From: Rhodocaloribacter litoris
Lineage (GTDB): Bacteria; Bacteroidota; Rhodothermia; Rhodothermales; ISCAR-4553
DNA: 64,000 nt
Assembly: GCF_011682235.2 (NCBI RefSeq)
Contig: NZ_CP076718.1
Coordinates: 2,277,793-2,341,792 of the forward strand
Direction of reading: 5' to 3'
Shown: positions 1 to 64,000 of the stretch, in pieces
Layout: every line of letters starts with the position of its first letter
How positions within the stretch are numbered: position 1 is the first letter of the stretch
Made by a program: the position numbers and the translations under genes
Notes under the pieces: model-generated
What the model was told of the DNA's origin: nothing
What the model saw: the letters and a program-made list of their open reading frames with translations, nothing else
Databases searched by the model: none

Positions 1-73
1 CGGCCTGGGCTTCGGCCGGCCGGGGCGGGAGCACGAACCCGAGGAGCAAAAGCAACGACAGAAAAAAGCGCAT
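1..73 (-). CDS. Secreted protein, N-terminal fragment only
   Basis: The gene runs off the left edge of the window, so only about 24 codons are visible. They start with Met-Arg-Phe-Phe and continue with an unbroken Leu-rich hydrophobic core, then a Pro-rich stretch ending in Ala-Glu-Ala-Gln-Ala. This is a typical Sec signal peptide with a signal-peptidase I site (A-x-A followed by Gln). The mature protein is exported to the periplasm or beyond. Its function cannot be told from this fragment. Confidence 0.6.
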   Translation of the reverse strand, partial: MRFFLSLLLLLGFVLPPRPAEAQA

Positions 74-184
74 GGCGTATGAACAGGGTGCGTGACGACG
101 GACGAGCCAGCCGGACCGGGCCCCGGCGACAGAAAGATCGGGTACAGCAAAACGAATACCAAAGGTCCACCGGTACGGGATCGT

Positions 185-1228
185 TCAGGCCGGCATGCGC
201 CGTTCCGGCGCCCGGTCCTCCGGTGTGGCCGCCGGTCGCTTTCCCGACGGATCCCGCCGCGTCATCACCCGCACCACCCACTCGCCCACGGAGGCCCGGT
301 CCACCTCCGGCGCCGCCTCCTCCTTCTTCAGCGAGAACAGCACGAACAGCCCGAAGCTGAGCAGCTTGTCGAGCGCGGTGATCACGCCCAGCATACTGAA
401 CATCGCCGCTTCGGGAACGCCCAGGCTGGTGGACAACTCGACGCCGACGCCCATGAAAACCAGGTTCTGGTTGGGCAGGAACGGGATCCGCGTCAGGATG
501 ATGGAGATGGCGGCGAAGGTGAACCAGGTCCCGAGCGGAACCGACGGCATGACGACGGCCCACTGCCCGATCTGGAGCACCTGACCGAGCACGAGCCGGC
601 CACACTGCAGGGCGAAGATCACCAGGGCCGTCTTCGCCGCCATTGAGAAAAGGTACTTGCGAAAACGCAGCCCCACCGGCACCAGGAGCGCCATCAGGAT
701 GCCGGCCCCCATCCAGTAGCCCACGTCCTCATTCCGGAGCACATCGGTGAGGCGCAGGTGGCCGAGATACAGAAAAACCCCCAGCAGGCCCAGCGCAACG
801 AGCGTCGAGGCGGCCGACGAGAGGATGTTGTTGTCCCGGATCGTCTTGGCCAGTTCCGCTTCGGGGAGGGCGACGTGCCGCCGGGCCCATGTGAAGAAGT
901 ACACCTCGCCCGCGTACCCCATCACTTCCTTGTTGTAGATCCGCTTCTTGACGAAGGCGGGAATGCTGCGCCAGCCCGCAAACGGCCAGGTGACCTTGTA
1001 CATGACCACCTCGGCGAGCGGCAGCAGAAAGTAGAGCGCCAGGAAAAGCAGGTAGAAGAGCGGTTGCCGCGGGAGCGACGCCCAGATCGCCGCCCACCCG
1101 ATATGAACCAGCTTGTACCCCAGGTAGCCCAGCATCCCGAGCCAGAACAGCCCTCGCAACGCCCGGAGCACCATCCGCCCCCGATCCGACGCCGCGAAAC
1201 GATGCCAGTGTGTCACGATCGCCAGCAT
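185..1228 (-). CDS. Polytopic inner-membrane protein of unknown function
   Basis: A 347-residue protein with about eight hydrophobic segments spread from residue 25 to 310, separated by short basic loops, and a charged cytoplasmic tail of about 45 residues rich in Arg, Pro and Glu. The overall shape resembles flippase-like or lysylphosphatidylglycerol-synthase-type transmembrane proteins, but I see no diagnostic motif, so no function is assigned. It is transcribed alone, divergently from the membrane-protein pair that starts at 1465. Confidence 0.6.
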   Translation of the reverse strand: MLAIVTHWHRFAASDRGRMVLRALRGLFWLGMLGYLGYKLVHIGWAAIWASLPRQPLFYLLFLALYFLLPLAEVVMYKVTWPFAGWRSIPAFVKKRIYNKEVMGYAGEVYFFTWARRHVALPEAELAKTIRDNNILSSAASTLVALGLLGVFLYLGHLRLTDVLRNEDVGYWMGAGILMALLVPVGLRFRKYLFSMAAKTALVIFALQCGRLVLGQVLQIGQWAVVMPSVPLGTWFTFAAISIILTRIPFLPNQNLVFMGVGVELSTSLGVPEAAMFSMLGVITALDKLLSFGLFVLFSLKKEEAAPEVDRASVGEWVVRVMTRRDPSGKRPAATPEDRAPERRMPA

Positions 1229-1464
1229 GCAGGCGTGTGGTTGTCGTCAAAAAAGATTGCGTCGCGCAACATACCGTCCGGCCCGGCGCGTACACCGTTT
1301 CGGTTGGCTTCCTACCGGGATCGTTCCCCGAAGATTCTCCCCGGCCATGAATCTTCGGAAGATAAGGACATACCGGCGACCCGGAGAAACCTTCCGGCCT
1401 GAAAACATCTTGTAACACCAGCCCCTTCTATTTCGACTTTACTGACGAGAAACGGCTATTACCC

Positions 1465-1989
1465 ATGGAACACCCAACTGCCCAAGGAACGCGTAGGAGG
1501 CCCGCCTATCGCAGGGCCCTGCGTGCCTCGGCCGGCACCTTGCTGGTGTATGCCCTCCTGACCGCCACCCACCTGGGCGAGTTCTGGCCTTTCAGCATCT
1601 ATCCGATGTTCTCCCGGGGCGGCCACCCGTGGGTGCGGGCCGTCGTGCGCGAGGTGCCCGCCGGCGGCGAGGGAATCTCCTGGCAGACGGTGCACACCCC
1701 CGAGGCCCTCCCGGGCCATCCTTTCCCGCTCGGCGAGACGGGTATCAACCAGAACGACATCGCCAATTTCGTCTCGAAGTCGGCCGTATGGGACGCACAG
1801 CGCATCCGCGGTATGCGCAAGCTGTTCCGGAGCACCCTGGACGAGGTTGGCCTGCTCATCTACCGCGTCGAGGGCCGGCTGCACGAACCGGACTCCGTGG
1901 CCGTCACCTATACGCCCTTCATCCTCCTGACGCCGGACTCGACCTACTTCAACCCTGGTCTGTCCCTTCCCACCTCCGACGCCCGATGA
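1465..1989 (+). CDS. Membrane-anchored hypothetical protein, partner of HTTM protein
   Basis: A 174-residue protein. A basic N-terminus (about 22 residues) precedes a single membrane segment (about 23-40) and an extracytoplasmic domain of about 130 residues, including an FWPFSIYPMFS stretch often seen in small proteins paired with HTTM/VKGC-type membrane proteins. Its stop overlaps the next start (ATGA), so the two are translationally coupled. The unit may extend into the glycosyltransferase at 2919. Function unknown. Confidence 0.65.
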   Translation: MEHPTAQGTRRRPAYRRALRASAGTLLVYALLTATHLGEFWPFSIYPMFSRGGHPWVRAVVREVPAGGEGISWQTVHTPEALPGHPFPLGETGINQNDIANFVSKSAVWDAQRIRGMRKLFRSTLDEVGLLIYRVEGRLHEPDSVAVTYTPFILLTPDSTYFNPGLSLPTSDAR

Positions 1990-2891
1990 CCATGAACCGG
2001 TTGCTCAAGAACCTTTTCGATTTCGAGCGCCCCGAAACCACGGGCGAACGGCTCTTCTATCGCCTTTTCGAACTGGCCGTGCTCTACTGGGTCCTGCATT
2101 TCGCCTGGGACTGGGGCTTCTACATCCAGCGGATCGGCGAGGTGGTGTTGCCGCTGGGCATCGCGCAGTACATCGACATCTCGTTCATGTTCGAGCACGG
2201 CGTCTCGCTTCTGAACGCGGGCGCCATCACGGTGGCCGCGGCGCTGGCGTTCTTCCGGCGGTGGCGCTACGGCTACCTGGCGGCCCTGCTCCTGCTGCAC
2301 CTCCAGTACGTTTCCCGCTTCTGCCTGGGGGAGATCTCGCACGGCTCGAACATCATCGGCATGGTGCTGGTGGGCATGGCGCTGGCCCCGCTCTGCTTCG
2401 ACGACCGGGACCGGCAGCGGCGTTTCGTCTTCGGCTTCAGCTATTTCTTCCTCGGCCTGGGCTACGTCTCGGCGGCCGTATGCAAGCTCGTCGCCTCGGG
2501 ACCGGGCTGGGTGGACGGACGGCACCTGTGGATGTGGATCGCCGAGCGAACGGTGGACACCTTCTCCATCACCGGGGAGATCCATTACACCTGGGTGCAG
2601 GAACTGGCGCTGAGCGCCGTTCCCATCGCCACGCTGATCCTGACCTTCGGCCTGCTGGCGGAATTCTTCGCCTTTTTGATGTGGTTCAAGCGCACCCGCC
2701 CCTACATCATGACGCTGCTCCTCACGATGCACATCGGCATCCTGCTCTCGATGCAAATCAACTTCCCGGCGAACAACGTGATGCTCCTGCTGCTGGCCTA
2801 CCCCTGGCATGCCTGGATCGACCGGGGGCTGGCCCACCTGGGAGCGACGGCCTTCGAGCGGATCCGGCGGGCCAGTTTGCGGTTTACCTGA
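1986..2891 (+). CDS. HTTM / vitamin-K-carboxylase-like membrane protein
   Basis: About 301 residues, starting at the ATG that overlaps the previous stop (ATGA). A longer in-frame extension upstream is only a shadow of the preceding gene. There are roughly seven membrane segments with conserved-looking polar positions (HFAWDWGFYIQ, HGVSLLNAG, LLLHLQYVSRFCLGE, MHIGILLSMQINFPANN). This pattern fits the HTTM superfamily (horizontally transferred transmembrane domain, related to vitamin-K-dependent gamma-carboxylase). The substrate is unknown. The preceding small membrane protein is its probable partner, and the next gene is a glycosyltransferase, so a role in the cell envelope is a reasonable inference. 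Confidence 0.65.
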   Translation: MTMNRLLKNLFDFERPETTGERLFYRLFELAVLYWVLHFAWDWGFYIQRIGEVVLPLGIAQYIDISFMFEHGVSLLNAGAITVAAALAFFRRWRYGYLAALLLLHLQYVSRFCLGEISHGSNIIGMVLVGMALAPLCFDDRDRQRRFVFGFSYFFLGLGYVSAAVCKLVASGPGWVDGRHLWMWIAERTVDTFSITGEIHYTWVQELALSAVPIATLILTFGLLAEFFAFLMWFKRTRPYIMTLLLTMHIGILLSMQINFPANNVMLLLLAYPWHAWIDRGLAHLGATAFERIRRASLRFT

Positions 2892-2918
2892 GCCCCTTTC
2901 ACGGCTCCAACCCGCCGT

Positions 2919-4079
2919 ATGCGCCTGCTCCTCCTGACCCAGGACTTCCCACCGGACACCGGCGGCACGCAGACGTACGCCCTGGAACTGGCCCGCCGGC
3001 TGGCGCCCCGGTGCGACGACTTTGCCGTGCTGGCCCCGCACATTGCCGGCTGTGAGGCCACGGACGCACGACTTCCCTTTCCCGTCATCCGCGTCCGCGC
3101 CGGCTACGACAGCTTCGCGGTGAAGGCCCTCGGGGCCCTCCTCCACCACACCCGGCATCGTCCGGCCGACGCCACGTTACACGTGCAATGGGCGACGGCG
3201 GGCACGGGGCTCGCGGCCCGGCGGCTGGGGCACCTCCGGCGGGTATACGTGGCCGCGCACGGGCGGGAGCTGCTCTTCAACCCGCTGCCCCGGCCCTTCG
3301 GCGGCCTCTACGACCAGCTGCGCCGGGCCATCCTCCGCCGGGCCGATCACCTTTTCCCGGTCAGCCGGTACACGGGCGGGCTGCTGGCCGCGGCGGGGGT
3401 CCGCCCCGAACGCTGGACCGTCGTGCCCAATGGAACCGACCCGGACCGCTTCGTCCCCCTGGAGGCTACCCCCCTCCGCACGCGCCTCGGGCTGGAGCAC
3501 CGTCCCACCCTGCTGACCGTCTGCCGGCTGGTACCGCGCAAGGGCGTCGACACGGTCCTGCAGGCGCTCCCGCAGGTGGTCGAGGCTGTGCCGGAGGTCG
3601 TCTACCTCATCGGCGGCGACGGGCCGGATCGCCCCCGGCTCGAAGGCCTTACCCGCGATCTCGGCGTGACCGACCACGTGCGCTTCTGTGGCCGGATTCC
3701 GGACGACGACCTGCCCCTCCTCTACAACGCCTGCGACGTCTTCGTGATGCCTTCCCGCCTCGACCCTCCCCACGTCGAGGGCTTCGGCCTCGTCTTCCTC
3801 GAAGCCGGCGCGTGCGGCAAACCCGTCGTCGGTGCCCGGACGGGCGGCATCCCCGACGCCGTCGCCGACGGGGAGACGGGCCTGCTCGTGCCGCCGGACG
3901 ACCCCCCCACGCTGGCTGCCGCCCTGTGCCGGCTTCTGGCCGCCCCCGACTGGGCCCGGCACCTGGGCCGGCAGGGACGGCGGCGCGTCCTCGAAGCCTT
4001 CACCTGGGACCACGCCGCCGACCGCCTCTTCGCAACCCTCCGGCGGGACCTGGCGGCTTTTGCAAAAGCTCCGCTTTAG
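2919..4079 (+). CDS. GT4-family glycosyltransferase
   Basis: A 386-residue GT-B fold glycosyltransferase. The N-terminal acceptor domain begins with an LLLTQDFPPDTGGTQTY glycine-rich loop typical of family GT4. The C-terminal nucleotide-sugar domain shows RLVPRKGVDTVLQALP (about 205-220), an IGGDGPDRPRLE motif, and the catalytic-domain signature EGFGLVFLEAGACGKPVVG (EX7E type, about 287-305), followed by GGIPDAV and GETGLLVPPDDP. It probably transfers a sugar to a lipid or polysaccharide at the inner face of the membrane. The acceptor cannot be predicted. It lies 27 bp downstream of the HTTM gene. Confidence 0.88.
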   Translation: MRLLLLTQDFPPDTGGTQTYALELARRLAPRCDDFAVLAPHIAGCEATDARLPFPVIRVRAGYDSFAVKALGALLHHTRHRPADATLHVQWATAGTGLAARRLGHLRRVYVAAHGRELLFNPLPRPFGGLYDQLRRAILRRADHLFPVSRYTGGLLAAAGVRPERWTVVPNGTDPDRFVPLEATPLRTRLGLEHRPTLLTVCRLVPRKGVDTVLQALPQVVEAVPEVVYLIGGDGPDRPRLEGLTRDLGVTDHVRFCGRIPDDDLPLLYNACDVFVMPSRLDPPHVEGFGLVFLEAGACGKPVVGARTGGIPDAVADGETGLLVPPDDPPTLAAALCRLLAAPDWARHLGRQGRRRVLEAFTWDHAADRLFATLRRDLAAFAKAPL

Positions 4080-4201
4080 TTTTTCCGGCCCTCTTGCTTA
4101 CCTTGCCGGACCGGACACGCCCACGTCCGCACAGACTCCAGACGATCCAGGCTGCGTTGAGCCGGGTCGCATGGCTCAACGCGACCCATCCACGGTTTTC
4201 C

Positions 4202-4612
4202 ATGCCCCACACGTACGATTCCCTTCAGATCGGCGACTCGTTCTCGATCAACCGCGTCGTCACGGCCGAGGAGGTGCGCCTGTTCGCCGAACTCTCCGGC
4301 GACGACAACCCGATCCACGTCGATGAGGCCTATGCCCGGACCACCCGGTTCGGCAAACCGATCGTGCACGGCGTTTACCTGCTCGGCATCGTCTCGAAGG
4401 TGCTCGGGCGCGATTTCCCCGGACACGGCAGCGTAGCCGTCAACATCTCGTGCCGGTTCCTCCGGCCGGTGCACGTCGACTCCGAAATCACCGTCGAGGT
4501 GCGCGTGGCAGAAAAGATCGAAAAACACCGGCACGTCCGCATGCGCATCTTCGTCTACAGCGGCGGCAAAATGGCCCTCGGTGGCGAAGCCACCCTCATC
4601 CCCCCGGGATAG
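4202..4612 (+). CDS. MaoC-like (R)-specific enoyl-CoA hydratase
   Basis: A 136-residue single hot-dog domain. It begins MPHTYDSLQIGD and carries the hydratase-2 motif: LFAELSGDDNPIHVDEAYA with catalytic Asp and His, then FGKPIVHGVYLLGIVSKVLG. The family hydrates trans-2-enoyl-CoA to (R)-3-hydroxyacyl-CoA (PhaJ-like), which links beta-oxidation to PHA or fatty-acid metabolism. Length equals the usual monodomain form. The reading frame is open far upstream inside the glycosyltransferase gene, but the homology begins at this ATG. It converges on the M48 protease gene. Confidence 0.88.
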   Translation: MPHTYDSLQIGDSFSINRVVTAEEVRLFAELSGDDNPIHVDEAYARTTRFGKPIVHGVYLLGIVSKVLGRDFPGHGSVAVNISCRFLRPVHVDSEITVEVRVAEKIEKHRHVRMRIFVYSGGKMALGGEATLIPPG

Positions 4613-4694
4613 CCCCCTCCGGCGGCACGAAAGGGCGGGGACGCGGGCCTGCCCCGCTCGTTGAACGCACGCCGCAGCGCCCTCCACCACGCGG

Positions 4695-6230
4695 CTAGCG
4701 GACCAGCTTCAGCTTGCGCCCCGGCTCGACCGGCGTATTGCGCTCGACCTGGTTCAGGATCGCCATCCGTTCGACGTCCCATCCGCGCGGCAGGCGACCC
4801 GCTTCCGGGACGAAGGTATGGAACGGCGCCGCGCGGGAGGCCGTCTCCACGGCCAGGCGGACCGGCTGCACGTTCAGGATGCGCGGGTCGGTCAGCCGCG
4901 CGAAGCCCCGCATGGTCATGGTAAAGACGTCGGCGTAGGTTTCGTAGAGCGAGGCCAGGGTATAGCCCGTGAAGGCATAGACGTTGCCGCCGTACTCGAT
5001 GAAATAGGCCAGCAGCCCCAGGTTCTGCCCGTCCTGTGTCCGGGCGCGGGCTTCCACGTAATAGGCCGGGTTGCCGCCGGCCGTGGACGGGCCCGAGTCG
5101 ACGACCGTGATGCCTTCCTGGGCGGCAAAGCGACCGGCGGCATCGCGCGCCGTCTTCGCCTGCGCCTCGATGGTAAAGAGCATCAGGGCCTGCTGATCGG
5201 GGGCTACCAGGAGAACCCGGGCCGGCTCGTTGATCACCTGATAGTTCGGCGGCACGGGAAACTGGAAACGCAGGTCGGGGTGATAGAACAGCCCGTCCTC
5301 GACGAAGCCCTGGCGCGGATTGTCCCCGAGGACGATCCCGTCGATCCGGGCGAGAAAGGCATCGCGGCCGACTTCGGTCAGGTTGATACGGGCCTCCCAT
5401 TCGGCAGCATACCGCAGTATCGTCTGCTCCCGTTCGCCGGGGTCGGGGTGGGTGGAGAGGAACGACGGCAGGCGCTGGTTGCTCTGTGCACTGAGACGCT
5501 CGAGGGTGCGGAAGAAGGCGGCCGCCTCCCCCACCTTGTATCCGGCCTTTGCCGCGTATTCCACGCCCACGTCGTCGGACTCCCGCTCGTCGTCGCGGCC
5601 GTAGCTGAGAAAAAGCAGCTGCAGGCCCGTGCTGCCGAGGTTGAGCACCTGCTCGGCCGTGTTGCCGCCGAAGATGCCCTGCCCGACGACGGCGCCGGTG
5701 ATGAGGCCAAGCTGGAGCAGCGACTGCGAGGCCGCCCGCTTCGAGGCGTGCCGCCCGGCGACGTGCCCGATCTCGTGGCCGAGCACCACGGCCAGCTGGG
5801 CCTCGTTCTCCAGGTGCGCCAGCAGCCCCCGCGTCACGTAGACGTACCCGCCGGGCAGGGCGAAGGCGTTGACCACGGGACTGTCGAGCACGCGGAACGT
5901 GAAGGCCAGGTTGCGGAAGCGCGGCTCGGCGTTCTGGTGGCGGAGGTGACTGTGCGCCAGCACCTTTTCCCCGACGCGCCGCACGTACTCGGCCAGCGCC
6001 TCGTCCTCGTACAGCCCGAACTGCGCCACGATCTGCGGGTCCGCCTCCCGCCCGCTTTGGATCTCCTCCTCCCAGGTGTAGCCGTAGAGCCGCTTGTTGC
6101 CCGTGATCGGGTTCACGTCGCGCGTGGCGACGCAGCCGGCGACGAGGCCCGCCGCCATCACTACGACCAGAAAGGCCCGCAGCAGCGCGGGCGCGCGGCC
6201 TCCCGCCGGAGAGTGTTTCACGTGAAACAT
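4695..6230 (-). CDS. M48-family metalloprotease lipoprotein (BepA-like)
   Basis: About 511 residues. The start used is the second in-frame ATG, because AAGGACG lies directly ahead of it; a Met four codons upstream is possible. The signal peptide ends in a lipobox (LVAGC), so the protein should be membrane-anchored in the periplasm. The zinc motif HEIGH (in VVLGHEIGHVAGRHAS) identifies peptidase family M48, and a downstream ESDDVG provides the third-ligand region. Related proteins (BepA/YfgC) do quality control on outer-membrane proteins. The second half is a domain of unknown function seen with M48 lipoproteins. The first six codons (MFHVKH) coincide with a perfect parS palindrome. Confidence 0.88.
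   Translation of the reverse strand: MFHVKHSPAGGRAPALLRAFLVVVMAAGLVAGCVATRDVNPITGNKRLYGYTWEEEIQSGREADPQIVAQFGLYEDEALAEYVRRVGEKVLAHSHLRHQNAEPRFRNLAFTFRVLDSPVVNAFALPGGYVYVTRGLLAHLENEAQLAVVLGHEIGHVAGRHASKRAASQSLLQLGLITGAVVGQGIFGGNTAEQVLNLGSTGLQLLFLSYGRDDERESDDVGVEYAAKAGYKVGEAAAFFRTLERLSAQSNQRLPSFLSTHPDPGEREQTILRYAAEWEARINLTEVGRDAFLARIDGIVLGDNPRQGFVEDGLFYHPDLRFQFPVPPNYQVINEPARVLLVAPDQQALMLFTIEAQAKTARDAAGRFAAQEGITVVDSGPSTAGGNPAYYVEARARTQDGQNLGLLAYFIEYGGNVYAFTGYTLASLYETYADVFTMTMRGFARLTDPRILNVQPVRLAVETASRAAPFHTFVPEAGRLPRGWDVERMAILNQVERNTPVEPGRKLKLVR
6214..6229. promoter_or_regulatory. parS site (perfect 16-bp palindrome)
   Basis: TGTTTCACGTGAAACA is a perfect palindrome identical to the widespread bacterial consensus for the chromosome-partitioning protein ParB. 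It overlaps codons 1-6 of the M48 protease gene, so the site is read through as coding sequence. Confidence 0.9.
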
Positions 6231-6399
6231 CGTCCTTTCCATCGTTAGTGCTTGATACCTTCCTGCGCGTTCTCCCGGCCGAACCTGTCAGGCCGTCTGA
6301 CACGGCCCATAAACCACGGGCGGGCCGCCGCATCCTTTGGGGCATGATACGCAAGGCGGATCAACCCGCGCCACACACCGTGACGCCAGGCGGCCTTCC

Positions 6400-7545
6400 C
6401 TACGCCCCGGCCTCGCAGACGGCTCCCGCCTCCACGCGGATCAGCCGGTGCACGTCCTCGCCGAAGGGAACGATACCGTCAAACGGGTCGAGGCGGGCCG
6501 CCGTGATGAGACTCTGCCCGACGGCGCCCGACTGCAACAGGTGCAGAAACCCTTCGGCCCGCACGGGGTCGAGGTTGTCGAAAACGTCGTCGAGCAGGAG
6601 CAGGGGGGTCTCTTCGAGGCGATCCTGAAGGTAGAAGAACTGGGCGAGCTTGAGGGCCATGCCGAAGGTGCGGTGCTGGCCCTGCGAGGCGTAGCGCCGC
6701 ACCTCGAGGCCGTTGAGGTAAAACACCAGCTCGTCGAGGTGGGGGCCGGCCAGGGTACGACCGCGTTGCTGCTCACGGCGGGCCAGCCGGGCCAGGCGCC
6801 GGCGGAAGACCTCTGCCACGGCCGCCTCGTCGGCTTCCGGATCGAGCCCGTCGAGCGAGACATAGGTGATGGTCGGGCGCTCGGCCACCGACTCGATCCG
6901 GGCGTAGGCCGCTTCCAGGAATGCGGCGAACTCGTGCATGAAGCGCAACCGCCCTGCAATGACCCGGCTGCCGAGCGTGACCAGCTCCTCGTCCCACGAC
7001 GCCATCAGGGCCGGCGGCGGAGCGGCGCCCCGGCGGCGGGCCTCCGCGAGCAACACGTTGCGCTGTCGCAGCGCGCGGCGGTACTTGAGCAGGTCGTCCA
7101 GGTAAACGGGGCGGGCCTGGCTGAGGATGTTGTCCAGGAAGCGGCGGCGCTCGTCCGGGCCGCCGGCGGTGATCGCCTGGTCGAGCGGGGAGAAGACGAC
7201 CACCGGCAGCATGCCCACCACCTGGGCCAGCCGCTCCAGCGGGGCCCCGTTGATGAAGAGCCGCTTCCCCTCCTCCGGCACATACACGAGCCGCGCCCGG
7301 AGGTGGGGCCGCTGCTCTCCCTCGAACGTTCCCTCCACCTCAAAGAACGGCGCCCCCTGCCGCAGCACATACCCGTCCTGCGACGCGATGAAACTCTTCG
7401 AGAGACACAGGTAGTGAACCGCCTCCAGGACGTTCGTCTTTCCCGCCCCGTTCGGCCCGACGAGCAGGTTCACCTTCGGAGCGAAGGTGAGGCGCGTCTC
7501 GGCATGGGCGCGGAAGGCATGCAAGCGAAGGTCGCGGAGGATCAT
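6400..7545 (-). CDS. recF: DNA replication and repair protein RecF
   Basis: A 381-residue SMC-like ATPase. Walker A is GPNGAGKTN (residues 30-38), the ABC-type signature is near YASQGQHRTF, and Walker B is LLLLDDVFDNLD near the C-terminus. This order and length (usually 350-400) are those of RecF, which with RecO and RecR loads RecA at single-strand gaps. In many bacteria recF sits beside dnaN; here it is about 40 kb from dnaN and next to the M48 protease. It is transcribed toward that gene, 170 bp away. Confidence 0.95.
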   Translation of the reverse strand: MILRDLRLHAFRAHAETRLTFAPKVNLLVGPNGAGKTNVLEAVHYLCLSKSFIASQDGYVLRQGAPFFEVEGTFEGEQRPHLRARLVYVPEEGKRLFINGAPLERLAQVVGMLPVVVFSPLDQAITAGGPDERRRFLDNILSQARPVYLDDLLKYRRALRQRNVLLAEARRRGAAPPPALMASWDEELVTLGSRVIAGRLRFMHEFAAFLEAAYARIESVAERPTITYVSLDGLDPEADEAAVAEVFRRRLARLARREQQRGRTLAGPHLDELVFYLNGLEVRRYASQGQHRTFGMALKLAQFFYLQDRLEETPLLLLDDVFDNLDPVRAEGFLHLLQSGAVGQSLITAARLDPFDGIVPFGEDVHRLIRVEAGAVCEAGA

Positions 7546-7693
7546 GGGGACGGACGGGTTCGCGGCAATCCGGCAGGATGAACGCCCCCCGCCCGGTTTC
7601 GTTCAGATGGGCCGAATGGAGGCACGGAAACACGCGATGCAAGCGAGGCGGGATCGCGCGGGCCTCCTGCACCGCCCCCGGACCCGCTCCCAA

Positions 7694-7726
7694 GAAAAAA
7701 GCCCTGCACCCCTTTCGATGCAGGGC
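7694..7726 (-). terminator. Rho-independent terminator after the small peptide gene
   Basis: On the minus strand an 8-bp perfect stem (GCCCTGCA with TGCAGGGC, 10-nt loop) is followed by six Ts. It lies about 70 bp downstream of the 48-residue peptide ORF, the only minus-strand gene it could serve, and so supports that gene being transcribed. RecF starts 150 bp further on. Confidence 0.8.
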
Positions 7727-7793
7727 CCGCCGACCTAAATTCAGCTTGAAAGACGACCCTCCAGAACCGGGACACCGCGGATACGGTCCCCAC

Positions 7794-7940
7794 TCAGCAG
7801 TTCGGATAGTCCGGATGATCGGGACCGCACGGCGGTGCGGGATCGTTGCCGTCTCCTCCATCGCCCCCGGCTTCACCGGCAAGCTCGTCTCCTTCCGGCT
7901 CCTCGTCGCTCATGGGCAGGTAAAAGCGCCACCTTTTCAT
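7794..7940 (-). CDS. 48-residue acidic peptide divergent from the CHAT protease
   Basis: This small ORF has good expression signals: GGAGG seven bases ahead of its ATG and a strong terminator downstream. The product starts MKRWRFYLPMSDEE, continues as an acidic Gly/Asp-rich linker and ends CGPDHPDYPNC, with two Cys ten residues apart. There is no signal peptide. I do not recognise the family. It shares a 70-bp divergent intergenic region with the secreted TPR-CHAT protease gene, so co-regulation is plausible and a partner or substrate relationship is conceivable, but that is inference. Confidence 0.65.
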   Translation of the reverse strand: MKRWRFYLPMSDEEPEGDELAGEAGGDGGDGNDPAPPCGPDHPDYPNC

Positions 7941-8010
7941 GATGTCCTCCGGTGCTTACTTTAAATGGATGTGAACCTTACTGATAACGGACAGAAGATA
8001 GGAATCCCCC

Positions 8011-10761
8011 GTGATCCGCGTCAACCGCCTCCTGCCTCTCCTGCTCGTTTTTCTTTTTTCGGCGCTCGTGGCCGGTCAAGAGACCCGCGGGCAGAACGTC
8101 CCCCCCGATTGTGAGCCCCTCGTCCGGCGGGCCCGGGCGCTGTACCACCACCGCCACCTTCCCGACTCCCTCCACGCCCGGATCGAGGTGGCCCGGCGGG
8201 CCCGGGCCTGCCTGGGAACCCCCGATGCCGAGCAGGCCGGGTTCCTGTACCTCGACGAGATCGACGCCCTGGTGGGGCTGGGCCGCACCGGTGAAGCCCT
8301 GGCCCGGTACGGCGACTATCTCGACCGGTACGGCCCTCGGGCCGATTCCCTCTGGCTATGCGCGATGCATCACCGGCGCGGCTACCTGCACTATACCCTG
8401 GGACACTACGGACGCGCCCTTTCGGATTACGCCCGGGCGGTCACGTACGCCCCCCCGCTCGGCGTGCTCCGGCTGGCCTCTTTGAGCCTGGACCTGGGCG
8501 TCCTCCACGCGTTCGTGCGAGACTATGAGGCGGCCCGGCGCCTGTTCGAACAGGTCGATACGCTCACCCGCGCCCTCACACCGGCCGAGGTCTCCGACCC
8601 CGCCGCGTTGCGACGGTTGCGCGCCCACCTGCCGATCAGCCTTGCCGACCTCATGCTCACCCGGTACGTGCAAGAAGACACGGGCACGACCCGTGACCTG
8701 CAGGTGACGGTACAGCAATACGAGACGGCGGCCGCACAACTGGCGCCCCTCAACCTCCCGGACCGCCTGGCGCGGGTTCATCTCCAGCTCGCCGAGACAC
8801 ATGCCTACCTGGGCGACACCGTCACCGCCCGGCGGCACCTGGAGCAGGCAACCCGCCTGGCCGCGCCCCTGCACGACCCGGTCCTCGACCACCTCGTCGC
8901 CCATAAGACGGCCCTGGTTCACCTGGTGTTCGGAGAGGACGAGGCGGCAGAGGCAGCCCTCCGGCAGGCGCTGGTCCGGGCCGCCGAACTCCCGCCCTCG
9001 CACCGAACCGCCGCCACGCACAACCTGGCAGGCTTCCTGGCCGAGAAGCACGGCGATCGCTGGGGGGCCATCGCCCACTACGAGCGAGCCGCCGAACTCA
9101 CCGAGATCCACCGGGCCGACCTGGGCACCACCGAACTGTCGCTGGCGGCATTTGCCGACTGGCAGGAACCGTACCGGGGGCTGGTGCGCGTCTATCTGGC
9201 GGCAGGACGGGTCGAGGAGGCGTTCATGGCGCTCGAACGCACGCGGGCCCGCCATCTCCTCGACGTCCGGGGCGAGATGGACGCCCTCCACACCGCCGAC
9301 CCCGCCACCCGGGCGCGCTACGACAGCCTCACCGCCGTTATCACGAACCTGCGCACCGCCCTCCAGGGCACCCCTCCCGCCGCCCGGCGCCTCAACCTCC
9401 AGCACCGGCTGACCCTTGCCCAGTTCGAGCGCAGCGCCCTGCTGCCCGCCACCTCGCCCCTGACGCCGGCCGCACCCGAAGCGGTCCGCGAACGGCTCGC
9501 CAGGCAGAACCGCGTGCTGCTCTCCTACTTCATCGACAAAGAGGACCGGCTGCTCGGCCGGCATGCCCGCTCGGCGGTGTTCGTCCTGACGCCAGACACG
9601 CTCGTGGCCGTCCCCCTCGCCGTCTCCGAAGCCGAACTGCGCGCGCTGCTCGCCCGGGTCAGCCCTCTGCTTTCGGGCAGCACCGAGGTGAGCCTCAACC
9701 GGCTTCACTTCGACAACACCGTTCTGCACGAACTATACCGCGTGCTGTTCGCCCCGGCAGCCGCCTTCGTCCCGCCCGGCAGCCGCCTGACCGTCCTGCC
9801 GGACGGCCCGCTGTTCATGTTCCCGTTCGGCATGCTCGTCGAGGCCGAGGCCCCGCGCTATGCCTACCGGGAGGCCCCGTACCTGTTCAAGAAATACCCG
9901 ATCTCGGTGGATGTGGCGGCCGCGCTGCTCCTGGAGGAACCGCCTCCGGGCGACCCGCCGGTGGAGGTGCTGGCGCTGGGCAAGACCCGGTACAACGAAG
10001 AGGCGATCCGGGCGTGGTTCCGCACGACGGGCCTCGCCGGCGAAACCCTGCCCAACCTGCCGGCCGTCCGTCGCGAGATCACCGCGCTGGGGCGGCTCTT
10101 CGCCCGCGCCCGCACCCTCCTCGACGAACAGGCCACCGAAACGGCCCTCTTCGAGCAGGACGTGCCGCCCCGCGTGCTGCACCTGGCCTCGCATGTCATC
10201 GTCCACCCGAAAACGCCGCTCTACAACGCGTTCTTCCTCTCGCCCGACCCCGCCGCGCCCGAATACGACGGGGTGGTCTACCTCTACGAGTTGCAGCGGC
10301 GCCCCTTCCGGGTACACCTGGTGACGTTGAGCGGATGCAGCACGGCCCGCGGCACCTACCAGCCGGGCGAGGGCATGGCAGGACTGCAGCAGACCTTCCG
10401 CGAACTGGGCGTCCCGAGTTCCGTCGCCACCCTCTGGCTGGCCGACGACGAGACGACGGCACGGCTGATGGAGACCTTCTACCGGTACCTTCGGGACGGG
10501 CTGCCCAAAGATGTGGCGCTCCAGCGGGCCCGCCTCGAATTCCTGGAGGAGGCCCCCCCGAGCAAGGCCAGCCCGTTCTTCTGGGCCGGCCCCGTGCTCT
10601 TCGGCAGCGTGGACCCGATCCCCCTGACGCCGCGCCGCCCGCCGGTCCTGCCCTGGCTTCTTCTGATCTTCGCGTGCGTGCTGCCCCTCTCGGCCTATAT
10701 CTTCTGGCGTCGTCGTTCCACGAGCCGGAGGGTTACGGATGAGCACCTCTCCCCTGTTTGA
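8011..10761 (+). CDS. Secreted TPR-CHAT caspase-like protease with C-terminal anchor
   Basis: A 916-residue protein starting with GTG. An N-terminal signal peptide (about 1-22, ending LVAG-Q) is followed by a long alpha-helical region of TPR-like repeats (about 40-420), a linker, and a CHAT domain (about 560-870). The CHAT catalytic dyad is visible as His in LHLASHVIVH and Cys in LSGCSTARG. A hydrophobic segment (PWLLLIFACVLPLSAYIFW) plus a basic tail lies at the C-terminus. The protease domain should therefore lie in the periplasm, anchored to the inner membrane. CHAT domains are caspase/separase-like peptidases. It overlaps murQ by 23 bp, which suggests one transcript. Confidence 0.85.
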   Translation: MIRVNRLLPLLLVFLFSALVAGQETRGQNVPPDCEPLVRRARALYHHRHLPDSLHARIEVARRARACLGTPDAEQAGFLYLDEIDALVGLGRTGEALARYGDYLDRYGPRADSLWLCAMHHRRGYLHYTLGHYGRALSDYARAVTYAPPLGVLRLASLSLDLGVLHAFVRDYEAARRLFEQVDTLTRALTPAEVSDPAALRRLRAHLPISLADLMLTRYVQEDTGTTRDLQVTVQQYETAAAQLAPLNLPDRLARVHLQLAETHAYLGDTVTARRHLEQATRLAAPLHDPVLDHLVAHKTALVHLVFGEDEAAEAALRQALVRAAELPPSHRTAATHNLAGFLAEKHGDRWGAIAHYERAAELTEIHRADLGTTELSLAAFADWQEPYRGLVRVYLAAGRVEEAFMALERTRARHLLDVRGEMDALHTADPATRARYDSLTAVITNLRTALQGTPPAARRLNLQHRLTLAQFERSALLPATSPLTPAAPEAVRERLARQNRVLLSYFIDKEDRLLGRHARSAVFVLTPDTLVAVPLAVSEAELRALLARVSPLLSGSTEVSLNRLHFDNTVLHELYRVLFAPAAAFVPPGSRLTVLPDGPLFMFPFGMLVEAEAPRYAYREAPYLFKKYPISVDVAAALLLEEPPPGDPPVEVLALGKTRYNEEAIRAWFRTTGLAGETLPNLPAVRREITALGRLFARARTLLDEQATETALFEQDVPPRVLHLASHVIVHPKTPLYNAFFLSPDPAAPEYDGVVYLYELQRRPFRVHLVTLSGCSTARGTYQPGEGMAGLQQTFRELGVPSSVATLWLADDETTARLMETFYRYLRDGLPKDVALQRARLEFLEEAPPSKASPFFWAGPVLFGSVDPIPLTPRRPPVLPWLLLIFACVLPLSAYIFWRRRSTSRRVTDEHLSPV

Positions 10762-11674
10762 GCAACTCAAGGCCCTGGCCACCGAACAGCGCAACCCGCA
10801 TTCGCGCCACATCGACCTGGCGCCGGTGCGCGAGATCCTGGAAGTCATCAACACGGAAGACCATCTGGTACCGGTGGCCGTCCGCCGCGAGATCCCGTAC
10901 ATCGAACAGGCCGTACACCTGGTGGTGTCGGCTTTTCGCCGGGGCGGGCGGCTGCTCTACGTCGGGGCCGGCACCAGCGGCCGCCTGGGCGTGCTGGATG
11001 CCGCCGAGTGCCCGCCGACCTATGGTACGCCCCCCGAGATGGTGCAGGGACTCATCGCCGGCGGGCGGGAAGCCATGTTCCGCGCCCAGGAAGGGGCCGA
11101 GGACCGGGAGGAGGACGGCGCACGAGACCTCGAGGCGTTCGGCCTTCGGGCGGAGGACGTGGTCTGCGGGATCGCCGCCAGCCGCCGCACGCCGTATGTC
11201 GTCGGGGCCGTCCGGTACGCCCGGGGGCAGGGGTGCAAGACGCTTTTCGTCACCTGCACCCCCCGGTCCGAGTTCAACCTGGAGGTGGACGTGGCCATCT
11301 GCCCGGTCGTCGGTCCCGAGGTCGTCATGGGCTCGACACGGATGAAAAGCGGCACCGCGCAGAAGCTCGTGCTGAACATGATCACGACGGCCGCGATGGT
11401 ACGGCTCGGCAAGGTCTATGAGAACATGATGGTGGACCTGCAGATGACCAACCTGAAGCTGGTCGAGCGTTCGAAACGCACCGTGATGATGGTCACGGGC
11501 GTGGACTACGCCGAGGCCGAACGGGTGCTGAAGGCGGCCGGCGGGCACGTCAAAACGGCCCTCGTGATGATCCTGGCCGGCGTCGACGCCCGCGAGGCCC
11601 GGCAGCGACTGGAACGGGCCGGTGGGTTCGTCCGCCCCGCCATCGCCGGCGAGGCCTATGATCCCGGGGCATGA
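10739..11674 (+). CDS. murQ: N-acetylmuramic acid 6-phosphate etherase
   Basis: A 311-residue SIS-domain protein. It cleaves the D-lactyl ether of MurNAc-6-phosphate to give GlcNAc-6-phosphate in cytoplasmic peptidoglycan recycling. Family signatures are YVGAGTSGRLGVLDAAECPPTYG and the C-terminal GPEVVMGSTRMKSGTAQKLVLNM. Length matches MurQ (about 300). GGAGGG lies six bases ahead of its ATG, inside the end of the CHAT gene. The coupling to a periplasmic CHAT protease is unusual for murQ. Confidence 0.95.
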   Translation: MSTSPLFEQLKALATEQRNPHSRHIDLAPVREILEVINTEDHLVPVAVRREIPYIEQAVHLVVSAFRRGGRLLYVGAGTSGRLGVLDAAECPPTYGTPPEMVQGLIAGGREAMFRAQEGAEDREEDGARDLEAFGLRAEDVVCGIAASRRTPYVVGAVRYARGQGCKTLFVTCTPRSEFNLEVDVAICPVVGPEVVMGSTRMKSGTAQKLVLNMITTAAMVRLGKVYENMMVDLQMTNLKLVERSKRTVMMVTGVDYAEAERVLKAAGGHVKTALVMILAGVDAREARQRLERAGGFVRPAIAGEAYDPGA

Positions 11675-11681
11675 AGACCCA

Positions 11682-11697
11682 TGTTTCACGTGAAACA
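11682..11697. promoter_or_regulatory. parS site (perfect 16-bp palindrome)
   Basis: A second exact copy of TGTTTCACGTGAAACA, eight bases after the murQ stop codon and 22 bp before the half-site where the TnpB element begins. Confidence 0.9.
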
Positions 11698-11718
11698 CTC
11701 CCTGGCTGGCGGGCCAGT

Positions 11719-11726
11719 TGTTTCAC
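11719..11726. promoter_or_regulatory. Left half of a parS site split by the TnpB element
   Basis: TGTTTCAC here abuts the right end of the TnpB element. The missing half, GTGAAACA, lies at 13151-13158 on the far side of the element. Joining the two gives the perfect parS sequence. Confidence 0.75.
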
Positions 11727-11900
11727 TTGACACTCCCACGGCTCTGGGCACGTGGGATTCTTGCTTCATCGACAGTCGCCTTCGCTAACCGAGGTTAGCG
11801 CCGGTCTTACACCGTCTCCACAAGCATTGCCGAACGATCGTTCGGCTACGGTCTGCCCGACCGCCAGAATATTCTGTGCCGCGTTTATATCGCGGTCGTG
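11727..11900 (-). ncRNA. Putative omega (reRNA) guide RNA of TnpB
   Basis: In this family the guide RNA spans the tnpB 3' end and the element's right end. The right-end hairpin at 11731-11755 would form the 3' part of the scaffold. The guide itself would continue into the flank (11726 downward) and start GTGAAACAACTGG, that is, with half of a parS site. The 5' boundary is only a rough guess; existence is inferred from the family, not from a visible promoter. Confidence 0.5.
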
Positions 11901-12968
11901 CTCTGCCCCGCAGCGGGGGCATACCCATGCCCGCACACCCAGCGGGAGAGTCTCCATCGTGTAGTTACAACCCGAACACGTCTTGCTGCTCGGATACCAG
12001 CGGTCGATCTGCACAAAGCGTTTGCAGTACAACGTCGCCTTGTACTCCAGCATCCCGACGAACGCGCTCCAACCGGCATCGCTGATGGCCCGGGCGAGGC
12101 TGTGGTTCTTAACCATGCCCTTGACGCAGAGCGATTCGGTGTAGATCACGTCGTACCGCCGCACGAGCCGCGTCGAAAGCTGGTGCAAGAAATCCTGCCG
12201 CTGGTTCCTGACCTTCGCGTGCAGCTTCGCCACCTTCCGGCGCTGCTTGTGCCAGTTCCTGGAACCCTTCTGCTTGCGAGCGAGCCTTCGCTGCTCACGA
12301 GCAAGGCGATCCAGCGCACGCTTGAGGTGCTTTGGCCGTGTTACACGGCCCTTATTCCCGCTACGCCACCCATCCGACGTGACGACCACATCCTTCAAGC
12401 CGAGGTCGATACCAACGCTGCGCTTGGTTCTCGGGAGAGGTTGATAATTCACCTCGACGACGAACGAGATGTAGTACGTCCCATCGGGTTCTTGAACCAC
12501 CGTCAGGCTCGACGGAGCGGATGGAAGCGGGCGGCTCCACCGGATCTTGAGTGGGGTGCTCATCCTGGCGAGCGTCACGACAGGCTGCCCCGGTACTCCG
12601 CTGTCTCTGAGCGAGAAGCCGCGCGTGGTGTACGTGGCGCTCTGCCGGTGCTTCTTCGCCTTGAAGCGCGGAAAGCGGGCAGTACCCCGGAAGAAAGCGG
12701 TGTAGGCTTTGTCGAGGTGCCGGAGTGCCTGCTGAAGCGGAACGCTGGAGACTTCATGAAGCCACGCATGATCAGGCTCCCGCTTCAGCGCCGTCAGCCG
12801 CTTGTCCGTCTCGGCGTAGCCGATCTTCTCGCCCCGCTCGCGGAAGGCATCGCGCTTCATTGCCAGCGCCCAGTTGTAGACGTACCGAACGCACCCGAAC
12901 TGCCGGGCGAGCATCTGCCGCTGCCCGGCGTTGGGATAGAAGCGGTATCGGTAACGTAGGGTGGGCAT
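11766..12968 (-). CDS. tnpB: RNA-guided nuclease TnpB
   Basis: A 400-residue OrfB/TnpB. The split RuvC triad is intact: Asp188 (VGIDLGLKD), Glu278 (IYTESLCVKGM) and Asp360 (HDRDINAAQNI), close to the spacing in ISDra2 TnpB. The zinc ribbon is CSGC at 331-334 and CPRC at 350-353. The N-terminus (YRYRFYPNAGQRQML) is the usual helical domain. The gene is full length with no frameshift, so the nuclease may be active. It cuts double-stranded DNA next to a short motif that matches the element's own target. It lies between murQ and mfd. Confidence 0.93.
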   Translation of the reverse strand: MPTLRYRYRFYPNAGQRQMLARQFGCVRYVYNWALAMKRDAFRERGEKIGYAETDKRLTALKREPDHAWLHEVSSVPLQQALRHLDKAYTAFFRGTARFPRFKAKKHRQSATYTTRGFSLRDSGVPGQPVVTLARMSTPLKIRWSRPLPSAPSSLTVVQEPDGTYYISFVVEVNYQPLPRTKRSVGIDLGLKDVVVTSDGWRSGNKGRVTRPKHLKRALDRLAREQRRLARKQKGSRNWHKQRRKVAKLHAKVRNQRQDFLHQLSTRLVRRYDVIYTESLCVKGMVKNHSLARAISDAGWSAFVGMLEYKATLYCKRFVQIDRWYPSSKTCSGCNYTMETLPLGVRAWVCPRCGAEHDRDINAAQNILAVGQTVAERSFGNACGDGVRPALTSVSEGDCR

Positions 12969-13142
12969 GTGGGCGTTGAATCTTTACGAGACATTCAGTG
13001 TCGTTGCGAAAGTTCCTGCTCTCAGACAGGAAGTTGTGCTTTGAGTTGAGGCGCATTCCTCCCACGTTGGGCCGATTGGACGCGCTCCGCGTCCAGACGC
13101 GGCCTTTAAAGCCGTGGGCTTCCTGCGCTCGCCATCCTGCAC

Positions 13143-13158
13143 CCTTTCACGTGAAACA
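13143..13158. promoter_or_regulatory. parS-like site at the TnpB element junction
   Basis: CCTTTCACGTGAAACA matches parS at 14 of 16 positions. The right half belongs to the original chromosomal site, while the left half comes from the TnpB left end, whose terminal bases happen to rebuild most of the palindrome. Confidence 0.65.
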
Positions 13159-13307
13159 CTTCGCACGCAGCCCCCGGGGCGGTCGATGCGACGCGGATCG
13201 CAAATCCGGTCTCGACCCGCCGTATCCCGAAGAACCTCCCCGCGCCGGCAACGTTTCAGAGGCACCCGCGCCGTACCCCCGAAAAACGGGGTTACGGCCT
13301 TTCGTGC

Positions 13308-16300
13308 ATGTACCTGCCCCCTGTCACCGTGTCGCTTCGCTTCCTCGCCGACCGCATCACCCCTGCGCCCCTGTTCGATACCGTCAGAGCCTGGCGCCGC
13401 ACCGCCGGGAAGACGACGCTCCAGGTCCGCGGCCTCTCCGGCTCGCTGCCCGCCTTCCTCATCCATCACCTCCGCCACGAAGGCCCGCTCCTCTGCCTCC
13501 TCGACACGCCGGATGCAGCCGCCTACCTGCACAGCGACCTCCAGCAGATCCACGGAGATACCGAAGACCTCCTGCTCTTCCCCCCGACCGGCCACAAACC
13601 CTACGACGAGGAACAGATCACCGACCTGACGCCCCTGATCCAGCGAGCCGAGGTGCTGCAACGCCTCCTGGACGGCTTCACCGGCACGATCGTCACCAGC
13701 GTACCCGCCCTGGCCGAATTGATCCCGCCGCCCGACCTCCTCCGAGACGAGACGATCACGCTGGCGGTGGGGCAAACCCTCGACCTCGCCGGTCTCCTGG
13801 ACCGCCTCGCCGAACAGGGCTTCGAACGGGTCGAGTTCGTCGAGCAACCGGGAGAGGTCGCCCTCCGCGGCGGAATCCTCGACGTCTTCCCCTTTGCCGG
13901 CGATTACCCGGTGCGGATCGAGTTCTTCGGCGACGAGATCGACTCGATCCGCGAGTTCGACGTGCGCACGCAACGCTCCATCAGCCGGCTGACCGCCACC
14001 CGCCTCGTCCCCAACCTGGAGACCCGCCCCCGGACGGACCGCCCCTTCACCGCCCTCCTGGACGCCCTGCCCCCCGCCACCGTCCTGGTCACCTTCGACG
14101 AAGCTCCGCTGCGGGAACACGCCGACACCCTCTTCGCCGAGGCCCGGCGGGCGCACGCCGCCGCCACGGAGCGCGCCCCTTCGCCGCCCCCGCCCCCGGA
14201 GACCCGCTACCTGAGCGGCGACCGCCTGGAACGGACCCTCCTTTCCTTCCCCCGGCTGATGCTGGGCTCCTTCACCGGCACACCCGCCGACGAGGTGCTC
14301 GCCTTCGAAGCCCACCCCCAGCCCGCCTTCAACAGCAACATGGGCCTCCTCCGGGAACGGCTGGCCGAGAATGCCGCCCGCGGCATGGAGACCATCATCC
14401 TGTGTGACAGCCGGGGACAGGAAGGACGGCTCCGCGAGCTGCTCGAAGACGTCCTCGAAACCGGACGGGTCACCCTCCGGGTCGAGTCGCTCCACGAAGG
14501 CTTCGAGATCCCCGCCCTCGGCCTGGCCGTCTACACGGATCATCAGATCTTCAACCGCTACCATCGCCCGACGGCCCGCCGCCAGAAGAAACGCTTCGGC
14601 GGGTTGAGCCTCCGCGAGTTGCAGAACCTGCAGCCCGGCGACTTCGTGGTTCACGTGGACTATGGCATCGGCAAATTCGCCGGGATGGAGCGCATCACCG
14701 TGCGCGGCCGGCAACAGGAATCCGTCCGTCTCCTCTACGAGGGCGGCGACGTGCTCTACGTCAACGTCAACGCGCTCTACAAGCTGAACAAGTACACCGG
14801 GAAGGAGGGACACCAGCCACGCCTGACCAAGCTCGGCTCCGGCCAGTGGGAACGGACGAAAGCCCGCACCAAGAAGCGCCTCAAGGACATCGCGCGGGAT
14901 CTCATCCGGCTGTACGCGCAGCGCAAGGCCGCCCCCGGCCATGCCTTCCCGCCGGATACCGTCTGGCAACGCGAACTGGAAGCCTCGTTCCAGTACGAGG
15001 ACACGCCGGACCAGGCCGCCGCCACCGAAGCCGTCAAGACCGACATGGAGGCCCCCACCCCCATGGACCGCCTCGTCTGCGGCGACGTGGGCTTCGGCAA
15101 AACCGAGATCGCCGTCCGCGCCGCCTTCAAGGCCGTCCAGGACGGCCGGCAGGTCGCCATCCTGGTGCCGACCACCATCCTGGCCGCCCAGCACTACGAA
15201 ACGTTCAAAACACGCCTGGCCCCCTTCCCCGTCCACATCGACGTGCTCTCGCGCTTCCGCTCGCCGGCCGAGCAGAAAGCCACCCTGGAACGGCTCGCCC
15301 GGGGACAGGTGGACATCATCATCGGCACCCACCGGCTCATCTCGAAGGACGTCCGCTTCAAAGACCTGGGCCTGCTCATTATCGACGAGGAGCAACGCTT
15401 CGGCGTGGCTGTCAAGGAAAAACTCCGCCAGCTTCGCGTCAACGTCGATACGCTCACGCTGACGGCCACCCCCATCCCCCGGACACTTCAGTTCTCGCTC
15501 ATGGGCGCGCGGGACCTCTCGATCATCGCCACCCCGCCCCCCAACCGCCAGCCCATCGTCACCGAAATCCACACCTTCGACAAAGACCTCATCCGCGACG
15601 CCATCCTCTACGAAACGAGCCGGGGCGGGCAGGTCTTCTTCATCCACAACCGGGTGCAGTCCATCGACGAGATCGCCGCCATGCTCCGCGCCATCGTGCC
15701 GAACGTGCGCATCCGGGTAGCCCACGGGCAGATGAAAGGCAGCGCCCTCGAACGGGTGATGATGGACTTCGTGGACCGCAAGTTCGACGTGCTCGTGAGC
15801 ACCAACATCATCGAGAACGGGCTGGATATCTCGAACGCCAACACGATCCTCATCAACCACGCCGACCGCTTCGGGCTGGCCGAGCTGCACCAGCTGCGCG
15901 GGCGCGTGGGCCGCTCGGACCGGAAGGCGTTCTGCTACCTGCTCGTACCCTCCATCCACGGCCTCACACGCGAGGCCCGGCAGCGGCTGCAGGCCGTCGA
16001 AGAGTTCAGCGACCTTGGCAGCGGCTTCAGCCTCGCCATGCGCGACCTCGACATCCGCGGCGCGGGCAACCTCCTGGGCGCCGAACAGAGCGGCTTCATC
16101 GCCGACGTCGGCTTCGAAACGTATCACAAGATCCTCGACGAGGCCGTGCAGGAGCTGCAGAGCGAGGAGTTCGCCGACGTCTTCGAACGGCGCCCGGCCC
16201 CCCGGCCCGTCGAGACGACCCTCGACGTGGAAGCCGACGCCCTCATCCCGGAAACCTACCTCGCCAACAGCGTCGAGCGCCTGAACCTCTACCGCCGCAT

Positions 16301-16685
16301 CAGCGAGGCCCCGGACGCCGACGCCCTCGCCGAGATCCGGGCCGAGATGGCCGACCGTTTCGGCCCGGTGCCCCCCGAGGTGGACAACCTGCTGCTGGCC
16401 GCCGAGATCAAGCGCCTGGCCGAACAGCTGCGCCTCCCCCGCCTGCTGTTCAAGAACGAGCGGCTCTTCCTCTACCTGCCGGCCCAGGACGAGGACCCCT
16501 ACTTCTACGAGCATCTCTTCTACCCGCTGCTCGAACAGCTCAGCCGGCTCGACCACCGGTACGTGCTCAAGGACGAACGCGGCAAAAAGCTCCGGGCCAT
16601 TATCCAGCAGGTGCCGGATCTGCCGGCGGCACGGGACCTGGTGGAGCGGCTCACCCGCACCGTCGGCGCCCCCGTGAACCCCTGA
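13308..16685 (+). CDS. mfd: Transcription-repair coupling factor Mfd
   Basis: A 1125-residue DNA translocase that removes stalled RNA polymerase and recruits UvrA. The N-terminal UvrB-homology region (ATP-site degenerate, about 1-330), the RNA-polymerase-interaction domain (PGDFVVHVDYGIGKFAG, about 440-510), and the RecG-like translocase with Walker A GDVGFGKTEIA (about 590) and the DEEQ box (IIDEEQRFGV) come in the normal order. The motif GRVGRSDRKAFCYLL and the C-terminal D7 domain complete it. The start gives the expected N-terminus (FDTVRAWR...LSGSLPAFL). It begins about 150 bp past the TnpB element; no clear Shine-Dalgarno. Confidence 0.96.
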   Translation: MYLPPVTVSLRFLADRITPAPLFDTVRAWRRTAGKTTLQVRGLSGSLPAFLIHHLRHEGPLLCLLDTPDAAAYLHSDLQQIHGDTEDLLLFPPTGHKPYDEEQITDLTPLIQRAEVLQRLLDGFTGTIVTSVPALAELIPPPDLLRDETITLAVGQTLDLAGLLDRLAEQGFERVEFVEQPGEVALRGGILDVFPFAGDYPVRIEFFGDEIDSIREFDVRTQRSISRLTATRLVPNLETRPRTDRPFTALLDALPPATVLVTFDEAPLREHADTLFAEARRAHAAATERAPSPPPPPETRYLSGDRLERTLLSFPRLMLGSFTGTPADEVLAFEAHPQPAFNSNMGLLRERLAENAARGMETIILCDSRGQEGRLRELLEDVLETGRVTLRVESLHEGFEIPALGLAVYTDHQIFNRYHRPTARRQKKRFGGLSLRELQNLQPGDFVVHVDYGIGKFAGMERITVRGRQQESVRLLYEGGDVLYVNVNALYKLNKYTGKEGHQPRLTKLGSGQWERTKARTKKRLKDIARDLIRLYAQRKAAPGHAFPPDTVWQRELEASFQYEDTPDQAAATEAVKTDMEAPTPMDRLVCGDVGFGKTEIAVRAAFKAVQDGRQVAILVPTTILAAQHYETFKTRLAPFPVHIDVLSRFRSPAEQKATLERLARGQVDIIIGTHRLISKDVRFKDLGLLIIDEEQRFGVAVKEKLRQLRVNVDTLTLTATPIPRTLQFSLMGARDLSIIATPPPNRQPIVTEIHTFDKDLIRDAILYETSRGGQVFFIHNRVQSIDEIAAMLRAIVPNVRIRVAHGQMKGSALERVMMDFVDRKFDVLVSTNIIENGLDISNANTILINHADRFGLAELHQLRGRVGRSDRKAFCYLLVPSIHGLTREARQRLQAVEEFSDLGSGFSLAMRDLDIRGAGNLLGAEQSGFIADVGFETYHKILDEAVQELQSEEFADVFERRPAPRPVETTLDVEADALIPETYLANSVERLNLYRRISEAPDADALAEIRAEMADRFGPVPPEVDNLLLAAEIKRLAEQLRLPRLLFKNERLFLYLPAQDEDPYFYEHLFYPLLEQLSRLDHRYVLKDERGKKLRAIIQQVPDLPAARDLVERLTRTVGAPVNP

Positions 16686-16815
16686 AAACGGCCCGCCTGT
16701 CCACAAAAGTGAACGCGAAAAACCGGCCTGTAGCGCGCGATCTCGGGGCCGGCCGGGTCCTGACCCGGAAAAAGGGGTGCGCGCGGCAGCGGGCCAATAC
16801 GGCCGTCTGAGCCGG

Positions 16816-17814
16816 TCAGGCCTTTTCACCCGTTTCGGCGGTGCGGTAGCGTTCGGTCATGGCCTCGGCAAGCGCCAGGACCCGCTCCCGCAGCGGGGCC
16901 GGCTCGACGACGTACGCCTCGGCCCCGTAGCGCAGGAGCCACCCGGCCACATAGTCGAGATTTTCGAAATAGAACGTCACTTCGATTTCGTCGCCGCACG
17001 GTCGTTCCTCCTCGATGCGGGCCGGGATGGCCTGCCGGGCCCGCCGGTAGGCCCGCTTCGAGAAGCGAAGCGTGATGCGGCGGCTTGCCGTTCCGGCACC
17101 CCGCTCTTCGAGGTGCCGGGCCAGGTCGAACCCTTCCGGCCATTCGAAGCGCTCCATGAGCACATGCATCGAGCGGATACGGTCGAGCCGGAAGTTGCGG
17201 ATGTCTTCCCGGAGATGATCGAAGGCAATCAGGTTCCAGTGATCGGTGTAGTAGACGAGGCCGAGGGGGTCGACGCGGCGACGGGTCAGTTCGTCACGGC
17301 TTTCGACGTAATACTCCATGATGACGGCGCGTTGCCGGGCCACGGCCTCGCTGAGCCGGTACCATCGCCCCTCTTCCTCCTCCTCCTGCTGCACGGCGTG
17401 GAGCCAGTACGGGTCGAGGACCGTCCGGTCCCGAAGGCGATCGATGTATTCGCGGATCTCCCGGGGCAGAACGGACCGGATCTTCAGGGCCACCGCGTCG
17501 GCGTCTTCCCGGAGGGAGGCGTCGGACTGCAGTTTCATGAACTCGGTGCCCACGAGCAGGGTGGCCGCCTCACGGGCCGTGAGCATCAGCGGGGGCAACT
17601 GGTAGCCTTCCAGAATTTCATACCCGCCCCCTTCGGCATAGGTCAGCGGCACCCCCGACTCGCTCAGCGCCCGCAGGTCCCGGAAGATCGTTCGACGACT
17701 CACCCCGAAGTGCTCGGCGAGGTCGCGCGAGGTCATGTTCGGGCGATTCTGCAACAGGAGAATCGTGGCAAAAAGGCGCTCGGTGCGGTTGACCCGTCGT
17801 TCGTCGTTGCTCAT
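16816..17814 (-). CDS. WYL-domain transcriptional regulator (YafY type)
   Basis: A 332-residue regulator. The N-terminal DeoR-like helix-turn-helix is LQNRPNMTSRDLAEHFGVSRRTIFRDLRAL (given here in part: SRDLAEHFGVSRRTIFRDL, about 28-47). The WYL sensor domain sits in the middle (about 145-235), with DPLGLVYYTDHWNLIAFDHL as its core, and a WCX domain follows at the C-terminus. Ligand and targets are unknown; some WYL proteins respond to DNA damage or nucleic-acid ligands. It converges on mfd. Two copies of ATATGTGTGCC lie directly upstream and could be an autoregulatory operator. Confidence 0.88.
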   Translation of the reverse strand: MSNDERRVNRTERLFATILLLQNRPNMTSRDLAEHFGVSRRTIFRDLRALSESGVPLTYAEGGGYEILEGYQLPPLMLTAREAATLLVGTEFMKLQSDASLREDADAVALKIRSVLPREIREYIDRLRDRTVLDPYWLHAVQQEEEEEGRWYRLSEAVARQRAVIMEYYVESRDELTRRRVDPLGLVYYTDHWNLIAFDHLREDIRNFRLDRIRSMHVLMERFEWPEGFDLARHLEERGAGTASRRITLRFSKRAYRRARQAIPARIEEERPCGDEIEVTFYFENLDYVAGWLLRYGAEAYVVEPAPLRERVLALAEAMTERYRTAETGEKA

Positions 17815-17840
17815 GGCGGCTCTTTCGGCGTGCCCGGTGG

Positions 17841-17906
17841 ATATGTGTGCCTTCCCCGCTTTTCGTCCCCGAAAAGGGAAAATACGGGGTCGAAGATATG
17901 TGTGCC
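17841..17906. promoter_or_regulatory. Direct repeat upstream of the WYL regulator
   Basis: ATATGTGTGCC occurs at 17841-17851 and again at 17896-17906, both followed within a few bases by CCCC. The repeats lie 27-92 bp ahead of the regulator's start codon, a suitable place for an autoregulator operator. Function is inferred from position only. Confidence 0.35.
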
Positions 17907-18031
17907 AAGCCCCGGGAAATAAAAGTGTGGGGGGTCGGGTATGCGGCCAACCACCGCCGCTGCGTACCCTCTCTGAAACGCGGATGACCGCCCTGCCGCC
18001 GCCGCGGCAAGCGCCCGTACCCGCGTGCTTG

Positions 18032-18691
18032 CTACCCGGTGACCGTCACGATGTACTTCCCGGCGAAAAAGGGGCGATCGAGTAGCGGCTCCAGCGAAAA
18101 GGTTTCCACCCGGACAGACGGAAAGGCCTGTTGCAATGTTTCGATCTCGCCGGAGAGATCGCCGCCTTTGAGGCAGACGAGTCCCGGTGCCCAGGCGGCA
18201 GGATCGGGCGCGGCCGGCAGGGGGACGCATACAGCCCGGTGCCAGCGCCACAGCGTGGCAAGCGGCGCCGTGGCCCGCGACACCGAATAGTGGGTCCGGC
18301 CGGGCCAGTGCTCGGCCCGGCCATGCCAGGGATGCAGGTTGGCCAGCCCCAGCCGGCGGGCCATAGCCTGCACCGCCTGTACCTTCTTCCCCACCGCATC
18401 GACGGCATGCACGGCAACGTCCGGAAAGCGGATCGCCAGCGGGATCGCCGGCAGCCCGCCGCCGGTGCCCCAGTCCACCATCACGCTACCCGGCGGAAAA
18501 GCGCGCCAGGCCAGGGCCAGCGCATGCAACACGTGCCGTTCCTCGAACGCCTCGATCGTTTCACGTGAAACCAGGTTTACCTTCCGGTTGAACGCACGCA
18601 TCAACCGGCTGAACATCACCAGTTGCTCCCGCTGCGCGGCATTGAGGTCATCAAATGGATGCCACGAATTATGCACCATAAACGAACCCAT
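18032..18691 (-). CDS. rsmG: 16S rRNA (guanine-527-N7)-methyltransferase RsmG
   Basis: A 219-residue SAM-dependent methyltransferase of the small ribosomal subunit. RsmG signatures are NRKVNLVSRE...ERHVLHALAL near residue 40-60 and the SAM-binding loop VDWGTGGGLPAIPLAI (about 70-85), then VHAVDAVGKKVQAVQ. It is the last gene of the mnmE-mnmG-rsmG cluster, but lies 386 bp from mnmG, with its own upstream region. A parS-like site is embedded in the VSRET codons. In many bacteria parA-parB follow rsmG; here a WYL regulator does. Confidence 0.93.
   Translation of the reverse strand: MGSFMVHNSWHPFDDLNAAQREQLVMFSRLMRAFNRKVNLVSRETIEAFEERHVLHALALAWRAFPPGSVMVDWGTGGGLPAIPLAIRFPDVAVHAVDAVGKKVQAVQAMARRLGLANLHPWHGRAEHWPGRTHYSVSRATAPLATLWRWHRAVCVPLPAAPDPAAWAPGLVCLKGGDLSGEIETLQQAFPSVRVETFSLEPLLDRPFFAGKYIVTVTG
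18557..18572. promoter_or_regulatory. parS-like site inside rsmG
   Basis: CGTTTCACGTGAAACC matches the parS consensus at 14 of 16 positions and keeps the central 14-bp palindrome. It coincides with codons for Val-Ser-Arg-Glu-Thr of RsmG. Confidence 0.75.
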
Positions 18692-19076
18692 AATTGGGCA
18701 TATTCACAAAAACACTTCTCCGTACAGGACCGATCCCGAAAGCCTGTTTACCGGGCGTTTCACGTGAAACACATACCGCCATCCGAAACAGAAGTGACCT
18801 CGTCTGGCGGCTACCCCACCCGGCACATCGCTTTTTCGCGTGAAAAGCGCCAGTACGCGCTCTGTTCCGCCCTCCCGTACGCCACGAGAGGTCCGGAAAC
18901 ACCTGCCGGCCTCTTGCCACAGGCCACAATATATCGACCCGGCCATTTTGCGCCACCGCATCGGCACGTCACCCTTTCGACTCCAGTACGGCTCATGGAA
19001 AAGGGCCGCATTCCAAAATTATGAAAACGCATTTTAAAACATTAATAATGATATAAATTAAATCAAAAAATAGAGG
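18692..19076. other. rsmG-mnmG intergenic region with parS and AT-rich island
   Basis: No convincing gene here. It holds a parS site (18756-18771), a weak relative of it around 18828-18845 (TTTTTCGCGTGAAAAG), and a strongly AT-rich stretch of about 70 bp at 19011-19082 that contrasts with the GC-rich surroundings. Short ORFs on both strands lack ribosome-binding sites and family resemblance. Confidence 0.6.
18756..18771. promoter_or_regulatory. parS site (15 of 16 bases)
   Basis: CGTTTCACGTGAAACA differs from the perfect parS palindrome only at the first base. It lies upstream of rsmG in non-coding DNA. Confidence 0.85.
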
Positions 19077-20999
19077 CTATATCTGTGGCTCCCGGGCGAC
19101 CTCCTGCCGGTGCGGCATCCCACCGTACCGCTTCAAAAGCACCATGAGCACGGAAATGTCGGCGGGGCTGACACCGCTGATGCGGGAGGCCTGTCCCAGG
19201 TTCTCGGGCTGGATCTTGCTCAGCTTCTCCCGCGCCTCCATCGTGATGTTCGTGACGGCGTGGTAGTCGAAGCCGGGCGGGATGGACCAGGCTTCGAGAC
19301 GGCTCATCTTCTCGACCATCTCGCGCTCGCGCTCCAGGTAGCCCTCGTACTTGAGGTCGATCTCGACGAGCGTCTCGGTGGGCTCCAGCCCCGGGGCGGG
19401 GACGACGAGCTCGTCGCGGCGGCCCAGGTGGGCGATCAGCGCGGCCAGGTCGACCTCGGGGCGGAGGGCCAGCCGGACAAGCCGCTCCGGCTCGGTGAGG
19501 GGCGAGGTGCCGACGTGCTCCAGGTAGCCGTTGACCTCCTCAGGGCGAACGGTGGTGGCCTCGAGGGCGCGGCGCGTGGCCGCCAGCGCCTCCTTCTTCC
19601 GGAGCATCCGCTCGTAGCGCTCGCGCGAGGCGAGCCCCAGCCGGTAGCCGGTCTCGGTCAGGCGCAGGTCGGCGTTGTCCTGCCGCAGCAGGATGCGGTG
19701 CTCGGCCCGCGAGGTGAACATCCGGTAGGGCTCGTCGGTGCCCTTGGCCACCAGGTCGTCGATGAGCACGCCGATGTAGGCCTCGGAGCGCTTCAGCACG
19801 AGCGGGGCCTCGCCCCGGAGCCGCTGCACCGCGTTGATCCCGGCGATGAGCCCCTGCGCCGCCGCCTCCTCGTACCCGGTGGTGCCGTTGATCTGCCCGG
19901 CGAAGAACAGCCCTTCCACCCGCTTCGTCTCCAGGCTGTACCGCACCTGATACGGTGGGAAATAGTCGTATTCGATGGCATAGCCGGGGCGGAGCAGGTG
20001 CACCTTTTCGAGGCCGGGCACCCGGCGCAACGCCGCGAACTGCACCTCCTCGGGCAGGCTCGTCGAGAAGCCGTTGACGTACACCTCCTCGGTGTCCCAG
20101 CCCTCGGGTTCGAGGAAGATCTGGTGGCGCTCTTTCGCGGCGAAGCGGTCGATCTTGTCCTCGATGGAGGGACAGTAGCGAGGGCCGCGCCCCCGGATGC
20201 GCCCGGCAAACATGGGGCTGCGGTCGAAGCCGGTGCGGAGGAGGGCGTGCACCTCGGGGTTGGTGTAGGTGAGCCAGCAACTCCGCTGGCGGGCCGGCAG
20301 GGCGTCCGTCATGAACGAGAAGGGGCGGGGGTCGGGGTCGCCGGGCTGCTCCTCGAGAGCGGTGTAGTCGATGGTGCGGCCGTCGACGCGGGGGGGGGTG
20401 CCGGTCTTGAGGCGGCCGCTCTCGAAGCCGAGGCGTTCGAGGGAGGCGGTGAGGCCCGTCGAGGCGCGCTCGCCCATGCGGCCGCCGCCGTACTGCCGCT
20501 CGCCGATGTGGATGACGCCGTTCATGAACGTGCCGCTCGTCAGGATGACGGCGCGGGCGTGGAAGGTCTGGCCGAGTTGCGTCCGCACGCCGGCCACCCG
20601 CCCGTCCTCTACGAGCACGTCGGTGACCATGTCCGCCCGCATGAACAGGCCCGGGATGGCCTCGAGCTCCTGCCGGACGGCCTCGGCGTAGCGCAGGCGG
20701 TCGCACTGGGCGCGGGGGCTCCACACGGCCGGGCCCTTGCGGCGGTTGAGCATGCGGAACTGGAGGCCGGCGCGGTCGGTGACGCGGCCCATCAGCCCGC
20801 CCAGGGCGTCGATCTCGCGGGCGATCTGCCCCTTCCCGATGCCGCCGATGGCCGGGTTGCACGACATCTTCCCGATGGCCTCCAGGTTCATCGTGACGAG
20901 CAGCGTGCGCGCGCCCATCCGGGCCGCCGCCGCGGCCGCCTCGCTCCCGGCGTGCCCCCCGCCGACGACGATGACGTCATAGGTGAAATAATCGGTCAT
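19077..20999 (-). CDS. mnmG: tRNA uridine-34 carboxymethylaminomethyl enzyme MnmG (GidA)
   Basis: A 640-residue FAD protein. The dinucleotide-binding motif is VIVVGGGHAGSEAAAAAARMG (13-18 is GGGHAG), followed by the family signature KMSCNPAIGGIGKGQI and later GQINGTTGYEEAAAQGLIAG. With MnmE it installs the cmnm5 group on the wobble uridine of several tRNAs. Length equals the long form (about 620-650). It directly follows mnmE on the minus strand, about 150 bp apart. Confidence 0.97.
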   Translation of the reverse strand: MTDYFTYDVIVVGGGHAGSEAAAAAARMGARTLLVTMNLEAIGKMSCNPAIGGIGKGQIAREIDALGGLMGRVTDRAGLQFRMLNRRKGPAVWSPRAQCDRLRYAEAVRQELEAIPGLFMRADMVTDVLVEDGRVAGVRTQLGQTFHARAVILTSGTFMNGVIHIGERQYGGGRMGERASTGLTASLERLGFESGRLKTGTPPRVDGRTIDYTALEEQPGDPDPRPFSFMTDALPARQRSCWLTYTNPEVHALLRTGFDRSPMFAGRIRGRGPRYCPSIEDKIDRFAAKERHQIFLEPEGWDTEEVYVNGFSTSLPEEVQFAALRRVPGLEKVHLLRPGYAIEYDYFPPYQVRYSLETKRVEGLFFAGQINGTTGYEEAAAQGLIAGINAVQRLRGEAPLVLKRSEAYIGVLIDDLVAKGTDEPYRMFTSRAEHRILLRQDNADLRLTETGYRLGLASRERYERMLRKKEALAATRRALEATTVRPEEVNGYLEHVGTSPLTEPERLVRLALRPEVDLAALIAHLGRRDELVVPAPGLEPTETLVEIDLKYEGYLEREREMVEKMSRLEAWSIPPGFDYHAVTNITMEAREKLSKIQPENLGQASRISGVSPADISVLMVLLKRYGGMPHRQEVAREPQI

Positions 21000-21152
21000 G
21001 GTATGGAAGATCTCGTGTTGCGGGTTCGCTTCGTTGCGCCGGCCATCGACGCGGAATACGCTTTTCTGCTTTTAACGCTTTGTGGCAAACAACGGCTGTC
21101 CTCCGCCCTTGATCCGCGAGGACCTGCGGCGAAAGGGACGCCTCGCCCGAGG

Positions 21153-22544
21153 TCACTTCCCGATACAGAAGCGGGAGAAGATCTGGTCGAGCACGTCTTC
21201 GGTGGTGACGGCACCGGTGATGGCGCCGAGCTCGTGGAGGGCCGTGCGGAGGTCGAGGGCGAGGGTGTCGCCGGAGGCGCCGGCATCGAAGGCCCGGCGT
21301 GCGGCGCGGACGGCGTCGAGGGCCCGGCGCAGGTGGGCACGGTGGCGCTGGTTCATGACCACGGGCGAGGCGTCGGCCCGGCTGAGGTCGTCGCCCACGG
21401 CGGCCACGAGGGCGTCGACGAGCGGCGCCAGGGCGGCGGCGTCCGACGTGGCGTCGCGGGCCGAGAGGGGCAGGAACGTGCCGTCCAGCCCTTCGGGCGG
21501 CCCGATCCGGCCCGGCACGAGGTCCCGCTTGTTGCCGACGACGAGCACCCGCAGCGCCGGCCGGGTGTGCCGGATCTCCCGCAGGAACGCCGCCTCTTCG
21601 GCGTCGAGGCCACGCGTCAGGTCGTAGACGTAGACGAGCACATCGCCGGCCTCGATGGAGCGGCGGGCGCGGCGCACCCCTTCGGCCTCGATGGCGTCGG
21701 CGGTCTGGCGCAGCCCGGCGGTGTCGACGAAGCGGAAGCGCAGCCCCCGGATCTCGGCCTCGGCCTCGATTTCGTCGCGGGTGGTGCCGGGCACATCGCT
21801 GACGATGGCCCGCTCCCGCCCCACGAGCGCGTTGAGCAGCGTCGATTTGCCCGCGTTCGGCCGCCCGCCGATGACCACCGTGACGCCGTCGCGCAGGAGC
21901 ACCCCGAGCCGGTACGAGTCCAGCAGGCCGGAGAGCGTCGCCTCGCTCTCGTCCAGGAGGTGCAGGAGCCGCTCCCGGTCGGCAAACTCGACGTCCTCCT
22001 CGGCGAAGTCGAGCTCGAGTTCGACGTAGGCGCAGAGTTCGAGCAATTCCTCGCGGAGGCGAGCCAGGCCGGCCGAATAGCGTCCCTGCAGGTGGGCCAG
22101 CGAGACCCGGTGCGCCAGCGTGGAGCCGGCGTGGATGAGGTCGGCGACGGCCTCGGCCTGGGCCAGGTCGAGCTTGCCGTTGAGGAAGGCCCGCTGCGTG
22201 AACTCGCCCGGGGCGGCCATCCGGGCGCCGTGGGCCAGCAGGCTCTCCAGGATGAGCTGCGGGGCGAAGTCACCGCCGTGGCACGAGACCTCCACCACGT
22301 CCTCGCCCGTGGCCGAGTGCGGCGCCCGGAAGACGGTGACCACCACCTGGTCGATCTCCGCGCCGTCCGGCGCCAGCAGGTAACCCACGTGGGCCGTGTG
22401 CGAGGGCACGGCTGTCAGATCCTTCCCCCGGAAACACGCATTCACGACGGACACCGCTTCAGGCCCCGAGACGCGGAGGACGGCCAGGGCGGCGCGGCCC
22501 CGCGCCGTAGCCAGGGCGGCTATCGTGTCCTCGGCATGACGCAT
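21153..22544 (-). CDS. mnmE: tRNA modification GTPase MnmE (TrmE)
   Basis: 463 residues. The open frame extends far upstream inside yidC, but homology starts at MRHAEDTIAALATARG. It has an N-terminal tetrahydrofolate-binding domain, then a helical domain, with an inserted G domain: G1 GRPNAGKSTLLNAL, G2/G3 PGTTRDE and DTAGLR, G4 NKRD. The C-terminus ends in the family hallmark FCIGK with its essential Cys. It is the MnmG partner in cmnm5U34 synthesis and sits between yidC (38 bp) and mnmG. Confidence 0.97.
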   Translation of the reverse strand: MRHAEDTIAALATARGRAALAVLRVSGPEAVSVVNACFRGKDLTAVPSHTAHVGYLLAPDGAEIDQVVVTVFRAPHSATGEDVVEVSCHGGDFAPQLILESLLAHGARMAAPGEFTQRAFLNGKLDLAQAEAVADLIHAGSTLAHRVSLAHLQGRYSAGLARLREELLELCAYVELELDFAEEDVEFADRERLLHLLDESEATLSGLLDSYRLGVLLRDGVTVVIGGRPNAGKSTLLNALVGRERAIVSDVPGTTRDEIEAEAEIRGLRFRFVDTAGLRQTADAIEAEGVRRARRSIEAGDVLVYVYDLTRGLDAEEAAFLREIRHTRPALRVLVVGNKRDLVPGRIGPPEGLDGTFLPLSARDATSDAAALAPLVDALVAAVGDDLSRADASPVVMNQRHRAHLRRALDAVRAARRAFDAGASGDTLALDLRTALHELGAITGAVTTEDVLDQIFSRFCIGK

Positions 22545-22582
22545 GGCGGGCGGAAAATCCTGAAAGCAATCCGTCACCCCGG

Positions 22583-24397
22583 TCAGGAGCGGATCTTCTT
22601 CCCGCCTTTCCCGGACCGGGCCTTGCCCCGCCGGCCCTTCCCCTTGCGCGTCACCGCCCGGGCGTCCTGCGGATCGCCCTTCCCGTTGGCGGCGGCCCCC
22701 GCTTCCTTTTCCTTCTCCAGCGAGCGGTTGATGAACTTCTGCTGGATGGCCGTGAGCACGTTGTAGCAGAGGTAGTAGAGGCTCAGCCCCGAAGACAGCC
22801 GGTTGAAGATGGCGAAGATCATCACGGGGAAGATATAGGTGAAGATCTTCATCTGGGGGTTGGTGGGCGTCGAGGACATCTGGATGCGCATCTGCACGAT
22901 CATCGAGATGCCCATGAGCAGGGTAAAGCCGGCCACGAAGTCGCCGTAGAGCGGGATGGAGAAGGGCAGGTGGAGGATGGCGTCCGGCGCGGAGAGGTCG
23001 TGCGCCCAGAGGAAGCCCTTTTGCCGGATCTCGATGGCCTGCGGGAGGAACTGCCAGAGGGCGATGATGATCGGGTACTGCAACAGCATCGGGAGGCAGC
23101 CACCGAGCGGGTTGACGCCCGTCTCCTTGTACAGCTTCATCATCGCCTCCTGCTGCTTCTGCGGGTTGTCCGCATACTTCTCCTTGATGGCCTCCATCTT
23201 CGGCTGGAGCTCGCGCATCCGGGCCATGCTCCGGTAGGACGATTTCGTCAGCGGGTAGACGGCCAGCTTGACCAGGAGGGCCAGGACGATGATGACCAGG
23301 CCGTAGTTGGGCAGAACGCCGCCGAGCAGGGCGAAGAGCGGAATGAAGACGAACTTGGCCAGGGGCCGGGTCATCCACTCGAAGGCGTCCCAGCCGTAGT
23401 CCACCATGTCGTAGAGCCCGAGCCCGTAGTCGGCCAGGCGGAGGTACTCCATCGGGCCGATGTACAGGCGGAAGGCATCGGCCCCCGTCTCCGGAAACGG
23501 CATCAACAGGCTGACGGCGTAATCCTCACGGAGGGAAGGCGTTCCGGGTTCACCGAGGCGCTCGCCGAGGAGCTCGGCCCCGCGCGTGGTACCGTCGGGG
23601 ATCACGACGGCGGTAAAGTAGGTGTTTTTGACGGCAACCCAGTCGACCTGCCCGCGCAGCGTGGCTTCCTGATACGCATCCGAGTTCAGGTCGATGTATT
23701 CCACCTCCCCGCCGCTGCGGGCATAGGCGCCGGCGCGCTGCGCTTCCTGCTCGGGATCGCCTTCCGTATGCGGGATGCCGCCGTCCCACATCAGCTCGTA
23801 GCCCAGGCTGGTCTCGAACGTGGCCGCGCCCTCCTGCTCGACGCTGAGCTGCACCTCGTATTCTTCCGGAACGAAGGTATAGGTCTGCGTAATCGCCCCC
23901 TCGCCCACGGTGGCCCGGAACGAGAGGGTGGCGGGTCCGTCGTGCACTTCCAGCCGGTCCCCCCCGATGCTCGGGGTGAAGAAGAAGTTGCGCGTGTCGA
24001 CGACGCGGTTGTTCGGGGTGGTGAAGACCAGGGCCAGGGCACCGGTTTTCGTCGTGTCGATGAGCTGGACGGGGTCCTCGCTGCCGGCCTTGCGGTACTT
24101 CTTCAGCGTGAACGAGACGAGGGTGGCCCCCTTCGTGGAAAAGCGCGCCTCATAGAGGTCGGTCTCGACGGTGATGAAGCGCTCCTCCCCTTCGGTGGCG
24201 CCGGCGATCGTCGAGTCGACCGGCGGCGTGCGGCGGCGCGGCGGCGGTTCGTCCTCCACCGGCGGCGGCTCGACGGCAACCAGCGAATCCCCCGCGGCCG
24301 GCCCGGCGGGGGGAGGCGGCGGGGGCGTGAGCCACGTCAGCCACACGATCATGATCAGGGCGATGAGAACGGTGGCGATGACGACGTTACGATCCAC
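22583..24397 (-). CDS. yidC: Membrane protein insertase YidC
   Basis: A 604-residue Oxa1/YidC-family insertase. A first membrane segment (about 5-24) and a Pro-rich linker precede a large periplasmic domain (about 60-350), then five conserved membrane segments. The C1 cytoplasmic loop reads MARMRELQPKMEAIKEKYAD, followed by GVNPLGGCLPMLLQYPI. The tail is strongly basic (Lys/Arg/Gly), as is common where YidC contacts the ribosome. It inserts and folds inner-membrane proteins with or without SecYEG. It sits in the canonical order rpmH-rnpA-yidC-mnmE. Confidence 0.97.
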   Translation of the reverse strand: MDRNVVIATVLIALIMIVWLTWLTPPPPPPAGPAAGDSLVAVEPPPVEDEPPPRRRTPPVDSTIAGATEGEERFITVETDLYEARFSTKGATLVSFTLKKYRKAGSEDPVQLIDTTKTGALALVFTTPNNRVVDTRNFFFTPSIGGDRLEVHDGPATLSFRATVGEGAITQTYTFVPEEYEVQLSVEQEGAATFETSLGYELMWDGGIPHTEGDPEQEAQRAGAYARSGGEVEYIDLNSDAYQEATLRGQVDWVAVKNTYFTAVVIPDGTTRGAELLGERLGEPGTPSLREDYAVSLLMPFPETGADAFRLYIGPMEYLRLADYGLGLYDMVDYGWDAFEWMTRPLAKFVFIPLFALLGGVLPNYGLVIIVLALLVKLAVYPLTKSSYRSMARMRELQPKMEAIKEKYADNPQKQQEAMMKLYKETGVNPLGGCLPMLLQYPIIIALWQFLPQAIEIRQKGFLWAHDLSAPDAILHLPFSIPLYGDFVAGFTLLMGISMIVQMRIQMSSTPTNPQMKIFTYIFPVMIFAIFNRLSSGLSLYYLCYNVLTAIQQKFINRSLEKEKEAGAAANGKGDPQDARAVTRKGKGRRGKARSGKGGKKIRS

Positions 24398-24514
24398 GGT
24401 CGAGACTCCAGGTGGGAAAAGAGGGCTAAGACAAAGAGAATAGGCGGGTTAGAAAAGACGGGGACGGCGAAAGGTACGAGAGGTCCGGGGGGCTGTTCCG
24501 CGCTCATGGAAGTT

Positions 24515-24946
24515 TCATGCCGGCGGCGAGCCCGCTTCCAGCCGCATCACCAGTTTTCGCAGGGCCGCCGGCAGATCCCGGGGAACACGACGGCGGGCCG
24601 TGGCGGGGTCGCCCCGGTAGAGCACCATGAGCGTAAGGGTCTCGTCCCGTCGTGAAAAGAGGTCTATCAGGCCGGCCTGGTGCACCCGATAGACCTCTCG
24701 CAGGATTCGTTTGACCCGGTTCCGCACCACGGCCGGACGCGCGCCTCGCCCGGCCGAAAAGCCGACCTGCACCGGCACCGGCTGCCCCACCTCCCGGCGG
24801 TCGACCACACGGTACAGCAAGCGCACGCTTCCGACGGCGAGCGAACCGACGTCACCCCGGTTGCGGTCGAAGAGCGGTCGGATGAGACGCTGCCGTTTCA
24901 GGCGCATCGCACGGGGCAGGCGGCGGAACCGGTCACGCCCCGGCAC
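24515..24946 (-). CDS. rnpA: Ribonuclease P protein component
   Basis: About 143 residues from a GTG start two bases after the rpmH stop; an internal ATG at 24907 (MRLKRQRLIRPLF) would give the more usual length of about 130. The RNR motif ARPAVVRNRVKRILREVYR identifies it, with the N-terminal substrate-binding region RLIRPLFDRNRGD. The protein helps RNase P RNA bind pre-tRNA leaders. It is flanked by rpmH and yidC as in most bacteria. Neither candidate start has a clear Shine-Dalgarno, consistent with coupling to rpmH. Confidence 0.93.
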   Translation of the reverse strand: MPGRDRFRRLPRAMRLKRQRLIRPLFDRNRGDVGSLAVGSVRLLYRVVDRREVGQPVPVQVGFSAGRGARPAVVRNRVKRILREVYRVHQAGLIDLFSRRDETLTLMVLYRGDPATARRRVPRDLPAALRKLVMRLEAGSPPA

Positions 24947-24948
24947 GG

Positions 24949-25104
24949 CTACTTGCCACTCCGGGCATCGCTGACGGTCAGGCGCTTGCGTCCCTTGGCC
25001 CGGCGTCGCGCCAGCACCTGCCGGCCCTTTTTCGTCTTCATGCGCGCCCGGAACCCGTGCTTGTTGGCCCGCTTCCGGCGACTCGGCTGATACGTACGTT
25101 TCAT
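24949..25104 (-). CDS. rpmH: 50S ribosomal protein L34
   Basis: 51 residues starting [18 protein letters not shown], the near-invariant L34 N-terminus; an upstream in-frame start is not supported by homology. Very basic, binds 23S rRNA. First gene of the rpmH-rnpA-yidC-mnmE-mnmG cluster. A possible promoter lies in the 150 bp between it and the divergent tRNA genes. Confidence 0.97.
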
Positions 25105-25253
25105 GTCGTTCTCAACGGGATGGCTCTTCAGAAACAAGGGGGGATCTTACCGCCGACCAGAACCCCGGGTTCGGATCCCGCTTCCCCTTCATTCTCTTTT
25201 CGATAAAGGGCAGTCAAAATAAGGAACCCCGTGCAAAAATCAACGTGAACAGC

Positions 25254-25282
25254 TTGACTTTCATGCAAAGTCGATTTAAAAT
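25254..25282 (+). promoter_or_regulatory. Sigma-70-type promoter for the tRNA pair
   Basis: TTGACT and TAAAAT are separated by exactly 17 bp, and the tRNA-Gly 5' end begins 12 bp after the -10 box. Spacing and match are close to the bacterial housekeeping consensus. Confidence 0.8.
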
Positions 25283-25294
25283 GCGGGTCCTTTC

Positions 25295-25370
25295 GCGGGA
25301 ATAGCTCAGTTGGTAGAGCATCAGCTTCCCAAGCTGAGGGTCGCGGGTTCGAGTCCCGTTTCCCGCTCCA
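25295..25370 (+). tRNA. tRNA-Gly (anticodon CCC)
   Basis: A 76-nt cloverleaf. The acceptor stem GCGGGAA pairs with TTCCCGC, and CCA is encoded at the 3' end. D-arm GCTC...GAGC, anticodon loop TTCCCAA giving anticodon CCC (reads GGG), T-arm with TTCGAGT. A strong promoter lies just ahead, and tRNA-Val follows 32 bp later. Confidence 0.95.
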
Positions 25371-25402
25371 CACCGGCCGCTTCGTGCGGCCAATTTGTTT
25401 TT

Positions 25403-25476
25403 GGGCGATTAGCTCAGCCGGTTAGAGCGCCTGCCTTACAAGCAGGAGGTCGCTGGTTCGAATCCAGCATCGCCCA
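25403..25476 (+). tRNA. tRNA-Val (anticodon TAC)
   Basis: The acceptor stem GGGCGAT pairs with ATCGCCC, discriminator A, and CCA is not encoded. Anticodon stem CCTGC/GCAGG encloses loop CTTACAA, anticodon TAC (reads GUA and wobbles). T-loop TTCGAAT. Probably cotranscribed with tRNA-Gly. Confidence 0.95.
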
Positions 25477-25521
25477 CCCGGAAACGCCCCGAAACCGGCC
25501 CCTGCAGCCTGTTTCCATCCT

Positions 25522-26031
25522 TCAATGCCCGCGGGCATGGCCGCCGTGGTCGCGGCGCTGCGCGGCGAACCATCGGTGGAGGGCCTGCACGAGCGCCGTG
25601 TCCGACGACGCGTACCGGATCCGCCCGCCGCCAGGCTCTTCCGCATACTGCACCCGCAGGCGGGCTGCCCCCGAAGCCAGCTCTTTCAGCCCCTGCATCT
25701 CCTCCCCGTGGATCCGTGCCGGCGCGCTGAAATCACCACGGGCAAACCGCGCAGCCTGCTCCCGGAGATGACGCCGGATGAGAACCACCTGCGCCTGATC
25801 CTGCGGATCCCGGACGATGACGCGCTGCACACCGCCCTCCTCCGTGGGCTCAAACACGTGGATCGTGCGGTCCAGGTCAAACGGCATCACTACGGCACCC
25901 CGGGCAGCCACCTCGGCCTGGCGGTGCACCAGACTCGTATCGGCATCATGGTGCGCCCGGTGGTTGCGTCCATCCGGGTTACACCCGGACACCAGCAACG
26001 CGGCGAGTACGAGGCTATAATGCAGGCGCAT
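25522..26031 (-). CDS. Periplasmic lipoprotein of a family often mislabelled aspartate carbamoyltransferase
   Basis: 169 residues. The signal peptide ends in lipobox LLVSGC, then a His-rich spacer, then a compact domain: MPFDLDRTIHVFEP, GGVQRVIVRDPQDQAQV, IRRHLREQAARFARGDFS, MQGLKELASGAARL, ending ALHRWFAAQRRDHG. I know this pattern from small proteins that databases often name aspartate carbamoyltransferase, although nothing of that enzyme's fold or active site is present. The real function is unknown. It is single and faces the tRNA genes. Confidence 0.65.
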   Translation of the reverse strand: MRLHYSLVLAALLVSGCNPDGRNHRAHHDADTSLVHRQAEVAARGAVVMPFDLDRTIHVFEPTEEGGVQRVIVRDPQDQAQVVLIRRHLREQAARFARGDFSAPARIHGEEMQGLKELASGAARLRVQYAEEPGGGRIRYASSDTALVQALHRWFAAQRRDHGGHARGH

Positions 26032-26240
26032 AAGATTCTCCCATGATGCAGCGAACGAACTACGCCCTCAAACGCGCGATCCCATGACAAGATCGCGCGT
26101 TGGCCTCACCGCTCAGGGGTCAGGCGGCGCGTGGCGACGGGAACCTGTCCCGTGCGCCGGTCGGTGACGGCTGGCACGTAGGCCCCCGGCTCCAGACGAT
26201 CCGTCTTCCTGTCTTTACCCGCGGGGATCGCTCGCTTTCC

Positions 26241-27479
26241 TCACGGCACGCGCACGAACCGCCGCGCCCTCACCCCTTCCCGCGTTTCCAGCCGGTACAC
26301 ATACACCCCGCCCGGCAGGCTGGCGGCATGCCACCGGACCTCGTGCGTCCCGGCCGGGTAGACGCCCTCGGCCACCACCGCAACGCGCCGGCCCAGCACG
26401 TCGAAAACCGCCAGGCGCACCGGGGCGGTCTCGGGCAGGGCGAACCGAAACGTCGTCGCCGCGGAGAACGGGTTGGGATAGGCCGGCGCCAGCATGTAGC
26501 GATCCGGCAGGCCGGCCGCCTCCGTCGAAACCGCAGCGTCGTGCAGGTCGAGCCGCGGATCGACGCGCAGCGTGCGCGGCGGGGTGCAGGTATCGCTCAC
26601 CTCCAGGAAGAAGAAGGAGCCGCCCTGCTCCGGCGCGCCGATCACCAGCCGCACCGACGTGGCCTCTTCCCCCGGAGCGCCGGTAAAGTCGAACCGCTCG
26701 AAGCCGCTGTTTTCCGAACCGGTGATCCCCCCCGAGCCGGCATAGTCGACCAGGGGATTGCCGGCCCCGTCCCGCACCTCCAGGAGGGCGATGTTCGAGG
26801 AAGTCGACAGATCCAGCGCGAAGGCAGCGAAGCCGGTGCCGGCCGTCATGGGCACCTCGGCACGGCCGCCGGAGAGCGGGTCGATGGTGCCGTCCCAGAA
26901 GGGCGCCGTGCCCGGATCCCGGCAGGGATCGACGAACGTCTGGCCCGTGTTGCAGGCCCCGAACGTGTTCGGCGCGGCCGCCTGCCAGGTGAAGTCCTCG
27001 TACACGGAACCCGACCCCGCCAGCTGCAGCGAATGCCCCACCGGCGTGCTGCCGCTCTCGGCCACGCCGATGTCCGTGCTCGTCATGCCGGCGGCCGGCC
27101 CGTCCACCGCTGTGAACGTGCCCTCATAGCTGAGAAACTGCACCACGACCCCGGCATCGTCGACGAGTGCCAGGCCATCGGGCGCACCGTTCTGAATGCC
27201 GTTGGTCGGATAGGAGAGCACCACCACACCGAAGCCGTCGCACACGTCCGGGATCGGGCCCGTGAGATTCGTCGTGGCGTACGCTTCACCATTGGCTCCA
27301 TTGTACAGCACCAGGCTCCAGCCCGTCAGGTCGGTGCCGGCCGGTCCGGCGATCTCGACGGCCTCGCCGGTATCGGTGCCGTCGTTGTCATAGTGGAGTT
27401 CGTTGATGAAAACCGGGGTTTGCGCATGGACGGGCAACCATAGCAACCATACCAGAGCAGCAAGCAGTATCCTGAACAT
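26241..27479 (-). CDS. Secreted lamin-tail-like protein with T9SS-type C-terminal domain
   Basis: 412 residues from the ATG that has GGAGG just upstream; another ATG four codons earlier overlaps that Shine-Dalgarno and is less likely. Signal peptide (MFRILLAALVWLLWLPVHAQ), then a lamin-tail-domain-like start (FINELHYDNDGTDTGEAVEI), a central beta-rich region with a few Cys, and a C-terminal module AYPNPFSAATTFRF...YVYRLETREG. That last module is the Por-type sorting domain (TIGR04183-like) used by type IX secretion in Bacteroidota. Extracellular or surface-attached; no enzymatic motif seen. Confidence 0.8.
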   Translation of the reverse strand: MFRILLAALVWLLWLPVHAQTPVFINELHYDNDGTDTGEAVEIAGPAGTDLTGWSLVLYNGANGEAYATTNLTGPIPDVCDGFGVVVLSYPTNGIQNGAPDGLALVDDAGVVVQFLSYEGTFTAVDGPAAGMTSTDIGVAESGSTPVGHSLQLAGSGSVYEDFTWQAAAPNTFGACNTGQTFVDPCRDPGTAPFWDGTIDPLSGGRAEVPMTAGTGFAAFALDLSTSSNIALLEVRDGAGNPLVDYAGSGGITGSENSGFERFDFTGAPGEEATSVRLVIGAPEQGGSFFFLEVSDTCTPPRTLRVDPRLDLHDAAVSTEAAGLPDRYMLAPAYPNPFSAATTFRFALPETAPVRLAVFDVLGRRVAVVAEGVYPAGTHEVRWHAASLPGGVYVYRLETREGVRARRFVRVP

Positions 27480-27812
27480 CACAACCTCCATGTTTGAGCG
27501 AGAGAGGAGAAACGATCATCGCCCACCGGTGCCCAAACATCACCCGAAACGCAGAAAGCCACAGGCTCCCTGAATCACATCACTTTAGCCGGCGGGCGAG
27601 GGGGTATTTCTGGCTGTTTTTCTTAATCTTTACACCCGAAACCAGAGACCCTCGGCTGCAATCCTTGCGACACGCTCTAACAGGATAAGACCCGGAAGAC
27701 AACTCCTCAAGGGAAAAGGTAAAAAAGTGCTTCGGATTACCCGCCCTCGACACCGGGACGGGCTTTTGAAGGCCGGGCCTAACTTTTTCCCGGCCCGGTA
27801 GTACACACCCCG
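27480..27812. other. Intergenic region without a recognisable gene
   Basis: About 330 bp between two divergent genes. It probably holds both promoters. A GGCCGGG...CCCGGCC inverted repeat lies near 27772-27799, just ahead of the phosphatase gene. Nothing else can be supported. Confidence 0.5.
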
Positions 27813-28995
27813 ATGAGAAGATCCGTACGGCGGCCGATGTCCATGGACGAAACCCACACCTCCGCTTCGAACACCACCCGTTCCGGGGACCGGGGTGGTT
27901 CCCGGAAGAAGGAACCCGGTATCGGGCAGACATTGCTCGACGACCTTCGCAGTGGCGACCTCCGGCGCTCCCTCCGAGAAGACCTCCGGGAAACCTACCG
28001 GTTCTACCTCGACGACGCCCGGCGAGACGAGCTCTCGGCCATGGGGCAGGCCAAACGCTGGCTCGTAGCCACGTGGTGGCTGCTCAAGAGCATGTTCTTC
28101 AAACTCACGCCGGCCCGGCGGCTTTTCCTCGTGCTCAGCCTCTATTTCGTCGTCAACGGCAGCCTGAGGGATCCGACGCAGATCGTCGTGGGCTTCGTCG
28201 TCCTCTTCTTCATCCTGCTGCTCGAACTGAAGGACAAGCTCCTGGCACAGGACGAACTGGCCGCCGGCCGCGCCGTGCAGCTCGCGCTGATGCCGGACCG
28301 CAACCCGCGCGTCTCCGGCTGGGAAACCTGGCTCTTCACCCGGCCGGCCAACGACGTCGGCGGTGACCTGGTGGACTACCTCGAACGCCCCGACGGGCTC
28401 CTCGGCCTGGCGCTGGGCGACATCGCCGGGAAAGGGCTGCCGGCGGCGCTGCTCATGGCCCGCCTGCAGGCCACCCTGCGCGCCCTGGCCCCGGAGGCTC
28501 CCTCGCTCGCCAACCTGGGCACCACCCTGAACGACATCTTCTACCGGGACGGCCTCCGCAGCCGTTTCGCCTCGCTGGTCTACCTGGAGGTGACCCCGGA
28601 GACGGGCGCGGTGCGGCTGCTCAACGCCGGGCACCTACCCCCTCTTATCGTCCGCGCCGACGGGACGGTGGAGGAGGCCCCGCGCGGCGGCCCGGCCCTG
28701 GGGCTGATGCCGGGCGTCCGCTTCACCGAACAGCACCTGGACATGGCCCCCGGCGACCTGCTCGTGGTCTATTCGGACGGCGTCACGGAGGCCCGCAACG
28801 CCTACGGCTGGTTTTTCGAGGAAGACCGCCTGCACGCGATCCTGCCGCAGCTCCCCGGCCGGACGGCCGAAGACGCGGGCCGGCGCATCCTCTCGGCCGT
28901 CGAGCACTTCATCGGCGACGCCCGCCCGCACGACGATCTCTCGCTCGTGGTGCTCCGGCGTTGCCCGGAGGGAGCCCCTTCCCCCGACGACCTCC

Positions 28996-31452
<2,457 letters not shown>

Positions 31453-31630
31453 GGCACCACGGGGTTGGAGGCAGGGCAACGGGCACACGGCAGCGGCAGG
31501 CCGTCGACGGGAAATATACTGAGCCGCCCCCGGGGTTGCGCAAGCGCTTCCGGGCATTCCCCTCCCGGAGCCCGACCCGGCCTGCGGGGCGCTGGGAAAA
31601 ATCCCCAGCTTCGACCGGGCAAAACGCCTA

Positions 31631-31660
31631 TTTACCTGTGTTACGTCGCTGCGATATATT
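31631..31660 (+). promoter_or_regulatory. Possible promoter for the structured RNA
   Basis: TTTACC and TATATT with an 18-bp spacer, about 90 bp ahead of the long hairpin. The -10 box is good, the -35 moderate (4 of 6). Confidence 0.4.
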
Positions 31661-31667
31661 GGGGGCG

Positions 31668-31961
31668 CCCTGCAGTTGTAGGGTAAGGGGGTTTCAAGAT
31701 GGGTGATCTCGGCGCTTAGGCGCCGCCGGCTCGCCCCCGGGCGGGCCGGCCCTGTCCGCACAGCAGGAGGTAGGTTATGTGGTCACCCGACCTGCAGGAC
31801 CTCCCCTGTGCGGACAGGGCCAAAAACTTGCTGCTCGGCGGACAAGGCCGTGTTCGAGGAAGTGAGGGCGTACGAGCCTTTCGTTGTCCGCGGGCAGTCA
31901 ACACACCTCGTTGTTGGGGTTGAGCACGGGGCGGCTTCCAGACCGGAAGTCGCCCCTTTTT
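31668..31961 (+). ncRNA. Candidate structured RNA of unknown family
   Basis: About 290 nt, framed by a possible promoter and a clear terminator. Main element: a perfect 16-bp stem, GGCCCTGTCCGCACAG (31748-31763) with its complement at 31806-31821, extended inside by GGAGGT/ACCTCC. Others: a CGGCGC/GCGCCG hairpin at about 31716-31731 and GCGGACAA/TTGTCCGC at about 31839-31888. A 48-codon ORF (31777-31923) starts six bases after AGGAGG, but that signal is buried in the stem and its codons look random. I could not match it to RNase P RNA, tmRNA, SRP RNA or a clear 6S fold. The 5' end is a guess. Confidence 0.5.
31928..31961 (+). terminator. Rho-independent terminator
   Basis: GGGGCGGCTTCC pairs with GGAAGTCGCCCC (one G-T pair) and is followed by five Ts. 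No protein gene of ordinary size ends here on the plus strand, so it marks the 3' end of the structured RNA. Confidence 0.8.
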
Positions 31962-32087
31962 CTTACCCCGGCCTCGCATCCCGTAACGACACGAAGGCAC
32001 GAAGCCTTCTCGTCGCTTCGTGCCTTCGAAAGGAAAAGCGGGGTGGGCGGGCACGCCGGGACCGGCCGCACCGGCTCAACGGAAAAC

Positions 32088-32363
32088 TCAGGAAAAGCCC
32101 GGAGGAGAGGGAGCATACCGGAGCGCAGGGCGATCCGGGCCGGGAGCGGGCGGGCGCGGTGCCATGTACATCCACGCGTAACCGGCCGGGTCCGGCCCCT
32201 CTTCCCTGGCCGCTGCCAGGGCCTCGCACGCCATGTGCAGCCAGTCACGGGCCTCGTCGTCGTGCAGCAGCAGATGGATCACCTCCCGGCGCTCTTCCTC
32301 GGAGAGCGTGCCGGAGATGAAGGCGGCCATCGTGTGATCGTCGAGCATGGTGGGCGTTGTCAT
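32088..32363 (-). CDS. Small anti-sigma-factor-like protein
   Basis: 91 residues from an ATG with GAGGT eight bases upstream; a longer start is possible. The first half (LDDHTMAAFISGTLSEEERREVIHL in part: FISGTLSEEERREVI) resembles the short helical N-terminal domain of anti-sigma factors and FecR-type regulators that lack zinc ligands. The second half is Pro-rich and probably disordered. No membrane segment and no sigma-factor gene next to it, so the role is uncertain. Confidence 0.5.
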   Translation of the reverse strand: MTTPTMLDDHTMAAFISGTLSEEERREVIHLLLHDDEARDWLHMACEALAAAREEGPDPAGYAWMYMAPRPPAPGPDRPALRYAPSPPGFS

Positions 32364-32640
32364 AAGCACGACCTCAACTACTTCGTGAACGCAAGGCGGC
32401 GGGTCCGATCCGGACACCGGGCCTCCCCGGTATCGACCAACCCGCCCGCTTTCTTAAGCCGTGCCCGGCTCACGAAGATGATGCCACAGACGCCTTCGCC
32501 GAAAATTCGGCCGTTTTGACGGATCGTGCCCACCGCCGGGGACATTTTCGCCCGGCACGCGGCAAAGGCTGCCGCCCCGACGCGAAGCGGCGGCCCCCTT
32601 CGCGGAAGCCGCCGCCTGGTTACCCGAAGCGCCGGGGCGA

Positions 32641-34353
32641 TCACTCGGCGGTGAGCGCCGCAATCCCCTGCTCGAAGACGATGTCGACCGGGATGCCGGC
32701 ACCGGCCAGACGGTCGAGGTCGGCCTGCAGCTCCGGCCCGACCTGCGCGTACTTCGCGACGAACGCGGCCACGCCCGCATAGTCGCCGTCCCCCTGGAAG
32801 CGAAGGATCTTCTCCGAGAGGGCGTTCATGGCCTCGGTCATCTTGTCGAAGTGGACGCGGTAGGTGCCCGTGGCGGCGTCCCGTTCGAAGGCCCCCATCT
32901 CTTTGAAGAAGTTGAACCGGATCATGTTGGCGCGGCCGTGGGCGCTGGCGGCGCCGAAGCGCACCGAGCGGAAGATGCCGGCCAGGAACGTGACGTAATG
33001 GTCCATCAGGTCGGCGTCGAGCTCGCCGGCCTCTTTCAGCTTCGTGACCATGTAGAGCCCCAGGATGTCGGCTTTGCCCTCTTCGAGGGCCGAGGCGTGC
33101 TCGCGCAGGGCCTCCCGCACGGTACCCCGGCCGTCGAGGGTGTTCTTGATGCCCAGCCCGTGCGCTACCTCGTGGAACATGGTGTTGCCGAAGAAGGCGT
33201 CGAAGGTGACGTGGTCACGCTGGTCCTCGGCGATGAGGACGCCGGCGATGGGGAGGAGGATCTTGTCGAACTTGGCCCGCATGCTGTTTTTGAGCTGGAG
33301 CCGCCGCGTGCCCTTCTGGAGCTGTACCTCTTCGTCGTTGGGCAGGTTGATGGCGATGGTTTTGGAGCCTGCGTTGGCGTCGCCCGCGTAGTAGAGGGCG
33401 TCGTAGGCGTTCAGGTCGGAGTCGGTGCCGGGCGTCTCCTGCTTGTACTCGGGGGGCACGGGCAGCCCCTCCTGGAGCATCGGCAGGAGCTCGGCGTAGC
33501 GGGCCAGCCGCTCGCTCCATTCGCGATCCTTGACCAGGATGAAGGTCTCGGCAGCGGCCTTGTACCCGAAGAGCTGGTCCTCGTACGTCTCGATGGGGCC
33601 GATGACGACCTCGAGCGTGTTGTCCTTCATGTCCATCCAGGCCAGGTCGCTCGGCTGGTATTCGCTCGTCAGGAGGGCCTCGGCGCGGAGCTCGAGGTAC
33701 CGCTTGAGGCCGGGCTCCTCGGCCAGCGCCGCGGCGGCCCGCAGCTTCTCAGCGGCCCGCTGCATGGGTGCGGCATAGGCCTCGTGGTAGGGCACGGCCC
33801 GCAGCCCGCCGTCCTCCCCGCGCACGACGACGGTGTACAGGCTCCGGAGAGTCGGGTCTTCGGCCGCCGCCGCCTCGAACTCCTCCTTCGTCATGTCGGC
33901 CGGGTAGAAGTTGGCGCCGGCGGGCTTGGGCCCCACGCCTTCGACGAACGGCGCGTTGTTGGCGAGCCGGTCCCACGGCCCGTAGTTGATCTCGGCGAAG
34001 CGTTTGAGCGCCGGGTCGTCGATGCGGGCCAGGAGTTCGTCTTTGTCGCCGTAGGCCTGCTGCCAGAAGATGGCGTCCATCTCGTGCGCGGCCTCGATGA
34101 GCAGCGGGATCATGCGGCACTCGGCTTCGGAGAGCACGCTCAGGTCGGTCGTCAGGCGGAAGGTGGTGTACTTGTCGAGCAGCGCCCGGGCCTCGGGGCT
34201 GCCCTGGTCGACGTCATACATGCCGGTGGGCTCAGGGATGTTTTGCGTGGCGAGGAAGTCGCGGCAGTCGAAGCCGTCCTCCGGGGCGGGGCGGTCGCAG
34301 GCCGCCAGCAGGAGCAGCAGGGCGGCACTGCAGACGACGGACAATCGGCGCAT
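32641..34353 (-). CDS. DPP III-like M49-family zinc peptidase, lipoprotein
   Basis: 570 residues. The signal peptide ends in a lipobox (LLLLAAC), so the mature protein is lipid-anchored outside the inner membrane. The zinc site is HEVAHGLG (around 390) with the second motif EEGKADILGLY about 50 residues later, the pattern of the bacterial M49/DPP III-related hydrolases; classical DPP III has HELLGH and EECRAE. It probably removes dipeptides from short peptides, possibly downstream of the S9 peptidase in the same neighbourhood. Confidence 0.82.
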   Translation of the reverse strand: MRRLSVVCSAALLLLLAACDRPAPEDGFDCRDFLATQNIPEPTGMYDVDQGSPEARALLDKYTTFRLTTDLSVLSEAECRMIPLLIEAAHEMDAIFWQQAYGDKDELLARIDDPALKRFAEINYGPWDRLANNAPFVEGVGPKPAGANFYPADMTKEEFEAAAAEDPTLRSLYTVVVRGEDGGLRAVPYHEAYAAPMQRAAEKLRAAAALAEEPGLKRYLELRAEALLTSEYQPSDLAWMDMKDNTLEVVIGPIETYEDQLFGYKAAAETFILVKDREWSERLARYAELLPMLQEGLPVPPEYKQETPGTDSDLNAYDALYYAGDANAGSKTIAINLPNDEEVQLQKGTRRLQLKNSMRAKFDKILLPIAGVLIAEDQRDHVTFDAFFGNTMFHEVAHGLGIKNTLDGRGTVREALREHASALEEGKADILGLYMVTKLKEAGELDADLMDHYVTFLAGIFRSVRFGAASAHGRANMIRFNFFKEMGAFERDAATGTYRVHFDKMTEAMNALSEKILRFQGDGDYAGVAAFVAKYAQVGPELQADLDRLAGAGIPVDIVFEQGIAALTAE

Positions 34354-34501
34354 GGGGATCGCAGGAAAGGTGGGACGAACGCAGACGGGCTCCATACCCT
34401 TTGCCGGTTGGAGCCCCCGGTCAAGATACGAGATCCCGGGGAATGAAAGGCGGTGGATGCGCGTGGAAAGAGGGCGGCATCCCGGCGGGCGTGCCTGGAA
34501 G

Positions 34502-35524
34502 TCAGGGGACGTATGCGGCGATCGCCGCCGGAACGGGGGCCGGCAGGGGAAACACGCCGTCGCGGCGGGCGAGCCAGACGTGCCCGCCATCACGCAATAG
34601 CCGGGTGACCGGATGGGGCAAGGGCGGCAGGCCGGCGTGCTCGGGCGGCAGCCGCCGGGCCACCTCGGCCTCGGCGACCTGCAACTCGCGCAGGTTGTTG
34701 CCGTGTGCCCCGGCATGAGGCATCTCGCGCAGGTGAACGAGGCCGTCGTCGGTGGCCAGGATGAACCCCCCTCCGGGCAGGGCCTCAACGTCGTGGATGC
34801 GGTTGCCGCGTCGTCCCAGGTAGGTAAACTCGGCGGGATGATCTTCGTCTCCGGCCGGGAAGAAGGCGACGGCCTCGCTCATGACGACCCACAGGCCCGA
34901 CGGCGTCGCCACGAGCCGTTCGACGATGTTGTCCGGCAGGCCGTGGTTGGCGGTGCCCTCCTCGGAGTAGACGAGCCAGCCGCGCCCCATGCGCCGGAAC
35001 AGGCCGATGCCGGTGCCCACCCAGGCCGCACCGTCCGGCATGACGGCCAGCGCGTGGACCGGAGCCGCGGCCAGCGCCGGGCGCCAGGTCGTGTCCCGGC
35101 GCGTGAAGACGCCGAAGCGCTCCGTGCCCACCCAGAGCGCGTCTCCCGGGGACACGGCCAGCGCGGTGACGGCTGGCTGCGGATCGAGCGCGGGCAGGTG
35201 GAGCGTGTCGAGGGGAGCTTCTGGCGTGGTGAGCCGGTACAGGCCCCGGGCGGTGCCCAGCCACAGCGCACCGCCCGCATCGACGGCGGCGGCGCGCACG
35301 GGAGCCGGCAGCCGGCGCACCACCGGGGGCCGGCCGTCCCGCAGCCAGCGCACCTCGGCGCCGCCGCCCAGCACGAGGCCGTCCCGCCAGGCCACCAGCA
35401 CCGCCGGGTCTTTCGGCAACGGGACGTCCAGGTGCCAGGCGGTGGGCACCGTCGTGCCGCATCCCGGCGCCGCCACCCCCAGTATCATCAAGACCAGCGC
35501 GTATACGATCGGTCGTACGGCCAT
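34502..35524 (-). CDS. Lipoprotein with beta-propeller repeats
   Basis: 340 residues; signal peptide with lipobox-like GVAAPGC. Repeated blades of the two-component-regulator-propeller kind can be seen: ALWLGTARGLYRL, ALWVGTERFGVF, AAWVGTGIGLFRR, GLWVVMSEAVAFF, HVWLARRDGVFPL. There is no kinase or output domain, so it is a stand-alone propeller, perhaps a binding scaffold at the envelope. It is divergent from the alkaline phosphatase gene and shares the region with the TAACGA repeats. Confidence 0.75.
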   Translation of the reverse strand: MAVRPIVYALVLMILGVAAPGCGTTVPTAWHLDVPLPKDPAVLVAWRDGLVLGGGAEVRWLRDGRPPVVRRLPAPVRAAAVDAGGALWLGTARGLYRLTTPEAPLDTLHLPALDPQPAVTALAVSPGDALWVGTERFGVFTRRDTTWRPALAAAPVHALAVMPDGAAWVGTGIGLFRRMGRGWLVYSEEGTANHGLPDNIVERLVATPSGLWVVMSEAVAFFPAGDEDHPAEFTYLGRRGNRIHDVEALPGGGFILATDDGLVHLREMPHAGAHGNNLRELQVAEAEVARRLPPEHAGLPPLPHPVTRLLRDGGHVWLARRDGVFPLPAPVPAAIAAYVP

Positions 35525-35612
35525 GGCCTCACCTGCGTAAAAGTCCTGGTTGAGACTGAAAGCCTGAACGTTAGCATCCTGAGATCGGCGATGACAAGCC
35601 CGTCGATCAACA

Positions 35613-35674
35613 TTAACGATCTGGTTACGGCAGGCTAACGATCATCTAACGAAGGGCTGATCCGACGGTAACGA
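35613..35674. promoter_or_regulatory. 11-bp-phased TAACGA tandem repeat (Pho-box-like)
   Basis: TTAACGA at 35613, GTTACGG at 35624, CTAACGA at 35635, CTAACGA at 35646, a weak unit at 35657 and GTAACGA at 35668: six units spaced exactly 11 bp apart. Direct repeats of 7 bp with 4-bp spacers are the geometry of PhoB-type (OmpR-family) binding sites. The array ends 90 bp ahead of the alkaline phosphatase start codon. Confidence 0.6.
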
Positions 35675-35763
35675 AGAAGTCGCACGGAACAGGTAGGTTG
35701 CGGGTGCATCCGGCTCGGCCGGAAGACCCTTCTGTACCCTGAACCAACCGCTCCCTATCAGCC

Positions 35764-37791
35764 ATGTCCCACACGCTACGCGCCCTGCTGTGGATGCTCG
35801 TCCTGATGCTCCCGCTGGCGGCATCCGCGCAGAAAAAGAATGTCATCCTGTTCATCGGCGACGGCCACGGCATCGCACCGCGGACGGCCACCCGCATGGC
35901 CCTCGGCCAGGGCCAGGACGGCAGCCGCTTCTCCGACGATCCGAATTTTCACCTGCTGGCCTCCGATCGGCTGCGCTACAACGCCATGGTGACCACCCAC
36001 TCGCTCAACTCATGGATCACCGACTCGGCACCGGGAGCCTCCGTCTATGCCGTGGGGAAGGCGGGCAAAGTGGATAACGAGTACATCTCGCTCGATCCGG
36101 TGACCGGGGCCCCGCTGGAGACGATCCTGGAGGCCGCAAAGAAGGCCGGCTACGCCGTCGGGCTCGTCTCCACGACGCGCATCACCCATGCCACCCCGGC
36201 TGCCTTTGCCTCGCACGTCTGGAACCGGGATCTGGAGGATTACATCGCCGCGCAGTACCTCTCGGCCACGCAGGCGGAGTATGAGGCGATCTTCAACGCC
36301 GGGCCGGGCTACGATGCCGCCCGCGACTGGGTGCTGCCGGCACCGAAGGAGGGCGTTCACCTCGACGTGATCCTCGGCGGCGGCGCCCGCCACTTCCTGC
36401 CCCGTACCAACCCGAACGCCAATGGCAACGCCACGGTCGTCGACCGCGACGGCAACCCGATCACGGACGGGGCAGCGCCCGTCACCCTGAGCGGCCGCCG
36501 CAGCGACGAGGTGGACCTGGTCGAGATCGCCAAGACACGGGGCTTCCGCTACGTCAACAGCCGGGATGCCCTGCTGGCCGTGCTGGACGACCTCGATGCC
36601 TTCACCCCGGAGAACGACACCCGCCTGCTGGGGCTCTTCAGCAGCTCCCATCGCAGCTACGAGGCCGAGCGCCAGCTCCTCTTCCCGTGGGAGCCGGCCC
36701 TCTGGGAAATGACGCAGGTTGCCATCGAGGTGCTCAAGCGCAAGAGCGACAAGGGCTTTTTTCTCATCGTCGAGGGCGGCCGCATCGACCACCTCGAACA
36801 TGCCAATGCCGGCGGCATCGGCTATGAAGGCAGCAACTACACGGTCGTCGCCGACAAAGAAGCTATCATCGCCGAGGACGTCTACGGCGGCGGCACCGAC
36901 CGCCTGGCGGGTGTCTACGGCTCGGATTACATGATCAAAGAAGTACTGGACTTCGACTATGCCATCGGCGAGGGCCTCAACCTGATGAACGACGCCACAG
37001 CCGGGCAGACGCTCCTGATGACTACCTCCGATCACGAATGCGGCGGCTTCACGGTCGTCGGCCTCCACGATGCCGCCGACGCGCAGGGCAACGGCACGTT
37101 GGTGCGCACCTACGCCCGGCAACCGGAGAAAACCGACGGGCAGTTCACCCCGGTCCCGCAAAACATCGACCGGGGCGATGACGAGCTCGGCGGCTGGTTC
37201 CCCGAATACACGCTCGTCCCGTTTCAGGGTAAGATGTGGCCGGAGCCGAGCGGCCCGAACGCGCGCCGCATCGTCATCGCCTACGGGTCGAACCCGCTCG
37301 TCAATGGCAACGGCGGCACCATCGGCACCACGCCCGGCAACCACACGCCGCAGGACGTCTGGGTCGGCGCCGACGACAACGTGGGCGGCACCTATGCCGG
37401 CCGGATCACCGGACGCGGCCTGCTCGACAACACCGACCTCTTCCCCATCATGGCCGACTTCCTGAACGTGCAGACCTCGACCCGCATCGAGCAGGAATCG
37501 GATCTCCCGGGGCGCTTCGGTGCCGTGGAGGCGTTCCCGAACCCGTTCCAGGGCACGCTCCGCGTGGCGCTCGACGTGGCGGAGGCGCAGCCGGTGGACC
37601 TGGAGGTGTACAATGCCCTGGGCCAGCGCGTGCGGATCCTCGAACGCGGGAAGCGCCTGGCGCCGGGACGCCACGAGGTCGCCTGGGACGGCCGGGACGA
37701 TGCGGGCCTGGCCGTGGCCTCCGGCCTCTATCTGATCGTGGCCCGCAGCGGCGACCAGATCACCTCACGGCAGGTCATCCGCCTCCGCTGA
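35764..37791 (+). CDS. Secreted alkaline phosphatase with T9SS-type C-terminal domain
   Basis: 675 residues. Signal peptide (LLWMLVLMLPLAASAQ), then the alkaline phosphatase domain: metal motif ILFIGDGHG, nucleophile Ser88 in TDSAPGASVYAVGKAG, metal ligands EGGRIDHLEHAN and TSDHECGG. After about residue 575 a C-terminal module follows: VEAFPNPFQGTLRVALD...GLYLIVARSG, a FlgD-like/Por sorting domain. It releases phosphate from organic esters outside the cell. The 11-bp-phased repeat upstream suggests control by phosphate limitation. Confidence 0.92.
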   Translation: MSHTLRALLWMLVLMLPLAASAQKKNVILFIGDGHGIAPRTATRMALGQGQDGSRFSDDPNFHLLASDRLRYNAMVTTHSLNSWITDSAPGASVYAVGKAGKVDNEYISLDPVTGAPLETILEAAKKAGYAVGLVSTTRITHATPAAFASHVWNRDLEDYIAAQYLSATQAEYEAIFNAGPGYDAARDWVLPAPKEGVHLDVILGGGARHFLPRTNPNANGNATVVDRDGNPITDGAAPVTLSGRRSDEVDLVEIAKTRGFRYVNSRDALLAVLDDLDAFTPENDTRLLGLFSSSHRSYEAERQLLFPWEPALWEMTQVAIEVLKRKSDKGFFLIVEGGRIDHLEHANAGGIGYEGSNYTVVADKEAIIAEDVYGGGTDRLAGVYGSDYMIKEVLDFDYAIGEGLNLMNDATAGQTLLMTTSDHECGGFTVVGLHDAADAQGNGTLVRTYARQPEKTDGQFTPVPQNIDRGDDELGGWFPEYTLVPFQGKMWPEPSGPNARRIVIAYGSNPLVNGNGGTIGTTPGNHTPQDVWVGADDNVGGTYAGRITGRGLLDNTDLFPIMADFLNVQTSTRIEQESDLPGRFGAVEAFPNPFQGTLRVALDVAEAQPVDLEVYNALGQRVRILERGKRLAPGRHEVAWDGRDDAGLAVASGLYLIVARSGDQITSRQVIRLR

Positions 37792-37811
37792 AGCGTCCGT
37801 CACGAAACACG

Positions 37812-37844
37812 AAAAAGGGGAGGGACCGGCTGCGGTTCCTCCCC
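37812..37844 (-). terminator. Terminator after the DEAD-box helicase gene
   Basis: A GGGGAGGGACCG/CGGTTCCTCCCC stem, imperfect in the middle, with five Ts on the minus strand. It is 40 bp past the helicase stop and may also slow transcripts coming from the phosphatase gene. Confidence 0.75.
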
Positions 37845-37883
37845 TGCTTGTTTGCCGGGGCCGGGCGTGCCCGTTCGCCGGCT

Positions 37884-39452
37884 TCAGTCGCCGCGACCGC
37901 GTTTACGGCCGCCCCGGCGTTTGCCCCGGCCGCGCCGCTTCTTGCGCTCGGCCATCTCGGCGTCTTCGGCGTCGGCGGCCTCGCGGCGAGCCGCCTCCTC
38001 GGCCGTGATCTCGGGCTGTTCGGGGGCCCGGTGCATCAGCTCGTGGTAGAGGTCGTCCACCAGCATCGCCAGCAGCTCGGGCTCCTCCTCGGCCAGCTCC
38101 TCGACGAGGGGCACGAAGCGCTGGAGCCGCTCGCGCGCCAGGTTGGTCTTGTCCCGGTAGCGGTCCTCGAGCACCACGGTCATGCGCTCGGCCACACGGC
38201 GGGCAACGTCCTCCGGGCCCGGCAGCGGGCGCTTCTCGATGTCGATGGCGTACCGGTGCGCGATGGCCAGCAGCGTCCGTTCGTCCTCGAACGTGGTCAG
38301 CACGAGGGCCGTCCCCGTTTTGCCGGCGCGGGCCGTGCGCCCGGTACGGTGGATGTAGATCTCCTGGTCCTGCGGCACGTCGTAGATGATGACGTGGCTC
38401 AGGTCCGAGATGTCGATGCCGCGGGCGGCCACGTCGGTGGCGACGAGGAAGCGGAGCTGCCCTTTGCGGATGCGGTCCATGATGCGCTCACGGGCCCGTT
38501 GCGGCAGGTCGCCCGTCAGGCCGGCGGCGTCGTAGCCGTAGTTCGTCAGGAACTGGGCCAGGTACTCGACGTCCCGCTTCGTGTTGGCGAAGATGATGGC
38601 CGAGTCCGGGTTCTCCAGCTCGATCAGTCGCACGAGCGCCCGGTCCTTCTCCATCGGATCGACCTTGTAGTAGCGATGCTCGATGGCGTCGACGCTCTCA
38701 TGGCCGGCGCTGAGCGAGAGAAAGCCGGGCTCGCGGAGGAACTCGCGGGCCAGGGCGCGCACCTTCGGCGGCATGGTGGCGCTGAACATGTACGACTGCC
38801 GGCGGGCGGGCAGGTAGCGTTTGAGCTGGCGCATGGCCGGGTAGAAGCCCATCGAAAGCATCTCGTCGGCCTCGTCGAGGATGAGCACCCGGAGGGCGTC
38901 CAGGCGGAAGGTGGCGCGCTCGAGGTGGTCGAGGATGCGGCCGGGCGTGCCGATGACGATCTGGGCGCCGTCCTGCAGGGCCCGGTTCTGCGGCCCGTAC
39001 CGCACGCCGCCGTAGACGAGTGCGGCCGAGAGGCCTTCCGGCGCGTCCCCCCGCATCCGCACGAACTCCTCGTGGATCTGACGGGCCAGCTCGCGGGTGG
39101 GCGTCAGGATGAGGGCCTGCGCGGCGCGCTTCTCGGGGTCGAGCAGGGTAAAGAGGGGAAGGAGGAAGGCGCCGGTCTTGCCCGAGCCGGTACGCGACTG
39201 CACGATCAGGTCGCGGCCGTCGAGCATGTACGGGATGGCCTTCTCCTGGACGGGCATCAGCCGGTCCCAGCCGGCGTTCTCGACGGCGCGGCGCACCGCC
39301 GGCGGCAGCGTCTCGAGCGTGGCACCCGGCAGCGGCGGGTCGGGCTCGACGAGCGAGGCCTGCACCTTCGCCTGCCGGGCCGCCTCCTGGGCCCGGGTAG
39401 TCAGGTCGATGACACGGGTAAAGGGACTTCCCTGGTTCGGTTCTTCGGGCAT
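37884..39452 (-). CDS. DEAD-box ATP-dependent RNA helicase
   Basis: 522 residues with the full motif set: SRTGSGKTGAF (I), PTRELARQI (Ia), GTPGR (Ib), the DEAD box in LDEADEMLSMGF (II), SAT (III), IIFANTK (IV), ATDVAARGIDI (V) and HRTGRTARAGKTG (VI). After the core there is a helical stretch (DbpA/CsdA-like region) and an RG/K-rich tail (RGRGKRRGGRKRGRGD) that probably binds RNA. It resembles CsdA/DeaD, which helps ribosome assembly and mRNA turnover. Confidence 0.93.
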   Translation of the reverse strand: MPEEPNQGSPFTRVIDLTTRAQEAARQAKVQASLVEPDPPLPGATLETLPPAVRRAVENAGWDRLMPVQEKAIPYMLDGRDLIVQSRTGSGKTGAFLLPLFTLLDPEKRAAQALILTPTRELARQIHEEFVRMRGDAPEGLSAALVYGGVRYGPQNRALQDGAQIVIGTPGRILDHLERATFRLDALRVLILDEADEMLSMGFYPAMRQLKRYLPARRQSYMFSATMPPKVRALAREFLREPGFLSLSAGHESVDAIEHRYYKVDPMEKDRALVRLIELENPDSAIIFANTKRDVEYLAQFLTNYGYDAAGLTGDLPQRARERIMDRIRKGQLRFLVATDVAARGIDISDLSHVIIYDVPQDQEIYIHRTGRTARAGKTGTALVLTTFEDERTLLAIAHRYAIDIEKRPLPGPEDVARRVAERMTVVLEDRYRDKTNLARERLQRFVPLVEELAEEEPELLAMLVDDLYHELMHRAPEQPEITAEEAARREAADAEDAEMAERKKRRGRGKRRGGRKRGRGD

Positions 39453-39554
39453 AACGTCGTACGGGTTGAAAGAGCTATCTCGTCGTGTTCACGATCACCG
39501 GTCTGGATGCATCAACCCTTGAACGTTGCGGCCGGAAGCGCGATCCACGGGGGG

Positions 39555-40304
39555 TTACATGGCCAGGCCCCCGTCCACATGGAGGACGTGGCCGGTGATG
39601 TAGTCGGCGGCGGGGGCGGCGAGGAAGAGCACGGCGGCGGCCACCTCGTCGGGGCGGGCGGGGCGGCCGAGCGGGACGGCGCCGAGCATGGCCTCCCGGG
39701 CGGCCTCCGGAAGCTGTGCCGTCATGTCCGTGGCCACGTAGCCCGGCGCCACCACGTTGACCGTCACGCCGCGGCTGCCGAGCTCCTTCGCCAGGCTCTT
39801 CGAGAAGCCGATGATGCCGGCCTTCGAGGCGGCGTAGTTCGTCTGGCCCGGGTTGCCCATGACGCCGACGACGGACGAGATGTTGATGATCTTGCCGCCG
39901 CGCTGCTTCATCATGGGCCGGTAAGCGGCCTTGCAGAAGTTGAAGACGCTCTTGAGGTTCGTCTCGATGACGGCGTCCCAGTCCTCCTCTTTCATGCGGA
40001 GCATGAGGTTGTCCCGGGTGATGCCGGCGTTGTTGACGAGCACGTCGAGCGAGCCCCAGGCCTCGAGCACGCCGCGGACGGCGGCCTCGGCATGGGCCGC
40101 GTCGGCGGCGTCGCCCTGGAAGACGAGCACCTCGGTGCCCCGCGCTTCGAGTTCGGCTTTGAGGGCGTCGGCCTCGGCGGTGGAGGAGCGGTAGGTGAAG
40201 GCCACGCGGGCCCCGGCCCCGGCCAGCGCCTCGACGATGGCCCGGCCGATGCCGCGCGTTCCCCCGGTGACGAGCGCGTTCTTTCCGTTCAGGTTGAGTA
40301 ACAT
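39555..40304 (-). CDS. fabG: 3-oxoacyl-[ACP] reductase FabG
   Basis: 249 residues starting at the ATG that directly abuts the mobile repeat; the frame is open further upstream, but only through repeat sequence. It is a short-chain dehydrogenase: cofactor loop TGGTRGIG (13-20), NNAG, catalytic Ser143/144, Tyr157 and Lys161 in TNYAASKAG. It reduces 3-ketoacyl-ACP with NADPH in fatty-acid synthesis II. Downstream acpP, usual in this operon, is missing; a DEAD helicase follows instead. The start region has no visible Shine-Dalgarno since it derives from the repeat's end. Confidence 0.95.
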   Translation of the reverse strand: MLLNLNGKNALVTGGTRGIGRAIVEALAGAGARVAFTYRSSTAEADALKAELEARGTEVLVFQGDAADAAHAEAAVRGVLEAWGSLDVLVNNAGITRDNLMLRMKEEDWDAVIETNLKSVFNFCKAAYRPMMKQRGGKIINISSVVGVMGNPGQTNYAASKAGIIGFSKSLAKELGSRGVTVNVVAPGYVATDMTAQLPEAAREAMLGAVPLGRPARPDEVAAAVLFLAAPAADYITGHVLHVDGGLAM

Positions 40305-40830
40305 ATAGCGTTGGTCTATGCTATCGAAACTGTCGTTGTGCAGCGCGATGTAGCCGCACCCTTCACGGGTGCGCTCCCCTCTCCGCCGGCGCACCCGGGC
40401 TAAAGCCCGCGGCTACACGGTACGTTCGAGGAGCAATGTAGCCGCACCCTTCACGGGTGCGCCCCCCCTCTCCGCCGACGCGCCCGGGCTAAAGCCCGCG
40501 GCTACACGGTACGTTCGAGGAGCAATGTAGCCGCACCCTTCACGGGTGCGCTCCCCCTCTCCGCCGACGCGCCCGGGCTAAAGCCCGCGGCTACACGGTA
40601 CGTTCGAGGAGCAATGTAGCCGCACCCTTCACGGGTGCGCTCCCCTCTCCGCCGGCGCACCCGGGCTAAAGCCCGCAGCTACCCGGTACGCTCGAGGAGC
40701 GATGTAGCCGCACCCTTCACGGGTGCGCTCCCCTCTCCGCCGGCACGCCCGGGCTAAAGCCCGCGGCTACACGGTGGGTCCGGTTCGCTAAGGGCAGCCA
40801 TGCCCTCCATAACCATGACCTCCGCTATAT
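40303..40830. mobile_element. MITE-like element with cruciform repeats, copy 1 (fabD-fabG)
   Basis: 528 bp bounded by imperfect terminal inverted repeats of about 17 bp (ATATAGCGTTGGTCTATG and CATGACCTCCGCTATAT). It fills the space between the fabD stop codon and the fabG start codon and encodes nothing recognisable. Inside are five tandem units. A shorter relative at 51191-51461 has the same ends and the same internal unit, which shows that both are copies of one element. Confidence 0.75.
40348..40775. repeat. Five tandem 88-89 bp cruciform units
   Basis: Units begin at 40348, 40436, 40525, 40614 and 40702. Each is a nested palindrome: outer arms GTAGCCGC and GCGGCTAC, with inner hairpins GCACCC-TTCAC-GGGTGC and CGGGCT-AA-AGCCCG. 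Units are over 90% identical, so amplification was recent. Confidence 0.9.
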
Positions 40831-41789
40831 CATGCACTAGAAACCGTGGTGAGGGTGTCCAGCTCGTCCGCCGTGCCGGCGGTGGCTGCTTCGACGTCGC
40901 GGCCCAGGGTGCGGCGCACGAGGCCCGTCAGCACGTTGCCGGCGCCGACCTCCACGAAGCGCGTGGCGCCGTCGGCCTGCATGCGGCGGAGCGTCTGGGC
41001 CCAGCGTACGGGCGCGGTGAGCTGTTCGAGCAGGCGTTGCCGGATCGCCTCGGGGTCGGTCGTCGGGGCCGCGGTCACGTTCAGGTAGACCGGGCAGCGG
41101 GGCGTCCGGATGGCGAGCCGGGTCAGCCCCTCGGCCAGCCCGTCGCGGGCATGGGACATCAGGGGCGAGTGGAAGGCCCCGCTGACGGGCAGCAGCACGG
41201 CCCGCCGGGCACCCCGCGCCTTCGCCTCTTCGATGGCCCGCTCGACGGCCGCGACATCGCCGGAGATGACCACCTGCCCGGGCGCGTTGTAGTTGGCCGC
41301 GCAGACGACCTCGTCGCCCTCGCTGGCCGCCGCGCAGACCGCCTCGACGGCCTCGTCGTCCATCCCGAGCAGCGCCGCCATCGTGCCCGGCCGGTGCGTG
41401 CCGGCCTCGGCCATGAGACGACCGCGCAGGCGCACGAGGCGCAGCCCGTCCTCGAAGGCGATGGCCCCGGCGGCGGCCAGGGCGCTGTACTCGCCGAGGC
41501 TGTGCCCGGCCGTCATGTCGGGGCGGTGGCCCCGTGCTTCCAGCACGGCCATCGCGGCCAGGCTGTGCACGTAGAGGGCCGGCTGCGTCACGTCGGTCTG
41601 TTTGAGGGCCTCGGCCTCGGCCTCCGGGTCGCCGCCCGCGCCGAACATCCGCCCGGAGAGCGGGAAGCCCAGCAGGTCGTCGGCGGCTTCGAAGACGGCC
41701 CGCGCCTCGGGGAAGCGGTCGTACAGGTCCCGCCCCATCCCGACGAACTGCGAGCCCTGGCCGGGGAAAAGGTATGCGGTCGTGGTCAT
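40830..41789 (-). CDS. fabD: Malonyl-CoA:ACP transacylase FabD
   Basis: 319 residues. N-terminal LFPGQGSQFVGMG, nucleophile Ser97 in GHSLGE, the Arg of the RLRGRLM segment and the active-site His in SGAFHSPLM are all present. It loads malonate onto acyl carrier protein. Its stop codon is formed at the junction with the repeat element. It belongs to the plsX-fabH-fabD-fabG operon; 166 bp separate it from fabH. Confidence 0.96.
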   Translation of the reverse strand: MTTTAYLFPGQGSQFVGMGRDLYDRFPEARAVFEAADDLLGFPLSGRMFGAGGDPEAEAEALKQTDVTQPALYVHSLAAMAVLEARGHRPDMTAGHSLGEYSALAAAGAIAFEDGLRLVRLRGRLMAEAGTHRPGTMAALLGMDDEAVEAVCAAASEGDEVVCAANYNAPGQVVISGDVAAVERAIEEAKARGARRAVLLPVSGAFHSPLMSHARDGLAEGLTRLAIRTPRCPVYLNVTAAPTTDPEAIRQRLLEQLTAPVRWAQTLRRMQADGATRFVEVGAGNVLTGLVRRTLGRDVEAATAGTADELDTLTTVSSA

Positions 41790-41955
41790 AGGTAGGATCG
41801 GGGTTTCAGCACGTCATGATTCCGGAAGCGGGCGCCCCGGCCCGTTTCGCACAAGCCGTCACGCAGCGCCGGAACGCGGACGAGCCGGCACGGAGGCCCA
41901 CTTCTTCAACCCGCAGGGGGCATCCCGTGCGGTGTCGCCCCGGCGCGTCTCGCCG

Positions 41956-42990
41956 TCAGGCGCTTTCGGCGACCTCGGCCGTGGCGGTGCGGGCCACGGT
42001 GTCACCGTCGTAGGCCCACTTCACGTAGGCGGCGCCCCAGGTGAAGCCGCCCCCGAAGGCCGCCAGCACCAGGTTGTCCCCCCGGCGGAGGTCCTGCTCC
42101 CAGTCGTGGAGGCAGAGCGGGATGGTGGCGGCGGTCGTGTTGCCGTAGCGCTCGATGTTGAGCATCACCTTGTCCATGCCGATGCCCATGCGGCGGGCGG
42201 TGGCGTCGATGATGCGGAGGTTGGCCTGGTGCGGGACGAGAAAGCGGACGTCGTCGCCGGTGAGGCCGTTGCGCTCCATGATCTCGGCCGAGACGTCGGC
42301 CATGCCCGCGACGGCGTAGCGGAAGACGTGGCGTCCCTCCTGGTGGAGGAAGTGCATCTTCTTGTCGACCGTCTCGTGCGTGGGCGGGTTGAGGCTGCCG
42401 CCGCCCTTCATGCACAGCAGGTCCCACTGCGAGCCGTCGACGCGCTCGATGGAGTCGATCAGGCCGTAGCCTTCGGTGTCGGGTTCGAGCAGGACGGCCC
42501 CGGCGGCGTCGCCGAAGAGGACGCAGGTGGTCCGGTCGGTATAGTCGGTGATGGTGCTCATCTTGTCGGCCCCGATGACGAGCACCTTTTCGTGCTTGCC
42601 GCTTTCGATGAAGCGGGCGCCGGTGGAGAGGGCGAAGAGGAAACCGCTGCAGGCGGCCGAGAGGTCGAAGCCCCAGGCGTTCTTCGCGCCGATGGCGGCC
42701 TGGACCAGGCAGGCGGTGGCGGGAAAGAACATGTCCGGGGTGACGGTGGCCACGATGATCGCGTCGATCTCCTCGGGCTCGATGCCCCGCTTGCGGAGCA
42801 GGTCCCGGGCGGCTTCGGCGGCCATGTAGGAGGTGGCCTTGTCCTTGTCCCAGAGGATGCGCCGCTCCCGGATGCCGGTGCGGGTCCGGATCCACTCGTC
42901 CGAGGTGTCGACCATTTTTTCGAGGTCCGCGTTCGTCAGGCGATCTTCCGGAAGGAAATGCCCGACGGCGGTGATGGCTGCGCGTATCAT
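41956..42990 (-). CDS. fabH: 3-oxoacyl-[ACP] synthase III (FabH)
   Basis: 344 residues from ATG at 42990; an upstream extension reaches into plsX and is not supported. The Cys-His-Asn triad is visible: Cys114 in SAACSGF, His in VPHQAN and Asn in YGNTTAA. It condenses acetyl-CoA (or a branched primer) with malonyl-ACP to start fatty acids. The gene starts 74 bp after plsX. Confidence 0.96.
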
Positions 42991-43063
42991 AAGCACTTCT
43001 GGATGGCGGTGGTAGCGCCGCGCGGGCCGCGCCACGCGGCCCGCGTGCGGCGGCAAAGCGGGT

Positions 43064-44071
43064 TCAGCCGCCAAGGGCGGCAGCGATGGCGCCGGCGACG
43101 TCCTGCCGGGCCACCTCGGCGCCGGTGAGGATCATGCGCTCGACGGCCCGGGCCGAGGAGCCGCCGTGACCGATGAGCACGTGCCCGTTGACCCCGAGCA
43201 GGGGGACGCCCCCGAACTCCTGATAGTCGAAATGGCGCAGGGCCCCCCGCAGCACGCGGGCCACCAGGGCCTGCTCCTCGGAGGCGAGCCCCAGGCGCTG
43301 CATCTCCTGCCCGATCATCTGCGGCAGAATCGTGGCCACACTCTCGCCCAGCTTGAGGATGATGTTGCCCACAAAGCCGTCACACACGACGACGTCGGCG
43401 GGATACTGCAGCAGATCGCGCCCCTCGACGTTTCCCTTGAAACGCAGGCCCGGCGTCTCGGCGAAGAGCCGGTGGGTTTCCTTCGCCTGCTCGTTGCCCT
43501 TGCCCGGCTCCTCCCCGATGTTCAGGAGCGCCACCGTGGGGTGCTCCCGTTTGAGGATGCGCTCGGCATAGATCGCCCCCATCAGTCCGAACTGCACCAG
43601 GTGCTCGGGCTTGCAGTCGACGTTGCTACCCACGTCGAGCACGACCGTGGGCTTCTGGTGGGAATTGGGGAAAAAAGCGGGCAGCGCCGGGCGTGCCACC
43701 CCGGGTACCCGGCCCAGGATGAAGAGCGCCGCCGCCATCACGGCCCCGGTGTTGCCGGCGCTGACGAAGACGTCGGCCTGCCCGGCCTTGAGCGCCCCCA
43801 GGCCGAGATGGATCGACGAGCGGGGTTTGCCCTTGAGCGCCGCCGTCGGCGCCTCGTGCATCTCGATGACCTCCGGCGCCTCGATCAGGCACAGCGGCAG
43901 GTCGGCCGCATCCCCGTACGCTTCGAGTTGCCGGCGCAGGCGGCCGGACGGCCCGAAGAGCAGCACCTCGACGTCGCCCGCGGCGTCGCGGGCCGCCGCC
44001 ACCGCCCCTTCGACGACCACGTCCGGGGCCCGGTCTCCTCCCATTGCATCAACAGCAACGCGAATGCCCAT
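43064..44071 (-). CDS. plsX: Phosphate acyltransferase PlsX
   Basis: 335 residues, start [22 protein letters not shown], the classical PlsX N-terminus, later [33 protein letters not shown] and [14 protein letters not shown]. It makes acyl-phosphate from acyl-ACP, the entry into phospholipid synthesis through PlsY. It lies between rpmF and fabH, as in most bacteria. Confidence 0.97.
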
Positions 44072-44259
44072 GGCTCACGTGTTGACTAAGCGAAAGGCCT
44101 GACGGCATCGCTCCGGCCGCACCTCCACCGGAGACGACATTCGGTCAAGATACAAAGCCGGGCATGCAAGAAAAAGAAACACGCTCCGCGCGCCACGGCC
44201 ATCCCGAACGGCACCGCGGCGACCAGAGCGTGTAGCGTGGAATAATGCAGGAGGATACG

Positions 44260-44451
44260 TCAAACGATCTCCGGGCGTTCGACCACCTGACGCCCACGGT
44301 AATAACCGCAGGAAGGACAGGCACGGTGCATCACCTTCGTGTCACCGCAGTTGGGGCATTCCATCAGCTGCGGCTCGCGGAGCCGGTTGTAATAGTTGGC
44401 CCGGCGGGCCCGCGTACGCGCCTTCGAATGCTTGCGTTTGGGATTGGCCAT
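44260..44451 (-). CDS. rpmF: 50S ribosomal protein L32
   Basis: 63 residues beginning MANPKRKHSKARTRARRAN, then a four-Cys zinc ribbon (CPNCG and CPSCG), so the zinc-binding C+ form of L32. It follows yceD by 50 bp, the usual pairing. Confidence 0.97.
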   Translation of the reverse strand: MANPKRKHSKARTRARRANYYNRLREPQLMECPNCGDTKVMHRACPSCGYYRGRQVVERPEIV

Positions 44452-44501
44452 GGGTATTCCTCAAAAGGTTGTAGACAACGGGAAAACGACGGGCTACGAG
44501 G

Positions 44502-44996
44502 CTACCCCTCGTTCACTTCATCGCCGGGACGCAACCGGCGCAGCGCCTCCCAGCGCGGATCGACCCCGCCCTCGTCTCCGAAGCGGAGCGGCAACGCCAC
44601 CTCTTCCGCGCCCGGGGCGACCTTCCGCACCGGCACGGCCAGCATCAGCGTGTCCCGCACCACATCGGTCAGGTCAATCTCCTGATCCGACGGCAAGAGC
44701 GGGCGCACGTCGTCATGCGCCGGTTCGAGCTCGGCCACGAGCGCGGGAGCGGCATACAACACCGTATAGCGCCCCTCGATCGGGCGATCGAACAGCACCA
44801 GCGTCCGGTCACATTCCAGCGTGGCGATGGCCTCGGCCTTCAGGCGCACCAGGACCCGCCCCGGCTGCACGTCGAGCCGGAGGGCGACGGCAATGTCCCG
44901 AAAGACCGCCGCATCCAGGTCAAGGGCCTCGGCGGACGGCCGCACGTCGAGCCGGTGAGATCCCGGCTTCAGGCTGGCAACGTCGATCCGCAACAT
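44502..44996 (-). CDS. yceD: YceD / DUF177 family protein
   Basis: 164 residues from the ATG at 44996 (MLRIDVASLKPGSHRLD); a start ten codons upstream is possible. It contains the DUF177 pattern, with LECDRTLVLFDRPIEG (the position of the family's CxRC region, though only one Cys is kept) and EIDLTDVVRDTLMLAVPV. In plants and bacteria the family is linked to 23S rRNA maturation. It heads the rpmF-plsX-fab operon. A strong terminator lies only 30 bp ahead of its start. Confidence 0.85.
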   Translation of the reverse strand: MLRIDVASLKPGSHRLDVRPSAEALDLDAAVFRDIAVALRLDVQPGRVLVRLKAEAIATLECDRTLVLFDRPIEGRYTVLYAAPALVAELEPAHDDVRPLLPSDQEIDLTDVVRDTLMLAVPVRKVAPGAEEVALPLRFGDEGGVDPRWEALRRLRPGDEVNEG

Positions 44997-45026
44997 GGCG
45001 CAGGCAAGAGGGTCTTCGCACGGCAC

Positions 45027-45062
45027 AAAAAAAGCAGGCTACCCGGCCGATGGTAGCCCTGC
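45027..45062 (-). terminator. Terminator or attenuator directly ahead of yceD
   Basis: The minus-strand stem GCAGGGCTACC/GGTAGCCTGC (one bulged C) is followed by seven Ts. The yceD start codon is only 30 bp further on in the same direction, and no gene is recognisable upstream. It is either an attenuator in the operon leader or the 3' end of an unannotated small RNA. Confidence 0.75.
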
Positions 45063-45130
45063 CCCCATGAAACACGGGGGTCAACCAAGTTAGAAAAGAG
45101 AGGTTTCCTTTTCAACCGGAGGAAACCCAA
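45027..45130 (-). promoter_or_regulatory. Multi-hairpin leader of the yceD-rpmF-plsX-fab operon
   Basis: Three stems follow one another on the minus strand: GGTTTCC/GGAAACC (45102-45127), CCCCGTG/CATGGGG (45063-45079) and the terminator (45034-45062 plus T run). The arrangement is that of a transcription-attenuation leader. No known riboswitch class is recognised. Confidence 0.45.
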
Positions 45131-45440
45131 CCTTTTACCGAAAAGTGCGTGAAGGAAGGCTCCTCGCCCCCAAAGTTCTTCTGTGAAATCGCCGCCGATG
45201 TGCTTGACGTTGTAGCCCGCGTTGGTTACCATGCTACCGCGTTGCGAGGCAGGCAGCCCTCCTGCTGTACACCCACAGCTACTTCCCCGGAAGCCGGATC
45301 CCAGGACCGGTTTTTTTCGCTTTCGCTCGCCCGCTGAACCACCGCGACGTTTCGTGCCTCCGGCTCCCGTCTCACGACGGGCTTCGACGCCCCGGGCATA
45401 CCCCGACCCGATCCGGACCGACTGACATTTCCATCGCCGG
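45131..45440. other. Non-coding region between the operon leader and the origin
   Basis: No gene is supported. A minus-strand frame with MVTNAGYNVKHIGGDFTEEL near 45231 lacks a ribosome-binding site and a family match. The upstream part of the fatty-acid operon's leader and promoter should lie here. Confidence 0.5.
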
Positions 45441-45450
45441 CCGCCGTGCG

Positions 45451-45687
45451 TGTGGATAATTTGTTGACAACCACACCGCCCGGGGGACCGGCCCTCGCGG
45501 ACGGGCCCGGGAGCCGAAGAAGGGAGTCGCCGTGGCACCATAGCGTCGCGAACGTGCTGCTTTCAAGTTCTTTAAAATCAAGTTTCTACCGGCACCACTG
45601 CGCCCTGTTGATAACCTGTGAACGGCTGTGGATAAATCGGGTCGTCGCAATGGGATCACCGGGGTGGTTGTGCCGGTGTGTTGATAA
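45451..45687. other. Probable oriC with four DnaA boxes
   Basis: TGTGGATAA at 45451-45459 and 45627-45635 are exact DnaA boxes (complement TTATCCACA). TGTTGATAA at 45606-45614 and 45679-45687 are one-mismatch boxes. All four point the same way, within the gene-free region ahead of dnaA. A modestly AT-rich tract at about 45560-45590 is the only unwinding candidate seen. Confidence 0.65.
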
Positions 45688-45820
45688 CGGGTGAATATGT
45701 TGCGGGCCGGTGTACGTCAGGGCCGGATGCGGCGGGCTGCCTTCGCGATGCCTTACACGATACGATGTACCTGACCGGACCCTCCGGGTGTCCGGTTCAT
45801 GCGCAGGCAGGTTCACAAGC

Positions 45821-47353
45821 ATGGAGCACAGCCCCGAGTCGGTCTGGAAACAATGTCTCGACATCATCCGGGACAACATCAGCAGGCAAAGTTTCAAAAC
45901 ATGGTTCGAACCGCTGAAGGCCGTTCGCCTGGAGCAGGACGGCGAGCTGATCAAACTCACCGTGCAGCTGCCCAGCCAGTTCTACTACGAATGGCTGGAG
46001 GAGCACTACTTTGCGCTGCTAAGGAAGACGATCACGAAGGTACTGGGGCCGCAGGGCCGGCTGTTCTATGACATCGTGATCGAGAAGGATGACGCCGAGG
46101 GCGGCTACGAGGGCGCGTCCGTGCAACTGCCCTCGCGCAGTCCGGCCAACGAGCCGCCCCCGGTGGCGAGCGGGGTGGACCGGCCGCCGCCGGAGAGCGG
46201 GGCGGAGCCGGCGACGCCGACCTCCGAACCGCCGGCCCCGTCCCGGTTCGGCCCGGGCGGGCTCCCGCCGGCCCCGATCACGAACCCCTTCGTCATCCCG
46301 GGCATCCGCAAGGCGGACGTCGACAGCCGGCTCAACGCCCACTACACGTTCGAGCGTTTCATCGAGGGGGACTGTAACCGCCTGGCCCGCAGCGCGGCGC
46401 TGGCCATCGCCCAGCAGCCCGGCGCCACCAGCTTCAACCCGTTCCTCGTCTATGGCGGGGTCGGCCTGGGCAAGACGCACCTCATCCAGGCCATCGGCAA
46501 CTACATCAAAGCCAACCGCCGCACCGAAACCGTCCTTTACGTCTCCAGCGAGCGCTTCACGACGGAGTTCGTCCAGGCCATCCAGCACAACCGCGCCAGC
46601 GACTTCTCCCTCTTCTACCGGCAAATCGACCTGCTCATCATCGACGACGTCCAGTTCTTCGGCGGCAAGGAGAAAACGCAGGAGGAGTTCTTCCACATCT
46701 TCAACGCCCTGCATCAGAGCGGCAAGCAGATCGTCCTCTCGGCCGACCGCCCCCCGCGTGACATCCAGGGCATCGAGGAGCGCCTGCTCTCCCGCTTCCA
46801 GTGGGGCCTCTCGGCGGACCTGCAGCCCCCCGAGCTGGAAACCCGCATCGCCATCCTGCGCCGCAAGGCGGAAGACGAGGGCGTCACCCTCCCCGACGAG
46901 ATCATCGAGTTCGTCGCTCACCACATCAAGAGCAACATCCGCGAACTCGAAGGAGCGCTGATCCGCCTGATCGCCCAGACGGCACTCCACCGCCGGGAAC
47001 TCGACCTGTCGCTGGCCAAAGAGATCCTGCGGGACCTGATCAAAGAAAGCCGGATCAGCCTTTCCATCGAGCAGATCCAGCGCATCGTGTGCGAGTACTT
47101 CAACATCCCCGAAGACCTCGTCCGGGCCAAGACGCGCAAGCGGGAGGTGGTGCAGGCCCGGCAGGTGGCCATGTACTTCAGCAAGCAACTGACGCAGCAT
47201 TCCCTCAAAACGATCGGACTCCACTTCGGCGGACGCGACCACTCGACCGTGATCCATGCCTGCCAGAGCGTGACGAACCAGATCGAAACCGATCCCAAGT
47301 TCCGGGAAATCATCGAAGAGATCGCCCACAAGCTCGAACTCCACAGCCGGTAG
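45821..47353 (+). CDS. dnaA: Chromosomal replication initiator DnaA
   Basis: 510 residues starting MEHSPESVWKQCLDIIRDN; longer frames upstream are not homologous. Domain I (1-90), a long Pro-rich linker (about 95-165), the AAA+ domain with Walker A GGVGLGKTHLIQ and Walker B LLIIDDVQFF plus GKEKTQEEFFHIFNALH, and the DNA-binding domain IV with signature HFGGRDHSTVIHA. It opens oriC. The linker is longer than in many DnaAs. dnaN follows 83 bp later. Confidence 0.97.
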   Translation: MEHSPESVWKQCLDIIRDNISRQSFKTWFEPLKAVRLEQDGELIKLTVQLPSQFYYEWLEEHYFALLRKTITKVLGPQGRLFYDIVIEKDDAEGGYEGASVQLPSRSPANEPPPVASGVDRPPPESGAEPATPTSEPPAPSRFGPGGLPPAPITNPFVIPGIRKADVDSRLNAHYTFERFIEGDCNRLARSAALAIAQQPGATSFNPFLVYGGVGLGKTHLIQAIGNYIKANRRTETVLYVSSERFTTEFVQAIQHNRASDFSLFYRQIDLLIIDDVQFFGGKEKTQEEFFHIFNALHQSGKQIVLSADRPPRDIQGIEERLLSRFQWGLSADLQPPELETRIAILRRKAEDEGVTLPDEIIEFVAHHIKSNIRELEGALIRLIAQTALHRRELDLSLAKEILRDLIKESRISLSIEQIQRIVCEYFNIPEDLVRAKTRKREVVQARQVAMYFSKQLTQHSLKTIGLHFGGRDHSTVIHACQSVTNQIETDPKFREIIEEIAHKLELHSR

Positions 47354-47436
47354 CGCCCCCCGGCCCGGAGTGGATTTATCCCGCCGGATTTTCGTATTTT
47401 TCCGGGCCTCCGTTTCACGATGATTGCCGACGAACC

Positions 47437-48567
47437 ATGAAGTTCACCGCATCGAGTGCCGACCTGCTCAAGGCGCTGACGACCGTCAGCGGCGCCGTTC
47501 CTTCGAAGAGCACCCTGCCCATCCTCGAATGCATCCTGTTCGAGCGGGACGGCGATACCCTGCAGCTCAGTGCCACGGACCTGGAGATCTCCATTGTGCA
47601 GCGGCTGGCCGTGCCTTTCGAGAGCAACGGCACGACGGCAAGCAACCGCATCGCCGTGCCGGCCCGGCGCCTGCTCGACACCCTCCGCGCCCTGCCCGAC
47701 CTGCCGATCCGGTTCTCGACCGACGACGACTTCAACGTCACGCTGCGCACCGACCAGGGCCTCTACAAGATGGTCGGGCACGACGGGGCCGACTACCCGG
47801 CCCTTCCCGAGCTCTCGGGCAACGTCCGCATCGAGACCGACGGGAAGCTGTTGCGGCGTGCCATCCAGAAGACCCACTTTGCCGTCAGCAAGGACGCCCT
47901 GCGGCCGGCCATGATGGGCATCTACTTCCAGATCGGCCCCGAGGAAGGGCGGGCCGTCGCCACGGATGGGCACCGCCTGGTGAAACTGACCCTGGCCGAG
48001 ATGACCAGCCCCGTGCCGGTGTCGTTCATCGTGCCGGAGAAGGCGATGACGCTGGCGGCCCGCATCGCCACGGACGAGGCCTGCACGATCATCGTGGACG
48101 AGGGGTATGCCGGATTCGACTTCGGGGAGGCCCGCGTCCTGGCCCGCCTCATCGACGAGACGTACCCGAACTACGAGGCCGTCATCCCCGTGGAAAACGA
48201 CCGGCTGCTGGTCGCCGGCCGCGATGCGATGCTGGCGGCGGTCAAACGGGTGGGCCTCTACTCCTCCAGCATGACCAACCAGATTCGCCTCTCCCTCAAG
48301 GCCGATCAGGTGGAGATCTCGGCCGAGGACATCGAACGGGCCAGCGAGGCCCGGGAAACCGTCCTGTGCGAGTACGACGGGGAGGAGATGGTCATCGGCT
48401 TCAATGCCCAGTACCTGACGGAGGTGCTGAACAACGTCGATGCCGAAGAGGTGCGGTTCGAGTTCAGCTCGCCGAACCGGGCCGGCGTCGTCACGCCCCG
48501 GGAACAACACGAGGGGGAGGATATGATGATGCTCATCATGCCGGTGATGCTGAACACCTACGCCTGA
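47437..48567 (+). CDS. dnaN: DNA polymerase III beta sliding clamp
   Basis: 376 residues, three clamp domains: start MKFTASSADLLKALTTVSGAVPSKSTLPILECILFE, mid-region ATDGHRLV, ending MMMLIMPVMLNTY, the standard C-terminal strand. The frame is open upstream through dnaA but the homology starts here. It holds Pol III on DNA. recF, which commonly follows dnaN, is at 7.5 kb instead; comEC converges here. Confidence 0.97.
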   Translation: MKFTASSADLLKALTTVSGAVPSKSTLPILECILFERDGDTLQLSATDLEISIVQRLAVPFESNGTTASNRIAVPARRLLDTLRALPDLPIRFSTDDDFNVTLRTDQGLYKMVGHDGADYPALPELSGNVRIETDGKLLRRAIQKTHFAVSKDALRPAMMGIYFQIGPEEGRAVATDGHRLVKLTLAEMTSPVPVSFIVPEKAMTLAARIATDEACTIIVDEGYAGFDFGEARVLARLIDETYPNYEAVIPVENDRLLVAGRDAMLAAVKRVGLYSSSMTNQIRLSLKADQVEISAEDIERASEARETVLCEYDGEEMVIGFNAQYLTEVLNNVDAEEVRFEFSSPNRAGVVTPREQHEGEDMMMLIMPVMLNTYA

Positions 48568-48604
48568 GCACCGCGTGCCGTGGGCGGCGGCACGCCCGGC
48601 CCCC

Positions 48605-51061
48605 CTACCACCGCACGCGGCGGACCTGCCGGCCATCGCTGCGGAGCCAGAGTGCCCCGTGCGCGCCCGTGACCCATACGCGGGCGCCGTGTGCCTCCCA
48701 TCGCCGGACGACCTCCGGGTCGGGAAAACCAAACCGGTTGCGGTGCCCTGCGCTGACGACCGCGAGGGGGGATCCGCCCCCGGCCGTGACGGCTGCGACG
48801 AACGCCGGGATGCTGCTGGTGGCGGAGCCGTGGTGCCCCACCTTGACCACGTCGCTCCGGAGGAGAGGGCCGTAGTGCCGGATCAGGCGTGCCTCCGCGC
48901 CGGCCTCCGCATCCCCCATGAACAGCACGGTGGTGGCCCCATAGACGAGGCGCAGGACGAGGGAGGCCTCGTTCGCCTCGTCGCCGTCCGCCGGCGGACG
49001 TGCCGGGGCGAGCACCTGTAGCCGGACGGACGGGTCGAGCCGCAGGGTGTCGCCGGCGTGGAGGGCGCGGTGGGGCACGCGCAGGCTGTCGAGCAGGTGG
49101 TGGGCCTCCTCGTACAGGGCGGAAGGGTGAAGATCCCCGTTGTGGAGAACCCGGCCGACGGGCACGGACCGCAGCAGCGCCGGCAGTCCCCCCAGGTGGT
49201 CGCTGTGCGGATGCGAGACGACGACGGCATCCAGCCGGCGAATGCCGTAGCGGCGCAGGTGCGGCAGGAGCGTTGCCAGGCCCTGGTCGGTATAGGCGTT
49301 CCGCACCCCGGCGTCGACGAGCAGGTGCCGCCCGTTCGGCAGCGTGATCAGCGCGGCGTCCCCCTGCCCCACGTCGAAGAAGAGCACGTCCAGCGCCGGC
49401 CGGCGGAGGGCTTCCGTCCACACACTCACCGCGACGCAGGCCCCGGCGAGGACGGCAAGGCGCCACCGCGTGCGCGGGCGGGGCCACTGGGCCAGCATGA
49501 CGAGTGCGACGCCCATCGCCAGCAGGAGCCACGGATCGTCCACGTACCCCCGCACGCTCATCCGGCCCAGGTAGGCCACCCCCGCATCGGCGGTCCGAAG
49601 CAGCAGTGTGGCGAAACCGCCGGCGGCCGCCCCGAAGAGCGAGGCAAGCGCCGGGAACCCCCCGAAGACCACCATCAGCAGCCCCGCCAGCAGCGTGGCC
49701 GCCGTGAGCGGGATGGCGGCGAGGTTGAGGACGAGCCCGGCAAACGACGCGTGGCCGAAGTGATGGAGCAGCACCGGCATCGTGGCCAGCGTCGCCGCCA
49801 GCGACACGAGCACGAACGACGCCGTCCGGCGCCAGGCCGCCCGCCCGAGCCAGGCCGCCGGCAGGGCCCGTTGCAGCACCGGGCAGAGCGTGACGATCCC
49901 CGCGACGGCGGCAAAGGAAAGCTGGAAGCCGACGTCGAAGAGCCAGCGCGGCCGGAAAAGCAGCATGACGAAGGCAGCCACCCCCAGGGCGTTCAGGGTG
50001 GGCGCGTTGCGCTGGAAAACGTTGAGCCCGATGAGAACCGCCGCCATGGTCACGGCCCGCACGGCCGAAGCGGGGGCACCGGTGAGCACCACATAGGCGA
50101 CCAGGAGCGCCAGCGTGAGACCGGCCCGCACGTGCTCGACGGCCCGCCACGCGAGACGCCCCCGGGAGAGCCGCATCAGCAACGGGCGCAGGAGGCCGTA
50201 GAAGACGAATCCCACCAGCAGTACGTGCAGCCCCGAGACCGCCAGCACGTGCATCAGCCCGGTTTCGGCGAAGCGGGTGCGTGTGCCCGGCTCGATCCCG
50301 GTGCGGTCCCCCAGCAACAGGGCGAGCAGCACGGCCCGGGCCGGCGTGCCGGGCACGTGCCGGTCGACCTGGGCCCGGATGAAGGCGCGGGCGGTCATCG
50401 TGATACGCAGCGGGAGCGTGCGGTCCCGGCCGAGGATGGTCACCGCGCCCGGGTCCTCCACCAGCAGCCGTGCGACATAGCCCCGCCTGCCGAGGTAGGC
50501 GCCGTAGTCGAAGTCCGCCGGGTTGCGGCGGCGGGGCAGCGGTTCGAGGCGTCCCTGGAGGCGGAGGAGGTCGCCCCATGCCGGAGCGGGAAGGGGTTGG
50601 CCCGGCACCTGCTGCAGGAGCACCACGTGCAGGCGTCCCGCGGCCGGGATCGTGCCGGTAGCCCGGTGCTCCCGTTGTACCTCGAAGGCGAACTGCACGC
50701 CGTAGGCACGGGAAACGGGCTCGCCGGCCACCCGCCCCTCGACGACGACGGGCACCGGTGCGTGCGGTAGCCGGGCAGCGAGGTGGTGGGGCGGATGCAC
50801 GTCCTCATAGGCCCGCAGGGTGGCACCCAGCAGGAGCAGCGCAAAGGCCGTCGCCGCATACAGGGCCGCCGGCGCCGGAGAGACGAGCCGGCGACGGGGA
50901 CGGGCCAGCACCAGCAGCGGCACCACGGCCGGCGACAGGGCCATCCAGCCCCACGGGCCCACGTCCGGACATGCCTCGGCCAGCAACACGCCGGCGGCCA
51001 GGCAGCCCGCCGCCAGCGCCGCCGGGTACGCACGCCACCGTATGCGCGAGTCCGGAGTCAT
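48605..51061 (-). CDS. comEC: ComEC/Rec2 competence DNA-uptake channel
   Basis: 818 residues. N-terminal membrane helices, an OB-fold-like DUF4131 region (about 60-200), the Competence domain with GLMHVLAVSGLHVLLVGFVFYG (about 255), more helices, and a C-terminal metallo-beta-lactamase domain: DVGQGDAALI and SHPHSDHLGGLPALL. It moves single-stranded DNA across the inner membrane during transformation. Other competence genes are not in the window. Confidence 0.94.
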   Translation of the reverse strand: MTPDSRIRWRAYPAALAAGCLAAGVLLAEACPDVGPWGWMALSPAVVPLLVLARPRRRLVSPAPAALYAATAFALLLLGATLRAYEDVHPPHHLAARLPHAPVPVVVEGRVAGEPVSRAYGVQFAFEVQREHRATGTIPAAGRLHVVLLQQVPGQPLPAPAWGDLLRLQGRLEPLPRRRNPADFDYGAYLGRRGYVARLLVEDPGAVTILGRDRTLPLRITMTARAFIRAQVDRHVPGTPARAVLLALLLGDRTGIEPGTRTRFAETGLMHVLAVSGLHVLLVGFVFYGLLRPLLMRLSRGRLAWRAVEHVRAGLTLALLVAYVVLTGAPASAVRAVTMAAVLIGLNVFQRNAPTLNALGVAAFVMLLFRPRWLFDVGFQLSFAAVAGIVTLCPVLQRALPAAWLGRAAWRRTASFVLVSLAATLATMPVLLHHFGHASFAGLVLNLAAIPLTAATLLAGLLMVVFGGFPALASLFGAAAGGFATLLLRTADAGVAYLGRMSVRGYVDDPWLLLAMGVALVMLAQWPRPRTRWRLAVLAGACVAVSVWTEALRRPALDVLFFDVGQGDAALITLPNGRHLLVDAGVRNAYTDQGLATLLPHLRRYGIRRLDAVVVSHPHSDHLGGLPALLRSVPVGRVLHNGDLHPSALYEEAHHLLDSLRVPHRALHAGDTLRLDPSVRLQVLAPARPPADGDEANEASLVLRLVYGATTVLFMGDAEAGAEARLIRHYGPLLRSDVVKVGHHGSATSSIPAFVAAVTAGGGSPLAVVSAGHRNRFGFPDPEVVRRWEAHGARVWVTGAHGALWLRSDGRQVRRVRW

Positions 51062-51733
51062 CGGCCGTCCGTTGAAGCAACCGGCACGTCATTCTTTAAC
51101 TGATGTTGCGCAGTAAGCGTCGAAGCCGCCACGTTTCTCCCCTTGCGCTTCGTGACAACCCCCCCGACCAGTTGACAGGGGTAGGTTTTCATATAGCGTT
51201 GGTCCATGCTGTTGAAGGCGCCGTTGTACAGCGCGATGTAGCCGCACCCTTCACGGGTGCGCCCCCCTCTCCGCCGGCACGCCCGGGCTAAAGCCCGCGA
51301 CTACAGGAAACAACCCTGTAGCCGCACCCTTCACGGGTGCGCCCCCCCTCTCCGCCGGCACGCCCGGGCTAACGGGACGCGCAACGCGTCCAGATCCGCG
51401 GCTACACGTGGGCCGTTCGCTAAGGGCAACCATGCCCTCAATAACCATGACCTCCGCTATAGTCCTGCCGTCGCACCGGTCTCCACTGCGTAACATCATT
51501 CTTTAAAACACAGAAACATGGGGCGTATAACCTCCGGCGCGGGCCGGCGATGCAAAAGGCCCGCCGGCTGTGAAGCGGGCCAGGCCGGGATCCTGTTAAA
51601 GCTCTGCAAATACGCCGGTCCCGTTTGGATTCGAAAGGGCCGTGCGGTATCCTTCCCGGTCTCCTTTCGTTAAAGGGATTTTCGAACCGGACGCGAGCGA
51701 GCCGTTCTTTCAAACTAGGATACCGGAACCGCC
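51062..51733. other. comEC-nusB intergenic region
   Basis: 670 bp with no protein gene. It contains repeat element copy 2 (51191-51461) and a GGCCCGC/GCGGGCC hairpin at 51558-51581 with four As on its left, which would be a weak minus-strand terminator for an unknown transcript. The nusB promoter should lie within the last 120 bp. Confidence 0.6.
51191..51461. mobile_element. MITE-like element, copy 2 (comEC-nusB)
   Basis: 271 bp with the same ends as copy 1 (ATATAGCGTTGGTCCATG and CATGACCTCCGCTATA) and about 80-85% identity in the flanks. It holds two cruciform units instead of five. The second unit carries an extra palindrome, GGACGCG-CAA-CGCGTCC (51375-51391), in the loop of its right hairpin. 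Confidence 0.75.
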
Positions 51734-52213
51734 ATGACCACCAGAAGGGAAGTGCGAGAGCGCGTCATGCAGGCCCTCTATGCGTTCGAGCTGGGCGGCG
51801 GCGATGCCGCGCACATCATCCGCACGCTGCTCAAGCCCCAGCTGGCCGAGGACGAGGCCGGGTTGCGGTTTGCCGAAACCCTTTTCCTGCGCGTCCTCGA
51901 CCGGCGCGAGGAGGCCGACGCCATCATCGCCACGCACACGGAGAACTGGGATCTCTCGCGTATCGCCCTCATCGACCGGCTGCTGCTGCGCATGGCCATC
52001 ACCGAGATGCTCGCGTTCGAGGACATCCCGCCGAAGGTCTCCATCAACGAGGCCATCGAGGTGGCCAAGCGCTACAGCACCGAGAAAAGCGGCAAGTTCA
52101 TCAACGGTATTCTGGATGCCGTCCTGCTGGACCTTCAGAAGAACGGACGGCTCAAGAAATCCGGCCGGGGCCTGATCGGGATGGAGACGCTGCGCGACCG
52201 CGTGGCGTCGTAG
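51734..52213 (+). CDS. nusB: Transcription antitermination factor NusB
   Basis: 159 residues, all-helical. RREVRERVMQALYAFELGGG at the N-terminus and the C-terminal core NWDLSRIALIDRLLLRMAI...FEDIPPKVSINEAIEVAKRYSTEKSGKFINGILD (shown by its parts) are diagnostic. It binds boxA in rRNA leaders with S10 (NusE). Slightly longer than average through a basic tail. A metallophosphoesterase gene follows 40 bp later. Confidence 0.96.
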   Translation: MTTRREVRERVMQALYAFELGGGDAAHIIRTLLKPQLAEDEAGLRFAETLFLRVLDRREEADAIIATHTENWDLSRIALIDRLLLRMAITEMLAFEDIPPKVSINEAIEVAKRYSTEKSGKFINGILDAVLLDLQKNGRLKKSGRGLIGMETLRDRVAS

Positions 52214-52252
52214 CCGCTCTCCCGGGCTTCAAATACCCGCCTAGTACACTGG

Positions 52253-52906
52253 ATGGGCCTGATCGCTATCGGAGACATACACGGGTGTGCCCACACCCTC
52301 GACCTGCTGCTGGAACGCCTGGCCCCCACCTCCGACGACCACCTGGTCTTCATCGGGGACTACGTCGACCGTGGACCGGATGCGCGCGGCGTCATCGACC
52401 GGCTGCTGGCCCTTCGGGAAACCCACTCCTGCACGTTCCTGCGCGGAAACCACGAGGCCCTCATGCTGGACTATCTGGAGCACGGGGCGTATGACCTCTG
52501 GCGGGTCAACGGCGGCGACGCCACGCTCGAGAGCTACCTGGACCGGGGCCGGCTGCACATCCCGGACGAACACGAGGCCTTCGTGCGCGACACCGAGCTC
52601 TACCTGGAAACCCCGTCGTTCTTCTTCGTCCACGCCGGCCTGAAACCGGAACTCAGCATCGCCGAGAACCTGGCGCGCCACGACGAAACGGTGTTCCTCT
52701 GGGAACGTGGCCATCTGAAGGCGCAGCAGCCGGCCTGGGAGAAACCCGTCGTCTGCGGTCACACGCCCCTCCCCGAACCGCTCGACCGGCCCCTTTTGAT
52801 CTGCATCGACACCGGTTGCGTCTACCACACCCACCCGCGCCTTGGCCGCCTGACCGCGGTGCGCCTGCCGGAGCGTGCCTTCGTCAGCGTGCCCTACGTG
52901 GGATGA
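52253..52906 (+). CDS. PPP-family metallophosphoesterase (serine/threonine phosphatase-like)
   Basis: 217 residues with the PPP motifs GDIHG (7-11), GDYVDRGP (35-42), GNHE (67-70), a later HAGL and the GHTP motif near the C-terminus. These residues bind the two-metal centre. Related to PrpA/PrpE and ApaH-like phosphatases; protein phosphatase or dinucleotide hydrolase activity cannot be told apart here. Probably cotranscribed with nusB. Confidence 0.87.
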   Translation: MGLIAIGDIHGCAHTLDLLLERLAPTSDDHLVFIGDYVDRGPDARGVIDRLLALRETHSCTFLRGNHEALMLDYLEHGAYDLWRVNGGDATLESYLDRGRLHIPDEHEAFVRDTELYLETPSFFFVHAGLKPELSIAENLARHDETVFLWERGHLKAQQPAWEKPVVCGHTPLPEPLDRPLLICIDTGCVYHTHPRLGRLTAVRLPERAFVSVPYVG

Positions 52907-52927
52907 GGAACGGGCGGCTCCCGGTCT

Positions 52928-53470
52928 TCAGAAGGTGAACCAGAGCCCTCCGCGGAAAACCGGGCGGTGCAGGCCCACTTCCAGGTAGAGGACGCGCCCC
53001 TCGCCGACGAGGGAAGAGAAACGGGCGAAGAGATCCACGAACAGGCTGAAACGCCGGTTCTTGGTGAAGCGCGTCTCGTTGAACGAAAAGAGCAGGCCGG
53101 GCCCGAAGCGCAGGCCCACGTCGAGGTCGTAGCCCCGGTAGCCCGCGTTGCCCAGCGTGCGCTCGAAGCCAAAGATCCGGACCGCCCCCCCGAGGCCGCC
53201 CGAGAGCTGGACGTTCCCCTCGCCGCCCCCGAAGGACGGGGACACGTCGGCGCCCAGCACAAACTCCTGCGTGTAGAAGCTGCGCAGGGCGACGTAGCCC
53301 ACCTGCAGCCCGCCGCTCGGAAGCACCCCCACCCCCACCTGCACGTGCCGGCCGGCCGGGGCCGGCTGGGCGGCCGCCGGCCCGGGCAGGCACACCACCA
53401 CCCCGCACAACGCCCACAGCCACCGCACAGGGCTTCCGTGCTTCTTAACGATGCCCGTGGAACAATTCAT
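52928..53470 (-). CDS. Outer-membrane beta-barrel-like protein
   Basis: 180 residues from the Met with a signal peptide (WLWALCGVVVCLPGPAAAQ). The mature part consists of alternating beta strands (VQVGVGVLPSGGLQVGYVAL, VGLRFGPGLLFSF) and ends GGLWFTF, with a C-terminal aromatic residue as in outer-membrane barrels recognised by BamA. Short, about eight strands. No ligand suggested. Confidence 0.65.
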   Translation of the reverse strand: MNCSTGIVKKHGSPVRWLWALCGVVVCLPGPAAAQPAPAGRHVQVGVGVLPSGGLQVGYVALRSFYTQEFVLGADVSPSFGGGEGNVQLSGGLGGAVRIFGFERTLGNAGYRGYDLDVGLRFGPGLLFSFNETRFTKNRRFSLFVDLFARFSSLVGEGRVLYLEVGLHRPVFRGGLWFTF

Positions 53471-53557
53471 CCCGGCACCCGATTCGGTAGTGTTTTTTCC
53501 GAGAACCGCTTCCTTCTCCTGATAGCAGGCCGGAACGGGCCAAGCAAGATAGCACAC

Positions 53558-54655
53558 ATGCCGTTACGTTGTGGTATCGTCGGGCTGCCCAACGTGGGTA
53601 AGTCCACCCTCTTTAACGCCCTCAGCAACGCCGGGGCCGAGGCCGCCAACTATCCGTTTTGCACCATCGAGCCCAACGTGGGCGTGGTGCCCGTGCCGGA
53701 TGAGCGGCTGGACCGGCTCGCCGAGCTGGCCGGCTCGGCCCGGGTCGTGCCCACCACCATCGAGTTCGTGGACATTGCCGGGCTCGTGGCCGGCGCCTCG
53801 AAGGGCGAGGGACTCGGCAACCAGTTCCTCGCACACATCCGCGAGGTCGATGCCCTCCTGCACGTCGTGCGGTGCTTCGAGGATGAAAACGTCGCCCATG
53901 TGGCCGGTTCCATCGACCCCGCCCGCGACATCGAGATCATCGAGACCGAACTGCTGCTCAAGGACCTCGAAAGCGTCGAGAAGCGCATCGAGCGGACGGC
54001 CCGGCTCGCCAAGAGCGGCGACAAAAAGGTGCAGGCCGAGCTGGGGTTCTACGAGCGCCTGCACGCCCACCTCGACGCCGGACGCCCGGTGCGCGCCTTC
54101 GCCGTGCAGGGCGACGACGAGGCGGCCTGGTTGAAATCGCTCTTTCTGCTCTCGACCCGCCCGGTGCTCTACGTGGCCAACGTGGCCGAGGACGACCTCC
54201 CCGGGGGCAACGCGCATGTGGCGGTCGTCCGTGAGATCGCGGCCCGGGAGGGCGCACGCGTCGTGGTGGTGTCGGCGGACCTGGAGGCCCAGATCGCCGA
54301 GCTGCCCCCCGAAGAGCGGGCCGACTTCCTGGCCGCCGCGGGCCTCGAACGCTCGGGCCTCGAACGCCTCATCCGGGCCGCCTACGACCTGCTCGGGCTC
54401 ATCACCTTCTTCACCGCCGGCCCGAAGGAAACCCGGGCGTGGACCGTCCGCCGGGGCACCCGCGCCCCCGCCGCCGCCGGCCAGATCCATTCCGACTTCG
54501 AACGGGGCTTCATCCGCGCCGAGACGATCAAGTTCACCGACTACGTGCGCTACGGCTCCGAGGCAAAGGCCCGCGAGGCCGGCGCCCTCCGTGCCGAAGG
54601 CAAAGACTACGTCGTCGAAGACGGGGACGTGATCCTCTTCCGGTTCAACGTCTGA
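53558..54655 (+). CDS. ychF: Redox-regulated ATPase YchF (Obg-related)
   Basis: 365 residues beginning MPLRCGIVGLPNVGKSTLFNAL (P-loop GLPNVGKS). YchF has an NxxE in place of the usual NKxD, which is why the family prefers ATP; here NVAED fits. The C-terminal TGS-like domain reads FFTAGPKETRAWTVRRG...GKDYVVEDGDVILFRFNV. It binds ribosomes. It meets the next gene tail to tail: its TGA is immediately followed by that gene's stop complement. Confidence 0.96.
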   Translation: MPLRCGIVGLPNVGKSTLFNALSNAGAEAANYPFCTIEPNVGVVPVPDERLDRLAELAGSARVVPTTIEFVDIAGLVAGASKGEGLGNQFLAHIREVDALLHVVRCFEDENVAHVAGSIDPARDIEIIETELLLKDLESVEKRIERTARLAKSGDKKVQAELGFYERLHAHLDAGRPVRAFAVQGDDEAAWLKSLFLLSTRPVLYVANVAEDDLPGGNAHVAVVREIAAREGARVVVVSADLEAQIAELPPEERADFLAAAGLERSGLERLIRAAYDLLGLITFFTAGPKETRAWTVRRGTRAPAAAGQIHSDFERGFIRAETIKFTDYVRYGSEAKAREAGALRAEGKDYVVEDGDVILFRFNV

Positions 54656-55369
54656 TCAGAACAGCTTGCCGAAGAGGAAGGTGAGCGTCGGCGTGCCGAA
54701 GAAGTGTTGCGCTTCCTGCACGGTGGGTTCGAGCAGCTGGATGCCCTGGAAGAAGTAGGTGAACGTGTAGCCGAGACGCACGCCCTGCACCACGCTGCGG
54801 CTGCGCCCGAGGTGGGCTCCGAGGGCGAGGGTGCCGCCGAGGCCGAAGCGGGCCCGTCCCTTCGGCAACGCGCTGATCGAATCCAGCCGCTTTTCCCCTT
54901 CGTCGAGGGTGCCGTTGCCGTTGTCGTCGAGAAAGTAGGGATACTCCCACCCGAATGTCGGGCCGGTGGTCACCTGCAGGTACGGGCGGAAATTGTCTTC
55001 GATGCTTTCCCGGAAAAGCCGCTGCTGAAAACCGACCTGCGCCGGCAGCATCAGCAGGTAGTTGGCCTTATCCGGGATGTCCTTGCGCCCGAAGCGATCG
55101 AAGAAGGCCACCTCGCGCTCGTCCTTGCCGGCGGCCAGGCTCAGATCCACCAGGAAAGACACCGAGGGCGTCAGGCCCAGGTGGTAATAGCCGCCGAGGC
55201 CGAAGCCGCTGTTCGTGAGCAGCACCTGGGCCCCGAGGCCCGTGCCGTACGGGTTCTCCTCCGCCTCCGTCCCCTGACCCCGTGCCGGCCCGGCCCAGCA
55301 CAGCAGCACCGCCGCGGCCGTAAGCCAGGGCGTGACGAAAAGCAGGCAGCACCGCACGCAACGCTTCAT
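54656..55369 (-). CDS. Outer-membrane beta-barrel-like protein
   Basis: 237 residues. Signal peptide (about 1-32, ending WAGPARGQ), then a beta-rich protein with GFGLGGYYHLGLTPSVSFLVDLSLAAGKDE and an acidic DDNGNGTLDEGEKRLD loop that resembles a calcium-binding EF-hand-like turn. It ends TLTFLFGKLF with a terminal Phe, typical of outer-membrane barrels. Function unknown. The stop codons of this gene and ychF sit side by side (TGATCA). Confidence 0.65.
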   Translation of the reverse strand: MKRCVRCCLLFVTPWLTAAAVLLCWAGPARGQGTEAEENPYGTGLGAQVLLTNSGFGLGGYYHLGLTPSVSFLVDLSLAAGKDEREVAFFDRFGRKDIPDKANYLLMLPAQVGFQQRLFRESIEDNFRPYLQVTTGPTFGWEYPYFLDDNGNGTLDEGEKRLDSISALPKGRARFGLGGTLALGAHLGRSRSVVQGVRLGYTFTYFFQGIQLLEPTVQEAQHFFGTPTLTFLFGKLF

Positions 55370-55470
55370 GACAAAAAGAAAGATCGTACCGGCCTCTCTT
55401 TTCGAAACCGCACCGGAAGAGGTTTGTTCTGTCCGTTGCGTATCTTTCCGACACGTTTCCTCCCACCAGG

Positions 55471-56286
55471 ATGCTTCCGGACATGCACTTGCTTCGTTTT
55501 CTCTTGCCGGCGGGCCTGGTCGTCGTGCCGGCCCTGCTCGCGGCCGGATGCGGGCCGTCCCGTCCGGAGGCCGGCGTCGAACGGCCGCCGCTCGAAACCT
55601 ACGCGGACTCCGTGGCGATGCGCGTCTATGAGGCCATGGGCGGGCCCGAGGCCTGGGCCCGCCTCCGCTACCTCGGCTTCGAGTTCGCCTTCCAGCCCGA
55701 AGGTGGCGAGCGTCGCCCCGGACGAAAGCACTTCTGGGACCGGCACACGGGCGCCTACCGGCTCGAATGGACACCGGGCGGCGACACCACCTACGTGGCC
55801 CTGTTCGACGTCGACACCCGGGACGGCACCGTGTACCGGAACGGCGCCCCGGTCGATTCGGCCGAGGCCCACAGGCTGCTCCAGACCGCCTACCGCAGCT
55901 TCATCAACGACACTTACTGGCTGCTGATGCCGGTGAAACTGTTCGACCCCGGCGTCAATCGCCTCCACGTGCCCGACTCGTCCGACGCCGGCACGGACGT
56001 CCTCCGCCTGACGTTCGGCCCCGTAGGCCTCACCCCGGGCGACACGTACTGGGTCTACGTGGACAGGGCCTCCGGCCTCGTCCGGCACTGGGCCTTCGTG
56101 CTGCAGGGACGTGAAAACCAGCCGCCGGCACACTGGGACTGGGCCGGCTACGAGACCTTCGAGACGCCGGCCGGCACGATCCGTCTGGCCACGCGCAAGG
56201 TCGGAGCCGCCGGCACCCTCCTGACCGACCGCATCACCCTGCCCGAGAGGCCGCCCGAAGGCATCTTCACCGACCCGGTGTTGTAA
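55471..56286 (+). CDS. Lipoprotein of unknown function
   Basis: 271 residues. Signal peptide with lipobox LLAAGC (about 23-27), then a domain containing YEAMGGPEAWARLRYLGFEF, which recalls lipoprotein-localization (LolA/outer-membrane lipoprotein-sorting)-like folds with a curved beta sheet. The following gene is a LolCE-type permease, and the two may be cotranscribed (68 bp apart), which fits a role in lipoprotein or lipid handling. That link is inference. Confidence 0.6.
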   Translation: MLPDMHLLRFLLPAGLVVVPALLAAGCGPSRPEAGVERPPLETYADSVAMRVYEAMGGPEAWARLRYLGFEFAFQPEGGERRPGRKHFWDRHTGAYRLEWTPGGDTTYVALFDVDTRDGTVYRNGAPVDSAEAHRLLQTAYRSFINDTYWLLMPVKLFDPGVNRLHVPDSSDAGTDVLRLTFGPVGLTPGDTYWVYVDRASGLVRHWAFVLQGRENQPPAHWDWAGYETFETPAGTIRLATRKVGAAGTLLTDRITLPERPPEGIFTDPVL

Positions 56287-56354
56287 GGGTGGAGGCGTGG
56301 AAGAGGAGGAAAACCACGTCCACCCTTCCCTGCCCCCACACCGTGAAGCGCCCG

Positions 56355-57620
56355 ATGGACTACCGTTTTCTGATAGCCCGGCGGTATCTGGCCAGCCCCA
56401 AGCGGGTGTCGCTGATCTCGACGATCACCGGCATCTCGATGGCCGGGGTGGGGCTCGGGGTGGCGGCGCTGCTGGTGGTCCTCTCCGTGATGAACGGCTT
56501 CTTCGACTTCGTGCGGGACATGCTCGTCTCCTTCGACCCGCACGTGCGGATCGTCAGCACCTCGGAGCGCGGCTTCGCCCATGCCGACTCGCTCCGGGAC
56601 GTGGCGCTCTCCCTGCCCCACGTCGAGCACGCGGCGCCCTACGTCGAGGGCAAGGCGTTGCTGGTGCATGAGGGCCTGGCGGAGGTCAACAAGGTCGTCA
56701 TCGTGCGGGGCGTGGAGGCGGCCACCCTGAGCGGCGTCAGCCGCGTCGTCGAGCGGACGCGCCTCGGCACGTTCGACCTGGGCCGGCACGACGGGCGCCC
56801 CGGCATCGTCGTCGGGCAACGCCTGGCGCAGCGCCTCGGCCTGGCCGTCGCCGAAGCCGGCCGGCCGGCGGGCGAGGTCGGGCTGCTCTCGGCCCCCGCC
56901 ATCGAGCGACTCTTCACCCGGGTCTTCAGCGGCCCGCAGCTGCCCCGCTTCGAGGTACGCGGGCTCTACGAACTCGAAGCCGTCTACGACGAGAACCACG
57001 TCTTCATCGCCCTCGACGAGGCCCGGCGGCTCTTTCGCATGGGCGACCGCGTCTCCGGCCTCGAACTGCGCCTGGACGACCTGGACCGGGCCGGGGCCGT
57101 CAAGGCCCAGCTCGAAGCCCGCCTGGACCCCGAACGGTTCACCGTGCTGACCTGGTACGACCTGCAGCGGTCGCTCTACGACGTGATGCTGCTCGAAAAA
57201 TGGGGCGCCTCGCTCATCATGGCCCTCATCGTGATCGTGGCCGCCTTCAGCATCGTCGGCTCCCTCACGATGGTTGTCATCGAGAAGCGACGGGACGTGG
57301 GGGCGCTCCAGGCGATGGGGGTCTCCCGCCGCAACATCCGCCGCATCTTCCTGCTCGAAGGCCTCTTCATCGGCGTGATCGGCACCGGGGCCGGCCTGGC
57401 GCTGGCGCTCGTCCTGCTCGTGCTTCAGCAGCAGTTCGGGCTGGTACGGCTGCCCGGGGCCGGGTCGTTTCTGATCGAGGCCTACCCGGTGGCCATCCGC
57501 GCACTCGACGTGGTCCTGATCGGGCTCGTCTCGGTCGCACTGTGCGTGGTGGCTTCCCTCTATCCGGCCCGGCGGGCGGCCGCCATCGAACCGGCCCGGG
57601 CCGTGCAACTCGACGGCTAG
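56355..57620 (+). CDS. LolC/LolE-type ABC transporter permease
   Basis: 421 residues starting [25 protein letters not shown]; an extension upstream is unlikely. One N-terminal membrane helix, a periplasmic MacB/FtsX-like domain (about 45-270), and three C-terminal helices, with the cytoplasmic coupling element [27 protein letters not shown]. Family members extract lipoproteins from the inner membrane with LolD and LolA. No LolD ATPase is adjacent. Confidence 0.85.
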
Positions 57621-57792
57621 GGCGGCCCGGCTTCATGGATTATTGGCGGAGGAACCCGGCGCGCACCGGCGCGTTCGGTTGCGGATCCGGCCGAAGCGGC
57701 CTTATCTTCATAATCTTGCGCCGCATGGCGGCATGGCCGACCGGAACAGCACGCACGACGCCCCCCTCACGGGCGATAACCGAACGAGAACC

Positions 57793-58029
57793 ATGGCACG
57801 CAAAGATCAGTTGACGGGCAAAGGCCCCGTTTTCGGGAACAACGTCTCGCACGCCAACAACAAGACGCGGCGCCGCTTCGAGGTGAACCTGCAGAAGAAG
57901 CGGTTCTACATTCCCGAAGAGAAACGCTGGGTGACGCTGCGCGTCTCCACGCAAACGCTCAAGACGATCAACAAGAAAGGCATCAAGGCGGTGCTCGACG
58001 AGGCCCGCCGGCAGGGGATACGCCTCTAA
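57793..58029 (+). CDS. rpmB: 50S ribosomal protein L28
   Basis: 78 residues, [34 protein letters not shown]... in which [15 protein letters not shown] is the L28 signature. The ATG follows CGAGAACC. First of the rpmB-rpmG-DUF4295 trio, spaced by 28 and 23 bp. Confidence 0.97.
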
Positions 58030-58057
58030 CGCCCCGAACCAGCCACAGGTACGCATC

Positions 58058-58231
58058 ATGGCCAAGAAAGGAAAAGACATCCGGCTGAAGGTGATCCTGG
58101 AGTGCACCGAAGCCCCGGGGACCTCGCGCTATGCGACCACGAAGAACCGTCGCAACACGCCGGAACGCCTGGAACTGCGCAAGTATAACCCGGTGCTGCG
58201 CAAGCATACGTTGCACCGTGAGATCAAGTAA
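58058..58231 (+). CDS. rpmG: 50S ribosomal protein L33
   Basis: 57 residues: [19 protein letters not shown], then [20 protein letters not shown] and the end KHTLHREIK. Only one Cys remains, so this is the zinc-free C- form, unlike the zinc-type L32 in the same window. Located directly after rpmB, as in most Bacteroidota. Confidence 0.96.
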
Positions 58232-58254
58232 CCCGTTATCGTAGCGAGGCTGTC

Positions 58255-58428
58255 ATGGCAAAGAAGGTCAACAAGAACCAGCGTACGGACCGGATCAAGA
58301 ATTCGGTCAAGAACCGCATGGCGAAGGTGGTGGTGGCCGTCAAGAAGGAGAACGGGCAGTACACCTTCCGGCAGAAGATGGTGCCGATCGACGAGGTGAA
58401 GGCCGAGTTGCAGGCGGCCCAGGCCTGA
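58255..58428 (+). CDS. DUF4295 family small protein
   Basis: 57 residues, very basic at the N-terminus (MAKKVNKNQRTDRIKNSVKN), then AVKKENGQYTFRQKMVPIDEVKAEL, the DUF4295 core. This family follows L33 in Bacteroidota genomes and may be a ribosome-associated protein. It supports placing the organism in that phylum. Function not established. Confidence 0.88.
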   Translation: MAKKVNKNQRTDRIKNSVKNRMAKVVVAVKKENGQYTFRQKMVPIDEVKAELQAAQA

Positions 58429-58481
58429 CGCGGGCGGCCCGGTCGCCGGTACACACCGCCGCCACGACCGTGCCGCCACGG

Positions 58482-58556
58482 CGGGGTGTAGCGCAGCCCG
58501 GTTAGCGCGTCTGCTTTGGGAGCAGAAGGTCGCCGGTTCGAATCCGGCCACCCCGA
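58482..58556 (+). tRNA. tRNA-Pro (anticodon TGG)
   Basis: Acceptor CGGGGTG pairs with CACCCCG, discriminator A, CCA not encoded. Anticodon stem TCTGC/GCAGA with loop TTTGGGA, anticodon TGG. C1-G72 pairing is typical of tRNA-Pro. tRNA-Arg follows 35 bp downstream. Confidence 0.95.
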
Positions 58557-58591
58557 CCTCCGGGCGTGCCCTGCGCCCGACGTTTTCTCAC

Positions 58592-58911
58592 GCGCCCGTA
58601 GCTCAACCGGATAGAGCAGCGGACTTCTACGCAAACGTGGGCCGCTGTGGAGAAATCTGCAGCGTGTAAGCGGTCAAATTCGGGGGAACCTACGGGCAGC
58701 CGGGTCGGCTGCGCTATGGCCATCCCGAGCCAAGCCCCGGCGGGAAGCGGCCTGCCGGCCCCCGCCGGGGAAGGTGTAGAGACTAGACGGCCGCCACCTA
58801 CGTCCGGGCCCGAAGCCGGGGACCGGATAGGGTGAAGGGATAGTCCAGGGAGCCGGGAAACCGGCACAAACCTGAATCCGCAGGTTGCAGGTTCGAGTCC
58901 TGCCGGGCGTG
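58592..58911 (+). tRNA. tRNA-Arg (anticodon TCT), interrupted by a group I intron
   Basis: Exon 1 is 58592-58628 and exon 2 is 58875-58911. Joined, they give a normal 74-nt tRNA: acceptor GCGCCCG with CGGGCGT (G1-U72 wobble), D-arm GCTC/GAGC, anticodon stem GCGGA/TCCGC around loop CTTCTAA, T-arm GCAGG-TTCGAGT-CCTGC. Anticodon TCT reads AGA. The intron lies between anticodon position 36 and base 37. G73 is followed by CC, not CCA. Confidence 0.93.
58629..58874 (+). other. Group I intron (IC3-like) in tRNA-Arg(UCU)
   Basis: 246 nt, no ORF. The 5' exon ends in U and the intron ends in G, as group I introns require. Core signatures come in order: P near 58676-58690 (AAATTCGGGGGAACC), Q near 58722-58735 (ATCCCGAGCCAAGC), R at 58774-58792 (TAGAGACTAGACGG inside) and S at 58835-58846 (AAGGGATAGTCC). 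The Q and R sequences closely resemble the cyanobacterial tRNA-Leu and Azoarcus tRNA-Ile introns (subgroup IC3). It should self-splice with guanosine. A GGAG at 58658 could pair with the 5' exon as internal guide. Confidence 0.9.
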
Positions 58912-59155
58912 CCCCCCTTCGGGTATGCAACCCACAAGCCGTGCCGGGTACGCGCGCTTCCCCACGGCACCGCACCGCCTTCCGTACAGGGCGCCCTTTC
59001 CGAGAGGAACGGGCGCCCGTTGCCTTTCAGCCGCCCTCTCGAACCGGGGACCGGCGCCGGATTCGCCGGGCTTTCATCGAGCGTTCCGAACCCGGGTCGC
59101 ACCCGAACGTAGCGATCCTGTCGTCGCAAGCCGTCCACCTCACTGCCCGGGTACG

Positions 59156-60499
59156 ATGGAACCGCTCGATCCCCTTCTGGCGGCCCGGTGGCAGATGGCG
59201 CTGTCGCTGGGCTTCCACATCGTCTTCGCCTGCATCGGGATGGTGATGCCCTTCTTCATGGCGGCGGCGCACCGGCGGTGGCTCCGCACGGGGGAGGTCG
59301 TCTACCGCGAGCTGGCGCGGCGCTGGGCCTACGGGGTCGCCATCTTCTTCGCCGTCGGGGCCGTTTCCGGGACGGTGCTCTCGTTCGAGCTGGGGATGCT
59401 CTGGCCCCGGTTCATGGAAATCGCCGGTCCCATCTTCGGGCTGCCGTTCGCCCTCGAAGGCACGGCCTTCTTCCTGGAGGCGATCGCGCTGGGGCTGTAC
59501 CTCTACGGCTGGGACCGCCTCCCGCCGCGGGTGCACTGGGCGGCGGGCGTCGTCGTGGGCATCGCCGGGGTGTTCTCGGGGATCTTCGTCGTGGCGGCCA
59601 ACGCCTGGATGAACAGCCCGGCGGGCTTTGCCTGGGTCGACGGGCAGGCCACGGACATCGACCCGGTGGCGGCCATGTTCAACGCGGCGTGGCCGTGGCA
59701 GGCGCTGCACATGACGCTGGCGGCCTTCGTGGCGACCGGCTTCGCGGTGGCGGGGCTGCACGCGGTGCTGCTGCTCCGCCGTCCGGGGCACCCGCTGCAC
59801 CGCGCCGCCCTGCGCATCGCCCTGCCCTTCGCCGTGGTGGCCGCCTTCCTGCAGCCCGTCAGCGGCGACCTCTCGGCCAGAGACGTGGCGCGGCGGCAGC
59901 CCGAGAAGCTGGCGGCCATGGAGGCGCTCTTCGAGACGCAGGCCCGCGCCCCGCTGCTCATCGGCGGGCTGCCGGACGTGGAGACGCGGGAGGTGCGCTA
60001 CGCCCTCGAACTGCCCGGCCTGCTGAGCTTCCTCGCCTTCGGCGACGTGGACGCCGAGGTGCAGGGGCTGGACGCCTTCCCGCGTGAGCTGTGGCCGCCG
60101 GTGGTCGTCACCCACCTGGCCTTCCAGGTGATGATCGGCATCGGCTTCTTCCTGATGGGCGTGGCGCTGCTCTACCTGTGGGCCCGCTGGAAGCGCCCCG
60201 CCTGGCTGGACCACCCCCGCTTCCTTCGGCTCCTGGGGCTGACCATGCCGCTGGGCTTCGTGGCCGTCGAGGCCGGGTGGATCGTGACCGAGGTGGGCCG
60301 GCAGCCGTGGATCATCTACCAGATCCTGCTCACGCGGGATGCCGTGACCACCATGCCGGGCATCTGGGTCTCACTCGGGATTGTGGTCCTCGTCTACGTC
60401 CTGCTGACCGCGTTCCTCGTCTGGCTCATGCGGCGGCAGATTCGCGCCCTGCACGCCCGCCCCGTTTCGGACTTCGTCACCCCTCCATCGGTGTCATGA
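59156..60499 (+). CDS. cydA: Cytochrome bd-type quinol oxidase subunit I
   Basis: 447 residues from the ATG at 59156 (MEPLDPLLAARWQMALSLGFH). Haem ligands: His21 (b595/d site), His185 in WPWQALHM, and a Met in the FQVMIGIGFFLMG region. GRQPW lies at the quinol site. The Q-loop is short, so this is the CIO/short-Q-loop type. It reduces oxygen to water with quinol at high affinity, in the inner membrane. The stop overlaps the start of cydB (ATGA). Confidence 0.95.
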   Translation: MEPLDPLLAARWQMALSLGFHIVFACIGMVMPFFMAAAHRRWLRTGEVVYRELARRWAYGVAIFFAVGAVSGTVLSFELGMLWPRFMEIAGPIFGLPFALEGTAFFLEAIALGLYLYGWDRLPPRVHWAAGVVVGIAGVFSGIFVVAANAWMNSPAGFAWVDGQATDIDPVAAMFNAAWPWQALHMTLAAFVATGFAVAGLHAVLLLRRPGHPLHRAALRIALPFAVVAAFLQPVSGDLSARDVARRQPEKLAAMEALFETQARAPLLIGGLPDVETREVRYALELPGLLSFLAFGDVDAEVQGLDAFPRELWPPVVVTHLAFQVMIGIGFFLMGVALLYLWARWKRPAWLDHPRFLRLLGLTMPLGFVAVEAGWIVTEVGRQPWIIYQILLTRDAVTTMPGIWVSLGIVVLVYVLLTAFLVWLMRRQIRALHARPVSDFVTPPSVS

Positions 60500-61524
60500 C
60501 CCCGTTGCTGGCGTTCATCGTCTTCGTGCTGGCCGTCTCGCTGGCCCTCTACCTGCTGCTCGGCGGGGCCGACTTCGGGGCCGGCATCCTGGAAGGACTC
60601 ACCCGCGGGCGCGACCAGCGTCGCCTGGCCGACGCCATCGCCCCCGTCTGGGAGGCCAACCACGTCTGGATCCTGCTCGTGATCGTCATCCTGTTCGTCG
60701 GCTTCCCGTCGGTCTACAGCACACTCACGCACTACCTGCACCTGCCGTTGCTGGCGGCGCTGCTCGGCATCGTCTTCCGGGGCGCGTTCTTCGCCTTCCG
60801 GCACTACGATGTGGGGGTGGACCCGGCACACCGGCTCTACGCCTGGGGCTACCGGATCTCGAGCGTGTGGACGCCCTTCTTCCTGGGGATGACGCTCGGC
60901 GCGGCGTTCCTCGGCCGCATCGACACGGATCCGGCCTCGTTCGTCGACGGTTTCGTGGCGCCCTGGCTGAACCCGTTTGCGGCGGCGGTGGGGCTCTTCA
61001 CCGTGGTGCTGTGCGCCTACGTGGCGGCGGTGTTCATGGTGGGCGAGGTGCCCGCACGGGCCGAGCAGGCCTACTACGCCCGCCTGGGCGCGCTGCTGCT
61101 GGCCGCCGCCGTGCCCCTCGGCGGCCTCGTCTTCTGGACGGCCCACCTGGGCGACTACCCGCTCTGGACACGGTTCCTCCGGACTCCCGCCGGCCTGGCG
61201 GCCCTGGCCGCCGCCACGCTGCTGCTGCCGCTGATCGCGCTCAGCCTGCGCCGCCGCCGGGTGTGGACGAGCCGCGTGCTGGTGGGGCTCCAGCTCCTGG
61301 CCATCCTGGGCGGCTTCTTCGCCGTGGAGTACCCCGCGCTCGTCCGCCTGCGCGACGGCACGGCGCTGACCCTTCTCAACGCACAGGCCCCGCCGGCCGT
61401 GCTCGCGTGGCTGGCCGCTGCGCTGGTGCTCGGCGTCGTCGTGGTCTTCCCCGCCACCGGCTACCTGTTCTGGGTCTTCAAACACGGCCGGCAGGCCCCC
61501 TCCGGAGACACCGACCCGGCCTGA
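60496..61524 (+). CDS. cydB: Cytochrome bd-type quinol oxidase subunit II
   Basis: 342 residues, starting at the ATGA overlap with cydA. Eight to nine membrane segments; conserved CydB features are GGADFGAGILEGL near the N-terminus, PVWEANHVWILL, and FRGAFFAFRHYD. It supports haem assembly in subunit I. No cydX or cydCD is visible nearby. Confidence 0.95.
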   Translation: MTPLLAFIVFVLAVSLALYLLLGGADFGAGILEGLTRGRDQRRLADAIAPVWEANHVWILLVIVILFVGFPSVYSTLTHYLHLPLLAALLGIVFRGAFFAFRHYDVGVDPAHRLYAWGYRISSVWTPFFLGMTLGAAFLGRIDTDPASFVDGFVAPWLNPFAAAVGLFTVVLCAYVAAVFMVGEVPARAEQAYYARLGALLLAAAVPLGGLVFWTAHLGDYPLWTRFLRTPAGLAALAAATLLLPLIALSLRRRRVWTSRVLVGLQLLAILGGFFAVEYPALVRLRDGTALTLLNAQAPPAVLAWLAAALVLGVVVVFPATGYLFWVFKHGRQAPSGDTDPA

Positions 61525-61540
61525 GCCGGCCGCAACCCGG

Positions 61541-62353
61541 TCAGGCCCGTGCCCCGGCGGATACGGCTTGACGGGTTCGGCGCTCGGCAAACGCCATCTC
61601 GATCAAGAGCGCGACCGGCCCCACGATGAACAGGGCGTAGAAAGGCGCATGCACGACCTCCGCGAGCCGGAGCACCGTCTCGACCAACGCCACCGCAAAG
61701 GCGACGACGGCCTGTCCCGGTTTCGAGGTGACCGTCGTTTTGGGGTCGGTGATCATGAAAAAGACGAAGAGCTGGTACATGGGGCCGGTCAGCGGAGCCA
61801 CCTCGGCCAGGAAGGAGTCCCCCGTAATGAAGGTGCGCACAAAGGCGAAGAGCAGGAAAGCCGCTACGTAGGTAGCGCAGATGTGGAAGCGGCGGAAGCG
61901 CCAGATGATGACCGAGCCGAGGATCCAGATCACGAGCATCGGCCAGAGGTTGTTACCCCACTGCACGCTGAGCGGGGCGACCGCATGCGGCGCCAGGAAC
62001 AGCATGGCACAGATGCCGAAGTTCGAGGGATTCCAGAGATGACGCCCCCGAAAGCGGAGGACATACTTCGACGTGATCGTCAGCAGGCTGCAGACGACGA
62101 ACGGCCAGTAGAGCGGTGTCCGGATCAGGATCCCGACGCTGATGCCGGAGATGTAGGCGCTGGCCAGGTGCGGCCACCGATCACGCAACAGGCGGGAGAG
62201 CACGACCTCCGCCACCAGCGCCGTGAAGATGGCCAGCAGGATGGCCCGGTAGCTCTCCAGGATCCCGAAGGAGAGATGCCCGCCGATCAGGATCGAGGTG
62301 ATCAGCAGGGGAGCGGTATAGCGCCCGTCGTACCGAAGCTTCCAGCGTGTCAT
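61541..62353 (-). CDS. RnfD/NqrB-like membrane protein
   Basis: 270 residues with about eight membrane segments. The pattern SAYISGISVGILIRTP...LRFRGRHLWNPSNFGI and MYQLFVFFMITDPKTT matches the NQR2/RnfD/RnfE superfamily, whose members bind FMN covalently at an S/T-x-A-T type site. Such a single protein without the rest of Rnf or Nqr is common next to UnbV/CRTAC1 proteins. Its start codon overlaps the stop of the repeat protein (ATGA), so they are coupled. Function unknown. Confidence 0.75.
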   Translation of the reverse strand: MTRWKLRYDGRYTAPLLITSILIGGHLSFGILESYRAILLAIFTALVAEVVLSRLLRDRWPHLASAYISGISVGILIRTPLYWPFVVCSLLTITSKYVLRFRGRHLWNPSNFGICAMLFLAPHAVAPLSVQWGNNLWPMLVIWILGSVIIWRFRRFHICATYVAAFLLFAFVRTFITGDSFLAEVAPLTGPMYQLFVFFMITDPKTTVTSKPGQAVVAFAVALVETVLRLAEVVHAPFYALFIVGPVALLIEMAFAERRTRQAVSAGARA

Positions 62354-64000
62354 GACGGCTCGACCACCCGGTGAATGCGGCCCGTCTCCAGGCCGGTCAG
62401 GGTCTGTACCCGCCCCGAAGGCCATCGGATGACGGCTTTCTCGATGCGGGCTCCCCGCCCGAGCCCGAAGTGCAGGCGGCGCTGGTTCTGTGCACAGAAG
62501 CCGCTCCCGCCCGAAACCTCCTGGCGCTGCCGCCGGCCGTCCCAGTAAAGCTCTACGGCGGCCCCGATGGCGCTTCGGTTGCTGGCCGTACCGGTCAGAT
62601 CGAACGCCACCCAGTCGCGCCCGGCATCCACCGTGTTCCTGTAGACCAGCAGGGGGCCGCGCTGATGCGCCACCACGACGTCCAGCACGCCGCGGTTCCA
62701 GAGATCGGCCAGGGCGACGGCCCGCCCGTCGAACGTTTCCCGCACACCGACTGCCTGCGCGACCTGTTGAAACCACCACTGCCCGGTGTTGAGCCAGAGC
62801 TTCTTGTGCTGGTAGCCCGACAGGCTCCGGCCTTCCATCGCCGGCCAGTTCTTCGCGTCGGAGATGATCGCCCGGTTGCCACCGGCCACCTTGGAGAAGT
62901 CATACCAGTAAGAGCGCTCGCGGTCGGCCGAGACGTAACCGTTCGTGACGAACAGATCGAGCCAGCCGTCGTTGTTGAAGTCTCCAAACTGGGCCCCGTA
63001 GCTCCAGCCCCCCATCTCGACGTTGAAGGCACCGGCCATATTCCGGTAGCGCAGGTCCTTGCCCGACGGCTCCGGCACCCACAGGTTGTTGCCCTGCACC
63101 AGGATGCCCGGTTCCGTAATGTTGGTCACATAGACCGAGAGCGTGCCGTTGTTGACGATGTCGCCGAAGGCCACATTCATCCCGCTTTTCGGGGTGAAGC
63201 CCACGCGCGTCGCCTCGCCGGCGGCCACGAACCCTTTCCCTTCCTGGTTGAGGTAGAGCTCGTCCGTGCCGTAGTCGTTCGCGATGAAGAGATCGGGGTA
63301 ACCGGTTCCCCGCAGGTCGGCGGCGGCAACGGCCATCATCCAGCGCCGCGTCTCCAGCAGGCCCATGGCTGCCGTGACGTCCTCGAACGTCCCGTCGCCG
63401 CGCCCGCGCAGCAGGTATTTGCGGCCGCCGTTGTTCGCATACTCGAAGCTTTCCGGCATGATGCGGGTGTGCTCGAGCCGCCAGAGGTTCACGTCTTCCG
63501 GGTAGTACCCGCCGAAGAACAGGTCAAGATGGCCGTCCCGGTCGTAATCGAGCCAGATGGCGGCATTCACGTTGGCCCAGGCGGGCAGGCCGGATCCGTC
63601 TGTCACGCGGGTGAAGGCGCGGCCGGCGTCGTTGTGGAAGAGCTCGGAACGTCCCCACTTGTAGAGAAAGAGGTCTTCATAGCCGTCGTTGTCGTAGTCG
63701 CCCCAGACGGCGCCCATCGAGACGCCGGTGCCTTCGCGGTTCACGTCTGCGAGGCCCACCTGGGGGGCCACGTTCTCGAAGGTGCCGTCGCCCCGGTTGC
63801 GGTAGAGCGCGTTTTCGGCACCGGTGCGGCTGGAGGTCACGTACAGGTCTGCCCACCCGTCCCGGTCGAAGTCCACGACCGACACGGCGGCGCCCATCGA
63901 GGCCACCTGGGGCATGATGTGGTCGAGCTTCGGATCCAGCACCGGTGCCTCGTGCCGGAAGCGGATGCCGGCGGCCGCCGAGACTTCCTCGAAGTAGAAA
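62350..64000 (-). CDS. CRTAC1 / ASPIC-UnbV repeat protein, 5' end missing
   Basis: At least 550 residues; the frame stays open to the right edge, so the N-terminus lies outside. FG-GAP/VCBS repeats with calcium-binding DxDxDG-type turns are repeated throughout (DFDRDGWADLY, DYDNDGYEDLF, DYDRDGHLDLF, DFNNDGWLDLF). The C-terminal ASPIC/UnbV domain reads SNRSAIGAAVELYWDG...VIRWPSGRVQ. Extracellular or periplasmic, probably adhesive or scaffold. Coupled to the RnfD-like gene downstream. Confidence 0.9.
   Translation of the reverse strand, partial: FYFEEVSAAAGIRFRHEAPVLDPKLDHIMPQVASMGAAVSVVDFDRDGWADLYVTSSRTGAENALYRNRGDGTFENVAPQVGLADVNREGTGVSMGAVWGDYDNDGYEDLFLYKWGRSELFHNDAGRAFTRVTDGSGLPAWANVNAAIWLDYDRDGHLDLFFGGYYPEDVNLWRLEHTRIMPESFEYANNGGRKYLLRGRGDGTFEDVTAAMGLLETRRWMMAVAAADLRGTGYPDLFIANDYGTDELYLNQEGKGFVAAGEATRVGFTPKSGMNVAFGDIVNNGTLSVYVTNITEPGILVQGNNLWVPEPSGKDLRYRNMAGAFNVEMGGWSYGAQFGDFNNDGWLDLFVTNGYVSADRERSYWYDFSKVAGGNRAIISDAKNWPAMEGRSLSGYQHKKLWLNTGQWWFQQVAQAVGVRETFDGRAVALADLWNRGVLDVVVAHQRGPLLVYRNTVDAGRDWVAFDLTGTASNRSAIGAAVELYWDGRRQRQEVSGGSGFCAQNQRRLHFGLGRGARIEKAVIRWPSGRVQTLTGLETGRIHRVVEPS

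What the first reader, a model, noticed from the sequence alone, without database searches (positions are those of the whole stretch)
11719..13158. TnpB element has split a parS site exactly in the centre
Left of the element the sequence ends TGTTTCAC; right of it the sequence resumes GTGAAACA. Joined, they restore a perfect parS palindrome with no target duplication, as expected for IS200/IS605 transposition 3' of TTTCAC. The right end keeps GAAT, hairpin and TCAA as in IS608. A mobile element targeting the partition site would land near the origin in any host and could be favoured in evolution.
Basis: partly seen in the sequence, partly recalled or inferred. Interest (0 to 1): 0.8.

Follow-up and report, generated by a model that had tools for sequence, protein, structure and literature searches.

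The report
TnpB mobile element splits a parS
A common RNA-guided mobile element has landed exactly in the middle of one of a bacterium's chromosome-partition sites; the split is real, but the element appears simply to insert after the short word TCAC, with no sign that it seeks partition sites out.

Summary
A 1,424-bp tnpB-only element (window 11727–13150, minus strand) separates TGTTTCAC from GTGAAACA; joined, the flanks give a perfect parS with no target duplication. Relatives show the site was parS: the murQ–mfd gap holds parS in 17 of the 25 relative loci where murQ was seen beside mfd, and two or more in 12 of 25. The one same-family genome drawn has three there and lacks the element. The interpretation, parS targeting, is not supported: only 1 of 10 insertions is in a parS, the guide words (GAAG/GAAT) predict a plain TCAC target, and no second case appeared in two wider scans. 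No Y1 TnpA transposase was found in the genome. That may be selected repair or chance.

The parts
11682..11697 (.). intact parS TGTTTCACGTGAAACA, neighbour of the split one
   Evidence: 0 mismatches; start-to-start distance 37 nt to the split site
11719..11726 (.). half of the split parS (TGTTTCAC); on the minus strand GTGAAACA, i.e. the flank 3' of the transposon RE
11707..11726 (-). expected 20-nt guide at the 3' end of the omega/re-RNA: GTGAAACAACTGGCCCGCCA; its first 8 nt are a half-parS
   Evidence: position follows from the RE end and the TnpB model of PMC8612924 (passages); RNA not measured
11727..13150 (-). TnpB-only IS200/IS605-type element, 1,424 bp
   Evidence: ends fixed by 10 LEs and 8 REs in the genome
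11727..11730 (-). right cleavage word TCAA
   Evidence: 8 of 8 exact RE matches
11734..11757 (-). RE hairpin
   Evidence: DNA fold -9.0 kcal/mol, z -2.8
11757..11760 (-). right guide word GAAT at the foot of the RE hairpin
   Evidence: read; same word as IS608 G_R (PMC5934647 passage)
11766..12968 (-). tnpB, 400 aa, OrfB_IS605 / Cas12f1-like TNB / HTH_OrfB domains
   Evidence: ISDra2 TnpB 8bf8, E 1.9e-74; dN/dS 0.13-0.16 of the window copy against the four other copies with a protein over 350 aa
12334..12350 (.). short palindrome GGCCGTGTTACACGGCC inside tnpB, at an in-frame 6-aa insert (KGRVTR)
   Evidence: insert present in 2 of 5 aligned copies
13061..13118 (-). LE imperfect hairpin (outer stem CCCACG/CGTGGG)
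   Evidence: z only -1.2
13119..13122 (-). left guide word GAAG just before the LE hairpin; predicts target TCAC
   Evidence: read; rule inferred from the IS608 words
13143..13158 (.). LE junction CCTTTCACGTGAAACA: partly rebuilt parS (2 mismatches, outer positions of one half)
   Evidence: T at element base +2 unique among 10 LEs
13151..13158 (.). other half of the split parS (GTGAAACA); minus strand TGTTTCAC = target flank of the LE

Best explanation
A TnpB-only element of the IS200/IS605 superfamily inserted, by ordinary single-strand transposition 3' of a TCAC word, into the second of two tandem parS sites between murQ and mfd. Target choice is set by the element's left guide word GAAG, which fits TCAC; parS happens to contain TTTCAC|G. 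The insertion was tolerated because an intact parS lies 37 nt away and three more parS lie within about 7 kb. The transposase that moved it was supplied in trans, and no Y1 TnpA is detectable now. TnpB, still under purifying selection, probably keeps the copy in place by cutting empty sites (TTCAC + GTGAAACAACTGG...) so that they are refilled by repair. Shown: site, ends, ancestral parS array in relatives, common target word, no detectable TnpA, purifying selection. Inferred: the trans transposase, the guide-target rule here, TnpB cutting and homing, tolerance through redundancy.
For: Joined flanks give TGTTTCACGTGAAACA exactly. 10 of 10 LEs after TCAC, 8 of 8 exact REs end TCAA, base after the target G in 5 of 8. 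GAAT/TCAA identical to IS608 G_R/C_R, and GAAG/TCAC follows the same pattern as AAAG/TTAC (words from PMC5934647). 17 of 25 relative murQ-mfd gaps carry parS and 12 of 25 carry at least two; the same-family genome G001 has three there and no copy of the element. One ParB gene. No Y1 transposase, while 5 of 14 control genomes rang. dN/dS 0.13-0.20 over ten copy pairs. TnpB aligns to ISDra2 TnpB with the GIDLG, TES and DRD stretches kept (that these hold the RuvC catalytic residues is recalled).
Against: The chance of a parS hit looks low if all YTCAC sites were equally open: about 10 of an estimated 12,300 sites, roughly 0.8% over 10 insertions, or about 2% if TCAC|G is required. No strain-level empty site of the same species was available; the relatives are of other genera. 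A TnpA too divergent for PF01797 could have been missed.
Confidence: 0.85

Rival explanations
1. The element prefers parS (by sequence, or because ParB-bound or origin-near DNA is more open), so parS is a recurrent safe harbour.
For: One insertion is exactly in parS, with a naive chance of about 1-2% over 10 insertions (counts). parS offers TTCAC|G, the commonest kind of target seen.
Against: 9 of 10 LEs are elsewhere in YTCAC sites. 0 of 3 hits of the 18-base junction pattern in 84,980 genomes are TnpB junctions; 0 of 5 non-window hits in 394 genomes of the phylum. Of 38 related TnpB loci looked at downstream of the gene, only the window's own shows a right end followed by GTGAAACA (in several the right end could not be seen).
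Confidence: 0.06
2. After insertion, selection for ParB binding partly repaired the junction: element base +2 changed from A to T, restoring the 12-bp core TTTCACGTGAAA at the left end. (Compatible with the best explanation, as an addition to it.)
For: Base +2 is T only here; it is A in the other 9 of 10 LEs. The 29 bases from +4 on are identical to those of two other LEs, so the end is otherwise conserved. The result is a 2-mismatch parS.
Against: The restored half still lacks the G next to the outermost base; 36 of 36 murQ-mfd parS of relatives have G/C there, and ParB distinguishes parS from NBS partly by that guanine (guanine 1 in PMC7383237, passages read). Sites with one such G missing were found, besides the window, in one other of 113 genomes of the order (G009, two sites). 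It is a single substitution, and alignment to the GATAAAAG form is ambiguous.
Confidence: 0.3
3. The parS-like halves are chance and the locus never was a second parS.
For: TTTCAC words are left beside many insertions of this family by its target choice.
Against: 8 + 8 bases join to a perfect parS, beside another parS, in a gap that carries tandem parS in relatives.
Confidence: 0.02

Closest known systems
IS200/IS605 superfamily, tnpB-only (IS1341-like, name recalled) elements
   Same: TnpB alone between subterminal hairpins; GAAT guide and TCAA right end; insertion 3' of a short word without target duplication
   Different: target word TCAC with left guide GAAG; no TnpA found in the whole genome; one copy sits in parS
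IS608 (Helicobacter pylori)
   Same: right words GAAT/TCAA identical; left guide/target words of the same kind (passage)
   Different: IS608 uses AAAG/TTAC and carries tnpA
ISDra2 TnpB (Deinococcus radiodurans)
   Same: closest natural relative with a solved structure (8bf8, E 1.9e-74); the target is mostly followed by G, as reported for ISDra2 TTGAT|G (passage)
   Different: TAM/target TTGAT there, expected YTCAC here
chromosomal ParABS parS sites
   Same: 16-bp TGTTTCACGTGAAACA, clustered, ParB present
   Different: one of five is split by a mobile element

Membership tests
IS200/IS605 tnpB-only element | TnpB with OrfB_IS605 and zinc-ribbon domains | tested here: met
   PF01385, PF07282, PF12323 all over cut-off
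IS200/IS605 tnpB-only element | insertion 3' of a fixed short word, no target duplication | tested here: met
   10 of 10 LEs after TCAC; flanks of six long copies show no duplication; the empty site itself is inferred (through parS) for the window copy only
IS200/IS605 tnpB-only element | subterminal hairpins with guide words | tested here: met
   RE hairpin z -2.8; LE hairpin weak, z -1.2; words GAAG and GAAT read in the sequence
IS200/IS605 tnpB-only element | a Y1 TnpA in the genome to mobilise it | tested here: not met
   no PF01797 match in the 4.5-Mb genome. A tnpB-only element need not carry it, so this does not exclude membership; no helper is present now
IS200/IS605 tnpB-only element | RNA-guided cleavage next to the target word | not testable with these tools
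   needs an assay; only sequence similarity and dN/dS here
parS | 16-bp palindrome, clustered, conserved position, ParB in the genome | tested here: met
   ParB binding not tested
parS-targeting element | excess of insertions in parS | tested here: not met
   1 of 10 LEs; 0 further cases in two wider scans

The most novel reading that the evidence does not exclude
An element lodged in parS that has been tuned to the site: its outer end now regenerates a core parS, so the host keeps a ParB-binding site, and its guide RNA begins with the parS half GTGAAACA beside a TTTCAC TAM, so that its TnpB meets every parS of any host with TAM plus a 7- to 8-base seed and competes with ParB or favours homing into partition sites.
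Probability: 0.07. Interest if true: 0.7.

Novelty: new member of a known kind. Interest (0 to 1): 0.3.

Why it matters
It is a clean natural case of a TnpB element inside a partition site, with both ends fixed by sister copies. If the rebuilt left junction binds ParB, it would show how a host and an element reach a truce at an important DNA site; if it does not, it shows that a tandem parS array can lose one member. The parS-targeting idea would have made TnpB elements origin-seeking, but the data do not carry it.

Tried and rejected
parS targeting: tested by all LEs found in the genome, by an 18-base RE/parS junction pattern in the 84,980-genome collection (3 hits, none with a full parS or a TnpB match), and by a 14-base pattern in 394 genomes of the phylum (five hits besides the window, none a TnpB right end). 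The 18-base pattern only sees right ends that read GGAGTGTCAA exactly, so it is a narrow test, and the 394 genomes were an even draw from a larger group.

Named close relatives: the search for related loci with TnpB in genome contigs gave nothing, so the organism and its relatives remain unnamed. Rfam gave no match in 10700–14200. A motif scan for ParA/ParB in the window and in a 40-kb stretch around the parS cluster found nothing; ParB lies about 0.49 Mb from the cluster. Closeness to the replication origin was not shown: the window's GC skew is not clear-cut. Whether the other insertions lie in genes was not tested.

Literature: TnpB + parS + ParB (one plasmid-curing paper, listing only), IS605 + parS site (one review; the passages read are unrelated), transposon insertion + parS + within parS (none), parS + insertion sequence + interrupted by + ParB (one resistance-plasmid paper, listing only), parS + insertion sequence + TnpB (the same plasmid-curing paper). 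No report of a TnpB element in parS was seen in these listings of open-licence papers; subscription journals are mostly not held.

Full report
What is there. The window lies at 2,277,793–2,341,792 of a 4.50-Mb single-contig genome. Then comes a 1,424-bp element with tnpB on the minus strand, then GTGAAACA at 13151–13158. Joined, the flanks give TGTTTCACGTGAAACA.

Are the ends right? DNA search of the genome found six long copies at 84–100% identity (the window's own included) and many fragments. I found ten left ends, seven by an end pattern and three by a looser match in long copies whose left end has diverged (L007, L008, L010), and eight exact right ends. All ten left ends follow TCAC: TTCAC in six, CTCAC in four. 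All eight right ends read AGTGTCAA. A ninth right-end-like match with two mismatches, ending TCAC, was dropped. The base after the target is G in five of eight. So 11727/13150 is confirmed.

Was it a parS? A search with the start of mfd rang in 39 of 40 genomes, the window's own included. murQ was seen beside mfd in 25 of these 30. Of the 25 gaps, 17 hold at least one parS (up to 3 mismatches) and 12 hold two or more, 36–59 nt apart except for 238 nt in L072; 8 of 25 hold none. G001 has three there and no copy of the element by DNA or by protein at E 1e-60. The split site therefore fits an old tandem parS array. The genome has one ParB match and four other parS: two exact, one with one mismatch and one with two.

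Why there? IS608 pairs its left guide AAAG with target TTAC and its right guide GAAT with TCAA (passage in PMC5934647). Here the right words are the same and the left guide before the LE hairpin is GAAG. Comparing the two known pairs, the first guide base goes with the second target base and the last with the last; GAAG then predicts TCAC (my inference), which is what all ten flanks show. TCAC is common: the window count scales to about 27,000 sites per genome, YTCAC to about 12,300, YTCAC followed by G to about 5,100 (extrapolated from 64 kb). Five parS give ten strand sites, so ten insertions would hit one by chance with a probability of about 0.8–2%, more if genes are avoided. That is unusual but does not need targeting, and nothing recurrent was found: 0 of 3 hits of an 18-base junction pattern in the 84,980-genome collection, and 0 of 5 non-window hits in 394 genomes of the phylum.

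How does it live? No Y1 transposase was found in the genome with PF01797, while 5 of 14 control genomes rang. TnpB matches ISDra2 TnpB (8bf8, E 1.9e-74) and the GIDLG, TES and DRD stretches, recalled as holding the RuvC catalytic residues, are kept. Among the five copies with a protein over 350 aa, dN/dS is 0.13–0.20 in all ten pairs at dS 0.22–0.50 (the sixth copy has a broken reading frame and was left out). So the copies are old and TnpB function seems kept. The model of PMC8612924 (passages) is that TnpB cuts the empty site next to the target word and repair restores the element; this is the likeliest reason for retention here, but it is untested. The transcript end with the guide folds better than shuffles (z -4.4).

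A detail against simple loss. The left junction reads CCTTTCACGTGAAACA because this copy begins GTGAAAGG, while the others begin GAGAAAGG (5) or GATAAA (4). A single A-to-T from the GAGAAAGG form rebuilds the 12-bp core of parS. Yet 36 of 36 parS sites in the relatives' gaps have the outer G/C pair that this junction lacks on one side. ParB contacts that guanine (PMC7383237, passages). Sites lacking it on one side turned up, besides the window, only twice, both in one of the 113 genomes searched. It may be a partly repaired site or a coincidence.

Seed overlap. Because the guide starts inside parS, its first 7–8 bases match every parS of the genome next to TTCAC, with 8–14 of 21 bases matching overall; at the element's own left end 7 of 21 match. 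That is probably too short for cutting (recalled), but it is the basis of the bold reading.

Verdict. Real, precisely placed and now backed by comparative evidence; ordinary in mechanism; the targeting claim is not borne out. Interest 0.3.

Noticed in passing
12334-12350; also 13078-13094 and 51375-51391: Short palindromes (GGCCGTGTTACACGGCC, GGACGCGCTCCGCGTCC, GGACGCGCAACGCGTCC) sit inside tnpB, in the LE hairpin and elsewhere; in tnpB the insert is in frame (KGRVTR) and present in 2 of 5 aligned copies, as if small palindromes move on their own.
   Followed up: partly
G000:C1 2071801-2071829 and 415023-415051 (L105, L104): The left end of this element family lies about 0.5 kb upstream of a distant TnpB (29-30% identity, L051 and L052) with a different right end, which suggests end swapping between TnpB lineages.
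   Followed up: no
G000:C1 1816394-1816455 (L107, L111): A 62-bp mini-element made only of this family's left and right ends, a likely non-autonomous derivative.
   Followed up: no
40345-40821 and 51233-51461: Two arrays sharing an 88-89 nt repeat (a common 30-nt stretch ending CCCGGGCTAA), 10.5 kb apart, with a short palindrome just after the 30-nt stretches of the second array.
   Followed up: no
left ends: The base five before the cut and the first bases of the element go together: CTCAC with GAG (4 of 4); TTCAC with GAT in 4 of 6, GAG in 1 and GTG in 1; perhaps two sub-lineages with slightly different targets.
   Followed up: no
G000:C1 genome-wide: About 17 TnpB loci of several lineages (29-100% identity to the window's), plus fragments, but no Y1 transposase found in the genome.
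   Followed up: partly

Follow-up and report, generated by a model that had tools for sequence, protein, structure and literature searches.

How are AGA codons read in Rhodocaloribacter litoris, when the one gene found for the matching tRNA is cut in two? In the window analysed here (a stretch of 64,000 nucleotides of the genome), the tRNA-Arg(UCU) gene at 58592-58911 on the + strand is split by a 246-nt insert. Neither default ARAGORN nor Rfam at its gathering thresholds makes a call at 58592-58911, and because standard annotation overlooks both the tRNA and the intron, the genome seems to be without an essential tRNA. Other genomes of the order may have intron-split tRNAs that are overlooked likewise.

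The interrupted gene and the anatomy of its insert

With introns allowed, ARAGORN returns tRNA-Arg(tct)i(39,246), and the exons, once joined, give 74 nt with a standard tRNA-Arg(UCU) fold. Both results bear out the original prediction that a complete tRNA requires the removal of exactly 246 nt, and the coordinates and length it gave were exact:

58482..58558, + strand: tRNA-Pro(UGG), a conserved neighbour (relatives show the arrangement Pro-Arg-Cys as well)
58592..58628, + strand: exon 1 of tRNA-Arg(UCU), ending at U36, the third anticodon base (ARAGORN intron mode, joined-exon fold, uninterrupted orthologues)
58629..58874, + strand: group I intron, IC3-like, 246 nt (RF00028, covariation in 14 relatives, reading frames)
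58875..58911, + strand: exon 2 of tRNA-Arg(UCU), beginning at A37, CCA not encoded (fold, uninterrupted orthologues)

The intron and exon 2 both begin with A in this genome, which would allow the boundary to shift by one base; the junction is fixed at U36|A37 because the intron begins with G in most relatives. Two intron-free genomes of another family of the order (f13), whose exons are identical to those of some members of family f3 (74/74) and nearly so to those of R. litoris (73/74), represent natural empty sites and thus confirm the junction.

The interrupted gene is the only tRNA found in the genome able to read AGA, a codon present in 8 of the 25 long frames of the window (a rough frame set). 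Rfam identifies 42 intact tRNAs, 41 of which were read with ARAGORN, the 42nd being the tRNA-Pro of the window; the rRNA operon is partly masked in the sequence used, and tRNA-Ile(GAU) and tRNA-Ala(UGC), which often lie there, would be hidden. The arginine anticodons among the intact tRNAs are ACG, CCG and CCU. A second intact tRNA-Arg(UCU), which according to the original prediction would have spoken against it, was looked for and found neither among these 42 tRNAs nor, as an uninterrupted copy, by a pattern search of the genome.

The insert matches the full Rfam group I intron model RF00028 (positions 1-253 of 253) at 58617-58867 with 36.7 bits at a permissive threshold (E = 5.7e-8 in a 381-nt stretch and 1.6e-7 in the 4.50-Mb genome). 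Since this lies below the gathering score of 50, the family call rests on comparative evidence. An alignment of 14 introns was compared with one constant set of helices, P1-P9, in which P7 forms a pseudoknot: 96.4% of the cells are paired, and 18 of 59 pairs show changes on both sides. None of 500 shuffles reached any of the structure measures, and slid partners gave only 26-48% pairing. The elements are as follows:

58626..58641, + strand: P1, formed by U34 C35 U36|A1 C2 with GUGGG at 58637-58641 (alignment)
58643..58664, + strand: P2 hairpin with a GAAA loop at 58652-58655 (6 of 9 pairs with double changes)
58670..58675, + strand: P3 5' strand GCGGUC, partner 58789-58794 (alignment)
58680..58728, + strand: P4 (58680-58685 / 58723-58728) around P5 and an extended P5 stem (alignment)
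58729..58775, + strand: P6 (58729-58731 / 58773-58775) and P6a (58735-58738 / 58767-58770) (alignment)
58781..58785, + strand: P7 5' strand GACUA (R element), guanosine-binding helix (invariant in 14)
58789..58794, + strand: P3 3' strand GGCCGC (alignment)
58797..58832, + strand: P8 (5 of 8 pairs with double changes)
58841..58845, + strand: P7 3' strand UAGUC (S element), pseudoknot with 58781-58785 (alignment)
58847..58873, + strand: P9.0 (58847-58849 / 58871-58873) around the P9 hairpin with its GAAA loop (58852-58865) (alignment)
58874, + strand: terminal intron guanosine (omega G) (invariant in 14 relatives)

P1 is short and has two U.G pairs; its U36.G is invariant in the 14 introns, the guide reads GYGGG across relatives, and base 1 of the intron and its P1 partner vary together (A-U, G-C or G-U). 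P7 and P4, the active-site core, are invariant throughout the alignment of 14; their pairing draws its support from resemblance to the family rather than from covariation. Several features read from the sequence in the original prediction are thereby upheld, i.e., an IC3-like core with P, Q, R and S in the correct order, and a U before the 5' splice site together with a terminal intron G, both invariant in the 14 relatives. The same holds for the lack of a homing enzyme, the longest open stretch within the 246 nt being 68 codons.

The insert also has the build of an IC3 intron, being short, without a P5abc domain, and with a single P9 hairpin and GAAA loops on P2 and P9; the subtype was read from such features. 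IC3 introns are described as being without P5a-d (PMC11835236). The insert belongs with the small IC3-type group I introns known from bacterial tRNAs.

Predicted splicing and competing readings

We put the probability at roughly 95% that a self-splicing group I intron of the IC3 type interrupts a single-copy tRNA-Arg(UCU) gene in its anticodon loop, at U36|A37, and the 246-base RNA very probably splices itself out. The anatomy comes from computation, whereas we infer both splicing steps from known group I chemistry, i.e., a cut started by guanosine, followed by an attack of the 3'-OH after the last intron G (PMC3984707). Accordingly modelled, U34-C35-U36 and the first two intron bases would form P1 with the internal guide GUGGG, placing U36.G at the cut; P7 would bind a free guanosine, which would cut after U36; and the freed 3'-OH of U36 would attack after the terminal intron G, joining U36 to A37. 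The predicted product is a normal tRNA for AGA codons. The strongest indirect support for splicing comes from the 16 genomes that keep the intron in the sole UCU tRNA gene seen.

That splicing in the cell requires a host protein, the intron not being autocatalytic, seems unlikely: some fungal group I introns need the tyrosyl-tRNA synthetase Cyt-18 (PMC3984707), but the compact IC3 intron of Azoarcus tRNA-Ile reportedly self-splices in vitro (Tanner and Cech 1996, as cited in PMC4033280). It is very improbable that catalysis has been lost from a former group I intron, the gene decaying while AGA is read by something else. This reading could draw on a core score below the Rfam cut-off and on the rarity of AGA, which in a rough frame set makes up about 1 per 1000 codons. 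However, no other UCU tRNA was found in the genome, several distant relatives have identical exons, and the one P3 pair peculiar to this genome is a compensated change (C-G versus U-A in 13 relatives). Although the insert lies next to the anticodon, a tRNA intron of the archaeal and eukaryotic kind, spliced by proteins at a bulge-helix-bulge, can be set aside, given its length, its P1-P9 core and its group I covariation, and given that the bacterial tRNA introns listed in PMC4033280 are group I only.

Distribution and neighbouring introns in the Rhodothermales

The intron is not confined to R. litoris. An RF00028 search over 114 genomes of the order identified the interrupted gene also in the second genome of its own family (f1) and, within f3, in 14 out of 16 genomes, in both families adjoining tRNA-Pro(UGG) and tRNA-Cys(GCA). 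The tRNA-Arg(UCU) gene itself was not found in the remaining two f3 genomes, and the intron is thus present in 16/16 f1 and f3 genomes where the gene was found. The gene is uninterrupted in 52 other genomes of the order (46 and six more), and intron-free relatives keep the Pro-Arg-Cys order. The U36|A37 introns of the relatives measure 194-277 nt, save one with a gap of N. A dedicated model built from 14 introns scores these 14 at 207-263 bits and, over the whole order, the 16 genomes at 197-263 bits versus 110 for the next best; on 395 genomes drawn from the phylum it found no further U36|A37 intron in tRNA-Arg(UCU). As anticipated, the host is of Rhodothermota/Bacteroidota type (Rhodothermales, Rhodothermota); the order was placed through one f3 genome, which agrees with 'Rhodothermaceae bacterium bin80' at 1300 of 1300 bases. 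The intron is not a singleton, being common to two families; it lacks a mobility enzyme and is fixed in no fewer than two families of the Rhodothermales.

Other candidates did not survive inspection. The one apparent interruption of tRNA-Arg(UCU) met by exon pattern in another part of the phylum (G202, L221) reflects a partial duplication in tandem, in which a copy of the first exon half and a spacer precede the complete gene, and not an intron; most other exon-pattern matches look like chance, as a reversed-pattern control matches too.

The view that the gene is intact in all other families of the order was overturned by a different group I intron, inserted in tRNA-Arg(UCU) at U34|C35 in 13 genomes of f12 and f13 (205-640 nt). 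The longest of these (L407, L414, L417) encode a PD-(D/E)XK homing enzyme, PF11645 (PDDEXK_5) being found in two scanned introns (E = 2.8e-42 and 2.5e-35), while ten more genomes have shorter ones with apparent remains of the enzyme frame or without a frame. The f12/f13 introns share with the 36/37 intron the host gene and the Pro-Arg-Cys cluster, but are inserted two bases upstream, in some cases carry the PDDEXK_5 enzyme, and form their own clade (100/99 for the seven that could be placed). Monophyly of the tRNA-Arg(UCU) introns as a whole is not rejected (p 0.54). In another family of the phylum, f48, a single genome (G445) has a 34/35-site tRNA-Arg(UCU) intron (L402), not placed with those of f12/f13; the same genome also has a group I intron in tRNA-Leu(UAA) (L381).

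Further group I introns were met in the course of the searches, and their ARAGORN names were revised according to the U...G rule: in f3, 'Leu(CAA/CAG)' became tRNA-fMet with an intron after U33, 'Gln(CTG)' became tRNA-Ile(CAU) with an intron after U36, and 'Ser' in f12 became Leu(UAA) or Arg(UCU). The tRNA-fMet introns of f3 (L047, L050, L062, L063, L070, L071, L073-L080, L082) appear in ARAGORN as Leu(CAA/CAG) or Met. Introns of tRNA-Asn(GUU) lie after position 33 in f3 (L081, L083-L088) and after 35 in other families (L042, L387, L388). Those of tRNA-Ile(CAU) occur in Planctomycetota (L096, L100, L102, L118, L161, L168) and in two genomes of the phylum of the window (L039, L385). Introns of tRNA-Thr(UGU) at U36|A37 come from proteobacterial and Bacilli bins (L095, L097, L105, L114, L119, L138, L142, L151, L152), and the eight that were placed form one clade with high support. 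R. litoris itself has a second group I intron, in 23S rRNA (L002:1501-2192, C1:2531385 onwards; RF00028 33.2 bits); a LAGLIDADG_1 protein of 149 aa (E 9.5e-24) comes after it.

Relatives and evolutionary history of the 36/37 intron

The insertion site, thought at first to be perhaps new, is already used elsewhere. Named genomes were scanned for introns that end before A37-A38-U39-C40. Among the matches listed, alphaproteobacteria, with Agrobacterium and Bartonella among them, have U36|A37 introns in tRNA-Arg(CCU), gammaproteobacteria and planctomycetes have them in tRNA-Ile(CAU), and proteobacterial and Bacilli bins in tRNA-Thr(UGU); Arg(UCU) accounts for one record among the matches listed. 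For ten pattern matches ARAGORN gave no intron-containing tRNA, seven of them being ordinary tRNA-Arg genes.

Outside its own set, the dedicated model scores best on the Arg(CCU) intron of Bartonella (117 bits), with Leu(UAA) of f12 near 110. The intron tree, built from known IC3 introns without a non-IC3 outgroup, places the UCU introns among those of Arg(CCU), Leu(UAA), Thr(UGU) and fMet, and resolves neither the deep order nor the closest group; the 36/37 introns therefore group among IC3 introns, in line with the proposed affiliation. The alphaproteobacterial tRNA-Arg(CCU) introns, such as that of Agrobacterium, are said to have been described by Reinhold-Hurek and Shub in 1992. They share the site (U36|A37) and IC3 core of the present intron, are similar in size, and at 85-117 bits rank near the top in the dedicated model once the UCU introns are set apart, but interrupt the CCU isoacceptor in another phylum, differ in the P1 exon at position 34, and are separate from the UCU introns, which form their own clade (99/95). 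The Azoarcus tRNA-Ile(CAU) intron is likewise a compact IC3 intron after U36, with GAAA loops on P2 and P9. In contrast, Ile(CAU) introns, among which the Azoarcus sequence itself was absent from the tree, have another host tRNA and fall elsewhere (99/96). The tRNA-Leu(UAA) intron of cyanobacteria and plastids, usually without a homing enzyme, is also IC3 and in the anticodon loop, but its site is after U34; further families of the Rhodothermales have Leu(UAA) introns too.

A review of 2014 lists group I introns of bacterial tRNAs from cyanobacteria, alpha- and betaproteobacteria only (PMC4033280). In the open-licence literature searched, no report was found of such an intron from a bacterial tRNA-Arg(UCU) or of any group I intron from Rhodothermota, which is weak evidence; the tRNA-Arg(UCU) host, as the original prediction had it, and the phylum Rhodothermota both appear to be new for such introns.

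The intron-core tree unites the 36/37 introns of Arg(UCU) in a single clade (99/95, or 93/94 once the 34/35 introns are added), in which f1 and f3 are separate branches. In the host tree, reconstructed from RpoB, RpoC and YchF, family f4, whose gene is uninterrupted, is sister to f3 (98/94), and f1 falls in a part of the tree that lacks resolution. A clade of f1 and f3 is rejected (p 0.0056) and a clade of f1, f3 and f4 is not (p 0.145), so that the host-tree tests are compatible both with a single gain and later loss from f4 and with transfer of the intron between f1 and f3. It is conceivable, if rather doubtful, that tRNA-Arg(UCU) was hit at U36|A37 and U34|C35 by two lineages, and that the enzyme-free 36/37 intron moved between f1 and f3. 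Such movement, if true, would not be by homing but would depend on reverse splicing or on recombination through the tRNA gene.

The Rhodothermales, an intron-rich order outside the groups listed so far, thus have group I introns in Arg(UCU), fMet, Leu(UAA), Asn and Ile(CAU). With relatives that have and lack the intron in a fixed gene order, and with one lineage carrying a homing enzyme and one without, they form a natural set in which to study the persistence and spread of introns that lack an enzyme.
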